Positions 1 through 41,518 of a DNA stretch of 41,518 nt are shown here, piece by piece. A program made the translations under genes and the position numbers. How positions within the stretch are numbered: position 1 is the first letter of the stretch; every line of letters starts with the position of its first letter. The notes under the pieces were generated by a model. That model was not told where the DNA came from, searched no databases, and saw nothing but the letters and a program-made list of their open reading frames with translations. Source of the DNA: a virus. The stretch covers positions 1 through 41,518 of IMG/VR virus record IMGVR_UViG_3300010430_000157. One strand, given 5' to 3'.

Positions 1-123
1 GTGGTGAGCGATACGGATAATAGGGCGGCGGTTACTAGCACCATGGATTTATTGGCTAACGCGCTCCCACAACAGCAAACAGCAGACAGCAGACAGCAAA
101 CAGGAAACAGGAGCAGCAAACCA
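1..123. repeat. Terminal direct repeat, left copy (circular overlap)
   Basis: Bases 1..123 are identical to 41396..41518. The repeat lies inside the 3' end of the DUF2800 gene, and the reading frame continues perfectly across it. This is what a circular or circularly permuted genome looks like when an assembler leaves one overlap at both ends. A true short terminal repeat on the virion DNA would look the same, so sequence alone cannot separate the two. Confidence 0.95.
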
Positions 124-126
124 TGA
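1..126 (+). CDS. DUF2800 nuclease, C-terminal end (continues from 40277)
   Basis: This is the last 41 codons plus the TGA stop (124..126) of the RecB/Cas4-like nuclease that begins at 40277. Codon phase is unbroken across the ends: base 1 equals 41396, which is 373 codons after the ATG. The tail is Gln/Ser/Thr-rich (QQQTADSRQQTGNRSSKP) and probably disordered. The stop overlaps the ATG of the next gene as ATGA, implying translational coupling across the assembly junction. The complete protein is 414 residues. Confidence 0.9.
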   Translation: MVSDTDNRAAVTSTMDLLANALPQQQTADSRQQTGNRSSKP

Positions 127-902
127 CTAACATTGTGAAATTCGGTACCGGACTCCCGGCCAATGCCGAAGATTTAGCAAAAAACCTACAGACCATGAAT
201 CAAAGTCTAGTCGGCAGCAGTGGCGGCATGCCGTTTCTGCGCTTGCTGAAATCCGGCTTATTTGCTTATGGCGCTGAAAAGATCGAACCGGAAGAAGGTA
301 GCCAATGGGCCATTAATCCCTATTCATTACAGCACGGTTTTGCGTGTTGGGGCGACGGTGAATTGCTCGATGAGCGGATGGTGCCTTTTAATCAGATGCC
401 GCCACTTCGCGGTGAACTGCCGGACTACGGCCAAACATGGAATCAACAGGTTAGCATGCAGTTGCAGTGTCTGACCGGCGAAGACGCGGGCCAGACCGTG
501 CTCTACAAGGGCACATCCACCGGCTTGCGCAATGCCACCAAAAAGCTGATCGATGAGATTATCTCACAGGCACAGATAGACGCCGCCCACATTGTGCCGG
601 TGGTGCAGTTGGAAGTGGATTCCTATGAACACAAGAAATATGGCGAAATTTTTGTGCCGCTGTTGGAAGTTGAGCAGTGGTTAGACATTAATGATGGTCA
701 GGCCGCCGCCATTGATACCAGTGCGGAAGCCGAGCGGAAAGACGAACCCACCGTTGCACCGGAACAGGCCGCCACAAGCGAACCTGAACCGGAAAAACCG
801 CGTCGGCGACGCCGCAGCAAAAAGACAGAAGCGGACGCCACTAGCGAAGCCGAAGCCGAGCCGGAAAAACCCGCCCGGCGTCGGCGGCGCGCGAAAGCCT
901 AA
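123..902 (+). CDS. Hypothetical replication-module protein with duplicated basic C-terminal tail
   Basis: 259 residues. The start ATG overlaps the upstream stop (ATGA) and has an AGGAAACAGGAG Shine-Dalgarno stretch just before it. Residues 1-190 look globular, with aromatic-rich segments such as WAINPYSLQHGFACWGDGE. The C-terminal 65 residues are Glu/Pro/Ala-rich and contain two copies of a unit EPEKP(R/A)RRRRR, ending in RRRRRAKA. A globular domain with a charged tail, between a DUF2800 nuclease and a family A polymerase, suggests a DNA- or ssDNA-associated replication factor. In related phages this slot is often held by an SSB-like protein. I do not recognise a defined family, so function is inference from position and charge. 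Confidence 0.85.
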   Translation: MTNIVKFGTGLPANAEDLAKNLQTMNQSLVGSSGGMPFLRLLKSGLFAYGAEKIEPEEGSQWAINPYSLQHGFACWGDGELLDERMVPFNQMPPLRGELPDYGQTWNQQVSMQLQCLTGEDAGQTVLYKGTSTGLRNATKKLIDEIISQAQIDAAHIVPVVQLEVDSYEHKKYGEIFVPLLEVEQWLDINDGQAAAIDTSAEAERKDEPTVAPEQAATSEPEPEKPRRRRRSKKTEADATSEAEAEPEKPARRRRRAKA

Positions 903-999
903 GTTCAAGCGCACTCTTTGATGGGGGTACCGGGTAACGTTGCGGCGTTTAGCCCTAAAGTACACCGCTACCATCGGAGAGTGCGCCCTTTTTCTCGCC

Positions 1000-3129
1000 A
1001 TGCCACAAATCTGTTTCGCCGATTCTGAAACGCGCTCGCTTTTAGACGTTACCGTTGTGGGTGCGTATCGCTACGCACATCACCCCAGCACCCAGGGCAT
1101 TGTGTGGGGTTACGCCTTTGATGATGACGACGGGGCCGTATGGTCGCCCGCGTGGGCGTGGGGTAACACGGTGCTATCGCACGCCGATCCTTTGCGCCCG
1201 GAAACCATGCTGGAACATTGCCGGAATGGCGGCTATTTTGTGTTCTGGAATGCCTTTTTTGATCGCTGGATTTGGAACGCGGTCATGGTGCCGAAATACG
1301 GGTGGCCAGAATTGCCGCTTGAACAGGTACTGTGCGCCCAGGCGCAAGCGGAAGGCAATAACCTGCCCGGCCAGCTTGGCAAGGCGTGCGAGGCGCTTGG
1401 CACACCCCACACCAAAGACCCGAAAGGTAAACAACTGATTGCCCAGCTCAGCAATGGCGAGCGTGCCACGTGGGATTCACAGGCATTCGAGACCGCTGAA
1501 AAGATGGGCCATTTTCGCGCCTATTGCACCAAAGACGTGTTGGCGATGCGCGATTTGTGGCAATGCACGCGGCCGCTAACTATGACCGAATGGGCCGAAT
1601 ACCACGCCAGCGAACAGATTAACGATAGAGGCGTGGCGGTGGATTTGCCGTTTGCGCGCGCCGCGCAGCATTACGCCACGGCCGAGTTTGACGACATCAA
1701 TGGGCAGCTCGCCACGTTGACCGGTGATGTCGGCTTGACGCTTTCGGCGCACTTGCGCAAAGCGCGCTGGCTTCACGACCAGTTACACCCCGATCAAGAA
1801 TTGCAGGAATTGGTGGAAAAGCCCATGAAAGAAGACGGGCGGCCGCGTTATTCCTGCGACCGGCCAACCCGCGAGGCCGTGCTGGAAACGATCATGCACC
1901 CGGAGCACGCCGAACGGTTCATGGAAAGCCATGCCGAACGGATTATCCAGTTTCTTGAACTGGTGGAAGCGGGCAACAGCGCGGCGGTGCGTAAATTCAC
2001 GGCTATTGTCAACCAAGCGACCGGCGATTGTAACCTTGAGCGGGTACACGGCGGCTATTCATTCAACGGCGCGGGCCAAACCGGGCGATTCAGCTCGCGC
2101 GGTATTCAGGTGCATAACATTATCCGCGCGCCGGTCAGTAAAACTGACCCCAACCGCGCGCTAGACGCCATGGAAGACATCCTAAGCGGCTTCGCGCCCA
2201 CGGTACTGCGCGATACCTATGGTTATCCGGTTTCCCGGCTGCTGGCGCGTCTGATACGCCCGACTTTCGTCGCGCCGGACGGCAAACTGCTGGTGTGGGG
2301 TGATTGGGATCAAATAGAAGCGCGCGTGCTGCCGTGGCTGGCGGCTTCCCCCGGTGCCGAGCGTAAGCTGGACCTGTTTCGCAGCGGTCAGGACGTGTAC
2401 AAGTTCGCCGCTGCCCCCATTTACGGGCTCACAGACCCGCTCAGCGCCACGGACGAGCAGCGGCAGGTGGGTAAGGTGGCTGAGCTGGCGTTGGGCTTTG
2501 GGGGTGCCGTGGGGGCGTTCTCAGCGATGGGCCGGGGGTATGGCGTGACGGTACCGGCCGCACAGGTGCGCCACATTGTCGATACGTGGCGCGCGGCTAA
2601 CGCGTGGTGCGTGCATTTCTGGCATGAACTGTGGGAAGCGGCTATCCAGGCGTATAGAAATCCCGGCGTTTGGCATCACGCCGGGCGCGTCAAGTATCTA
2701 TTTCACCCGGATTTGATGCGTGGCACGCTGATCTGTGCGCTGCCCGATACCCGCTGGTTAGTGTATCCCCAGTTTCGCCATGAGCGGGTGGAATACGAAG
2801 ACGAAGACACCGGACAGGTTTACCACCGATGGGTGACTACCTTCGTGCGCGGTTTCGGGAGCGGCTACGGCCGCGTGGAACTGTGGTATGGGATGCTTGC
2901 GGAAAACATCACACAGGCTACGGCGGCCAGCATACTGCGCCGCACACTGCGCAAAGTGGCCGATGTCTGCGTGCTGCATACGCACGATGAAATCGTGTGC
3001 GAGATACCACAAGGGCAGCTAGAAGCATTCACCTTAGCGCTGCGCTTTTTTATGGCCGACCACCCGGAAGCGGCGGATGGCTTACCCTTAACGGCCAGTA
3101 TTGAAAGCGGACCGTATTACACGAAATAA
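1000..3129 (+). CDS. Family A DNA polymerase with 3'-5' exonuclease domain
   Basis: Replicates the phage genome. From ATG 1000 the protein is 709 residues. An exonuclease domain starts at once: Exo I FADSETRS (D8, E10), Exo II WNAFFDRW near residue 90, Exo III YCTKDVL near residue 180. The polymerase domain has motif A GDWDQIEAR near residues 430-445, motif B KVAELALGFGGA near 491-503 and motif C HTHDEIV near 660-668. No 5' nuclease domain is present, as usual for phage enzymes. The frame is also open from a TTG at 940, adding 20 residues. I prefer 1000 because homologous phage polymerases begin a few residues before Exo I, although neither start has an ideal ribosome binding site. Confidence 0.95.
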   Translation: MPQICFADSETRSLLDVTVVGAYRYAHHPSTQGIVWGYAFDDDDGAVWSPAWAWGNTVLSHADPLRPETMLEHCRNGGYFVFWNAFFDRWIWNAVMVPKYGWPELPLEQVLCAQAQAEGNNLPGQLGKACEALGTPHTKDPKGKQLIAQLSNGERATWDSQAFETAEKMGHFRAYCTKDVLAMRDLWQCTRPLTMTEWAEYHASEQINDRGVAVDLPFARAAQHYATAEFDDINGQLATLTGDVGLTLSAHLRKARWLHDQLHPDQELQELVEKPMKEDGRPRYSCDRPTREAVLETIMHPEHAERFMESHAERIIQFLELVEAGNSAAVRKFTAIVNQATGDCNLERVHGGYSFNGAGQTGRFSSRGIQVHNIIRAPVSKTDPNRALDAMEDILSGFAPTVLRDTYGYPVSRLLARLIRPTFVAPDGKLLVWGDWDQIEARVLPWLAASPGAERKLDLFRSGQDVYKFAAAPIYGLTDPLSATDEQRQVGKVAELALGFGGAVGAFSAMGRGYGVTVPAAQVRHIVDTWRAANAWCVHFWHELWEAAIQAYRNPGVWHHAGRVKYLFHPDLMRGTLICALPDTRWLVYPQFRHERVEYEDEDTGQVYHRWVTTFVRGFGSGYGRVELWYGMLAENITQATAASILRRTLRKVADVCVLHTHDEIVCEIPQGQLEAFTLALRFFMADHPEAADGLPLTASIESGPYYTK

Positions 3130-3141
3130 GGAGCCGATAGT

Positions 3142-3324
3142 ATGGACGAACAAATTAAAGAAGGCATGTTAAGCCGCATTACGCATGCGCTGGACTATAT
3201 AGCGGCCAATGCCGAGCAGCAAAAACGCATCGCGGACGCGCTCGAACAGTTGGTTGTGGAAGTTCAAACATTAGGCGATAAGCTGAGCGCCGCCATTGCC
3301 TACCCAGCGGAGAAAAACCAATGA
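3142..3324 (+). CDS. Small coiled-coil hypothetical protein
   Basis: 60 residues, mostly helical by composition, with heptad-like hydrophobic spacing (ALDYIAANAEQQKRIADALEQLVVEV). It has an excellent Shine-Dalgarno (AAGGAG) seven bases before the ATG. It sits 12 bases after the polymerase stop and overlaps the next gene by ATGA, so it is part of the replication operon. It may be a small oligomeric accessory protein; no family recognised. Confidence 0.75.
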   Translation: MDEQIKEGMLSRITHALDYIAANAEQQKRIADALEQLVVEVQTLGDKLSAAIAYPAEKNQ

Positions 3325-3638
3325 CAGAGGATAACGGAATGGACCGCGACAACACCGAACAAGACCGCGCACCGTCTAACCCCTACGAAGATTTATTGAA
3401 TGAATTGGCCGTGGTGGCGGGCACCATGAGCGTGCGCCAGGAATACCCCAGCGATTATGGCGTGCAGCAATCGGGTTTATTCTATGTCGGCTTGATGCTG
3501 TGCCATCGTTTAGATGTACTTGGCGCAAAAGCCCAGCAGGTAGAGGATAGCGAACATTTTTTAGGCTGTGCCACGCTCGATAGTTTAGAAAGCATTGAAA
3601 ATATTTTGAAGAAAGCGCGCGGTAACGTTGAAGACTAA
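3321..3638 (+). CDS. Hypothetical protein
   Basis: 105 residues, acidic. ATG 3321 overlaps the preceding TGA; an internal ATG at 3339, preceded by a GGATAACGGA stretch, is a possible alternative start. The body (residues 20-90) has the look of a small helical protein with two cysteines. No family recognised. Its end overlaps the following TTG-started gene by 11 bases, consistent with tight operon packing. Confidence 0.7.
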   Translation: MTEDNGMDRDNTEQDRAPSNPYEDLLNELAVVAGTMSVRQEYPSDYGVQQSGLFYVGLMLCHRLDVLGAKAQQVEDSEHFLGCATLDSLESIENILKKARGNVED

Positions 3639-4089
3639 GGTACAAAAACCACGGCAGACATTATCGGTTAGCCAGTATCTGCGTATTCCCGAACAGGTAC
3701 AAAAGGCGCGGGTGATTGGTTGCATCGCCGAGTATGCCGAACCGATGAGGTGGTGGCAAGGGCTGCCGGATTATGTGGATGAGAATATGCACATTTTCCG
3801 GCAGTTTCTGCAATACGCAGTTCGCATGCGTAACACCGGACGCACGCATTACGGGGCAAAAACAATTATTGAAGTGGTGCGTTATCACTCGCACTTGGAA
3901 GATACATCGGAATTCAAAATCAACAATAACGTATGTGGCGAATTCGCCCGGCTGGCTATGTTGATGTTTCCCGATACCTTTCCAAGCGGCTGGTTTGAAA
4001 TCCGCGAAACGGCCGCACGCGCGTTGCGGCCAGTCATTGAAGGAGATAACGATGGACAATCAACACCGAAAAATCGCGGGGTACCGTGA
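3628..4089 (+). CDS. Conserved-looking phage hypothetical protein
   Basis: 153 residues from a TTG start at 3628, inside the end of the previous gene. Central features are GAKTIIEVVRYHSHLED followed by FKINNNVCGEFARLAMLMFP and GWFEIRE. This 'grows-an-array / INNN / ARL..M..P / F.+R' pattern recurs in small phage proteins of unknown function. Its 3' end overlaps the Acb2-like gene by 38 bases. The start is uncertain because there is no clear Shine-Dalgarno. Function unknown. Confidence 0.7.
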   Translation: MKTKVQKPRQTLSVSQYLRIPEQVQKARVIGCIAEYAEPMRWWQGLPDYVDENMHIFRQFLQYAVRMRNTGRTHYGAKTIIEVVRYHSHLEDTSEFKINNNVCGEFARLAMLMFPDTFPSGWFEIRETAARALRPVIEGDNDGQSTPKNRGVP

Positions 4090-4330
4090 ATTGACTGCGC
4101 AGGAAATCAAATATGTTAATGAGCTTAAAAAGGCTGAGCGTTTGTTGCTCGGACGATTGGAAGAAATGCAAATCGATATTTCAGATATGGACAAACGTTG
4201 GCTTGCAATCGGCAAAACGCATATCCAGCAGGGCTTTATGGCTGCGATCCGTAGTATAACCCGCCCGATCGAGGCGGGCGAGCCCGCTGAACCACTGCCC
4301 ATTGGTGATAATTCGGACAGCGCCGCATAG
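4052..4330 (+). CDS. Acb2/Tad1-domain cyclic-nucleotide sponge (probable anti-CBASS/anti-Thoeris)
   Basis: 92 residues from ATG 4052, with a strong Shine-Dalgarno (GAAGGAG). The sequence matches the small helical-hairpin Acb2 family (T4 Vs.4-like). It has an N-terminal NQHRKIAGYRELTAQEI, a first helix with Asn and Lys (N23, K26), then RWLAIGKTHIQQGFMAAIR and a terminal RP. Acb2 proteins form hexamers that sequester cyclic di- and tri-nucleotides made by CBASS (and, for some, Thoeris signals), blocking host defence. Y11 and K26 fall where I recall the ligand-contacting Tyr and Lys of characterised Acb2. The C-terminal 18 residues are a short acidic, probably disordered extension. The gene lies last in the replication operon, just before a terminator. 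The family call is from recognition, not a search. Confidence 0.78.
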   Translation: MDNQHRKIAGYRELTAQEIKYVNELKKAERLLLGRLEEMQIDISDMDKRWLAIGKTHIQQGFMAAIRSITRPIEAGEPAEPLPIGDNSDSAA

Positions 4331-4370
4331 GGCGGGCTGATACACTCGGCAGACGGTTTGCCGGTCAATA

Positions 4371-4404
4371 AAAACGGCGCTCACTGAGCGCCGTTTAACG
4401 TTTT
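4371..4404 (+). terminator. Intrinsic terminator after the Acb2-like gene
   Basis: A perfect inverted repeat AAACGGCGCT / AGCGCCGTTT (4372..4381 and 4387..4396) with a 5-base loop is followed by AACGTTTT. The stem is GC-rich and the T-run sits a few bases downstream. It separates the polymerase/Acb2 gene group from the primase-helicase and could act partially, letting some transcripts through. Confidence 0.75.
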
Positions 4405-4478
4405 CAGGAACCCGACAAGTCCGTGCTTTCCGAATAACCAGTGCTATGGAGTAACACTGAAACAGATGGAGATAAAAC

Positions 4479-6875
4479 GTGTCTGCCAAGTCTAACATGA
4501 ACCGCGCGGAACTGCGCAATACCCTACTATCAAACGGCTATACGCCACTGCCATTATTGACCAATGGCAAAGGGTTACACATTAAGGGTTGGTCAAAACA
4601 GGACATTACGGCCGAATGGCTGGACCAATACGCGCGCCGAACGGATTACACCAACACCGGGCTGCGCTGCGATCACTTGGCGGCGTTCGATCTGGATGTT
4701 ATTGCTGAAAATCTATGCGATTACATTGAAGACAAAATAGAACAGCTATGTGGTGAAACGCCACTGTGCCGGTTTGGCAGCGAACCGAAACGCTTGCTGG
4801 TGTATCGCATGACCGGTGAGCCGCCCTTTAAGAGTCTACGCACGGGCAAGTATCGACCGATGCGCCCGGACGGGCCGCCAAAGCGGTATAAGGATGATAC
4901 CGTTAGCCCGCTCTTTTCCCGTGACCGTGAAGCCATTTTTAGCGATGAGCAATGGCGCAACCTGCCTGATCACATTTCCAACCGTGTCGAGCTGCTGTGT
5001 GGCGCTGGGCGGCAATTTGCCGCCTTTGGTATGCACCCCAGCGGTAAAGCGTACCGCTGGGAATCAGAAAGCCCGCTGGATATCCCGTTAAAGGATTTGC
5101 CCGGTATCAGTTATGAGCAGGCGTGCGCGGTACTCGATGAAATCGAGTTTCGGATGCAGTTTTATTGTGGCGAGCAGATTTCGCCCGGCTTGGCGTTTGG
5201 CCACGCGGGCAGCCAGGAATGGGATTTGACCGATGATTTTGAATGCCTGATCGATGGCGCGGTGGTGACGTGGGGTGAGCTGAAACCAACATTAGACAAA
5301 GACGGCATTTTTGGCAACATCAAACGAGAAAATGACCTTTTCGGCGATAGTCATTCCATCAAATTCTGCATTTCCAATACCAGCGGTTTGCCGTATATCC
5401 ACGATTTCGCTCGCGATTGTACACATCACGACGCAACCATAACGCCGCAGCTTGCGGCGGCATTACCGGCTCCCGCACCCGTTACGGTGTTTACACCCGA
5501 TCCGTTGGCCGATTTGTTGGAAAAGTGGGTGGTTATCGGCGATAAAAGCGTGCGTGATATCAATCACCCCATGGAAGCGCTAACCATCGAGGGGTTTAAG
5601 CTGATTAACCGGCATCAAAAAATACCGGACCCGAACAACGTAGCCAAGACAATACAGGCCGTTAATGCGTGGGTAGATCACCCGGACGCTATGCGAGCGC
5701 GCGCGGTGGAACTGTGCCCGGATGTGCCGGAACAGGTATTGGTAACGCGTGACGACCGAACCATTTTCAACACCTATGCGCCGCCGTTACACCCTGAACA
5801 GGGAGGCGAAGCGGAAACGGCGCTGGAATTCATTGAACACCTTATCCCAAACCCGTTAGAGCGCCAGCAGTTCATTGACTGGCACGCCGTTAAGGTGGCT
5901 AACCCAAGTTACCGGATGCACGGGCTGGTGCTGGTGACGCGTGCGTACGGCACCGGACGCGGTATCTGGTTCCAGATACTCGGCAAGCTGTTCGGGCCGG
6001 AGTACGTATGCCCGATCGTGCTCAGTGACCTGATCGGCGGTAACTCGCAAAGCGCTTATAACGAGTATTTAGCGGATAATTTGATATTAACCGTGGCTGA
6101 AGCATTCGAGGAAAAGGAGGACACAAGCCGCTGGACTGTGCGCCATAGTGCGTATGAAAAGCTGAAAGTATTGATTGAACCGGCGGCCGGTTTTGTGCGC
6201 GTTAAACGCAAATATGGCGGTATTCTCAAAGCAATGTGTTACGCCAGCACGGAAATCGCCACAAACCATACCGATGCGCTGGCCATCGAACCCGGCGATC
6301 GACGGCTGATTGTGCTCGATTGCACCGATGTACCGCTATGGGAAGCCGATGGCGATTTGAAAAACCGGATTGTGGACTGGATGTCGAATTCGGAAAATGT
6401 AGGCGCATTAGAGCGCTGGCTGCGCGAGCGCGCCACGGAGACGCATTACAATCCGTTTGATCAGCCCATTATGACAGCCGCTAAAGAGCGCATGATTGAA
6501 GCCGGTCAAAGCGATACCGATGCCGCCTATGATTATATGCTGGAAAATGCCGATGGCGATCTGGTCACGATTGAACAGTTTGGCGCTTTCGCGCGGCGCG
6601 CTCGAATCGATTTAGGGCTGGAATTACCCATGGCCGCCGATACCCTGAAACGCTCGTTAACGGCCGTATTACAGAAGCGTGCAAAAAAGGTCAGCGGCTT
6701 GCCGAAAAGTGGAATTAAGGTAGGCGGAAAGGTGCCCGTTAGGCCATGGATTATTCGCAATTTCGAGCAATGGAAAGGTAGCACCGATCACCCGAAAATC
6801 AAGGCGGAGATTTTGCGCAACGGTACGCCGGGCGATAACATTTTAGATTTCCCCGCTACCAAACCCTTAAAATAG
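4479..6875 (+). CDS. Primase-helicase (prim-pol-like N-terminus plus DUF5906-type SF3 helicase)
   Basis: 798 residues, GTG start with GGAG Shine-Dalgarno seven bases upstream. The N-terminal region looks like an archaeo-eukaryotic primase/prim-pol domain: TGLRCDHLAAFDLDV (acidic pair near residues 71-73) and the basic strand GSEPKRLLVYR. The C-terminal half is a DUF5906-like SF3 ATPase. Its P-loop region is TRAYGTGRGIWFQILGKLFG near residues 484-503. The Walker B-like strand is LILTVAEAFEE near 535-545. The sensor/Arg region is STEIATNHTDALAIEPGDRR near 590-610. The P-loop has Arg where Lys is usual (GTGRG). It would prime and unwind for the phage polymerase. It follows a terminator, so it may have its own promoter in 4405..4470, though I cannot name one. 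Confidence 0.88.
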   Translation: MSAKSNMNRAELRNTLLSNGYTPLPLLTNGKGLHIKGWSKQDITAEWLDQYARRTDYTNTGLRCDHLAAFDLDVIAENLCDYIEDKIEQLCGETPLCRFGSEPKRLLVYRMTGEPPFKSLRTGKYRPMRPDGPPKRYKDDTVSPLFSRDREAIFSDEQWRNLPDHISNRVELLCGAGRQFAAFGMHPSGKAYRWESESPLDIPLKDLPGISYEQACAVLDEIEFRMQFYCGEQISPGLAFGHAGSQEWDLTDDFECLIDGAVVTWGELKPTLDKDGIFGNIKRENDLFGDSHSIKFCISNTSGLPYIHDFARDCTHHDATITPQLAAALPAPAPVTVFTPDPLADLLEKWVVIGDKSVRDINHPMEALTIEGFKLINRHQKIPDPNNVAKTIQAVNAWVDHPDAMRARAVELCPDVPEQVLVTRDDRTIFNTYAPPLHPEQGGEAETALEFIEHLIPNPLERQQFIDWHAVKVANPSYRMHGLVLVTRAYGTGRGIWFQILGKLFGPEYVCPIVLSDLIGGNSQSAYNEYLADNLILTVAEAFEEKEDTSRWTVRHSAYEKLKVLIEPAAGFVRVKRKYGGILKAMCYASTEIATNHTDALAIEPGDRRLIVLDCTDVPLWEADGDLKNRIVDWMSNSENVGALERWLRERATETHYNPFDQPIMTAAKERMIEAGQSDTDAAYDYMLENADGDLVTIEQFGAFARRARIDLGLELPMAADTLKRSLTAVLQKRAKKVSGLPKSGIKVGGKVPVRPWIIRNFEQWKGSTDHPKIKAEILRNGTPGDNILDFPATKPLK

Positions 6876-7064
6876 CGTTATTCAGACTGATAGCGTGCTA
6901 CGCGGTGCTACGCGTTTTTAACTGCGTGCTCAAGGGTTTAGCCTGAAAGGTAGCAGGTAGCACTACCCCATAGAGTTAGATATATCTTTAATCTACTTTA
7001 TATACCTATTATAGGGGTATAGGGGCCGCTGCTACGTCGCTACGCTCGAACCGGTTGCGGCCAT
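6876..7064. other. Convergent non-coding gap
   Basis: Between the primase-helicase stop and the - strand terminator there is no credible gene. It holds a direct repeat GTGCTACGCG (twice near 6895-6922) ending in CGCGTTTTT, which could act as a weak + strand terminator. It also holds an AT-rich patch near 6976-7020 with small dyads (AGATATATCT, and CCTATTATAGG nested within TATACC/GGTATA). No promoter is evident. Confidence 0.5.
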
Positions 7065-7089
7065 AAAAAAGGGGCAGCTTAGCTGCCCC
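7065..7089 (-). terminator. Intrinsic terminator of the accessory operon
   Basis: Read on the - strand, GGGGCAGCT / AGCTGCCCC form a perfect stem (7071..7089) followed directly by six T residues (AAAAAA on + at 7065..7070). This is a canonical Rho-independent terminator 34 bases after the stop of the last accessory gene. Confidence 0.9.
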
Positions 7090-7092
7090 AAA

Positions 7093-7116
7093 CACACACA
7101 CACACACACACACACA
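7093..7116 (-). repeat. (CA)12 dinucleotide tract; (GU)12 in the accessory mRNA 3' UTR
   Basis: Twelve CA units on the + strand, i.e. a (GU)12 tract in the - strand transcript between the last stop codon and the terminator stem. It is flanked by CCCC/GGGG, which may clamp the tract as a loop. Leaders of upstream genes in the same operon carry (CA)n in the RNA, so the tract is complementary to them. See findings. Confidence 0.9.
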
Positions 7117-7123
7117 AAAGGGG

Positions 7124-7357
7124 TTAATCGGTGCCCGTTTTAACGTGCCGCTCCCGGCTATGCACGCGCCGCTCAGCAGTCGGGGATACATTCTTTAGGC
7201 CATCGATAGCGCCAAGGAAATAAACCGCCTGTACGCGCTTTAAAACACGTTCACGGGCTGGCGGCATAAACATTGACAAGTCCCGCTCGATTTCCAGCAT
7301 GATGGCGCGCAGTTGATCGGGTTGTATGTCGTTCAGTTGATCGGGTTTTGCGTTCAT
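7124..7357 (-). CDS. Small hypothetical protein, last gene of accessory operon
   Basis: 77 residues with a clear Shine-Dalgarno (TAGGAAAC) before the ATG. The predicted helix DQLRAIMLEIERDLSMF is followed by an Arg-rich region (PARERVLKRVQ) and a polar C-terminus. No family recognised. Its AGGAAAC-N6-ATG leader is of the same type as the other accessory genes but lacks the CA repeat. Confidence 0.7.
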   Translation of the reverse strand: MNAKPDQLNDIQPDQLRAIMLEIERDLSMFMPPARERVLKRVQAVYFLGAIDGLKNVSPTAERRVHSRERHVKTGTD

Positions 7358-7372
7358 AGTATCAGTTTCCTA

Positions 7373-7666
7373 TTAAGGCGCTAGGCCATACTGGCGAAAA
7401 ATCGCGCGTTTTTCGGCGGCTGTTAGGGTGTCGGCTGGTGTCGGCATTTCTGAATAGCATTGCAGGATTTCCGCATCCGTGGCCGCCGGGCTTTTATTGC
7501 AAACCACGGGCGGCCGCGTGGCGGGAAAAAATCCCTGTTTCAGATCGGTGGCGCGCTCAATCATTAATGGCCCTATAAACCACACCACCAGCAGCCAGAT
7601 TAGAACGCCTAAAGTTTCCCGCCAGTAACGCGGCAAAGAATACTGGAATGGAACAGGCGCGCTCAT
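7373..7666 (-). CDS. Small single-pass membrane protein
   Basis: 97 residues. One hydrophobic segment at about residues 19-35 (LGVLIWLLVVWFIGPLM) follows a short basic N-terminus; the remainder is polar, with a cysteine pair. The ATG overlaps the upstream TGA (ATGA), so it is translationally coupled to the 100-residue gene before it. It could be an inner-membrane modifier of the host or a holin-like protein; no family evidence supports either. Confidence 0.7.
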   Translation of the reverse strand: MSAPVPFQYSLPRYWRETLGVLIWLLVVWFIGPLMIERATDLKQGFFPATRPPVVCNKSPAATDAEILQCYSEMPTPADTLTAAEKRAIFRQYGLAP

Positions 7667-7965
7667 TGCAGCGTGTCCGTTTCATCGGCCGATTCCATGG
7701 CCGCTTCGTCACAAAATTGCAGGGTATTAAACGCTTCCGTGGCCGAAACATCGGTTAACGTGGAAGCGATCAGCGCCATGGCGATCTGTTTGCGCTGGTA
7801 TTCCGGCAAGTCTAATGCGGCATCTATTAATCCGCGTATGTGTCCGTGCTCTAATACAATCACGGGTATATCATCGATTAAGCCGTTTTGTTCCAGTTGC
7901 GCCAGTTCGCTGATAATGGTTGTAAACGTGTCAGTGTCTAATTGTTTAAGAATAATACTTTGCAT
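7663..7965 (-). CDS. Hypothetical acidic protein
   Basis: 100 residues, acidic, predicted mixed helix/strand (DTFTTIISELAQLEQNG, DIPVIVLEHGHIRGLIDAALDL). A Shine-Dalgarno AGGAAAC precedes the ATG, with a short CACA element in front. No family recognised. Tightly coupled to the downstream membrane protein by a 4-base overlap. Confidence 0.7.
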   Translation of the reverse strand: MQSIILKQLDTDTFTTIISELAQLEQNGLIDDIPVIVLEHGHIRGLIDAALDLPEYQRKQIAMALIASTLTDVSATEAFNTLQFCDEAAMESADETDTLQ

Positions 7966-7995
7966 TGTCTTGTTTCCTGTGTGGTGAAGCGGCGC

Positions 7996-8232
7996 CTATC
8001 TCAGCGGCGTGCGGCTGATTAACGTCCAATCGCCGCGTGTGTCGTTTGTTTCTTCTGTCCATTCTTCTATACCCACGTAACAAATCACGCCGCTAATACT
8101 GGAAAAATCTGATGTGTGTGTATACGGCCGAAAAAAGCTGATTCTCCCATCTTTGATTTGTTTGACGGTACAGACGCCGTGTGTATTTTCGCGCGTTACT
8201 TGATCGGCAAGTTGTAAGTCTGAATTTTTCAT
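7996..8232 (-). CDS. Hypothetical protein
   Basis: 78 residues, predicted beta-rich (GVCTVKQIKDGRISFFRPY, ISGVICYVGIEEW). The leader is (CA)5 then ACAGGAAAC and a short spacer before ATG, the typical accessory-operon leader. No family recognised. Confidence 0.7.
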   Translation of the reverse strand: MKNSDLQLADQVTRENTHGVCTVKQIKDGRISFFRPYTHTSDFSSISGVICYVGIEEWTEETNDTRGDWTLISRTPLR

Positions 8233-8304
8233 GGTGTCAGTTTCCTGTTGTGTGTGTGATTGCTCAAGGTTCTGTATTCTCAGCGGCTGAAAACACAGAA
8301 ACTT

Positions 8305-8326
8305 GAGCGGGACTCCCTTCCCGCTC
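8305..8326 (-). terminator. Hairpin downstream of DUF932 gene
   Basis: GAGCGGGA / TCCCGCTC (8305..8312, 8319..8326) pair perfectly around a 6-base loop, eight bases after the DUF932 stop on the - strand. The downstream tail is AAGTTTCTG rather than a T-run, so it is either a weak terminator or an mRNA-stabilising 3' hairpin. Confidence 0.55.
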
Positions 8327-8333
8327 GATTCCG

Positions 8334-9326
8334 TTAGGCTACCAATTCCAGCGCGCTATCGAATGCGCGCGCTTTCAGGGTTGCGCCGTGGCCAAACTGG
8401 CCAGAAGAAAAGCGATTTTCTGGCGTGCGTGATACCGTGGAAAAATCGATAAAGTTGGTTACGGCGTTCATAAGACCCCACGCGGTGCCGTCTGCGCTTT
8501 CCAGATCAGAACCCGGCCCGCTACGGTATGCATGCATCAATTTCCCTGTAACGGCTTTTAAGGTGCGCTCATTGACTACATTGTTTTGCTCATCCGTTTT
8601 AGCATAAAGACCGATAAAATAATTTATCGCCTGTTCATCGGTGACGCGTTGCGCCGCCAGTGCATCAGCATCAGCCGCGAACGTTTCCAGCCGCTCATCG
8701 ACTAAGCCCAATTCCGCCTTGACCTGATCGGCGTCAAACTGGCGGGAATGGGGTACCTTGATCGATGCACGGCCGCCGTTATGGCCAACTGCCATGCTCA
8801 AGGTGTTATTGCAGACTACCCGGACAGTCGTAAAATCGGCGATTGTGGCCATGGTGCCATCGTTGGCCGTGGCTAGTAACAAGTAAGGTTTCAGAATGTC
8901 GCGGCCGTTGCCAAGCTTAAGATCAAGATTGCAACGCGCCAAAGCCCAAACCTTAGCGCCGCCATTCAACGCGCCCGCCGTTTCAATACTGAAGCGGGAA
9001 CCACTTACCAGATCGCGGTAAAATTCCAAGGTGTCGCCGGGTTGCATCAATTGGAAACGATTGCTGCCAATTCCCAGATGTGCCTGCGTATCGCTGCGTA
9101 CGTGTGCAAAGCGATCAGGGATAACCATCGGCTCGCGGCTGCCGTCACTGTTTTCGACGCCGTAAAATATCGGCCGTTTCTGTATGTGCCAGTCTAAACC
9201 GGCTGCCGTTTTCCATTCTTCTATACTCGCATCGGCATTGATGCGCTGGCCAAGTCCGTGCCAAGGAAGTTTCCCGGTGAATGCCATATTGTCGCGGTCG
9301 TTTGAACTATCGATTAAATGTGCCAT
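8334..9326 (-). CDS. DUF932 (phage/plasmid-like TIGR03299) protein
   Basis: 330 residues, full length for the family. Recognisable features are the N-terminal GKLPWHGLGQRI with A.IEEWKTAAGLDW, then RFAHVRSDTQAHLGIGSNRF and a central LLLATANDGTMA with TVRVVCNNTLSMAV. DUF932 proteins are common on phages and plasmids, but their molecular role is not established. The gene has its own promoter copy (9367..9405), a (CA)9 leader and an AGGAAAC Shine-Dalgarno, so it is probably strongly and separately expressed early in infection. Confidence 0.88.
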   Translation of the reverse strand: MAHLIDSSNDRDNMAFTGKLPWHGLGQRINADASIEEWKTAAGLDWHIQKRPIFYGVENSDGSREPMVIPDRFAHVRSDTQAHLGIGSNRFQLMQPGDTLEFYRDLVSGSRFSIETAGALNGGAKVWALARCNLDLKLGNGRDILKPYLLLATANDGTMATIADFTTVRVVCNNTLSMAVGHNGGRASIKVPHSRQFDADQVKAELGLVDERLETFAADADALAAQRVTDEQAINYFIGLYAKTDEQNNVVNERTLKAVTGKLMHAYRSGPGSDLESADGTAWGLMNAVTNFIDFSTVSRTPENRFSSGQFGHGATLKARAFDSALELVA

Positions 9327-9366
9327 GGTGTTGGTTTCCTATTGTGTGTGTGTGTGTGTGAAGTTT

Positions 9367-9405
9367 CAGTATAGCAGCTTGATATACAGTTGCAAGCTTT
9401 TTTTA
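9367..9405 (-). promoter_or_regulatory. Promoter copy A with 19-bp operator-like dyad
   Basis: On the - strand: an A-tract, then -35 TTGCAA (9390..9395), 16-bp spacer, -10 TATACT (9368..9373). The 39-bp unit is identical to copy B and nearly identical to copy C. An imperfect dyad GTATAGCA-GCT-TGATATAC (9369..9387, + strand) fills the spacer and overlaps the -10, the position expected for a repressor operator. It lies upstream of DUF932 and overlaps the stop region of the preceding gene by three bases. Confidence 0.82.
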
Positions 9406-10035
9406 AACTGTTGCGGCCGTGGCCAGTGCGTGCCAGATACGCGCGCGACTCGGCACCACAGAATCAGCCGCGAATTTTTCAGCATAGGCGCTGATAGTTT
9501 GGCGCTGTTCAATCGTGGCGCTATCCAGTGCGTTAACCAGCAGTGCCAACTGATCGCAAAGCATGCGGGAAACAGCATCGGTTTCCGGCTGTTTGGCGGT
9601 TTCCGGCTGTTTGGGGGTTTCGGGCACGGTTTCGGTTTTCGGTGGTGTGTGACCGGCTGCAATCATGCGCGCGTCAATGATTTTCCTTTCGGCGTCTGTC
9701 GGCACGGCTGAAACGACCACGGGCACGATTTTGGCGGGCTTGGGCTTAGGTGCCGGTTTCGCTTTGCGCGGCTTAGGTGGCGTCTGTGGCGCGCTGGTAT
9801 CCCAATCCATGGCGGCCGCCCATTTATCAGCGTGCGTATCGTTCGCCGTCACTTTGGGGGCAGCCGATGCGCCGCTATTCATAACAGCATCATAGGCAGC
9901 GCCGCCAGTGCAATCATTGCACTCGATTTGTCCGCGCGCCAGCCAGTAGATTGCTTCTCCGGCTTCAACGCGTTCGCCGCACTTGGAGCATTTCCCGGAA
10001 TACTTGCTAATCATGTAATGAGCTTGTTTGTTCAT
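9403..10035 (-). CDS. Zinc-ribbon protein with basic proline-rich linker
   Basis: 210 residues from ATG 10035, chosen because it follows AGGAAAC; the longer open frame to 10122 merely reads through promoter B. Residues 11-45 hold a treble-clef/zinc-ribbon-like CSKCGE...CNDC. A basic linker PKPRKAKPAPKPKPAK (about 90-105) and a duplicated PETxKQPET segment follow. A helical C-terminal domain of about 70 residues ends the protein. The N-terminal CxxC pairs resemble PARP-type or Lys-X zinc elements found in small phage proteins, but the function is unknown. It has its own promoter copy (B) and a (CA)6 leader. Confidence 0.78.
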   Translation of the reverse strand: MNKQAHYMISKYSGKCSKCGERVEAGEAIYWLARGQIECNDCTGGAAYDAVMNSGASAAPKVTANDTHADKWAAAMDWDTSAPQTPPKPRKAKPAPKPKPAKIVPVVVSAVPTDAERKIIDARMIAAGHTPPKTETVPETPKQPETAKQPETDAVSRMLCDQLALLVNALDSATIEQRQTISAYAEKFAADSVVPSRARIWHALATAATV

Positions 10036-10073
10036 AGTATCGGTTTCCTGTTGTGTGTGTGTGTTGACAGTTT

Positions 10074-10112
10074 CAGTATAGCAGCTTGATATACAGTTGC
10101 AAGCTTTTTTTA
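10074..10112 (-). promoter_or_regulatory. Promoter copy B with operator-like dyad
   Basis: 39-bp unit identical to copy A: -35 TTGCAA (10097..10102), -10 TATACT (10075..10080), dyad at 10076..10094, and an A7 tract upstream of -35. It lies in front of the zinc-ribbon gene and overlaps the last three bases of the preceding gene. Confidence 0.82.
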
Positions 10113-10493
10113 TAGACTCCACGGGGCAGCATCATAGCCGGGCAGCTTGCGGATAAGTGCCAGCCGTAAGCGCTCACAAATATCGCGGGCTTTGCTGTTT
10201 TCCCAGCCGCGCGACTCGCAAGCTTGGTATTCGTAACCAGTCAGCAGCGACAGTGCGTGCAATGCCGGTACAGTTTCGAGCTTGTATGTGTAGCCGGTTT
10301 CGCCTGAAAAATCCTGTTGCGCGGTTTCCGGTGTCATATCGCTGTAGCGGTCACAAACGGCCGTGATATTTTCCTGTAGCAATTCGCGGCCGATGGCGGC
10401 GAAGCTTTCAAAGCCGTAATAAGGCAGTGACTGATTGTCAACGTGATTGACAAGTGCGTTTATATGTTTAATTGATACAACGTAAGCGCTCAT
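10110..10493 (-). CDS. Hypothetical protein
   Basis: 127 residues, ATG at 10493 after a (CA)5 leader and ACAGGAAAC. Predicted mostly helical, with a phrase typical of small phage accessory proteins (YYGFESFAAIGRELLQEN, then LSLLTGYEYQACESRGWENS). It has no promoter copy immediately upstream and is probably transcribed from copy C. No family recognised. Confidence 0.72.
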   Translation of the reverse strand: MSAYVVSIKHINALVNHVDNQSLPYYGFESFAAIGRELLQENITAVCDRYSDMTPETAQQDFSGETGYTYKLETVPALHALSLLTGYEYQACESRGWENSKARDICERLRLALIRKLPGYDAAPWSL

Positions 10494-10526
10494 TGTGTGG
10501 GTTTCCTGTTGTGTGTGTGTAAGTGT

Positions 10527-10742
10527 TTAACAGCCGTTTATGCTGATACTGTGGAACCGTTGCAGATATACATCCAAGTCTGAAGTGGAAATCCAATCTT
10601 TACGGCCGCCATCGATATCGACACCGGTAAACTTCGGGGATGTCAGGACATAGGCGCGCAATTCCTGTATTTCAGTTTCCAGCATGGCCAAACGGCGTTT
10701 GGCTTCTGTATTTTCGAGCTGTAATTTTTTGATGTAGTTCAT
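10527..10742 (-). CDS. Small coiled-coil hypothetical protein
   Basis: 71 residues. The first 35 are a likely coiled coil (IKKLQLENTEAKRRLAMLETEIQELRAYV) and the rest a short polar domain. It is preceded by CAGGAAAT as Shine-Dalgarno, an interrupted CA tract and promoter copy C. Unknown function. Confidence 0.7.
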   Translation of the reverse strand: MNYIKKLQLENTEAKRRLAMLETEIQELRAYVLTSPKFTGVDIDGGRKDWISTSDLDVYLQRFHSISINGC

Positions 10743-10775
10743 GGCGTTTATTTCCTGTTGTGTGTTTGTGTGTAT

Positions 10776-10814
10776 CAGTATAGCAGCTTGATATACAGTT
10801 GCAAGCTTTATTTA
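10776..10814 (-). promoter_or_regulatory. Promoter copy C with operator-like dyad
   Basis: Same unit as A and B apart from the A-tract, which is interrupted here (AAATAAAGC): -35 TTGCAA (10799..10804), -10 TATACT (10777..10782), dyad 10778..10796. Drives the 71- and 127-residue genes. It overlaps the stop codon of the 25-residue peptide gene. Confidence 0.82.
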
Positions 10815-10889
10815 TGCGAAATAGTGGCGGATAGGTGCGCTGATTGGGAAAGCGGCAAGTACACAAAGAGCGAAGATTGCTATGGCCAT
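10812..10889 (-). CDS. 25-residue hydrophobic peptide
   Basis: A very short frame, ATG 10889 to TAA 10812. It encodes a hydrophobic peptide (MAIAIFALCVLAAFPISAPI then RHYFA) that could span or dock on a membrane. Support comes from the leader: (CA)5 and AAAGGAAC before the ATG, the same arrangement as the other genes of this operon. It is the first gene of the - strand operon next to the control region. No homologue recognised. Confidence 0.6.
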   Translation of the reverse strand: MAIAIFALCVLAAFPISAPIRHYFA

Positions 10890-10925
10890 GATATTGTTCC
10901 TTTTATGTGTGTGTGGTTTCAGTTT

Positions 10926-10945
10926 CAACAAACATATGTTTGTTG
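10926..10945. promoter_or_regulatory. 20-bp perfect palindrome
   Basis: CAACAAACAT directly abuts its reverse complement ATGTTTGTTG. It lies 37 bases before the ATG of the 25-residue peptide, a position suited to a dimeric repressor site or an mRNA hairpin at the head of the accessory transcript. Confidence 0.7.
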
Positions 10946-11003
10946 TCTTGTTAATTAAGTTAACGGCACGCGCTCGCAAACCTTTAGCTTTTTTTCATTC
11001 TTT

Positions 11004-11021
11004 TTGTGAACCAGTTCACAA
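11004..11021. promoter_or_regulatory. 18-bp inverted repeat
   Basis: TTGTGAAC-CA-GTTCACAA has perfect 8-base arms and a 2-base centre, resembling an operator for a helix-turn-helix dimer. An A/T-rich stretch lies immediately to its left (10988..11005). Confidence 0.65.
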
Positions 11022-11175
11022 TCTGGAAACAATCTGATAACTATGCGGGCGGATAGAGGTATATCTACGTGCTAGCCGTTTACTAATTCTTCAGATACCT
11101 ACCTAAACCTGCCACGGCTCGCCGATGCTGCGCACTGTACGCGCCCGCACGGCTGGCCGTGGCTTCGATGCAATT

Positions 11176-11194
11176 GTATATGGTAATGATATAC
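11176..11194. promoter_or_regulatory. Stand-alone operator-like dyad (fifth copy)
   Basis: GTATATGG-TAA-TGATATAC matches the dyad embedded in promoters A-D (consensus GTATATCA-N3-TGATATAC), with a perfect right arm and two left-arm mismatches. No matching -35 box was seen, so it may be a pure binding site. Confidence 0.55.
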
Positions 11195-11258
11195 ATTCTC
11201 ATTCGCATCTATGGCTACACATACACATACCTATACACACTGGTTATACATACAGTAG

Positions 11259-11438
11259 TCTAGCATTCCCCACATTGCGTACGATTCCACCGGGATCGCG
11301 TCCGCCATTCCCCACTTGCTCGGAATAGGTAACGATATCAAGGACTTAGGGGCGGGCAGTAAGGGGTGGCAGGGGGTGATTTCAGAAATCGGGGCGGCCG
11401 CTGCTGCAATCGTAGGTACCCTTACGGGCGGCGGCTGA
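11259..11438 (+). pseudogene. Orphan open frame without a normal start
   Basis: Sixty codons are open from just after a TAG to TGA 11436. The translation looks protein-like: HIAYDSTGIASAIPHLLGIG, then NDIKDLGAGSKGWQGVISEIG, then an Ala-rich end IVGTLTGGG. The only start codon is a TTG at 11316 (40 residues) and no ribosome binding site is visible. It may be the 3' remnant of a deleted gene, a small hydrophobic peptide, or chance. Confidence 0.25.
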
Positions 11439-11520
11439 TTCATGAAAGTTGTGGGGTTTCCATCGAATTTTCGATGGCTGATTCATGAAAGTTGTGGGGT
11501 TTCCATCGAATTTTCGATGG
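11435..11520. repeat. Tandem 43-bp repeat with internal hairpins
   Basis: Two exact copies (11435..11477 and 11478..11520) lie head to tail. Each ends in CCATCGAA-TT-TTCGATGG, a perfect inverted repeat with 8-base arms. A partial third CATTCGATGG follows. It lies just upstream of promoter copy D. Confidence 0.9.
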
Positions 11521-11575
11521 CATTCGATGGCGGCTAGTCGGCGAACTGGTCAGGCAAAAAAAATTTTGCGCCACC

Positions 11576-11616
11576 AAAAATAAAGCTTGCAAACTGTATA
11601 TCAATTTGATAGACTG
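11576..11616 (+). promoter_or_regulatory. Promoter copy D with operator-like dyad (+ strand)
   Basis: Homologous to copies A-C but pointing right: AAAAATAAAGC, then -35 TTGCAA (11587..11592), a 17-bp spacer and -10 TAGACT (11610..11615). The dyad GTATATCA-ATT-TGATAGAC (11596..11614) has one arm mismatch. It would drive the + strand accessory genes from 11668 onward, so both divergent transcripts share one operator type. Confidence 0.78.
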
Positions 11617-11667
11617 GTATCGTTTCTTAGTATAAATGCTTAAGAAAGCGAACCCGGAGTAAGGCGA

Positions 11668-12057
11668 ATGATCTACTGCGAACAATGCAAGCTCTGGCAC
11701 GGCAACTCGATTGCCGCCCACACACAAAGGAATCAACAAATGAACCAACAAACAGTCAGTGAATACCTGTCTGAATTGGACGCGCACGAAATCTATGCGT
11801 CCGATGAGATAGGCAAAGACTTTATAAAGCAGACCGGCAAGTACCCGTGCTGGACAGGTATACCGGCAGCGGAAATGCGCGAGGCAATCAAGGCGCGCGG
11901 GCTCGGCGGTGAACTGGAAGGCGACATGGATATGATTTCCGGCTTTCAAATGGCCGAAGCCTGCGCACGGGAGTTTGCAGACTTCCTGCCAGTAGCCATG
12001 GGACGCGGTTCGCTGTTCCGCGAGTGTATCCGCATATTAAAAGAGAAGGGGTTTTAA
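11668..12057 (+). CDS. Hypothetical accessory protein
   Basis: 129 residues from ATG 11668 (GGAGTAAGG upstream), or 105 residues from ATG 11740, which has a CACACACAAAGGAAT leader like the - strand accessory genes. The longer form adds a CxxC (CEQC) segment. The core has TGKYPCWTGIPAAEMREAIKA and a helical C-terminus. No family recognised. First gene after promoter D. Confidence 0.72.
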   Translation: MIYCEQCKLWHGNSIAAHTQRNQQMNQQTVSEYLSELDAHEIYASDEIGKDFIKQTGKYPCWTGIPAAEMREAIKARGLGGELEGDMDMISGFQMAEACAREFADFLPVAMGRGSLFRECIRILKEKGF

Positions 12058-12060
12058 GCC

Positions 12061-12384
12061 ATGAAGCCGATGAAACAAATTATAGGTGGCAAAGCATACG
12101 ACACCGAAACCGCGACAAAGATATGCGAGTTGTACTGCTCGGACTATCCAAGCGATTTCCGTTATCACAATACCGCGATGTACCGAACGAAAAGGGGCAC
12201 GTACTTTGTGGCGGGCCACGGTGGCCCGATGTCAATGTGGCGTGCGCCCGCCGTGGGCGGTGGCTGGACCGATGGCCACGGCATTCGCGTGGTTGAGTAT
12301 GAGGAAGCGCGTGAAACCGCAGAGAATGCCGGGCTCGATGTTGATGAAATGATCGCGGCTGGTTTTCAAATTGAGGAGGGCTGA
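12061..12384 (+). CDS. Small mobile-element protein of the 'YDTxTA...YRTKxGxYFxxGxGGP' type
   Basis: 107 residues. The pattern GKAYDTETATKICE, then SDFRYHNTAMYRTKRGTYFV and GHGGPMSMW is one I know from many small phage and ICE proteins in diverse bacteria. The C-terminus EYEEARETAENAGLDVDEM also fits. No established function; host-takeover or defence-related roles are possible but unproven. It sits three bases after the previous stop. Confidence 0.72.
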   Translation: MKPMKQIIGGKAYDTETATKICELYCSDYPSDFRYHNTAMYRTKRGTYFVAGHGGPMSMWRAPAVGGGWTDGHGIRVVEYEEARETAENAGLDVDEMIAAGFQIEEG

Positions 12385-12386
12385 AC

Positions 12387-12575
12387 ATGGATACCTATGT
12401 GATTGTAAGACGGCAAGCGGACGGCGCTTGGCAGGAAACCAGGATGTCGGACGGCAGCCGGAAAGTGTATGAAACGGCCACCGAAGCACAACGGACACTG
12501 GATATGTGTGTGATGAAAGACCGGCGAAATGAATACCGCGTGAAAGTATTGCCGGAAGCGTGGAAAAAGGATTAA
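12387..12575 (+). CDS. Small hypothetical protein
   Basis: 62 residues, predicted beta-rich at the start (TYVIVRRQADGAWQETRM) and basic overall. A strong GAGGAGG Shine-Dalgarno lies in the end of the previous gene. No family recognised. Confidence 0.68.
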   Translation: MDTYVIVRRQADGAWQETRMSDGSRKVYETATEAQRTLDMCVMKDRRNEYRVKVLPEAWKKD

Positions 12576-12578
12576 ACA

Positions 12579-12830
12579 ATGGACAAGCGAATTCGGCAGC
12601 CTTTAAGCGGCAACAAAGCGGTGGTATGCTCGGCCGGGTCTCGCCAAGGCCAGCATGAGGATTCATCCATGACGTATAACCGTACCAGCGGCAAAGGCGG
12701 CACGCGCAACGCCAAAGCGAACCCGCTTCCCGATTATAATAAGAGTAAGGGCTCCGGCAAACGCCGGAAAGGCAAACTGTTGCCGAATGCCGCACCCAGC
12801 AGCGGCAACTTTCCAGCCAGATCGCGCTAA
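12579..12830 (+). CDS. Small basic low-complexity protein
   Basis: 83 residues from ATG 12579; an internal ATG at 12669, with GAGG upstream, would give 53 residues. The C-terminal part is Lys/Gly/Ser/Asn-rich ([20 protein letters not shown]) and probably disordered, suited to nucleic-acid contact. Its stop overlaps the next ATG by one base (TAATG). Confidence 0.6.
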
Positions 12831-13024
12831 TGCCGAGCAAAACCCCACGGCAGCGCCGCGCCATGCGAGCGGCGGCGGCGGGCCATTCCACGCTCGGAAT
12901 ACCTGAGTCAGTTGGTAGGGAATTCGTGGCGGCCGATAAGCGGGCGGCCAAGAAAAAAGCTAACTCTAAGAAAAAGAACGCAAAACGCCGTGCCACCCGA
13001 AAGAAATCGACTCGCGCCCGGTGA
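12830..13024 (+). CDS. Small basic phage protein ([12 protein letters not shown]... family)
   Basis: 64 residues. It begins [20 protein letters not shown], followed by [16 protein letters not shown] and a Lys/Arg-rich tail. This head (SK..QRR.M.A.AH / GIP..VG.EF..ADK) is common among small phage proteins of unknown function. The tail (about 26 residues, mostly K/R/A) suggests DNA or RNA binding. Confidence 0.75.
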
Positions 13025-13052
13025 TGATCAGCTTGGACCGGCGCGCGGATGC

Positions 13053-13124
13053 ATGACAGCCTTTTTTATCGGTGCGGCAATCTGGATGCTGGCGGTATTA
13101 ATCTTTTGTTGGGTGACTAAATGA
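13053..13124 (+). CDS. 23-residue single-pass membrane peptide
   Basis: ATG 13053 to TGA 13124 encodes MTAFFIGAAIWMLAVLIFCW followed by VTK, almost entirely one transmembrane helix. The stop overlaps the ATG of the fibre-like gene (ATGA). The Shine-Dalgarno (GCGGAT) is weak. It could be a tiny membrane-active or lysis-related peptide, or merely a coupling leader. Confidence 0.45.
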   Translation: MTAFFIGAAIWMLAVLIFCWVTK

Positions 13125-15136
13125 CCGTCATATTAGGCAGTCCCGGCTCCGGCGCAGGGCAGACAGATTTACAACAGGCATACGATAACAGCCCGACGCC
13201 GGGCGCTCAGATTGTACTCGATTCGGTGCCGAATCCGATTACGGTACAAGCCGCCGTCGCTGGCGCGGTGTTCCACGTCCATGACATCGCCGGTAATGAA
13301 ATCCTACAAGTCAACGCCAACCCGGATCAGGTAATCGCGGAAGCGGGCGTAGAGATTAATGACGCCTTTTCCAATTCAGGCGCGGCGCACTCCCTGATAT
13401 TTAACGACACGTATACCAATACCGGCGCTTTCATCGGCGGTAGCATTCTCAGCGCCGGTACTATAACGACCGGCGGCAGTACCACGTGGATCTGGTCGTT
13501 ATTACAGGAGACAAAAACGTACCAGATGGCGATTAACCCAGCGTTCGCCGCGTTCGCGTTGTTCAACGCGCTGGGTGCGATTGAGAATTTGGGCAACTTC
13601 AATTTGGTGCAAGTCGTTACCATGAATAACGGTATGACGCAGCGCCGGGTAACGGCAGGCACCAGCACCACGCAAGGTTCAATCGGTTTCAATAATGTGC
13701 CCGCATCACGGACAGCCGTCGCGGGCGCGGTGCTGACCAATACAATCGGTGTGACGGGTTTGCTTCACGGACCCAAGTTTGCAACCGTTGCAGGCTCAAC
13801 GGTCAACTTGGGCACGATTCGCGGTCTGTGGTGCCAGAATCCGACAGTCGCGCTATTCTCGCCACAAGCGGGCACCGAAACGATGACCGCGTACGTCGGC
13901 GTTGATTTTGACAACATTCCTTTCGGCGGCAATGTCGTTAAAGCGGCTGTTAGGTCCGCCATGGCACCGAGCGGCACCAACGCGTGGTTTTTGCTAAACA
14001 ACGGCAACGCGCACTCTGACCACGGCGCGGGGCATATCTATTTCGATGACAACGCCGGTATTGCGCTCGGGGGTATCAGTAACCTTTCGTTTGACTACTG
14101 GCTTACATGGAATGCAGCAGGCTACGTCAGACACTTTTTCAACACCGCATTCAACAACGAACTGCGGTGGTCGAACCCAAGTGCAAACCGATTCCTGTTC
14201 AACAATGATGGTGGTAGCACAACCGGCGAATACAATTGGAACTGCGCCAGATTCAGCATGGGCGCGCAGACCGGTGCGGTCGGTAATCAAGTCGGTAATT
14301 TCGTGGCCGGTACACGCGCGGTCAGCGTCGGCGGTGAATGGTCCGACTTCCTGCTCACGCAGGCGGGTAACATCACCGTCAACGCGGCCATGGGGCTGGT
14401 GGCGGGCTGGACCATCAATTCGCCCAGTATCACGCTCGGCACCGGTACGGTCAGCGAAGCATGCGGGCTCAACGTCGCCGGTAACGTCAACCAGGGCTCA
14501 GTCGGCCGCTACGGGGTGCGGATCTTATCCAACCCGAGCGGTGCGACCGATAATTACCCGTTATACGTTGTAAACGGAACCAGTCGTATCAACGGGCTGA
14601 TTTGCGGCGATCCCGGTACCGAAGCCTCGGGCATCACAATTGCGGGCACGCTGTACGACAGCGCGCTGAAAGCCAGCGCCATCGGCGGCAGTGATCAAGC
14701 GCAATTTATCATGCACCGCCACAACACAACACTGGGCGCGGTAATCGTTGGCGCGCGCTCCAACAGCGATACCGATGCGCACACGCTGGTGGCGGACGAT
14801 CAAGATTTGCTGGTACTGCTTGGTGTCGGCTGGGATGGTACCGATTATGAAATCGGTGCCATTATGCGCATGGCCGTGGATGGCACACCCGGCAATAACG
14901 ATATGCCCGGCCGATTCGATTTTCTGACCACACCCGACAACAGCGTATCGGCGTTACTGGCACTGCGCATCAACAGCAACCAGCGCTGCGATTTCCAGAC
15001 CAATCAGGCGTTGGGTGGCGGGGCCGCCGCGACGTTGGGAACCATCGGTGGAGCCGGGCCAACGGCCGCCGCTCAGGCGCAATGGCTGGAAATTGAAATC
15101 GGTGGTGTAGTACATTGGATTCCAGCATGGACATGA
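13121..15136 (+). CDS. Large beta-rich fibre/appendage-like structural protein
   Basis: 671 residues, rich in Gly, Asn, Thr and Ala with many short beta-like strands and almost no Lys, as in phage tail fibres and virion appendages. Several segments resemble shaft repeats (SGITIAGTLYDSALKASAIGG; TLGTGTVSEACGLNVAGNVN). The C-terminus (TAAAQAQWLEIEIGGVVHWI) looks like the common 'xAxxWLxVxxxGxxxWIPxW' ending of virion fibres. It is followed by five small overlapping genes. No enzymatic motif seen; receptor binding is inference. Confidence 0.7.
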   Translation: MTVILGSPGSGAGQTDLQQAYDNSPTPGAQIVLDSVPNPITVQAAVAGAVFHVHDIAGNEILQVNANPDQVIAEAGVEINDAFSNSGAAHSLIFNDTYTNTGAFIGGSILSAGTITTGGSTTWIWSLLQETKTYQMAINPAFAAFALFNALGAIENLGNFNLVQVVTMNNGMTQRRVTAGTSTTQGSIGFNNVPASRTAVAGAVLTNTIGVTGLLHGPKFATVAGSTVNLGTIRGLWCQNPTVALFSPQAGTETMTAYVGVDFDNIPFGGNVVKAAVRSAMAPSGTNAWFLLNNGNAHSDHGAGHIYFDDNAGIALGGISNLSFDYWLTWNAAGYVRHFFNTAFNNELRWSNPSANRFLFNNDGGSTTGEYNWNCARFSMGAQTGAVGNQVGNFVAGTRAVSVGGEWSDFLLTQAGNITVNAAMGLVAGWTINSPSITLGTGTVSEACGLNVAGNVNQGSVGRYGVRILSNPSGATDNYPLYVVNGTSRINGLICGDPGTEASGITIAGTLYDSALKASAIGGSDQAQFIMHRHNTTLGAVIVGARSNSDTDAHTLVADDQDLLVLLGVGWDGTDYEIGAIMRMAVDGTPGNNDMPGRFDFLTTPDNSVSALLALRINSNQRCDFQTNQALGGGAAATLGTIGGAGPTAAAQAQWLEIEIGGVVHWIPAWT

Positions 15137-15309
15137 CCCGCGAACAGCTCGAAGATTTGCTCACCGCCGATGACGACGTAAAAGCGGAGTTTTGTCGCGC
15201 ATACATGCCGATGTGCCAGTCAGAAGAAGAATTCTATGCCGCAATCGATGACGCCATCGAAGCCGCCAAACTCGCAGAAATGCAACACAACCCCGGAGCC
15301 TTGCCGTGA
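15127..15309 (+). CDS. Small acidic hypothetical protein
   Basis: 60 residues from ATG 15127 (an upstream TTG at 15115 is also open). Acidic and helical (TREQLEDLLTADDDVKAEF). It overlaps the end of the fibre-like gene and its stop overlaps the next GTG. No family recognised. Confidence 0.6.
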   Translation: MDMTREQLEDLLTADDDVKAEFCRAYMPMCQSEEEFYAAIDDAIEAAKLAEMQHNPGALP

Positions 15310-15503
15310 CAGATAACGTGAAAAAGATACCCGATCAACCCGGCCGCCCGCCGCAGAAAATGCAGGCCATGGTAATCGCCGTGCCGTTATTTATGCAGAT
15401 GGTGGAACTAATACGCGGTAACGTATCGCACCGCGAAGCCGATCCGCTTATGCAGCAAATCGCCACGCTGACACCGCAGGAAGTTACCCTACGCAATGAC
15501 TGA
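15306..15503 (+). CDS. Small hypothetical protein
   Basis: 65 residues from GTG 15306, overlapping the previous TGA by GTGA. Contains a hydrophobic stretch MQAMVIAVPLFMQMVELI, perhaps an amphipathic helix. Overlaps the next ATG by eight bases. No family recognised. Confidence 0.65.
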   Translation: MTDNVKKIPDQPGRPPQKMQAMVIAVPLFMQMVELIRGNVSHREADPLMQQIATLTPQEVTLRND

Positions 15504-15924
15504 TATCGTCATACAGACGAAATCGGGCGGCGTGGCTGTCAACGGGCTGGCCGACCCGCCCGAAATCACGATTTTACGGCTCGATACGGATGCCGTTATC
15601 GTGAATGCGGCGGCAATGTCCGATCAGGGCACGGGTGGATTGTATAAATTTCTCGGTTTTACGCCAATTGCGGGCATTCCGTATAGTTTCAGCGTTGACG
15701 CCGATCCAAACGTCACCGATCAGGTGGATGACCGCAACTATTTCGGCGCATTCGATAACGAGCAAAACGATATCTGGAATGACCGAGGGCTTAACCCCAG
15801 CGTTGTTAAAACCATCACTGAGGTCACTTTGGGAGCCGATTACGACGAGGCCGTGGCATCACCCACCGCGATCGCCAAGGACGTTACGAAAGTCGGAGCG
15901 GTGACAACGATTGACCGCGCATGA
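15496..15924 (+). CDS. Tail-fibre-associated hypothetical protein
   Basis: 142 residues, beta-rich N-terminal domain (PEITILRLDTDAVIVNAAAM; GGLYKFLGF). An NYFGAFDNEQNDIWNDRGLNPS linker and a C-terminal segment follow. The 'xxGGxxD..QNDIW..RGLN' phrase occurs in small proteins next to phage fibre genes. It may be a fibre-adaptor or structural protein. Confidence 0.68.
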   Translation: MTDIVIQTKSGGVAVNGLADPPEITILRLDTDAVIVNAAAMSDQGTGGLYKFLGFTPIAGIPYSFSVDADPNVTDQVDDRNYFGAFDNEQNDIWNDRGLNPSVVKTITEVTLGADYDEAVASPTAIAKDVTKVGAVTTIDRA

Positions 15925-16184
15925 TTTTAGAGCCAATCTCCATCGCGACGGGCGGCTATATTGGCATCGGACCCGGTACGGATTACTGTCCGCTGCCGCT
16001 GGCGATTGGTTCAGACGGCTACATACGGTTTGAAGTAACGCCGCCATGGCCCGGCGATGACCCGTTTGGTGGTGGTCACGGTGCTGTAATACTGGAACCG
16101 AGACATTTCCGGCGTGAAGATTTCACGGAAACCGAACAGCTTGCATTACTCGCCATTTTCGCTATTAACGAAATGGATGAATGA
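15921..16184 (+). CDS. Small hypothetical protein
   Basis: 87 residues, ATGA-coupled at both ends. Gly/Pro-rich first half (ATGGYIGIGPGTDYC) and an acidic helical end. Possibly a structural accessory of the fibre cluster; no family recognised. Confidence 0.65.
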   Translation: MILEPISIATGGYIGIGPGTDYCPLPLAIGSDGYIRFEVTPPWPGDDPFGGGHGAVILEPRHFRREDFTETEQLALLAIFAINEMDE

Positions 16185-16381
16185 CGTACAACGATGACAA
16201 TGACCCAACCGGATATTACAGACGAAAGCAAAAGAAAAACGATGAGTACATGGATAAAGTGCTTTTCCCGTTTTTCAAATGGGCAATCGTCTTGCTGGCC
16301 GTTGTGGTGGTGGTAGATTTGGTTCGTGGCTGTATCAACTCCACGGCGAGCGCATGCCCACATATATTGGCAACTCGATAG
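16181..16381 (+). CDS. Small single-pass membrane protein
   Basis: 66 residues. A charged N-terminus (DDNDPTGYYRRKQKKNDEYM) is followed by one transmembrane helix (FFKWAIVLLAVVVVVDLV, about residues 31-48) and a short tail. ATGA overlap with the previous gene. It is one of the few holin- or spanin-sized membrane proteins in the genome, but nothing beyond topology supports a lysis role. The 3' end overlaps the sulfotransferase-like gene by 56 bases. Confidence 0.65.
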   Translation: MTYNDDNDPTGYYRRKQKKNDEYMDKVLFPFFKWAIVLLAVVVVVDLVRGCINSTASACPHILATR

Positions 16382-16862
16382 CCAATTAGCGATCGGAGCC
16401 ACGGAAAAGGCGGCAATGACATCGATACAATTCGCGCTCAACCGGTGTCGAAGGCTCACACCCGAACAGGTACACCAGCGCAAGCTGTGCGTGCGGCTGT
16501 ATCTGCGCCATCCGATTACCCGATTTGCCAGCGCGTATGCGTATTTTGCCCCTAACGACAACTTTCCAGTGCAACGCAGCCGCCCGGCTGATTTATTGGC
16601 GAAAGCGCCAACGCTGGAACAGTTTACCGATGCCATACTGGCCGGTATGTGGAATGAGCATTGGGGACCGCAGCTCGAACAGCACGATGCCGTGGGCATC
16701 GATGAGCTGTTCAAGATGGAAGATATCGCGACATCGTGGCCAAAACGTTACCCGCTCACGCATCAAAACAAGGGCCGTATCGCCAAGCCCGACATCACGT
16801 ACCGCAGAGGCGATTTAGAGGATTACTATCAGAGGGATTTAAACGCATGGCTCGCCACCTAA
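16326..16862 (+). CDS. Compact sulfotransferase-like protein
   Basis: 178 residues from GTG 16326; ATG 16416 would remove the nucleotide-binding loop, so I keep the longer frame. Sulfotransferases move sulfate from PAPS to an acceptor. The 5'-phosphosulfate loop is seen as LAIGATEKAAMTSIQFAL (K28, T32, S33; the usual Pro before Lys is Glu27). The 3'-phosphate strand-helix is LYLRHPITRFASAY (R61, S69, Y71). A later EHWGPQ (112-116) and DELFKMEDI match the C-terminal part of Sulfotransfer_2-type bacterial enzymes. It is shorter than typical family members. It sits between the fibre cluster and TerS, so the acceptor might be a glycan on the host surface, but this is a guess. Confidence 0.58.
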   Translation: MAVSTPRRAHAHIYWQLDSQLAIGATEKAAMTSIQFALNRCRRLTPEQVHQRKLCVRLYLRHPITRFASAYAYFAPNDNFPVQRSRPADLLAKAPTLEQFTDAILAGMWNEHWGPQLEQHDAVGIDELFKMEDIATSWPKRYPLTHQNKGRIAKPDITYRRGDLEDYYQRDLNAWLAT

Positions 16863-17407
16863 GAATGTTTCCAGCACCCACCACGTTCGCCGCGCCCGAT
16901 GGTGAAACCCGGCTACGCCCGGCCACAGGGCACCGGTATAACGATGCGCTGGCGCGTAAGATTTGCGAAAAGATCATGCACAAGCAGAGTCTGAAAGAAA
17001 TCTGCAAAGACCCGCGCTATCCGAATCTATCAACCGTGATTCGCTGGCTGGCCAAGCCCGAACTGACCGCGTTCAGAGAAATGTATTATTACGCGCGCCG
17101 CGTGGCGGCTGAGTTGTACGTCGATGAGATTTTTGAAATTGCCGACGATGGCAGCAACGACTGGAAACCGCGACACGACAAAGACGGTGGGCTGATCGAT
17201 TACGTGCCCGATCAGGAAGCCATCCAGCGCAGCCGGGTACGCATTGACGCCCGCAAATGGTACGCCGCTCGGATGGTGCCGAAAATCTACGGTGATAAAG
17301 TGGATGTCGGACTGGATGTGACCGGCGATCTGGCTGAGCTGCTGAAAAAGGCCAGCAATAACGACACCGGGCTGCCTAAGCCAATCGAGCACGATGACGA
17401 TGACTGA
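16847..17407 (+). CDS. terS: Terminase small subunit
   Basis: 186 residues from ATG 16847 (AGAGGG ten bases upstream). It recognises phage DNA and loads the terminase. A helix-turn-helix-like N-terminus (YNDALARKICEKIMHKQSLKEICKDP, then LSTVIRWLA) is followed by the typical middle REMYYYARRVAAELYVDEIFEIAD. A C-terminal RSRVRIDARKWYAARMVPKIYGD completes the family pattern. It overlaps TerL by 14 bases. The open frame upstream to 16736 is shadow. Confidence 0.88.
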   Translation: MARHLRMFPAPTTFAAPDGETRLRPATGHRYNDALARKICEKIMHKQSLKEICKDPRYPNLSTVIRWLAKPELTAFREMYYYARRVAAELYVDEIFEIADDGSNDWKPRHDKDGGLIDYVPDQEAIQRSRVRIDARKWYAARMVPKIYGDKVDVGLDVTGDLAELLKKASNNDTGLPKPIEHDDDD

Positions 17408-18989
17408 TCCGCTCGGCAAGACCAATCTCGCTGATCCGTGGTGGCGGCTCAATAATCTGTACTATATAAAGGATAAAAAAGGCGAGCGCATTCTGTTTCG
17501 GCCGAATTGGGCGCAGCGCGCCTTATATAATGGTATGTGGTATCTATCGGTCATTTTGAAAGCACGGCAGCTCGGCATGACTACGTTTATCCAGCTATTT
17601 ATGTTGGATAGATGTCTGTTTAACAGCAATCAGAATGCCGGGATAGTCGCCCACAATAAAGAAGACGCCCAGGCGTTTTTCAGCGATAAAATCAAGTTTG
17701 CCTACGATAATTTACCGAGCGATCTGCGCAGTCAGCGCCGCGCCACCAGTGATACGGCGCAAAGCTTGCGATTCAGTAACGGATCAATGATCCGCGTTGG
17801 CACGTCGATGCGTTCAGGCACGTATCAGTATATACACGTATCTGAATTTGGGAAAATGTGCGCCAAGTACCCCGACAAAGCGAGCGAGGTTATTACCGGC
17901 ACCCTGAACACCTTAGCAGCCGGGCAGATTGCTTTTATCGAATCCACGGCCGAGGGGCCGTTTGGCGAGTTTTACGATATGTGCCGCACGGCCGAGGATT
18001 TGACCCAGGCGGTTAAAAACAAGCAAACCGATTTTACCCCGCTGGATTGGAAATTTTTCTTTTACCCGTGGTGGAAGCACCCGGATTACGTGTTGCATGA
18101 ACGCGTCGATATTCCTGAAAAATTGATGCTCTATTTCATGGAAATCCGCAAGGAACACGGCATTGATTTGAAGCCCGAACAACAGTTTTGGTACGTGAAA
18201 AAGGCGGCCGAACAGCGCGACAAAATGAAACAGGAATACCCCAGCACGGCCAGCGAGGCGTTTGAGCGGTCAACAGAGCTGGCCATATACGGCAAGCAAC
18301 TTCGTAAAGCCCGCGAACAGAAACGCATCACCTCACTGCCGATCGTTCGGGGTATCCCGGTTAACACATTCTGGGATTTGGGCAGGAATGATGTCACGGC
18401 GATCTGGTTTCACCAGCACGTTGAGCAACACCACAACTTCATTTACTACCTTGAAGCACGGTTGGAAGATTTAACGTATTACGTGGAACAGTTGCAGGAA
18501 TTGAAATTGGAATATAAATGGTACTATGGCACCCATTATTTACCGCATGACGTGGAAGTAACAGACATTTCGGCTTTCGAGAACAAATCACGGCGGATGA
18601 TTTTACAGGAGGCCGGGCTGCGTCCGATCCGCGTAGTACCCAAAATCCGCAACATTAATGATGGCATCGAAATAACCCGACGCGCCTTTGATGAGTGCTA
18701 TTTTGATGAGGAAGGCTGCGAAATCGGACTCAGGGCGTTGGCCGGGTATGAATGGACGTATGATGAATTACACAAAACCACCCGCAAGACACCCGCCCAC
18801 AACTGGGCCAGCAACGGCGCAGACGCGTGGAGACAGTTCGCGCAAGGCTTTAAGGGCGACGGCAAAGGCTGGAAAGAACAGGCAGCCAGCGCGGGCGAGC
18901 TTGCCGCAGGGGCCGGGCGCAAGTATGCTGAAAAACGCCGCACTCGCCGTGGCAATCTAATTAATCCAACACTCGATCACGTGGTGTAG
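17394..18989 (+). CDS. terL: Terminase large subunit
   Basis: 531 residues. ATPase and nuclease motor that packages DNA into the prohead. The P-loop region is KARQLGMTTF near residue 56-65 (the Arg-Gln-x-Gly-x-Thr-Thr variant used by a common phage TerL group). The Walker B-like strand is QYIHVSEFGKM near 145-155, with the coupling motif FIESTAEG near 180. The nuclease domain starts at NTFWDLGRNDVTAIW, with further acidic residues in YLPHDVEVTD and the final NGADAWRQF. Starts at ATG 17394 or ATG 17400. Neighbours TerS and portal agree. Confidence 0.93.
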   Translation: MTMTDPLGKTNLADPWWRLNNLYYIKDKKGERILFRPNWAQRALYNGMWYLSVILKARQLGMTTFIQLFMLDRCLFNSNQNAGIVAHNKEDAQAFFSDKIKFAYDNLPSDLRSQRRATSDTAQSLRFSNGSMIRVGTSMRSGTYQYIHVSEFGKMCAKYPDKASEVITGTLNTLAAGQIAFIESTAEGPFGEFYDMCRTAEDLTQAVKNKQTDFTPLDWKFFFYPWWKHPDYVLHERVDIPEKLMLYFMEIRKEHGIDLKPEQQFWYVKKAAEQRDKMKQEYPSTASEAFERSTELAIYGKQLRKAREQKRITSLPIVRGIPVNTFWDLGRNDVTAIWFHQHVEQHHNFIYYLEARLEDLTYYVEQLQELKLEYKWYYGTHYLPHDVEVTDISAFENKSRRMILQEAGLRPIRVVPKIRNINDGIEITRRAFDECYFDEEGCEIGLRALAGYEWTYDELHKTTRKTPAHNWASNGADAWRQFAQGFKGDGKGWKEQAASAGELAAGAGRKYAEKRRTRRGNLINPTLDHVV

Positions 18990-18991
18990 CT

Positions 18992-21622
18992 ATGGCAGTG
19001 AGAGGCGGGCAGTATAACGTAGGTGTAGGCTCGAAAAATCGACGCAGCGGCCGTGTCACCAACGTTTCTACGGGCGGCAGTGCTAACCGTGGCACACAAT
19101 CAAGCCTACAGCCGGGCGGCGGTCACACACGCCGCGATTCCAATCGCCGCCAATCCGGGCGGCACAATCTCGAAGAAATGTCAGAAAGTCAGATCGTGGG
19201 CTTTTTGGGCCGCAAGATTTGGCAGGCCATGAACGACGAAGACGGCGACATTTCCGACGACCGCAAAGAGAATTTTAATTATTATGTGGGCGCTGAGTAC
19301 GGTAATGAAAGGGAAGGGTATTCCAGTTTCGTAACCCGTGAAGCGCTTGAAACCGTGGAATGGGTGCTCCCCAACGTATTACGCACGTTTCTATCGGGCG
19401 ATCAGGTGGTGCAATTCGAGCCACAAAACCCGGACGATGAGCAAGCCGCCGAACAGGAAACCGATATCACGAATTATTTTGTGATGCGCGCCAACAATGG
19501 CGGATTGGGTGGTTTCCTGCCGCTACATCACTGGATGAAAGACTGTTTAATGTACCCCAACGGGTATATTAAAGCGTATATGGAGGAAGCCACGGAAACC
19601 GATGTTGGTACCGTGACCGGCCTCAATGAGTACGGCGTTCAAATGCTGGACGATGATCCCGACGTGGAAATCATTGAACAGCGCTCGCGCACCATACGCG
19701 TACCGGCTCCCGCGACGCCCCCCGCGATGCCAGGCATGGCTCCCGGCATGCCTCCCGGTATGCCTCCCGTGGGCGCGGGCGCACCCGGTGCCATGCCGGG
19801 CGGCTCCCCCACGCAGTCACCCATGACCCCGATGGGTATCGGCGGGCAGCCGAACCCTAACGAGCCACCCCAGGCCGGACCCCCACAGCCGCCCGATGTC
19901 TTGGCAATGTCCGAAGCAGACACCCAGGAGCAGGAAGTTTTTGATCTGAAAATCCGCACCACCAAGCAGGTGATGCAGCTCAAGATCATGCCGGTGCCGC
20001 CGGAAGAATGTTTGGTCGATAACGATTGCACGACCCTGAATCTGGATGAGGCGGATTTTGTCTGTCACCGCGTGCGCAAGACATATACGCAATTGGTGAA
20101 TGAAGGGTATGACCCGGATGAATTGGATCAAGTAGGGCTCGGAGAGGATTACCAATGGAATGATGAGCGCGTAAATCGCCTGTTCTATGAAGATGAAGAC
20201 CCCGACGCGGAAGACGAAGACGACCCCAGCATGCGCACATTTTGGGTACACGAATGTTTCGCTTGGTACGATTTTAACGGCGATGGACTGGGCGAACATC
20301 GCCGCACCGTCTTGATCGGCGACCGCGTTTTTGAAAACGTCGAAACCAATTACCAGCCCATGATTGCCATGAGCGCCATCTTAATGCAGCACAAGCACAC
20401 AGGCATGGGCTACATTGACATAATGAAGGATTTGCAGGTGCTCGGTTCTGTATTGACCCGGCAACTGCTGGACAACATTTACAAGATTAATGTAAGGCGC
20501 AAGGTGTTCAGCGAGGATGCGCTGACCGAGGATGGCAGCACCATGGAAGCCATTCTAAACACCCAGGCGGAATTTATTCCCGTCCGTGGCCCGGCTGCGA
20601 ATGCCTTTGTGCCGGAACCCACACAATCCATTGTTGGTGAGCTGTTACCCGTGATTCAGCACTTCACCGAGCAGCGGTCAGCCCGCACGGGCGTATCGCC
20701 GGAATTCACCTTGGACGCGAACGCATTACAAGAAGTCCGCCAAGATGTGTTTGCTAACGCCATGGATCGGGCGAGCCAACGCATTGAAATGCTGGTACGC
20801 ATTTTCGCCGAAACCGGTTATCGGCAATTGATGCTAAAAACGCACCAATTGCTGCGCTCGCATTGGGATATCGAGCGCACCGTCAAACTGCGCGGTCAGT
20901 GGGTGGATGTGGACCCCCAGGGTTGGCGGCAACGTACTGACATGGCCGTAACGACCGGGCTCGGCTTCCATACTAAACAACAACAACTCAGCATGTTGAC
21001 GCAATTACTCAGCATGCAAAAGGAAGCGGCGGGCTCAGGGCTCAGCGATCCGACCAAAATCTATAAGGGCTTAGAAAAGTTGGTGAACGCGGCCGGTATC
21101 GGTGACGTACGCCAATTTTTCGTGGACCCGGAATCGCCGGAATTTCAGCCGCCCGAACCACAGCCCGATCCAAACGCGATTCTGGCACAGGCGCAGGCGC
21201 AGGCGTTGCAGCAAGAACAGCAGCGCAAAATGCAGGAATTCCAAGCCAAAACGCAGACTGACCAGCAAAAAGCACAGATGGACGTGCAGATTAAACAGGC
21301 CGAGCTGCAAGAAAAGCGGGCGGACCGTGACATCAAACTGCGTGAACTGGCGTTGAAAGAAAAGGAAATGGAAAGCCAGGGACTGCTGGCGGCCGGGGAA
21401 CTGGACGCCAGAATCCAAAACATCCGGGCAGACACCCAGCTCAAGCGCTCGCAGAGCGACAAAGCCATGGCAGACGCTGCCAGTACCGCTGTTGAAGCCA
21501 GCGACACTTACCAGCAGGCGCTCAAAGTGGTATCGAAAGGCGGCGAACTGAATGAACCCGGTGGCCAACTGACTGCCGAATTCGAGACCGAGGAAGACGA
21601 AAATGCCGAGCGCGAAGGATAA
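18992..21622 (+). CDS. Portal protein (P22-like) with Pro/Gly/Met-rich insertion
   Basis: 876 residues, forms the dodecameric DNA entry vertex. After a Gly/Arg/Ser-rich N-terminus of about 60 residues comes the family core: DDRKENFNYYVGAEYG, TVEWVLPNVLRTFLSGDQVV and the ETDITNYFVMRANNG region. Residues of about 235-300 are an unusual low-complexity insertion rich in Pro, Gly and Met (APGMPPGMPPVGAGAPG). The end is a Gln/Lys/Glu-rich long helix or coiled coil (about 720-830), as in portal barrels. Weak ribosome binding site; likely coupled to TerL. Confidence 0.9.
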   Translation: MAVRGGQYNVGVGSKNRRSGRVTNVSTGGSANRGTQSSLQPGGGHTRRDSNRRQSGRHNLEEMSESQIVGFLGRKIWQAMNDEDGDISDDRKENFNYYVGAEYGNEREGYSSFVTREALETVEWVLPNVLRTFLSGDQVVQFEPQNPDDEQAAEQETDITNYFVMRANNGGLGGFLPLHHWMKDCLMYPNGYIKAYMEEATETDVGTVTGLNEYGVQMLDDDPDVEIIEQRSRTIRVPAPATPPAMPGMAPGMPPGMPPVGAGAPGAMPGGSPTQSPMTPMGIGGQPNPNEPPQAGPPQPPDVLAMSEADTQEQEVFDLKIRTTKQVMQLKIMPVPPEECLVDNDCTTLNLDEADFVCHRVRKTYTQLVNEGYDPDELDQVGLGEDYQWNDERVNRLFYEDEDPDAEDEDDPSMRTFWVHECFAWYDFNGDGLGEHRRTVLIGDRVFENVETNYQPMIAMSAILMQHKHTGMGYIDIMKDLQVLGSVLTRQLLDNIYKINVRRKVFSEDALTEDGSTMEAILNTQAEFIPVRGPAANAFVPEPTQSIVGELLPVIQHFTEQRSARTGVSPEFTLDANALQEVRQDVFANAMDRASQRIEMLVRIFAETGYRQLMLKTHQLLRSHWDIERTVKLRGQWVDVDPQGWRQRTDMAVTTGLGFHTKQQQLSMLTQLLSMQKEAAGSGLSDPTKIYKGLEKLVNAAGIGDVRQFFVDPESPEFQPPEPQPDPNAILAQAQAQALQQEQQRKMQEFQAKTQTDQQKAQMDVQIKQAELQEKRADRDIKLRELALKEKEMESQGLLAAGELDARIQNIRADTQLKRSQSDKAMADAASTAVEASDTYQQALKVVSKGGELNEPGGQLTAEFETEEDENAEREG

Positions 21623-22034
21623 ACTCACGGCAAAGAAACCGGCGGAAACTGCGGTACCGGCCGGTACAATGCAATTTCAGATGCAGCCACCCATAGTTAA
21701 AGTGGGCTCGCCACAGGTCAAGGTGGATATACCGGCACCGCAATTGAATATGGACAGTAAAGCGTTTGCCGATGCCGTGAAACAGCTCGCACAGAGTCAC
21801 ACCCAGCTTGGACAGACCATGGCGAGAGTGGCACAGCAACAGCTTGCGATACTGTCAGCTATTGAGCAACAAACGGAAGCGCTGCGCCAACTCGCCACCC
21901 GAACCGAACCCAGTATCAATGTGCCCGCACCCGTGGTGAAAATGGCCGCCCGCCCACGTGATTTTTATGTGGAGTTGGACAAGGAAGGCGGCGAAACTAT
22001 TGGCATGCGGATCACAGCAGAATCGCCGCACTAG
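21603..22034 (+). CDS. Hypothetical protein in head module
   Basis: 143 residues. Val/Pro-rich repeats QPPIVKVGSPQVKVDIPAPQ in the first third, a coiled-coil centre (LAQSHTQLGQTMARVAQQQL) and a short polar C-terminus. It overlaps the portal end by 20 bases. Possible virion or assembly accessory; no family recognised. Confidence 0.7.
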   Translation: MPSAKDKLTAKKPAETAVPAGTMQFQMQPPIVKVGSPQVKVDIPAPQLNMDSKAFADAVKQLAQSHTQLGQTMARVAQQQLAILSAIEQQTEALRQLATRTEPSINVPAPVVKMAARPRDFYVELDKEGGETIGMRITAESPH

Positions 22035-22042
22035 GCGAGGGC

Positions 22043-22068
22043 GCGGGAGTACGCTAAGCTACTCCCGC
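22043..22068 (+). promoter_or_regulatory. Hairpin between head genes
   Basis: GCGGGAGTA / TACTCCCGC pair perfectly around an 8-base loop (CGCTAAGC), nine bases after a stop codon. No T-run follows, so it is more likely an mRNA stability or processing hairpin than an intrinsic terminator. Confidence 0.55.
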
Positions 22069-22106
22069 ATATGAAACAATGAGTTGTATAGCAGAGGTAT
22101 ATCAAG

Positions 22107-22289
22107 ATGCCAAAAGGACAGGGTTACAGCTACGGGAATTCCAAAATGTACGGCACCACGAAATCCAGCGCGCGGCAAGCGCCTATGGATAAGGATGCTG
22201 GCAACACTGGAAAACCCATCGGTGACACCGGCAAGAAATGCCCGAAAGGCAATAGCCGGACCCGTGGGGCCGCTGACCGTTACAAGTGA
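22107..22289 (+). CDS. Small Gly/Lys-rich hypothetical protein
   Basis: 60 residues, Gly, Lys, Ser and Asn-rich (PKGQGYSYGNSKMYGTTKSS; GKPIGDTGKKCPKGNSRTRG), probably disordered and basic. AGAGG lies 12 bases before the ATG. Its TGA overlaps the GTG of the next gene. Similar tiny basic proteins precede scaffold genes in related phages; function unknown. Confidence 0.65.
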   Translation: MPKGQGYSYGNSKMYGTTKSSARQAPMDKDAGNTGKPIGDTGKKCPKGNSRTRGAADRYK

Positions 22290-22606
22290 GCGATGCCAAT
22301 ACCAGTAATGCGCATCTAAGGCGCGGTACGTCCAAACGGCAATCGCCGGACGTACAGGCCGAAGAAGCGGAACGGTTGCTAAACGATCCCGCGTTTATAC
22401 GTGGTTTCGAGGCCGTGCACGAAGGGCTGATTAACGAAATCCGCAATCTCAAGCACGATGGCCAGGAAGTGACTGACAATTACGAACGCGAGTTGTGCAG
22501 GACATTGCGGACGCTAGGCAGCGTCAAGCGTGCAATCGCACTGGGCGTTCAAGGTCAAAAATTACGGCTTGCGGATTTTAGCCCGCAAGCACCAACACAG
22601 GAATAA
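22286..22606 (+). CDS. Hypothetical protein upstream of scaffold
   Basis: 106 residues from GTG 22286, GTGA-coupled to the gene before. Helical centre (AEEAERLLNDPAFIRGFEAV, then ERELCRTLRTLGSVKRAIAL). Position just before the scaffold suggests a head-assembly role, but no family is recognised. Confidence 0.7.
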   Translation: MSDANTSNAHLRRGTSKRQSPDVQAEEAERLLNDPAFIRGFEAVHEGLINEIRNLKHDGQEVTDNYERELCRTLRTLGSVKRAIALGVQGQKLRLADFSPQAPTQE

Positions 22607-22609
22607 GCA

Positions 22610-23830
22610 ATGGCGGATCAGGAAGTCAACCGACAATCTCCGGTACCAACAAGCGGACCGGAAGGCTCGGACCTTCGTTCAGTAGCCAGTCGTATCGAGG
22701 GGCTACTGGATGATGATGGACAGTTTAACCCTAACCCGCAACAGTTAAGCCGTGGCCACCCGGATTACAACCCGGATACGGACCCACGAAATGTACCATC
22801 TGAACGTGATGACCGAGGACGCTTCAAAGCTGCTGCGTCTGAGGAAGGGGGCGAACAGCCACCCACAGAGGCTGAAGAAGATCAGCCAGCAGCAGGGGAA
22901 GATCAAACCGAGGACACCGAGCGCGAAGCCGGTGACACCGAGGACGATCGGACCGAACCGGCACCCGAAACCGCCGACGAAAGCACGCAAGAAACTGACA
23001 GCATCGAAACACTCGAACAACTGGCATCCGCGCTTGAGGTTCCACTGGATCAACTCAAAAGCGAGATTACCCATTCATTTCGAGCGGCTGACGGTGATGT
23101 AACAGTGACCCTTGCCGAGCTGGAAGCAGGCTACCAGAAGGACGCCGATTACAGACGCAATACCGGCAAGTTGGCAGAAGATCGCCGCCGCGCAGAGCAG
23201 GATTATAAGCTCAACATGCAGCAGTTTGAGCAGCAGCATTCATTTCTCGCACAAGGGTTGAATGTAACTGAGCAGCTAATCGCACAGGAGTTGAATGATC
23301 CACGCCTAGCCCAATTACGTGAGAGTGACCCCGCTGAATGGACAGCTCGTCGCGAGGAAATTGGACAGCGTGTCGGACAATTACGCCAAACGCGCCAACA
23401 AGCGGCGCAGCAATACGACCAATTCAGAACACAGGCACGTGGCGAGTTAAAGCAACGGGAAGAAACAGCGCTGAGAGAGCGGCTGCCCGACTTTGGCACC
23501 GAGCACGTGCAAATCGCACGCGGTGCGATGGATTCGCTTGGTTACAATAACGAGGAAATTGCCGAGATTTTTGATCACCGGTTGGTGCTTGGGGCGCTAG
23601 AATTGGCCACGCTGCGAGCAGAAAACAAACAGCTACGTGAAGAAAAATCGAAAGCGCGGGATACAGTAAAGCGGGTTAAGAAAGATATTCCAAAGCTGAC
23701 CAAACCGGGCAAACAGCAATTACGCGGGCCGAAAGGCATCAAGCGTGACAACGTAACGCGATTGAAAGAGCGAGCAAGAAAATCTGGATCGGTCGATGAC
23801 GCTGCGCGAGTAATCGAAACGATGATTTAG
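22610..23830 (+). CDS. Scaffolding protein
   Basis: 406 residues. The acidic, disordered N-terminal third (Glu/Asp/Thr/Pro) leads to a long charged coiled-coil region (AELEAGYQKDADYRRNTGKL onward). A basic C-terminus KERARKSGSVDDAARVIETM follows, the usual capsid-binding end of phage scaffolds. It lies directly before the major capsid gene. Scaffold directs prohead assembly and leaves before maturation. Confidence 0.85.
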   Translation: MADQEVNRQSPVPTSGPEGSDLRSVASRIEGLLDDDGQFNPNPQQLSRGHPDYNPDTDPRNVPSERDDRGRFKAAASEEGGEQPPTEAEEDQPAAGEDQTEDTEREAGDTEDDRTEPAPETADESTQETDSIETLEQLASALEVPLDQLKSEITHSFRAADGDVTVTLAELEAGYQKDADYRRNTGKLAEDRRRAEQDYKLNMQQFEQQHSFLAQGLNVTEQLIAQELNDPRLAQLRESDPAEWTARREEIGQRVGQLRQTRQQAAQQYDQFRTQARGELKQREETALRERLPDFGTEHVQIARGAMDSLGYNNEEIAEIFDHRLVLGALELATLRAENKQLREEKSKARDTVKRVKKDIPKLTKPGKQQLRGPKGIKRDNVTRLKERARKSGSVDDAARVIETMI

Positions 23831-23841
23831 AGGGTAGCCCA

Positions 23842-24858
23842 ATGAGCGCAACAAATTTTGACCGCTTCGATCTTGCGACCGAAGGCGATAACGTCCGCGA
23901 GGATTTAACGGATGTAATCTATAACATTTCCCCCACCGAAGTACCGCTACAGGCGAACGCTGGCCGGGGAAACGCAGACCAAACACTGCACGAATGGCAG
24001 ATCGACGAACTGGCCGCCGTGGACACCGGCAATGCCGCAATCGACGGCGCTGATTTTGGCGCGGACGCTTCGGACCCGGCACAGCGCATCGGCGTGTTCT
24101 GTCAGATTTCGATCAAGTACATCGCAGTTTCCCGGCGTGCCAATATCGTCAATAAGGCCGGAAGAAAATCGGAGTTGGCCTATCAAATTGCTAAGAAAGG
24201 CAAGGAGTTGCGTAGGGATGTTGAAGCTATTTCTACGTTAAACCAAGCCACGCTACAGGGCAACAGCACCACCGCTTCTCTGACTGCCGGACTGGGCGCT
24301 TGGATTGCCACTAACACCGTGCGCGGTGCCGGTGGTGCTGATCCGACACTGAGCGGCGGCACGTTTGGCCAGCCGACCACGGCAGCCGTGGATTCGGCCA
24401 CACCAGTAGCGCTGACTGAAACCAATATGTTGCAGGTGTTGCGTGAATGTTACATTGCGGGCGGCAACCCCAATATGTTGATGTGCGGAACCACGGTCAA
24501 ACAGCGGTTCAGCAATTTCATGTTTACGGCGAACGCGCGCATCGCTACACAGCGCCAGGACCAGGGGCCGGTTAACCGTGGCGGCGTTTCCGTAGTGGGT
24601 GCCGTTGACGTGTACGTGTCCGACTTCACTGTGCTCGATGTGGTTCCGAATCGCTTCCAGCGTGAACGCGATTTCTGGATTCTGGACACCGAATACTGGG
24701 AAATTTCGTATCTGGACGGATACAAAACTGAGAGTATCGCCAAAATTGGTGATGCTGAAAGACGGCAGATTTTGGTGGACTGGTGTCTTACCAGTAACAA
24801 CGAAGCTGCCAGCGGTGTTGTGGCTGACGTTGACGAAACGGTAGCGATGACGGCTTAA
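23842..24858 (+). CDS. Major capsid protein, SU10/DUF5309-like
   Basis: 338 residues. HK97-fold capsid subunit of the SU10 type: TEGDNVREDLTDVIYNISPT and EVPLQANAGRGNADQTLHEW, then the long helix KKGKELRRDVEAISTLNQAT. A P-domain and the E-loop-like ending VVPNRFQRERDFWILDTEYW follow. GAGGG Shine-Dalgarno. Normally the most abundant virion protein. A stem-loop follows the gene. Confidence 0.92.
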   Translation: MSATNFDRFDLATEGDNVREDLTDVIYNISPTEVPLQANAGRGNADQTLHEWQIDELAAVDTGNAAIDGADFGADASDPAQRIGVFCQISIKYIAVSRRANIVNKAGRKSELAYQIAKKGKELRRDVEAISTLNQATLQGNSTTASLTAGLGAWIATNTVRGAGGADPTLSGGTFGQPTTAAVDSATPVALTETNMLQVLRECYIAGGNPNMLMCGTTVKQRFSNFMFTANARIATQRQDQGPVNRGGVSVVGAVDVYVSDFTVLDVVPNRFQRERDFWILDTEYWEISYLDGYKTESIAKIGDAERRQILVDWCLTSNNEAASGVVADVDETVAMTA

Positions 24859-24880
24859 ACTTCACGAACAGCAGAGGCAG

Positions 24881-24903
24881 CACGGGCGGCAGCGTCGCCC
24901 GTG
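24881..24903 (+). terminator. GC-rich hairpin after the major capsid gene
   Basis: CACGGGCG / CGCCCGTG pair perfectly around GCAGCGT, 22 bases after the capsid stop. The following TCTCAATCC is not a strong T-run. It probably attenuates transcription or protects the capsid mRNA 3' end. Confidence 0.6.
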
Positions 24904-24927
24904 TCTCAATCCTGCATAGGAATCGAA

Positions 24928-25425
24928 ATGCCACGGGTAAAGATTAAACAGCTCGATGAACGCGTCTCCACGCAGGGTTTGCACATGGGTGGTGGGCCGG
25001 AACGGCGTAAGCTGGAGCCGGGCGAAGTAATCGACATTGCCGAGGATTTCCTATTGCCGGATGGCCAAGCGTTATTGGAGGTACTTTGGCAAACCGGTAA
25101 GCTGGAAATGACGCTGGATGCCATTACGCGACCACTGGATTACGCCAGTTATCGCGAGGGCAAACTGTGCTCCCCAACGTGTAAACCCCGTGACATTTCC
25201 GAAACTGCGGAAATGGAAAAGGCACGTGCAGCGGTGGCTGTGCGTATTCTCAAAACAGAGTCAGATGCGCCGCTACCAGCGGACTCGCCCGCAGAAGACG
25301 TGCCCGACTCTGAGCCTATGACAGCGGCGGTTGAACTACCACCACATACAACCGCCAAAAATCGACGGGCTGAGCGCCGGGCCGCACTAAAGGCGGCACA
25401 ACGTGGGGCAGAGATTTCTACTTGA
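24928..25425 (+). CDS. Hypothetical head-module protein
   Basis: 165 residues from ATG 24928 (TAGGAA upstream); the frame is open from GTG 24901 inside the hairpin but that start is unlikely. The first half is globular (LEPGEVIDIAEDFLLPDGQA). The second half is Ala/Glu/Pro-rich and ends in a basic RRAERRAALKAAQRG. The position after the capsid suggests a minor capsid or head-completion protein. No family recognised. Confidence 0.7.
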   Translation: MPRVKIKQLDERVSTQGLHMGGGPERRKLEPGEVIDIAEDFLLPDGQALLEVLWQTGKLEMTLDAITRPLDYASYREGKLCSPTCKPRDISETAEMEKARAAVAVRILKTESDAPLPADSPAEDVPDSEPMTAAVELPPHTTAKNRRAERRAALKAAQRGAEIST

Positions 25426-25753
25426 TATAGCACCAACAGGCGTACAACACTACGTTGACATCGATGCAGACGGCGACGCGATCACCCTGATCGAGCACAC
25501 GCCGACCAGTATTGAAAGCGAAATTCTGGATGACTGCGCGCGCAAGCGTTCGCTGGTGCAGGGGCGCGGGCGGCCATTTCAGCACGCCGCGCAAATTCCG
25601 ATCAATACGTATTACCTGTGGAAAAAGGAATGGCGGCAGCGTTACCGTGATTCTATGACATGGCCGGAATTCGAGGTTATGAAATTGAATTCCCGCGATG
25701 TCTGCAAACTACGCACCGGCTACCAGCGCAGCGTTTACGGTAAAAAGTTATGA
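25403..25753 (+). CDS. Hypothetical head/neck protein
   Basis: 116 residues from GTG 25403, overlapping the previous gene by 23 bases, with AAAGG upstream. Begins with a small beta domain (FLLDIAPTGVQHYVDIDADG). It then has SEILDDCARKRSL and ends WPEFEVMKLNSRDVCKLRTG. This end pattern recurs in small proteins between capsid and adaptor genes of podoviruses. Likely structural. Confidence 0.7.
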   Translation: MGQRFLLDIAPTGVQHYVDIDADGDAITLIEHTPTSIESEILDDCARKRSLVQGRGRPFQHAAQIPINTYYLWKKEWRQRYRDSMTWPEFEVMKLNSRDVCKLRTGYQRSVYGKKL

Positions 25754-26415
25754 GCAGCTTAGGGCAGCTCAAAACGTCAGTCGATGCATGGCTGGCGCGC
25801 GATGACGTGGCCGTAACCAACGCGGATTTCCCGCAGATTTTGGCAATTGCGGAATCCAATATCGCCCGCGATTTACGGCTGGCGATACAGGAAGCCACGG
25901 CCACGCTCAATATCACCGGGCAATCTATAGATTTGCCAAGCGATTTTCTCGAAGCGCGCAACCCATTTATCGATGACAACATTCGTCGCATCGAGTACAT
26001 GACACCCCAGGCGCTGCGTGAATCGAGCGCATGGCAAAACGGCCGTGCGGGGGCGTTTTACACGCTCGAAGGAAACAACGCATCGCCGCTCACGGCAGGC
26101 GCGCTCACGTGGCAAATGACGATTGCCGGACCCGGCAGCGTATCGACACCGGTCGATGTGCAAATCAATTATTGGGCGCGCTTTCCGGCGCTGGTTAACG
26201 ACCCCGATACCAACTGGCTGATGGTCAATCATTACGACATCTATCTGTATGCCACACTGCGCGCCGCGTGTGAGTACATACAGGAAGATGTGCTCGAAGA
26301 CCGGTATCAAGCCAAGTATGACATGGCTATCGAGAAACAGAATCGGCATGAAAATCGTAAGCGCTATGGCGCGATGCCCAAACAAGCCTACGCCAATCCG
26401 CGAGGCGTGGTATGA
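25750..26415 (+). CDS. Head-tail adaptor (SU10/P22 gp4-like)
   Basis: 221 residues, ATGA-coupled at both ends. Pattern of phage adaptor proteins: a helical N-terminus (QLKTSVDAWLARDDVAVT; IAESNIARDLRLAIQE), a beta insertion from SIDLPSDFLEARN to VQINYWARFPAL, then YATLRAACEYIQEDVLEDRY. It would attach the tail nozzle to the portal. Confidence 0.82.
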   Translation: MSSLGQLKTSVDAWLARDDVAVTNADFPQILAIAESNIARDLRLAIQEATATLNITGQSIDLPSDFLEARNPFIDDNIRRIEYMTPQALRESSAWQNGRAGAFYTLEGNNASPLTAGALTWQMTIAGPGSVSTPVDVQINYWARFPALVNDPDTNWLMVNHYDIYLYATLRAACEYIQEDVLEDRYQAKYDMAIEKQNRHENRKRYGAMPKQAYANPRGVV

Positions 26416-27887
26416 GCACCGAAGCACAGGTGATTGAGTTTGCAGAGTGGTTGCCGGACTTGCCGCAGTACAGCAATCCCGGCGCGCTGATTGCGCTTAA
26501 TGTCATTCCACAGCTCAAATCTTATAGAGCGTTGAACGATCTCAGCTCGTTTACCAATGCGTTGGCCAATGTGTGTCTGGGCGCGTTCTGGGCGCGTGAT
26601 GATAACAATGTGGTGTTTAACTTTTGCGGCGATATCGATGATCTGTATCAACTGTCCGGTGGCAATACGTGGAACGTTGTAAGCGGCGCAAGCGCGCCTT
26701 ACTCCGCGTCAAATTGGGAGTTTACGCAGTTCGGCAACCGCGTGATTGCTACCGCCATCGAGTCGCCCATGCAGAAATGGGATTTAGGCGTGGATGCCGT
26801 GTTTTCAGATTTGGCAGGCAACCCGCCACAAGCCAAACGTATCGCCACCGTGCGCGATTTCGTGATGGTTGGCGACATCGACAGCCTTGGACCCAATTTC
26901 ATCCAGTGGAGCGCGTACAACAACAGCGAACTGTGGACACCAAGCCTTTCCACGCAATCCGATTTCCAAGAAATTTTCGGCAGAGGTGGACGGGTGCAGC
27001 GCATCGTACCCGGCGAATACGCGGTAATTTTTTTGGAGCAATCCATTTTTCGGGCCGATTACGCCGGGCCGCCGATTGTATTTCAAATTGATGAGGTTGA
27101 GCGCAAGCGTGGCACGCCCGCGCCCAATTCCGTGGTGTGGTCAGGCGGATTGGTTTACTACTATGGTTGGGACGGTTTTTATGTTTTCGATGGCCGCCAA
27201 TCGCAGGAAATTTCAGCCAATCGGGTGTCCAATTGGTTCGCGCAAAATGCCGCTACTGATGCGCTCGATTCCATGCGCGGCGCTATCGACCGGCGCAACC
27301 GGCTGGTTATCTGGGCATTCCGTACCAGTGCCAGCGAACCTATTAACAACCGGTTGATAATTTACAACTGGGCGGCGGATAAATGGTCATACGCGGAAGT
27401 TGATACCCAGATTATTGATGAATTCGTGTCGCCCGGTTTCTCGCTCGATGCCTTAGACGGACCGTTACCGCTCGGCATTGATCTTGAATCGATACCGGTA
27501 GATAGCGATCAATTCGCTGGTGGCGCACTCAGTTTGCAAGCTTTTAACAGTTCCAATGAATCCGCCACCTTCGACGGTACGCCCTTAGCGGCAACACTCG
27601 ATACCAAGGAAATCAGCGGACCCGATAACACGCGCATGTATTGCAACAGCATTCGCCCGCTGGTCGAGGCGAGCGGTTCAAGCACCGTTACCGTGGAAGT
27701 GGGCACCCGGAATCGGCTGCAAGACAATGTGAATTTTACCTTGCCGAAAGCGTTAAACGCGATCAACGGTGAAGCCAACGTACGGGTGAATGCCCGGTAT
27801 CAACGCTATCGCATCAATATTGCCAATGGATTCAGCCACGGCAATGGCGTTAAAGCACAAATGAGATTGAATGGAGGGCGACGCTAA
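26412..27887 (+). CDS. Tail nozzle / P22 gp10-like tail hub protein
   Basis: 491 residues, beta-propeller-like with repeated Trp/Tyr-Asp phrases (FTQFGNRVIATA, IQWSAYNNSELWTP, VYYYGWDGFYVFDG). 'FGRGGRVQRI... GEYAVIFLEQSIFRA' is typical of nozzle proteins of the P22/SU10 group. It closes the DNA channel below the adaptor. The stop overlaps the next ATG by one base (TAATG). Confidence 0.82.
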   Translation: MSTEAQVIEFAEWLPDLPQYSNPGALIALNVIPQLKSYRALNDLSSFTNALANVCLGAFWARDDNNVVFNFCGDIDDLYQLSGGNTWNVVSGASAPYSASNWEFTQFGNRVIATAIESPMQKWDLGVDAVFSDLAGNPPQAKRIATVRDFVMVGDIDSLGPNFIQWSAYNNSELWTPSLSTQSDFQEIFGRGGRVQRIVPGEYAVIFLEQSIFRADYAGPPIVFQIDEVERKRGTPAPNSVVWSGGLVYYYGWDGFYVFDGRQSQEISANRVSNWFAQNAATDALDSMRGAIDRRNRLVIWAFRTSASEPINNRLIIYNWAADKWSYAEVDTQIIDEFVSPGFSLDALDGPLPLGIDLESIPVDSDQFAGGALSLQAFNSSNESATFDGTPLAATLDTKEISGPDNTRMYCNSIRPLVEASGSSTVTVEVGTRNRLQDNVNFTLPKALNAINGEANVRVNARYQRYRINIANGFSHGNGVKAQMRLNGGRR

Positions 27888-28660
27888 TGGGCGGCGGACA
27901 AGGCAGCAGTGCAATCGGGCAACTTCCGTTTAACCTGCAAAACTACATCGGCGGATCGAGTTATCCCGGCATGCAGACTGGCAATCAGCCGAGTCAGTAC
28001 GGCATGAATTACGGGCAAGGCGGCGGTGGTGGTATGGGCGGTTACGGTCAAGGCCGTTATAACGCGCTGACGCAGGACATGAGCCGCCAGCAGCAAGGCC
28101 AATATGGCTTTGGTGGTTACGGCCAACAGCCATTCAGCTATCAACCGTATGGCGGCGGCCAGCAGTATGGCGGCCGTACCGGCGCATGGCCGGGCTTTGG
28201 CATGGGCGGCGCACCCGGACGGTACAACACGGCCGGAATGGGCGGCTATGGTGGTGGCGGTTACGGCGGCTATTTCGGCGGTTCTGGCTTCGGCTACAGC
28301 GGCGGCCAGAATCCCTATGGACCCGGCAGCTATAGCGCACCCGGTGCCATGCCGTTTGGTGGCGGCAGCGGCATGAGGGGCGGCAGCTTGTTCAATCAAC
28401 GCGGCGCACTTGGGCAGGCAATGGGCGCGATCGCTAATCGCTTTGGCGGCTTTATGCCGCAACAGTATGGCATGGGCGGCTATGGCGGTGGCATGGGCGG
28501 CTATGGCGGTGGCATGGGTAGTTATGGCGCACCGTATCGGCCGGTACGTCCGGCGCAGCAAGTTTCACCCTACGTACAGCAGCGCTCGCAATACGCGGGT
28601 GGCGCTCAAGAATTAAAGCCGTATCAGCAAAATCAGGGCTTTTTCGGCCAAGTTGAATGA
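27887..28660 (+). CDS. Gly/Tyr/Gln-rich low-complexity protein
   Basis: 257 residues dominated by Gly, Tyr, Gln, Met and Pro in GGYGG, GYGQ and YGGGMGG repeats, similar in composition to FUS-like or prion-like domains of eukaryotes. One short non-repetitive patch (ALGQAMGAIANRFGGFMP) and a polar end. It sits between the nozzle and the GNAT-like protein, inside the virion block. It could be an internal or tail-tip structural filler. No family or catalytic motif is visible. A 21-bp DNA repeat is tandemly duplicated near 28477..28520. Confidence 0.78.
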   Translation: MGGGQGSSAIGQLPFNLQNYIGGSSYPGMQTGNQPSQYGMNYGQGGGGGMGGYGQGRYNALTQDMSRQQQGQYGFGGYGQQPFSYQPYGGGQQYGGRTGAWPGFGMGGAPGRYNTAGMGGYGGGGYGGYFGGSGFGYSGGQNPYGPGSYSAPGAMPFGGGSGMRGGSLFNQRGALGQAMGAIANRFGGFMPQQYGMGGYGGGMGGYGGGMGSYGAPYRPVRPAQQVSPYVQQRSQYAGGAQELKPYQQNQGFFGQVE

Positions 28661-29112
28661 GCGCCGACCCGGAAGAAATTTTTAACGACGTGGTTGCGGC
28701 CATTGGTGGCGTGCGAGCCGAGCTGTTAACGCTGGCGTGGCCGAAAGCCGAGCCGGTGCTGCGGCGTGCCGTCCAGCCGAGCACCGGCTACACCACGGAT
28801 GCCGTGTTGGATGAATTAAAAACCGGCCACATGCAGCTATGGGTAGTTAACGATTTTCAGGGTGTGGTAGTGACACAGATTAAGGTGCTACCGCTGCATC
28901 GGGTGCTGTGGGTGATGTTTCTAGCCGGTGACGATATGGATAGCTGGCTGGCTGATTGGATTACCGTACAGGAAGCCTACGCCCGGCACAATAACTGTGC
29001 AGCCGTGGAGTTTTCCGGCCGCCACGGCTGGATCAAAGTAGCCGCCAAAAAGCACCCGGCATACAAACCGACGTGGACCATTTTCAGGAGAGAGCTAGAT
29101 CATGGGCAGTAA
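28657..29112 (+). CDS. GNAT-like fold virion protein
   Basis: 151 residues, ATGA-coupled. A GNAT-type pattern: strand MQLWVVNDFQGVVVTQIKVL, helix SWLADWITVQEAYARHNNC, then AVEFSGRHGWIKVAAKKH. Proteins like this sit between tail and ejection genes in podoviruses (compare the T7 gp13 slot). The usual acetyl-CoA loop is not convincing, so a structural role is as likely as acetylation. Confidence 0.72.
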   Translation: MSADPEEIFNDVVAAIGGVRAELLTLAWPKAEPVLRRAVQPSTGYTTDAVLDELKTGHMQLWVVNDFQGVVVTQIKVLPLHRVLWVMFLAGDDMDSWLADWITVQEAYARHNNCAAVEFSGRHGWIKVAAKKHPAYKPTWTIFRRELDHGQ

Positions 29113-30553
29113 ATCCGATCAGACGACCACAAGCGAGGCCGCACCGTGGGGTGGTCAGCAGCCCTACTTACAAGACATTTTTCGCGAAGCGCAAAACCAG
29201 TATTATGGCGGCGGGCCGCAATACTATCCCGGTCAAACGGTAGCGCCGTTTTCGCCGCAGCAGCAGCTTGGTATGGACATGACCACGCAGCGCGCGCTTG
29301 GGGGCGATCCTTCACAGCAGGCCATGGGCAATTGGTTAACCGGCCAACTTGGTCAACAAAATATTGACCCACGTCAAATACAGGCCGGGGCGATGGGTGC
29401 CATGGGCGGCCTCCCACAAGCACAACAGATGCTCGGACAGACCGGGCAGCAAGCACAACAGATTGCAGGCGTTGGGGGTGATATGACGATGCCCCAGGCC
29501 GCACAGTTTGCGGGTGGCGCGGTTGGACCTTATGCACAGCAGTTGCAGGGGATGACCGGTTACGGCACGTTAGGCGAGGCGGGCCAGTTTTTCGATCAAC
29601 CGTCCGCGACACCCGCAGCCATACCGGGGGCGGCCGCGCAGCTTGGCGCGACCGCTGGCGGGCAGTATTTGGGCTCGAACCCATATCTAGACCAGATGTA
29701 CGAAACCGGCGCGGGCCGTATTCAAGAACAGTTCGAGGAAGATGTGTTGCCAGCCATTGCCGGTCAATTTGGCGCGGCAGGGCGTACCGGCAGCGGCGCG
29801 CAAGCGCTTATGCAAGGCCGGGCGGCCGGTGACGTGGCCGGTGAGTTGGCCGGGCTGTACGGCGACATCTATTCGCCCGCGTACGAATCAGAGCGCGGAC
29901 GGCAGGAACAGGCCACACAGCAACTCGGCCAGCTCGGACTTGGAGCCGGTGAGTTGGGGTTGGGCCAGCGACAGGCAGCGGGAAACTTGTATACCGGTGA
30001 ACGTCAACTCGGTCAGCAGGCCGCACAGCAGGCGGGCCAGCTCGGACTGAGCGGCGGACAGCTTGCCGCCGAGCTGTACGGCACCGGCATGCAAGGCGAT
30101 ATTCAGCGCCGACAATTGGCGGGAGAATTGGGCTTAAGTGCCGGGCAGGCGCTGGGCAATCTCGGACTTGGCGGCTTAGAACAGCTTGGCGGGCTGTACG
30201 GCGACATCGGACAGCAGCAATTCCGCGCCGGAACGCTCGCACCGCAATACCAGAACATGCAATACGGGGACATCGATCGGCTTATGCAAGTGGGCGGCAT
30301 GACCCAGGACCAAGCTCAGCGGCTGATTTCCGGCCAGCAGGCGCGTTGGGATTACGGGCAAAATCAGCCAATGGCAAATCTGGGCGCGTATGCCAATCTC
30401 ATTCAGGGACTGCCCGCAGGATACGGTACCGAAACCAGCACGGCACCCGGCGGCAGCCGTTGGTCAGGCGCGGCAGGCGGTGCGCTGGCAGGCGCTGCGA
30501 CCGGCAATCCATGGTTAGCACTTGGCGGCGGACTACTTGGCGCAATCGCATAG
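29102..30553 (+). CDS. Internal virion / DNA ejection protein
   Basis: 483 residues, Gln/Gly/Ala-rich, no Lys-rich stretches. It contains NPYLDQMYETGAGRIQEQFE and GQFGAAGRTGSGAQALM, a phrase common to large internal podovirus proteins. Repeated QLGLxxGEL / QLGQL units follow, and it ends in a hydrophobic Gly/Ala-rich helix (AAGGALAGAATGNPWLALGG). Such proteins are ejected with DNA and help form a channel in the host envelope. AGGAGAG Shine-Dalgarno. Confidence 0.75.
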   Translation: MGSKSDQTTTSEAAPWGGQQPYLQDIFREAQNQYYGGGPQYYPGQTVAPFSPQQQLGMDMTTQRALGGDPSQQAMGNWLTGQLGQQNIDPRQIQAGAMGAMGGLPQAQQMLGQTGQQAQQIAGVGGDMTMPQAAQFAGGAVGPYAQQLQGMTGYGTLGEAGQFFDQPSATPAAIPGAAAQLGATAGGQYLGSNPYLDQMYETGAGRIQEQFEEDVLPAIAGQFGAAGRTGSGAQALMQGRAAGDVAGELAGLYGDIYSPAYESERGRQEQATQQLGQLGLGAGELGLGQRQAAGNLYTGERQLGQQAAQQAGQLGLSGGQLAAELYGTGMQGDIQRRQLAGELGLSAGQALGNLGLGGLEQLGGLYGDIGQQQFRAGTLAPQYQNMQYGDIDRLMQVGGMTQDQAQRLISGQQARWDYGQNQPMANLGAYANLIQGLPAGYGTETSTAPGGSRWSGAAGGALAGAATGNPWLALGGGLLGAIA

Positions 30554-30565
30554 GAGACAAAGACA

Positions 30566-31048
30566 ATGCCATTAAAAGATTTTTCTTTCGGCGGACTGAA
30601 AAACACCATGGGTGGATTGCTCAGCGATCCCAAACAGCAAGCCGCGCTACTCAACAGTCCGGGTTTCGGGGCGGGCATGGGTTTACTGGCATCCAGCCAG
30701 GACGCACGCATTAACCCCTTTCAGGCCGCCTATAAAGGTATGACGGCAGGCAAGAAACAGATGGAATCGCAGGAAGACCGCGACCGGCTGGAAAAGGCGC
30801 GCAAAGCATTGGCGGCTTACTTTGCGGCACAGGGGCAACAGGTACCGGGCCAAGCGCCACCAACCGCACAAGAACAGGCGTTGCAGATGTCTCTGGCACC
30901 CGGACAGCCCGGCGCGTCGATGGGAGCGGGCATGGCACCACCCATGCCGCAAACGGGGTATGTGCCCGCTTATACGGGCTTACCGGGCGGCCAGGACATG
31001 CAGCGCCAGCAGAATCGCATGGCGTGGGAACAGATTATCGGACGGTGA
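30566..31048 (+). CDS. Internal virion-associated protein
   Basis: 160 residues. A hydrophobic N-terminal part (LKNTMGGLLSDPKQQAALLN; GAGMGLLASSQDAR) with a short coiled coil, then a Pro/Gly/Gln/Met-rich tail. AGGAGAC Shine-Dalgarno. Likely part of the ejection complex by position and composition. Confidence 0.7.
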   Translation: MPLKDFSFGGLKNTMGGLLSDPKQQAALLNSPGFGAGMGLLASSQDARINPFQAAYKGMTAGKKQMESQEDRDRLEKARKALAAYFAAQGQQVPGQAPPTAQEQALQMSLAPGQPGASMGAGMAPPMPQTGYVPAYTGLPGGQDMQRQQNRMAWEQIIGR

Positions 31049-31054
31049 ATAATT

Positions 31055-32221
31055 ATGGCTAACGGAATCCCACAACAGCCCGGTATGCCGGTGAACGATC
31101 AGCAGACCGCTGAGCAGGCAGCGCGACAGCAAGGGCTGGAACAAATGCGGCAGATGCAGAATCGTCAGTCAGGCGCGTTGGCGGTGCAGCGCCAGCCGCC
31201 CGGTGTGCAGCCCGGTGGATTCAGTGGGCCGGGTGGCGCGAAACGGCTGAATGAAATCTACGGCATTATGGCCGAAGGCGCGGAAAGACCGTCAGCCGTG
31301 GGCCAGCAGTATGTTGACACCATGCAAAAACAGCAGGTGCTGGATCGTGCAAACCAGCCCATTGAACAATTCTTAAAGTTGTACGGCAACGTCAACCCAT
31401 ACGATTGGAGCGCGAAAAGTTTGCAGCGGTTCCATGACAATTACGTACAGACCGGGCAACTGCAATTCGATCTGTTAGAACCGAAACAGACGCTGACCAG
31501 CGAGGAAAATTCCGCGATCCTGAAAGCCGATGAAAAAATGTACACCTCTGGCAGCCAGATCGGGCGTATGGGCTCGATGGTTGACCGGCTCGATGCGGCG
31601 GCGCGTTCGGGCGATTACACACAGGGCATTGTGGGCACCGTGGATGAATGGTTCTCGCGCAACATTACCGGTAACGTCGATGACACCGAGCTGCTGAAAC
31701 AAGAATACCGTGGCTTGAAAAACAGCAAGGTGATTGCCGATCTACCGCCCGGCGTGGCATCGGATAAAGACATCGCGATCGCGCGCGAAGGGTGGCCCGG
31801 ACCGAATGTCAGCCCGGCCTATTTGGCGGCGTTTATGCGCGGCGTACAGAAATTGCAGGTGATGGAATACGCATGGAATGCGCACCGCTCCCATTTTATC
31901 GGCATGGAACGCAACGTGGCGGGGTTATCAGCCGACTGGCAGAAAAATAAAGGTCGATGGATCAGCGACGCGATGTATAACAACGGGCTGCAAATGTATA
32001 ACCCGCTCAATGAAGATGGCACGGAAATGGACATGAACCAAGCCGCACAGCACTACTATCGCCGTCAAGCTATCGGTGCGCAGCCGGATATTGTGCGTAC
32101 CGGGCAACCCACGGTGCAAGGGCCAACGGGCCAAGCAGGGGCCATGCCGGGTGGCCCGCCACAACCTGCCGGTGGCGCGGGTGAATCCGAAGCAGACATT
32201 TTGAAAAGATACGGGTACTAA
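31055..32221 (+). CDS. Internal virion protein
   Basis: 388 residues. Gln-rich N-terminus (residues 1-75), helical core with GTVDEWFSRNITGNVDDTEL and ALHE-type helices, Pro/Gly-rich C-terminus. Similar-sized proteins follow the ejection proteins in related phages. No enzymatic motif visible; in particular no lysozyme or peptidase signature. Confidence 0.7.
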   Translation: MANGIPQQPGMPVNDQQTAEQAARQQGLEQMRQMQNRQSGALAVQRQPPGVQPGGFSGPGGAKRLNEIYGIMAEGAERPSAVGQQYVDTMQKQQVLDRANQPIEQFLKLYGNVNPYDWSAKSLQRFHDNYVQTGQLQFDLLEPKQTLTSEENSAILKADEKMYTSGSQIGRMGSMVDRLDAAARSGDYTQGIVGTVDEWFSRNITGNVDDTELLKQEYRGLKNSKVIADLPPGVASDKDIAIAREGWPGPNVSPAYLAAFMRGVQKLQVMEYAWNAHRSHFIGMERNVAGLSADWQKNKGRWISDAMYNNGLQMYNPLNEDGTEMDMNQAAQHYYRRQAIGAQPDIVRTGQPTVQGPTGQAGAMPGGPPQPAGGAGESEADILKRYGY

Positions 32222-32224
32222 ACC

Positions 32225-34336
32225 ATGCCAACGTCAGCGGAACTGAAACAATCCTTAGTGCAAGCCCACCAAGCGGGCGATGCTCAAGGGATAGCGATGT
32301 TTAAAAACATGCTCGATACCGGGCAGTTTGACGATGATCGAAGCAGCTTTGGAGAATCCTTGGCACAAGGTGTCGCGCAAGGTGCCACGTTGGGTTTCCA
32401 TGATGAGGCCGCCGCCGCGCTGCGCGCCGGTACGGGCGAGTTTTTCGATAAGTATCTCGGCAGTACGCTGTACGGACTTGGCGTTGGTACTGAAGGCGGC
32501 GAAGGCAGTTTTTTAGAGCGTTTCAAACAGTACAAAGACATGGCCGAAGACCCGCGCGGTTTTGGCGAAAAGTACCAAACGGCGTTGGAATCACAACGCG
32601 GCGCGCTCGAAACCGCCCGGCAGGAAGACCCATGGACCACGGGTATCGCCGAAGTGGTGGGCGGTTTGGGTACGGGTGGCGTGGGTGCGGCGAAAGCCGT
32701 GGCCGGGCAGGGACTTCGTAAAGGTGCCGCACGGCTGGCCGGTGTTGGTGCCGGGCTCGGTGGTGCAGCCGGGTATGGCATGGGTGAAGGCGATCCGCTC
32801 GCAGCCGCTGCATTCGGTACGCCGGAAGACGTTAGCCGCGAAACCACAGAAGCGCTCACAGCCACGGGTATTGGCGCGGGTCTCGGTGCGGGTCTCGGTG
32901 CGGCCACGCCGTTTTTGGGGGCCGCAGCGCGGGGTGTTGCGCGCAATATTCCTTTCGTTACACGACCGTTTACTAAACAAGCCAAAATCAACGAAGATGG
33001 GCGGCGATTGGTTATGGATCGTTTGCAGGAAGACATCGCAAGCGGTGATATAACGCTGGATGCAGCCAAGCGCGAACTGGCGGACACGCCGGGCATGATG
33101 GTGGCTGATCTCGGACCCGGTTTACGCGATCTTACCGATCAATTGGCACAGACGCCGACACCAACCGGCCGCGACATTCGCGCCACGCTTACGGATCGCA
33201 ACAAAGCGCAATGGAAACGCGTTTTTCCAAAACTTGCGCAAGCCATCGGCGGACAGGATAACTTTGGCCACGCGCGTAAACAGCTCATTAAAGACATGCG
33301 TGAAAGGGCGGATCGTTTATATGGTGCGGCGGAAGCGGTTCCAATTCGTTTCACACCGGAAATGCGCACTATGGTTACACGCCCCGCATTTCGACCGGCG
33401 ATTAAAACCGCCAATCAATTGCGCCAGCTTGACGACAAGTCGCCGCTGCCCGGCTTCCCAAAACCCGGCACCATGATGAGCACCGTGGAGCTTGATCAGG
33501 TTTTGCAGGGTATGGATGACGTGGTAAATAAAGCGTGGAAAGATCAGCCCGCGCTCGCAAAGCGGCTCGGCCCGATGCGTAACGAATTTCGGGAAATGCT
33601 CTACACGGCAAACCCAGCACTCAGAACCGCTCGCAAGGCGTGGGCCGGTGATAAGGCCAACGATGAAGCCATGGACCTTGGATTGCGTCTATTCAGCGAT
33701 GACGCCGACATTACCGCCGCAAGAATGGCCGACATGACCGATGCGGAAAAACAGTTTGTCAAAATTGGCCATCTGCGCGCCATCGGTAGAAAGCTGGGCG
33801 ATAAATCTTTTACCGCTGACATAACGAAAGGCATCTTTGACAAGCCGAGAAAGCTCGAAGCGGTCAGGGCAGCGTTTGGCGGCCGGAAACAATACGATGA
33901 TTTCATGAACTACATCGAACAAGAACAAAAGATGTTTAACACCTTTAAAGAAGCAACCGCCAACAGTAAAACATACAAGTATCTGGCCGCTGGTGAAAAC
34001 CCAGGCGGCAGGCTGGCACAGATCATAGGCTATACGGGTGCGTTGGGTGCGGGCGGTGGTGAACTGGCGCGCGCTAGTGGTTTTGCCGCCCAAAAACTCT
34101 ATGGCGCGCTATCGCCAAAGGTAGCGCAGCAAGCGCGGAAAGCGGCTGTAACAGCACGTCAAGGCGGCCTATTAATGGGCAAAGATTTAGAGGCAATTAC
34201 GCAGCCGCAGACCATGGGCGGCTTGCTTGCCACCGGGGCACCCGTAACACCTTCCGCCATGATGGGCGGTTTGTTATCCACAGGATTGCCACAGCCGGGT
34301 GGACCTGAATACGGCACACAGCAGGGCGGGCAATGA
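32225..34336 (+). CDS. Large DNA-ejection / internal virion protein
   Basis: 703 residues. N-terminal helical region, then a hydrophobic Gly/Ala-rich block (GAAKAVAGQGLRKGAARLAG; GIGAGLGAGLGAATPFLGAA, about residues 145-245) that could insert in membranes. A long charged helical domain follows (about 260-620), then another Gly/Ala-rich end. This is the pattern of podovirus ejection proteins such as P22 gp16/gp20. No obvious Shine-Dalgarno, close spacing suggests reinitiation. Confidence 0.78.
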   Translation: MPTSAELKQSLVQAHQAGDAQGIAMFKNMLDTGQFDDDRSSFGESLAQGVAQGATLGFHDEAAAALRAGTGEFFDKYLGSTLYGLGVGTEGGEGSFLERFKQYKDMAEDPRGFGEKYQTALESQRGALETARQEDPWTTGIAEVVGGLGTGGVGAAKAVAGQGLRKGAARLAGVGAGLGGAAGYGMGEGDPLAAAAFGTPEDVSRETTEALTATGIGAGLGAGLGAATPFLGAAARGVARNIPFVTRPFTKQAKINEDGRRLVMDRLQEDIASGDITLDAAKRELADTPGMMVADLGPGLRDLTDQLAQTPTPTGRDIRATLTDRNKAQWKRVFPKLAQAIGGQDNFGHARKQLIKDMRERADRLYGAAEAVPIRFTPEMRTMVTRPAFRPAIKTANQLRQLDDKSPLPGFPKPGTMMSTVELDQVLQGMDDVVNKAWKDQPALAKRLGPMRNEFREMLYTANPALRTARKAWAGDKANDEAMDLGLRLFSDDADITAARMADMTDAEKQFVKIGHLRAIGRKLGDKSFTADITKGIFDKPRKLEAVRAAFGGRKQYDDFMNYIEQEQKMFNTFKEATANSKTYKYLAAGENPGGRLAQIIGYTGALGAGGGELARASGFAAQKLYGALSPKVAQQARKAAVTARQGGLLMGKDLEAITQPQTMGGLLATGAPVTPSAMMGGLLSTGLPQPGGPEYGTQQGGQ

Positions 34337-34746
34337 CATACCAAGTTTCACACGCACAGGGTGAATTGCTCGGACGCGTGCGGCCGGGTGTGACAACACC
34401 CGTGCAACTGTTCAAGGCCAGCGAGCTGCGCACGGAACTAACGTTGCTGTTAATTGCTCAAGCACCGATCAGCGGCAGCAATACAGCGGACATTGTAATT
34501 TTTCACGATGATAGCGGTTCGGATATATACGATGGCACCACGGCAATCGCGGCTTTTACTTACGATAAAACAACAGCAGGCGGGTTTGTTACGGGCGTGT
34601 TTCAGGCGCAGCACCCAGGCTCAGGCATTATGCTTGCTGCGAATGGATCGATTGGAGTGAGTACCAATCAGGTGGATGAAACTGTATTCACGTGTTATGG
34701 AATCACAGAAACGCTTGCCGAAAGAGTTAGAGGATTAACGGGATGA
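34333..34746 (+). CDS. Structural protein upstream of the tail fibre
   Basis: 137 residues, beta-rich, no charged patches (SELRTELTLLLIAQAPISGS; ADIVIFHDDSGSDIYDGTTA). ATGA-coupled at both ends. Similar small beta proteins accompany tail fibres; may be a fibre base or decoration protein. Confidence 0.7.
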   Translation: MTYQVSHAQGELLGRVRPGVTTPVQLFKASELRTELTLLLIAQAPISGSNTADIVIFHDDSGSDIYDGTTAIAAFTYDKTTAGGFVTGVFQAQHPGSGIMLAANGSIGVSTNQVDETVFTCYGITETLAERVRGLTG

Positions 34747-36578
34747 GTGAATTAAACGCTTGGGATATCGTGGACGCCAACAATAACGCGGCTCCACCGG
34801 ATGGTTGGCCCGAAAATACCATGCAGTACAGCGAGGTTAACAACACGGGCCGAGCGGTTCAAGGCACGCTCAAGCGATACTTTGCGGATGTTAACGGCTC
34901 GTTGCAAGCGGCAGGCGTGGCCGATGCCTACACGTTAACGCTCAATGAGACGGGATACAGCAGTTATTTCCAAGGCATGTATTTCGCTTGCGAGATAAAC
35001 GCCACCAATACCGGCGCGAGCACCATCGATGTCAACGGTATTGGCGCGCAGACCATCGTGGACCGTGCCGGTACCCCATTGGCGGCGGGCGAAATACAAG
35101 CGGGTGGCATCTATGAATTCCGCTATGACGGCACGAATTTCCAAGTCATGGGCACGCTGGCCGGTACCGCAACAACGTCAGACTTGATACTGACCAACAG
35201 TAACGACCCCGATCTGGCGGATACCGATGTAGCGCTGAACATCGGCGCTGCCGATCCGACCAGCGCGCAGCATCTGGAGCAGGGACCGGGCGACATTCAA
35301 AGTAAGTCCGATGCGACCACGGCCGCTGCGCTCGATTTGAATGCGTTAGGCGGTAACGTTAACGCGGGCGCGCAATCGGGTACTGGCGTGGTAACGCTAT
35401 TCAACAGCGGTTCTGCGACGCTGGTTACTCAAGCGTCTGGCGTTATTGCGCGCGGTAGTGTTGCCGCAGCGAGCCCGCCGACCACAGAGGCGGTTGATAC
35501 ACGCCTATCGTTTGAGGATTTAAACGGCGTCGCCAACTTGGGGCTGGTGGGTTATGAGACGGCGAACGATTTAAGCATTCGCAATAACATGCGCGGCGGC
35601 GAAATCTTTATGCGCGGCACTACGGTCGCAGGTATTGCGCAAAACATGTTTTTTGCCGATCCCGATACCGATGTGGAACTGTTTTACAATGGCGGCAGTG
35701 TAACGCGCACCATTGCATCCGCTAGCGGTGGCCTTGAAGCTAACAACATGTTGACCGGTGCCGGTTTCGAGCGTGTGCTAACAACGTCCGATCTGGGCGG
35801 CGCGAATGTCATTGCGGGCAGCGCTGACGGCGAAGTTTTGCAATGGGATACCGGCAACGTGCAATACGAACCGAGTGTGCGCGTGTTTGAAATTGCCGAT
35901 GGCTGGCAGATTCGCGGCACGCTCAATAACGATCCGGCGGTAAGCGGCACGGCGCAAGACCCACACTTAGAGTTTACCAATCTCAGCGGTCAAGTAGTCG
36001 GCTTTATCGATTGGCCCGGCGTCGATGACATGATTATCCGCAACAGCACTCGAAACGGTTTCCTAACGCTTAGCGCAACCACTAATGCGGGCGTTACACG
36101 TAACGGTTTTGTCTTTGACCCTGATCAGCGCACTCAAATACTGGATGGCGGTACCGCAGCGGTATCTATTTCCACGCAGGTACACTCCACCGATACATGG
36201 GGCGTTGGCGGTTCCGTGCTCGATGCGGCGGGCGTGCCGCGAGCAATTGTACCGGTGGCAGGCGATCAATCTTTTGCCGCGAGTTTTAACGTTCTCAGTT
36301 CCGATCTGTACGCGGGGCATGTTGCCACGGCCGGTACAAGTACCATTACCCTGCCCGCCAGTTCGGTACCCTTTCCGCGCGGCTGCTGGTTTTACGTGTA
36401 CAACGAAAGCGGTAACAACGTGACGATTAGCGATTCACCGTCAGGCGTGAATTTGCATTGGCTGGGCAATGAAGGCAACGCGGTAACTGGCAACCGGACA
36501 ATTGCGGATAACGGTTGGGCGCGGATATGGAAACGGTCAGCTACAATATGGTATATCATCGGCCAATCCATTAGCTAA
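34743..36578 (+). CDS. Tail fibre protein
   Basis: 611 residues. The N-terminal region (WDIVDANNNAAPPDGWPENT; VNGSLQAAGVADAYTLTLNE) is the recurring attachment/shaft motif of podo- and siphovirus fibres. Then long beta-rich repeats, and a C-terminal domain with TITLPASSVPFPRGCWFYVY. It shares style with the 671-residue protein at 13121, suggesting two distinct receptor-binding appendages. No endosialidase or lyase motif seen. Confidence 0.85.
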   Translation: MSELNAWDIVDANNNAAPPDGWPENTMQYSEVNNTGRAVQGTLKRYFADVNGSLQAAGVADAYTLTLNETGYSSYFQGMYFACEINATNTGASTIDVNGIGAQTIVDRAGTPLAAGEIQAGGIYEFRYDGTNFQVMGTLAGTATTSDLILTNSNDPDLADTDVALNIGAADPTSAQHLEQGPGDIQSKSDATTAAALDLNALGGNVNAGAQSGTGVVTLFNSGSATLVTQASGVIARGSVAAASPPTTEAVDTRLSFEDLNGVANLGLVGYETANDLSIRNNMRGGEIFMRGTTVAGIAQNMFFADPDTDVELFYNGGSVTRTIASASGGLEANNMLTGAGFERVLTTSDLGGANVIAGSADGEVLQWDTGNVQYEPSVRVFEIADGWQIRGTLNNDPAVSGTAQDPHLEFTNLSGQVVGFIDWPGVDDMIIRNSTRNGFLTLSATTNAGVTRNGFVFDPDQRTQILDGGTAAVSISTQVHSTDTWGVGGSVLDAAGVPRAIVPVAGDQSFAASFNVLSSDLYAGHVATAGTSTITLPASSVPFPRGCWFYVYNESGNNVTISDSPSGVNLHWLGNEGNAVTGNRTIADNGWARIWKRSATIWYIIGQSIS

Positions 36579-36595
36579 CGCAGGAAATCTCGCCT

Positions 36596-36859
36596 ATGCA
36601 AACACCATCACCAATCACCGCACGTCCGGTTGTATACATCGATCTGCTTATGCCGAACGGCACCAAGCAAGTGTTACAGGTGGATGTGGCTCGCGCCATG
36701 CATGAGCAACTTGGGATTGCGCTGGCTAGTATTGATGCTGTGCCAGCAGCTTCCGAAAATGATCCACAGAGCGCACTACCGTTACAGGATGACCAAGATA
36801 GTCCAGACGACGATGATTCGCCGCTTGCTGCGGGCGTGGGTTTTGGCCGGAGCGCTTGA
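36596..36859 (+). CDS. Small hypothetical protein after tail fibre
   Basis: 87 residues. CAGGAAA Shine-Dalgarno. N-terminal beta segment (PVVYIDLLMPNGTKQVLQVD), then an acidic Asp/Ser/Pro-rich tail (DQDSPDDDDSPLAAG). Overlaps the opposite-strand VRR-NUC gene by 134 bases at their 3' ends. No family recognised. Confidence 0.68.
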   Translation: MQTPSPITARPVVYIDLLMPNGTKQVLQVDVARAMHEQLGIALASIDAVPAASENDPQSALPLQDDQDSPDDDDSPLAAGVGFGRSA

Positions 36860-37013
36860 ATTCTACAATTAACTTTTGACAGGCCGGGCCAAAGTAAATT
36901 TGGTCCGGCCAACCGCGTGCGGCTTTATCCAGCTTGATATGTAGCCAACCGGCTTTCTCGGCAATGCGATTGCATTCGCGTTCAGTTTCCCGCTCCAATG
37001 GCTTCAAGATCAT
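36726..37013 (-). CDS. VRR-NUC domain nuclease
   Basis: 95 residues, about the usual length for stand-alone phage VRR-NUC proteins. PD-(D/E)xK core: E11/E13 in the first helix, GWPDQIYF (D37), LIVEFKRSGQNPRPQQ (E51, K53, Q62), then the strand HPVTVVRSVDHF. It cuts branched or structured DNA; it may resolve recombination or replication intermediates. Start overlaps the helicase gene by 32 bases, implying coupled translation. Confidence 0.9.
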   Translation of the reverse strand: MILKPLERETERECNRIAEKAGWLHIKLDKAARGWPDQIYFGPACQKLIVEFKRSGQNPRPQQAANHRRLDYLGHPVTVVRSVDHFRKLLAQHQY

Positions 37014-38409
37014 TCAAAAAATCTTCCATGCCGCTCAGTTTTCCGGTGACAACACCAAACACTGTTTCGTCAATCGTATCACTGAATAACGCGGTGTGGA
37101 CATAGATTTGCTTGGCGGCTTGACCACGCCGGGCCAGCCGTCCGATGACCTGTTTATACATGCCGCCCGACCAGGGCAGCGTGAGAAAGGCGATATGGTG
37201 CGCGCCGGATTTTTGTAGGTTAAGCCCGTGCCCGGCGCTAGCCGGATGCAGTGCGAGTTGTGGCAACTCCCCAGCATTCCACGCTTTGATCGAGGTGCGC
37301 GCTTTCTTATTGGACACGCCACCGCCCAAGTAATGCAAGTCCGGGTAACGTCGGCGCAGTTCGTCCAATTCCTCGCGATAGTGATAGAACACCAATAGCT
37401 GTTTACCCAGGCCGGTGTATAAATTGTCATACCAATCAAAGCGGGCTTTGCTGTGCCACACAGCATCCTTAGTGCGATCCACATAGGAAAACCCGGCAAC
37501 GATTTGTTGCAACTTGCCGGACAAAACGGCCGCGTTGGCGGCTTCCACTTCACGCTGTTTGCCAGTTGGATCGTCAAGATACAAAAGGAAATTCTTTTCA
37601 AGCTCCACATAGCGCGCTCGAATCGATAAGGGCAAGCGCATCTTGTGCGGTTCGAGCACCACCACATCAGGCAGATTGACGGCGGGCAAGCGGTACGCAA
37701 GGTCACTTAAAGCGTGTAGTATGGTTTGTCGGGTGTTTGGAAAGGGTGCCCACTTGCGCTGTTGAAAATCGGTTGGATAGAAATACTCGCGTTGCCACTT
37801 GTAAAAACTGCGCCCGAAACTCTGACCGCCGTCAACGATATACGCTTGCCCCCACACTTCTGTTAGCTTGTTCGGTATCAGCGTGCCCGTTAATCCAATG
37901 CGTTTATTAAAGATACCAATGCGCTCGCGAAACGCTTTGAAGCGCTGCGAACTGACATCTTTCAGCTTGTCTATTTCGTCACAGATCAGACCATCGAACG
38001 GCAGCGGATCGGGCGGGCGTATGCCTTTACGCTTGAGCGGGCGCGGGTAGTGATTCATCAACCAGGGCAGGTTTTCATAGTTGATGACAACGATCTGCGC
38101 ATCGGATTCAATAGCTTTCAAACGTTGTTTGGCGGTGCCGCAAGCGATGGCTAGTTTGATGTCTCGTAAGTGCTCCCAAAGCGATGGTTCCTGAGACCAC
38201 GTATCAGTTGCTACCAGTAAGGGCGCGACCACTAGCCAGCGTTTAACTTCACCATTATGAAACGACGATTGCAAGGCGCGCAGTGCAGCAGTCAGAGCGA
38301 TAACCGTTTTACCGGTGCCGACATCGGCGCAGACCAATGCATCTTCACCGCTATCGATGAAAGCGATGCACTTGAGCTGATCGGGCTCTAGATCATTCGG
38401 TGTCAGCAT
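36982..38409 (-). CDS. SNF2-type superfamily 2 helicase
   Basis: 475 residues, standard for phage SNF2/DEAD-like helicases that pair with VRR-NUC. Walker A DVGTGKT (residues 29-35), motif II DEID (144-147), motif III GLTGT, and motif VI QVIGRLARRGQ near 418-430. It probably remodels or unwinds DNA for replication/recombination. The start overlaps the end of the small basic gene (38393..38566). Confidence 0.93.
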   Translation of the reverse strand: MLTPNDLEPDQLKCIAFIDSGEDALVCADVGTGKTVIALTAALRALQSSFHNGEVKRWLVVAPLLVATDTWSQEPSLWEHLRDIKLAIACGTAKQRLKAIESDAQIVVINYENLPWLMNHYPRPLKRKGIRPPDPLPFDGLICDEIDKLKDVSSQRFKAFRERIGIFNKRIGLTGTLIPNKLTEVWGQAYIVDGGQSFGRSFYKWQREYFYPTDFQQRKWAPFPNTRQTILHALSDLAYRLPAVNLPDVVVLEPHKMRLPLSIRARYVELEKNFLLYLDDPTGKQREVEAANAAVLSGKLQQIVAGFSYVDRTKDAVWHSKARFDWYDNLYTGLGKQLLVFYHYREELDELRRRYPDLHYLGGGVSNKKARTSIKAWNAGELPQLALHPASAGHGLNLQKSGAHHIAFLTLPWSGGMYKQVIGRLARRGQAAKQIYVHTALFSDTIDETVFGVVTGKLSGMEDFLNDLEAIGAGN

Positions 38410-38566
38410 TACGCGTTATTGTCACGCCGCGTTTCGCTAATTCTGCGAATTGTTTTTCGCGAAGCAGTTGTCTTTTCCGGCGTGCTTCTGGAGTGTTGAG
38501 CAGTCGTTTTCGTTCAGCGATAGGAATGCGGCGTGCTCTTTCCCAATTGAAATCGTATATTTTCAT
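38393..38566 (-). CDS. 57-residue basic hypothetical protein
   Basis: ATG 38566 with a clear GGGAGA Shine-Dalgarno, stop TGA at 38393..38395 inside the helicase start. Arg/Lys-rich and helical (MKIYDFNWERARRIPIAERK, then EARRKRQLLREKQFAELAKR). A small nucleic-acid-binding or helicase-partner protein is plausible; no family recognised. Confidence 0.68.
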   Translation of the reverse strand: MKIYDFNWERARRIPIAERKRLLNTPEARRKRQLLREKQFAELAKRGVTITRNADTE

Positions 38567-38568
38567 TT

Positions 38569-38787
38569 TTATTCTCCCGATGTACTTTCATTTATAGACT
38601 GTTGGCTAGTTAGATGCCAATACCCGCACACGCATTCATAGGCGTTATAACCGAGCACGGTAGCGCGGACTTGTGCGTACTCTTTTGTCTTAAAACGAAC
38701 CTTGGACGGGTGCGGGCACGTGCCCAGCGTGTCGCGCGTGCGTTTAAGGTTTTCGATAAATTTATCAGGCGGTAACGACTCATGCAT
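38569..38787 (-). CDS. Small zinc-ribbon-like protein
   Basis: 72 residues from ATG 38787; the frame is also open from GTG 38817 (82 residues), with a poor ribosome binding site for either. CPHPSKVRFKTKEYAQVRAT followed by AYECVCGYWHLT is a pattern of small phage zinc proteins (Cys..., CxCGxWHLT). Likely binds zinc through those Cys and His; function unknown. First gene of the leftward helicase operon. Confidence 0.72.
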   Translation of the reverse strand: MHESLPPDKFIENLKRTRDTLGTCPHPSKVRFKTKEYAQVRATVLGYNAYECVCGYWHLTSQQSINESTSGE

Positions 38788-38873
38788 AGTGGGTGTTGGT
38801 CCCGAATTGTATATCACACGGCTATCATGTTACCATAAGTGCATGACGCACTACAAGATGGGGAATTTTAAGT
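38788..38873. promoter_or_regulatory. Divergent promoter/operator region of RHH and helicase operons
   Basis: A short spacer between leftward and rightward operons. It holds AGTGC-ATGAC-GCACT, an inverted repeat (38838..38852), and GTATATCA (38809..38816), a perfect left half of the dyad in promoters A-D. GGGGAA precedes the RHH start. Promoter boxes here are not clear to me. Confidence 0.5.
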
Positions 38874-39122
38874 ATGCCAATGACAAAACGCCGGAAAAAG
38901 AAAGTCCAAGAAGCGCCTACCACGCCGTTAAAACGCGGCGGCTTTCGTGACCCGGATTACGTGCAGAGCGTGGTATTGCGCATGGGTACTGAGTTTATCG
39001 ATAGGCTCGATGAGCTGTGCAATGCCAACGCGCGCAGCCGCCGCGAGATTATTGAAATACTGATATCTGAAGCATCTATGGAATATCGCGGCGATAAAGA
39101 AGCCCGCATTAATCCATTATAA
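38874..39122 (+). CDS. Ribbon-helix-helix regulator
   Basis: 82 residues from ATG 38874. A basic N-terminal arm (TKRRKKKVQEAPTTPLKRGG), then the RHH core: strand YVQSVVLRMG, helix TEFIDRLDELCNANA, helix SRREIIEILISEA. RHH (CopG/Arc-like) dimers insert the strand pair in the DNA major groove. First gene of the early + strand operon and next to a dyad, so an autorepressor is likely. It is a candidate ligand for the dyads at promoters A-D. Confidence 0.78.
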   Translation: MPMTKRRKKKVQEAPTTPLKRGGFRDPDYVQSVVLRMGTEFIDRLDELCNANARSRREIIEILISEASMEYRGDKEARINPL

Positions 39123-39144
39123 ACAAAGGACCGAGATTTTAATT

Positions 39145-39570
39145 ATGGCACGACGTAAACCAACACAAGACGAACTGAAGCAAGCGCGCGCTAAGCGCAA
39201 TGCAAAGGCAAAACCAGAACAACAGTTATCGGCTGTTATGGATGTAGTTGTAATCGGCGGTTGCGCTAACGGCGTGCTGTTGAAGAAAATAAGAACAGAT
39301 GCGACCTTTATTGAGCTAGCACGACCCGACTACATTAAGCCGCTCAAATCAGCCTTGCAGAAACACCCCGAAGTAGTCAAAGAAAAAGACCGCTATGAAG
39401 TACACCCGATTGGATTAACAAACTCTGGATTCGATCCACGCACGCACATTTTTGGCGTTGCAGTTATTCACGGTCAATCACTAACGTGGGCTTTCTCACA
39501 ACTGGTGATTGGGTACGTTGAAAACGTCACTAGCAAACTCGTAGCCGAGGGCTTAGTGCCTAACAAATAG
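39145..39570 (+). CDS. Hypothetical early protein
   Basis: 141 residues with a basic N-terminus (ARRKPTQDELKQARAKRNAK) and a mixed alpha/beta body (VMDVVVIGGCANGVLLKKIR). No recognised family. Located in the early operon between the RHH regulator and a zinc protein. Confidence 0.7.
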   Translation: MARRKPTQDELKQARAKRNAKAKPEQQLSAVMDVVVIGGCANGVLLKKIRTDATFIELARPDYIKPLKSALQKHPEVVKEKDRYEVHPIGLTNSGFDPRTHIFGVAVIHGQSLTWAFSQLVIGYVENVTSKLVAEGLVPNK

Positions 39571-39596
39571 AATCGACAACAAAAGGAAACCTCGCC

Positions 39597-39830
39597 ATGG
39601 CAACCTGTAAATTTTGTCCGAACGAAGAGTATTACGCAATACTAGGCGTCTGCCGTCAGTGCTATTCAGGGCTCGCGTATTGGCGCGGCCGCAGTCAGAG
39701 CGACAAAAAGAAACGCGCCATCCAGCTTGAAAAACTAGAAAAGCGAATGGATCACTTGATCACTAATCCGCGCGCAGTGCCGCACAAACGAACAAAGAAG
39801 AAAGCAACAAAGAAAGGGGGTAACAAATAG
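39597..39830 (+). CDS. Small zinc-finger protein
   Basis: 77 residues. CKFCPNEEYYAILGVCRQCY gives a CxxC...CxxC zinc knuckle, followed by the YSGLAYWRGRS phrase common in small phage zinc-finger proteins and a Lys-rich tail (KRTKKKATKKGGNK). Probably binds nucleic acid. AAGGAAAC Shine-Dalgarno. TAG overlaps the next GTG by one base. Confidence 0.75.
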   Translation: MATCKFCPNEEYYAILGVCRQCYSGLAYWRGRSQSDKKKRAIQLEKLEKRMDHLITNPRAVPHKRTKKKATKKGGNK

Positions 39831-40225
39831 TGTCTTTTAACATCACAATAAAAAATCTCACTGAACATCAGATGGGCGATTTATTCGCGCGACTCGGCAA
39901 CAAAGGATATGATATACAGGTGCAGTACATCGACGCCAACGCGGAAGATGTACCGAAAAAGCAAGGCGGTGCGCGAAAGGTGCACATAAGCGGACGTATC
40001 GCAGCCGATGAAATTGTGCTGTTGGGCGATATCGAGGAAGCCACGGCCGGTTCGCTTTACGAAAAGATCACGCAGATCATGCAGCGGCTGGAGAAAAAAG
40101 ACGGCATCGGCACAGTAACCAAAAAGGCATTGTCGGAAGCACTCAGCAAACACTCAGCGGCACCCGGTGCCGCTATTTCAGTCGCGCGAAGGCGCGGCAT
40201 TATCAAGCGTGGGAAGAAAAAGTAA
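39830..40225 (+). CDS. Hypothetical protein with basic C-terminus
   Basis: 131 residues from GTG 39830 (AAGGGGG upstream). N-terminal alpha/beta region (FNITIKNLTEHQMGDLFARL), acidic middle, C-terminal helix-turn-helix-like segment (GTVTKKALSEALSKHSAAPG) and a basic end RRRGIIKRGKKK. A DNA-binding role is possible; not recognised. Confidence 0.7.
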   Translation: MSFNITIKNLTEHQMGDLFARLGNKGYDIQVQYIDANAEDVPKKQGGARKVHISGRIAADEIVLLGDIEEATAGSLYEKITQIMQRLEKKDGIGTVTKKALSEALSKHSAAPGAAISVARRRGIIKRGKKK

Positions 40226-40276
40226 TGGAGCATTGCGGCTTTTTGTTTCCCGCTCGCCACGGGAGACACGGAAAAA

Positions 40277-41518
40277 ATGGAACACAGTCATGTTATGGGC
40301 GGCTCAACAGCCACCCAAAGGATCAACTGTCTACTTAGCCTTACCCTAGAACAACAAGCGCCACCAAAACCCCAATCTGATTACGCCATCCAGGGTAATG
40401 TATTCCATTCAGCCATGGAACTGTTGCTGACTGCCTTGGACCCTGAAAGCGCTAACTATGAAAAAGAGTATCGAAAAGCGCTCAAAGATTTAGAGGGGCA
40501 AGATTTAGGCTATGGCGAGCAGTGGGCGATTACGCCGGAACAAATCAAGACCAAAATCATGCCCGCGTGGCACGCTTTCGTTCAGGTTTTAAGTGCCTAT
40601 GATCTACAGGATTGGTTTATCGAGCAGCGCGTGTCGCTTGAGGAAATCATACCCGGCGCGTTTGGCACGTCTGACCTCATTGGTATCGATATCAATAATC
40701 GCCTGCATGTATTGGATTGGAAATTCGGCGAAGGTGTGTCAGTAGGTGTTGAGGGCAATATGGCGTTGGCGTTTTACGCTGCCGCCGCACTTTACGATAC
40801 CGAACCGGAATTGGTGGAATTTTGCTCAGACATTACCGGTATCGTGTTCCACATTGTGCAGCCGCGTAGCGGTAGCGATCAAGTGCTATGGACATGGGAA
40901 ACCGATGAAAACTTTATCGAGGCGTTCGTAGATCAGGCCAGCGACGCCATGGAAAAGGCGCAACAGCCGAACCCACCGGCCAAGACCGGCGATTGGTGCC
41001 GCTGGTGCGCCGCTAAGCCGATCTGCCCGGCTTACAGCGAGCTGGCTTCCGAAGCGTTGAGCAAACCGCCTAAGAGCATGACAGCCGTGGAGCTGGGCCA
41101 CTGGCTCAGTGTCGCCGAACAGCTTAAAAGTTGGATCGATGACCTGTACACGCTCGCACAGGGGGAAATGGAAACCGGCGTGGCCGTGCCAGGATACAAA
41201 CTTGTACAAAAACGCGCCAGCCGGTCATGGGTTAATGAGGCGGCAATAGCCACGATTTTGCGGCGGCGAAAAATCAAAATCAATGAAATCTATAAGCGTA
41301 CGTTACTGTCACCCGCGCAAGCGGAAAAGAAGTTACCAAAACTGTATAGCAAGGTATTAGCCGATCTTGTAGAATCAAAAAGTTCCGGCCTCACAGTGGT
41401 GAGCGATACGGATAATAGGGCGGCGGTTACTAGCACCATGGATTTATTGGCTAACGCGCTCCCACAACAGCAAACAGCAGACAGCAGACAGCAAACAGGA
41501 AACAGGAGCAGCAAACCA
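40277..41518 (+). CDS. DUF2800 RecB/Cas4-like nuclease (continues at 1..126)
   Basis: ATG 40277; 414 residues when joined across the ends. PD-(D/E)xK nuclease core: H44, GTSDLIGID (D133), HVLDWKFGEG (D147, K149), Q/Y helix near 165. Four cysteines, C18 and C241-C244-C250 (WCRWCAAKPICPAYS), match the arrangement that holds a [4Fe-4S] cluster in AddB/Cas4-type nucleases. It probably acts on DNA ends or ssDNA in replication/recombination. Neighbours are the basic-tailed protein (coupled by ATGA) and the polymerase. The C-terminal 40 residues are low complexity. Confidence 0.88.
   Translation, partial: MEHSHVMGGSTATQRINCLLSLTLEQQAPPKPQSDYAIQGNVFHSAMELLLTALDPESANYEKEYRKALKDLEGQDLGYGEQWAITPEQIKTKIMPAWHAFVQVLSAYDLQDWFIEQRVSLEEIIPGAFGTSDLIGIDINNRLHVLDWKFGEGVSVGVEGNMALAFYAAAALYDTEPELVEFCSDITGIVFHIVQPRSGSDQVLWTWETDENFIEAFVDQASDAMEKAQQPNPPAKTGDWCRWCAAKPICPAYSELASEALSKPPKSMTAVELGHWLSVAEQLKSWIDDLYTLAQGEMETGVAVPGYKLVQKRASRSWVNEAAIATILRRRKIKINEIYKRTLLSPAQAEKKLPKLYSKVLADLVESKSSGLTVVSDTDNRAAVTSTMDLLANALPQQQTADSRQQTGNRSSKP
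41396..41518. repeat. Terminal direct repeat, right copy
   Basis: Identical to bases 1..123. See the left copy. Confidence 0.95.

Follow-up and report, generated by a model that had tools for sequence, protein, structure and literature searches.

A compact sulfotransferase homologue without the family histidine loop, encoded ahead of the small terminase gene in a P22/Sf6-like podovirus

The protein encoded at positions 16326 to 16862 of the viral record IMGVR_UViG_3300010430_000157 is related, as judged by its profile similarity and motifs, to enzymes which transfer sulfate onto sugars, but has diverged strongly from them. Phage sulfotransferases as such are known; what is new is a homologue with the same fold which lies outside the thresholds of Pfam and PHROGs and which is devoid of the histidine-bearing loop of the family. 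The most satisfactory explanation overall, for which the chances appear about even, is that the gene is a late moron coding for a PAPS-dependent sulfotransferase, most likely one that would sulfate a glycan of the host envelope or surface.

Genome context and conservation of the gene

The window, i.e., the whole analyzed stretch of 41,518 nucleotides, is on sequence grounds a P22/Sf6-like podovirus, with recognized genes for DNA polymerase, primase, helicase, portal, scaffold and a terminase small subunit (TerS) of the Sf6 type. An exact direct repeat of 123 bases is carried at both ends (1-123 and 41396-41518), and the 41-kb record is therefore probably a complete genome. The integrase family PF00589 has no match in this phage. 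A DUF932 protein (8334-9326, minus strand; PF06067, phrog_1221) is found among small minus-strand ORFs which lack family matches.

The gene under study had been placed, in an earlier sequence-only reading, between the fiber cluster and TerS, and it is indeed preceded by a 671-aa fiber gene and small ORFs, its end running into TerS. Its relatives occur in two IMG/VR contigs, L001 and L002, which are identical to each other over the gene and code for a protein of 170 aa with 62-64% amino acid identity to the window protein. In both contigs the gene has the same position and shares 16 nt with TerS. The features of the region are the following, in window coordinates:

16181..16381, plus strand: upstream small ORF of 66 aa, its last 56 nt shared with the beginning of the sulfotransferase ORF
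16326..16862, plus strand: ORF of the compact sulfotransferase-like protein, 178 aa, start GTG 16326, stop TAA 16862 included
16395..16427, plus strand: 5'-phosphosulfate (P-loop) signature GATEKAAMTSI, residues 24-34, aligning to PK(T/C)(G/A)GTSI of homologues and conserved in L001
16407-16409, plus strand: codon of K28, the P-loop Lys
16452..16505, plus strand: short connector, residues 43-60, joining the P-loop helix with the strand of the 3'-phosphate site; the conserved His loop of homologues is missing from it
16506..16544, plus strand: 3'-phosphate signature RHPITRFASAYAY (R61, S69), in which R61, P63 and S69 do not vary among 66 sequences
16656..16673, plus strand: EHWGPQ element, residues 111-116, aligning to H..PQ of homologues
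16701..16727, plus strand: DELFKMEDI element (ELFKMED, residues 127-133), equivalent of D-F-I-G-R-F-E-N-L
16755..16775, plus strand: LTHQNKG element, equivalent of LPHxNKS
16847..16862, plus strand: last 16 nt of the ORF, shared with the probable TerS start and preceded by AGAGGG at 16831-16836; L001 has an overlap of the same length
16847..17407, plus strand: TerS (Sf6-type; PF20901, E 2e-35; phrog_1482), the downstream gene in the putative late operon

The 66-aa ORF contains a hydrophobic segment which is probably membrane-spanning, and has no family match in Pfam or PHROGs. A long form of the TerS ORF (16736-17407) opens at GTG 16736; the true start is probably ATG 16847, since conservation in L001 points there. 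The overlap is exactly equal in L001, which suggests that the sulfotransferase ORF may be co-translated with TerS in a late operon.

Comparison with L001 over 166 aligned codons shows differences at 101 third positions, as against 46 and 38 at first and second positions, and the codon changes comprise 54 synonymous and 65 nonsynonymous ones; dN is 0.29 and dS is saturated across the ORF. The +0 frame is the sole stop-free frame and is also the best conserved. The ORF is, by these measures, a conserved and translated gene rather than a product of chance, and purifying selection on it is strong throughout, with EHW, H146/N148 and the region of the C-terminal helix included. An antisense ORF (16076-16714, minus strand), open in the window and also present in L001, could be taken for the real gene, with the plus frame open by chance, yet this reading is vanishingly improbable and was rejected: amino acid identity is 62% in the plus frame versus at most 52% in the antisense frames, the BLOSUM score per residue is 3.2 versus at most 2.3, the antisense frames have stops across the aligned region, and a known family is matched by the plus frame only.

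The 178-residue frame with its listed motifs is present as first described. It had been conceded at that time that translation starting only at the in-frame ATG 16416 would remove the 5' loop. Codons 14-30, which lie 5' of this ATG and include P-loop codons, are conserved like the remainder (dN 0.23, dS 2.8), and L001 has Ala and no ATG at this position, such that translation evidently starts upstream of 16416. The protein had also been called shorter than usual, and its 178 aa do stand at the short end, since other phage sulfotransferases are mostly of 183-240 aa. The GC3 of the ORF (0.61) equals that of TerL, and the gene is therefore not a compositional newcomer.

Related phages identified through TerL (L009-L012 and L015) have no sulfotransferase gene before TerS; the gene in this place, where recognizable, is holin-like or another small late gene. 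Two further related phages (L004:750-1304 and L005:1386-1925) have a different moron in the lysis-TerS region, flanked by endolysin-like and holin-like genes; it is cupin-like or 2OG-Fe(II) oxygenase-like, and in L005 it matches phrog_81. The region can thus be viewed as a moron slot. A 354-aa protein without a PHROG match (L015:2412-3476) also lies between endolysin-like and holin-like genes, and its HGTHRAFDTFERG stretch resembles, by eye, ADP-ribosyltransferase-like phage proteins.

Homology, predicted fold and PAPS-site residues

The profile search proposed by the sequence-only reading does give a match to PF03567 (Sulfotransfer_2), but at 14.9 bits for the window protein and 15.4 bits for L001, below the gathering cut-off of 22 bits. 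By this curated cut-off the protein is outside PF03567 and should not be filed as a member. Profile searches with the window protein in PHROGs and NCBIfam returned nothing useful, the phrog_3347 HMM matched neither the window nor the L001 protein, and phmmer and an A1 profile found no sulfotransferase in the PDB. The search for close relatives of the window protein in phage records, plasmids and GTDB genomes gave nothing usable, and likewise a scan of GTDB genomes with TerL.

As the Pfam match was below threshold and PHROGs and NCBIfam were uninformative, a comparison set of 16 sulfotransferases from phages and plasmids was built, 15 of which match PF03567; a self-written sulfotransferase consensus served only as bait for fetching real sequences. 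In hhalign, the window/L001 pair aligned with this set over residues 18-175 with 97.6% probability (E 3e-12), versus at most 2.4% for 100 column-shuffled copies and 3.9% for the reversed pair. The sulfotransferase HMM scored 20.7 bits with the window protein and 24.3 with L001, the best of 10,000 residue shuffles reaching 10.5. The profile similarity to accepted PAPS-dependent sulfotransferases covers the full domain, and the motifs are all colinear with those of the relatives. Another ORF considered as a family member, L049:5203-5682, was discarded, since it obtained 10-11 bits with the family HMMs but only 1.9% in hhalign, a chance level.

AlphaFold2 gave a pLDDT of 36 when supplied with two close homologues only, and a pLDDT of 87.2 with a pTM of 0.82 upon addition of 64 further viral homologues, most of them from an IMG/VR scan for Sulfotransfer_2 relatives. 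As its alignment consists of sulfotransferases, the model and the homology claim depend on each other in part. The best 50 PDB rows obtained with VIA-align were all sulfotransferases, covering up to 149 of the 178 residues with Z up to 7.5, a score which, being under 8, is weak if taken alone. The top rows include heparan sulfate 3-OST, NDST1 and 6-OST, with SULTs within 1 Z unit. In BFVD, the matches at probability 1.0 were mostly named viral sulfotransferases, and Foldseek against the PDB gave no E below 0.001, such that the informative fold comparisons were those with BFVD and the re-alignment by VIA-align. The alpha/beta sulfotransferase core, whose absence was to have spoken against the original proposal, is present in the model and its PDB matches.

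The window protein is almost certainly homologous to the sulfotransferases and shares their fold, and the candidate status first accorded to it is upheld by the hhalign result, the model and the PAPS-site residues. A chance resemblance of motifs in an orphan phage protein that is not a sulfotransferase would agree with the sub-threshold Pfam score and with the lack of a phmmer match to PDB sulfotransferases, but it is very improbable in view of the clean shuffled controls, the colinear motifs and the fold matches.

Both PAPS-binding signatures initially discerned are retained and aligned: K28, T32 and S33 provide the Lys and Thr/Ser of the 5' site in the sequence alignment, and R61 and S69 provide the Arg and Ser of the 3' site in invariant columns of the 66-sequence alignment, RHPITRFASAY being residues 61-71. 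Conserved columns are also occupied by E132, H146 and N148. The Glu noted at the position ahead of the P-loop Lys, where Pro is usual, is genuine (Glu27): Pro occupies this position in 51 of 64 viral homologues, and Glu is found in one other homologue among the 64 that were aligned.

The missing histidine loop

The distance from K28 to R61 is 33 residues in the window protein, versus a median of 51 in its relatives. Of 79 relatives, 74 carry a His at 14-29 residues on the N-terminal side of the 3'-site Arg, and both the window protein and L001 have a gap at the column which holds His in 58 of the 66 aligned rows. The window protein is hence without the His upstream of the 3'-phosphate site which, as the putative base, belongs to the catalytic site of the HS2ST (heparan sulfate 2-O-sulfotransferase) and Sulfotransfer_2 type. 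The family His aligns with the GHV of HS2ST, in the region of the catalytic base, and is presumably the equivalent of His142 itself in HS2ST numbering. For this putative catalytic base of HS2ST, the H142A mutation leaves less than 1% of the activity, while PAPS binding is kept (PMC6094399). The shortness of the window protein is mostly due to deletion of the His-bearing loop; the compactness described in the sequence-only reading is thus real, but that reading overlooked the conserved loop that it removes.

The sulfotransferase of CBW1004C-Prop1 (MZ188970 gp47, 176 aa), a P22-like prophage, is likewise without the His loop, with a K-R spacing of 32 versus 33, and the TerS of this prophage is the first-ranked phage-database match to the window TerS. 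Its IMG/VR relatives, L088/L089, show 23-24% identity to the window protein (alignment A5). Unlike the window protein, the CBW1004C-Prop1 protein passes the Pfam cut-off, and its gene is located between structural genes downstream of TerL, whereas the window gene precedes TerS.

These features bear on whether the window protein is still an enzyme. It may be inactive, or unable to transfer the sulfuryl group, while still binding PAP/PAPS, and might for instance act as a nucleotide sink, as a regulator or as a structural late protein, since the His loop is gone in both the window and L001 while the PAPS-site residues stay, a state akin to that of HS2ST H142A, which binds PAPS yet loses over 99% of its activity (PMC6094399). 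This is unlikely, although of some weight. The strong purifying selection over the whole length argues against it, as does the CBW1004C-Prop1 branch, whose own lack of the loop points to a compact form that has remained stable instead of decaying. Catalysis, if retained, would need another base. Glu can act as base in other sulfotransferases (NDST/3-OST), and the conserved E27, E47, E111, H112 and H146 are candidates for this role. The window protein is accordingly predicted to be catalytically active by means of a non-canonical base, which we consider fairly probable. A broader proposal is made only tentatively, namely that the window/L001 and CBW1004C-Prop1 lineages may form a minimal active podovirus class without the His loop, which uses another base, is made together with the packaging proteins and alters the host surface late.

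Sulfotransferases in other phages and the proposed function

The initial view that a phage-borne sulfotransferase would be unusual does not hold, as at least 328 places in IMG/VR encode one and a PHROGs family, phrog_3347, exists. Phage sulfotransferases have been listed as auxiliary genes (PMC8290583, PMC10580990), whose role "remains unclear" (PMC10580990). When the 109 proteins encoded in the neighborhood of other phage sulfotransferase genes are compared with Pfam, sugar epimerases, glycosyltransferases and GDP-mannose dehydratase come up most often. Environmental phage contigs contain tandem arrays of two to five adjacent sulfotransferase genes, frequently accompanied by glycosyltransferases and epimerases (L102:174-3425, and also L105, L093, L123 and L144), and at least two such genes are present in 44 of the 78 loci that were examined.

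Members of PF03567, which include bacterial and phage proteins as well as eukaryotic HS2ST and carbohydrate sulfotransferases, have the same fold and order of elements as the window protein, i.e., the P-loop, the 3'-phosphate site, H-W-x-P-Q, an E-N-L-like element and H-x-N-K. The window protein differs from them in the Glu before the P-loop Lys, the lack of the His loop and its sub-cut-off score. The phage moron family phrog_3347, "Galactose-3-O-sulfotransferase", is matched by 64 of the 66 rows of alignment A5; its members are often in tandem within glycan gene clusters, whereas the window gene stands alone before TerS. The 188-aa gp5.1 of the marine podovirus Roseobacter phage SIO1 has the same predicted fold as the window protein (BFVD TM 0.69/0.66), but possesses His residues before the 3'-phosphate site and occupies a different genome location. 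This protein (L171:4688-5254), annotated as gp5.1 only, obtains 56 bits with the sulfotransferase profile and 98.4% in hhalign.

In the favored explanation, the product of a moron gene of the late operon would be a PAPS-dependent sulfotransferase which is reduced to a minimum and belongs to the Sulfotransfer_2-like (carbohydrate sulfotransferase) lineage. PAPS made by the host would be held by the P-loop (K28, T32, S33) and the R61/S69 site, and the sulfuryl group would be passed to a hydroxyl of an acceptor, most likely a glycan of the host envelope or surface, in the phase in which the packaging proteins are made. The receptor may thereby be changed, such that fewer phages are bound by infected cells or debris, resulting in exclusion or release. 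Matches to PF01583 (PAPS-making), PF01507 (PAPS reductase) and PF00535 (GT2) were not found in the window phage, nor was a glycan gene cluster detected around the ORF, and the acceptor is consequently guessed from the relatives; by this analogy, a glycan acceptor has an even chance of being correct.

The acceptor of an active enzyme may instead be a small molecule, a lipid, a tyrosine of a host protein or a protein of the phage virion, for example the nearby fiber. The absence of glycan-synthesis genes around the window gene and the 671-aa fiber gene upstream of it agree with this possibility, and SIO1 gp5.1, a sulfotransferase homologue, is likewise near a tail-fiber gene. However, the phage relatives at large reside in glycan gene clusters, and heparan sulfate enzymes are among the best structural rows, though the closeness of the SULTs tempers the latter point; a non-glycan acceptor is thus a minority view, to which perhaps one chance in four may be conceded.

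The present work adds a diverged branch to the phage sulfotransferases, one missed by the thresholds of both Pfam and PHROGs, in a family with relatives encoded at no fewer than 328 places in IMG/VR. Should the compact form prove to have activity, the catalytic core needed for sulfation would be shown to be very small, and this 41-kb podovirus would offer a single-gene system for the direct study of phage surface sulfation.
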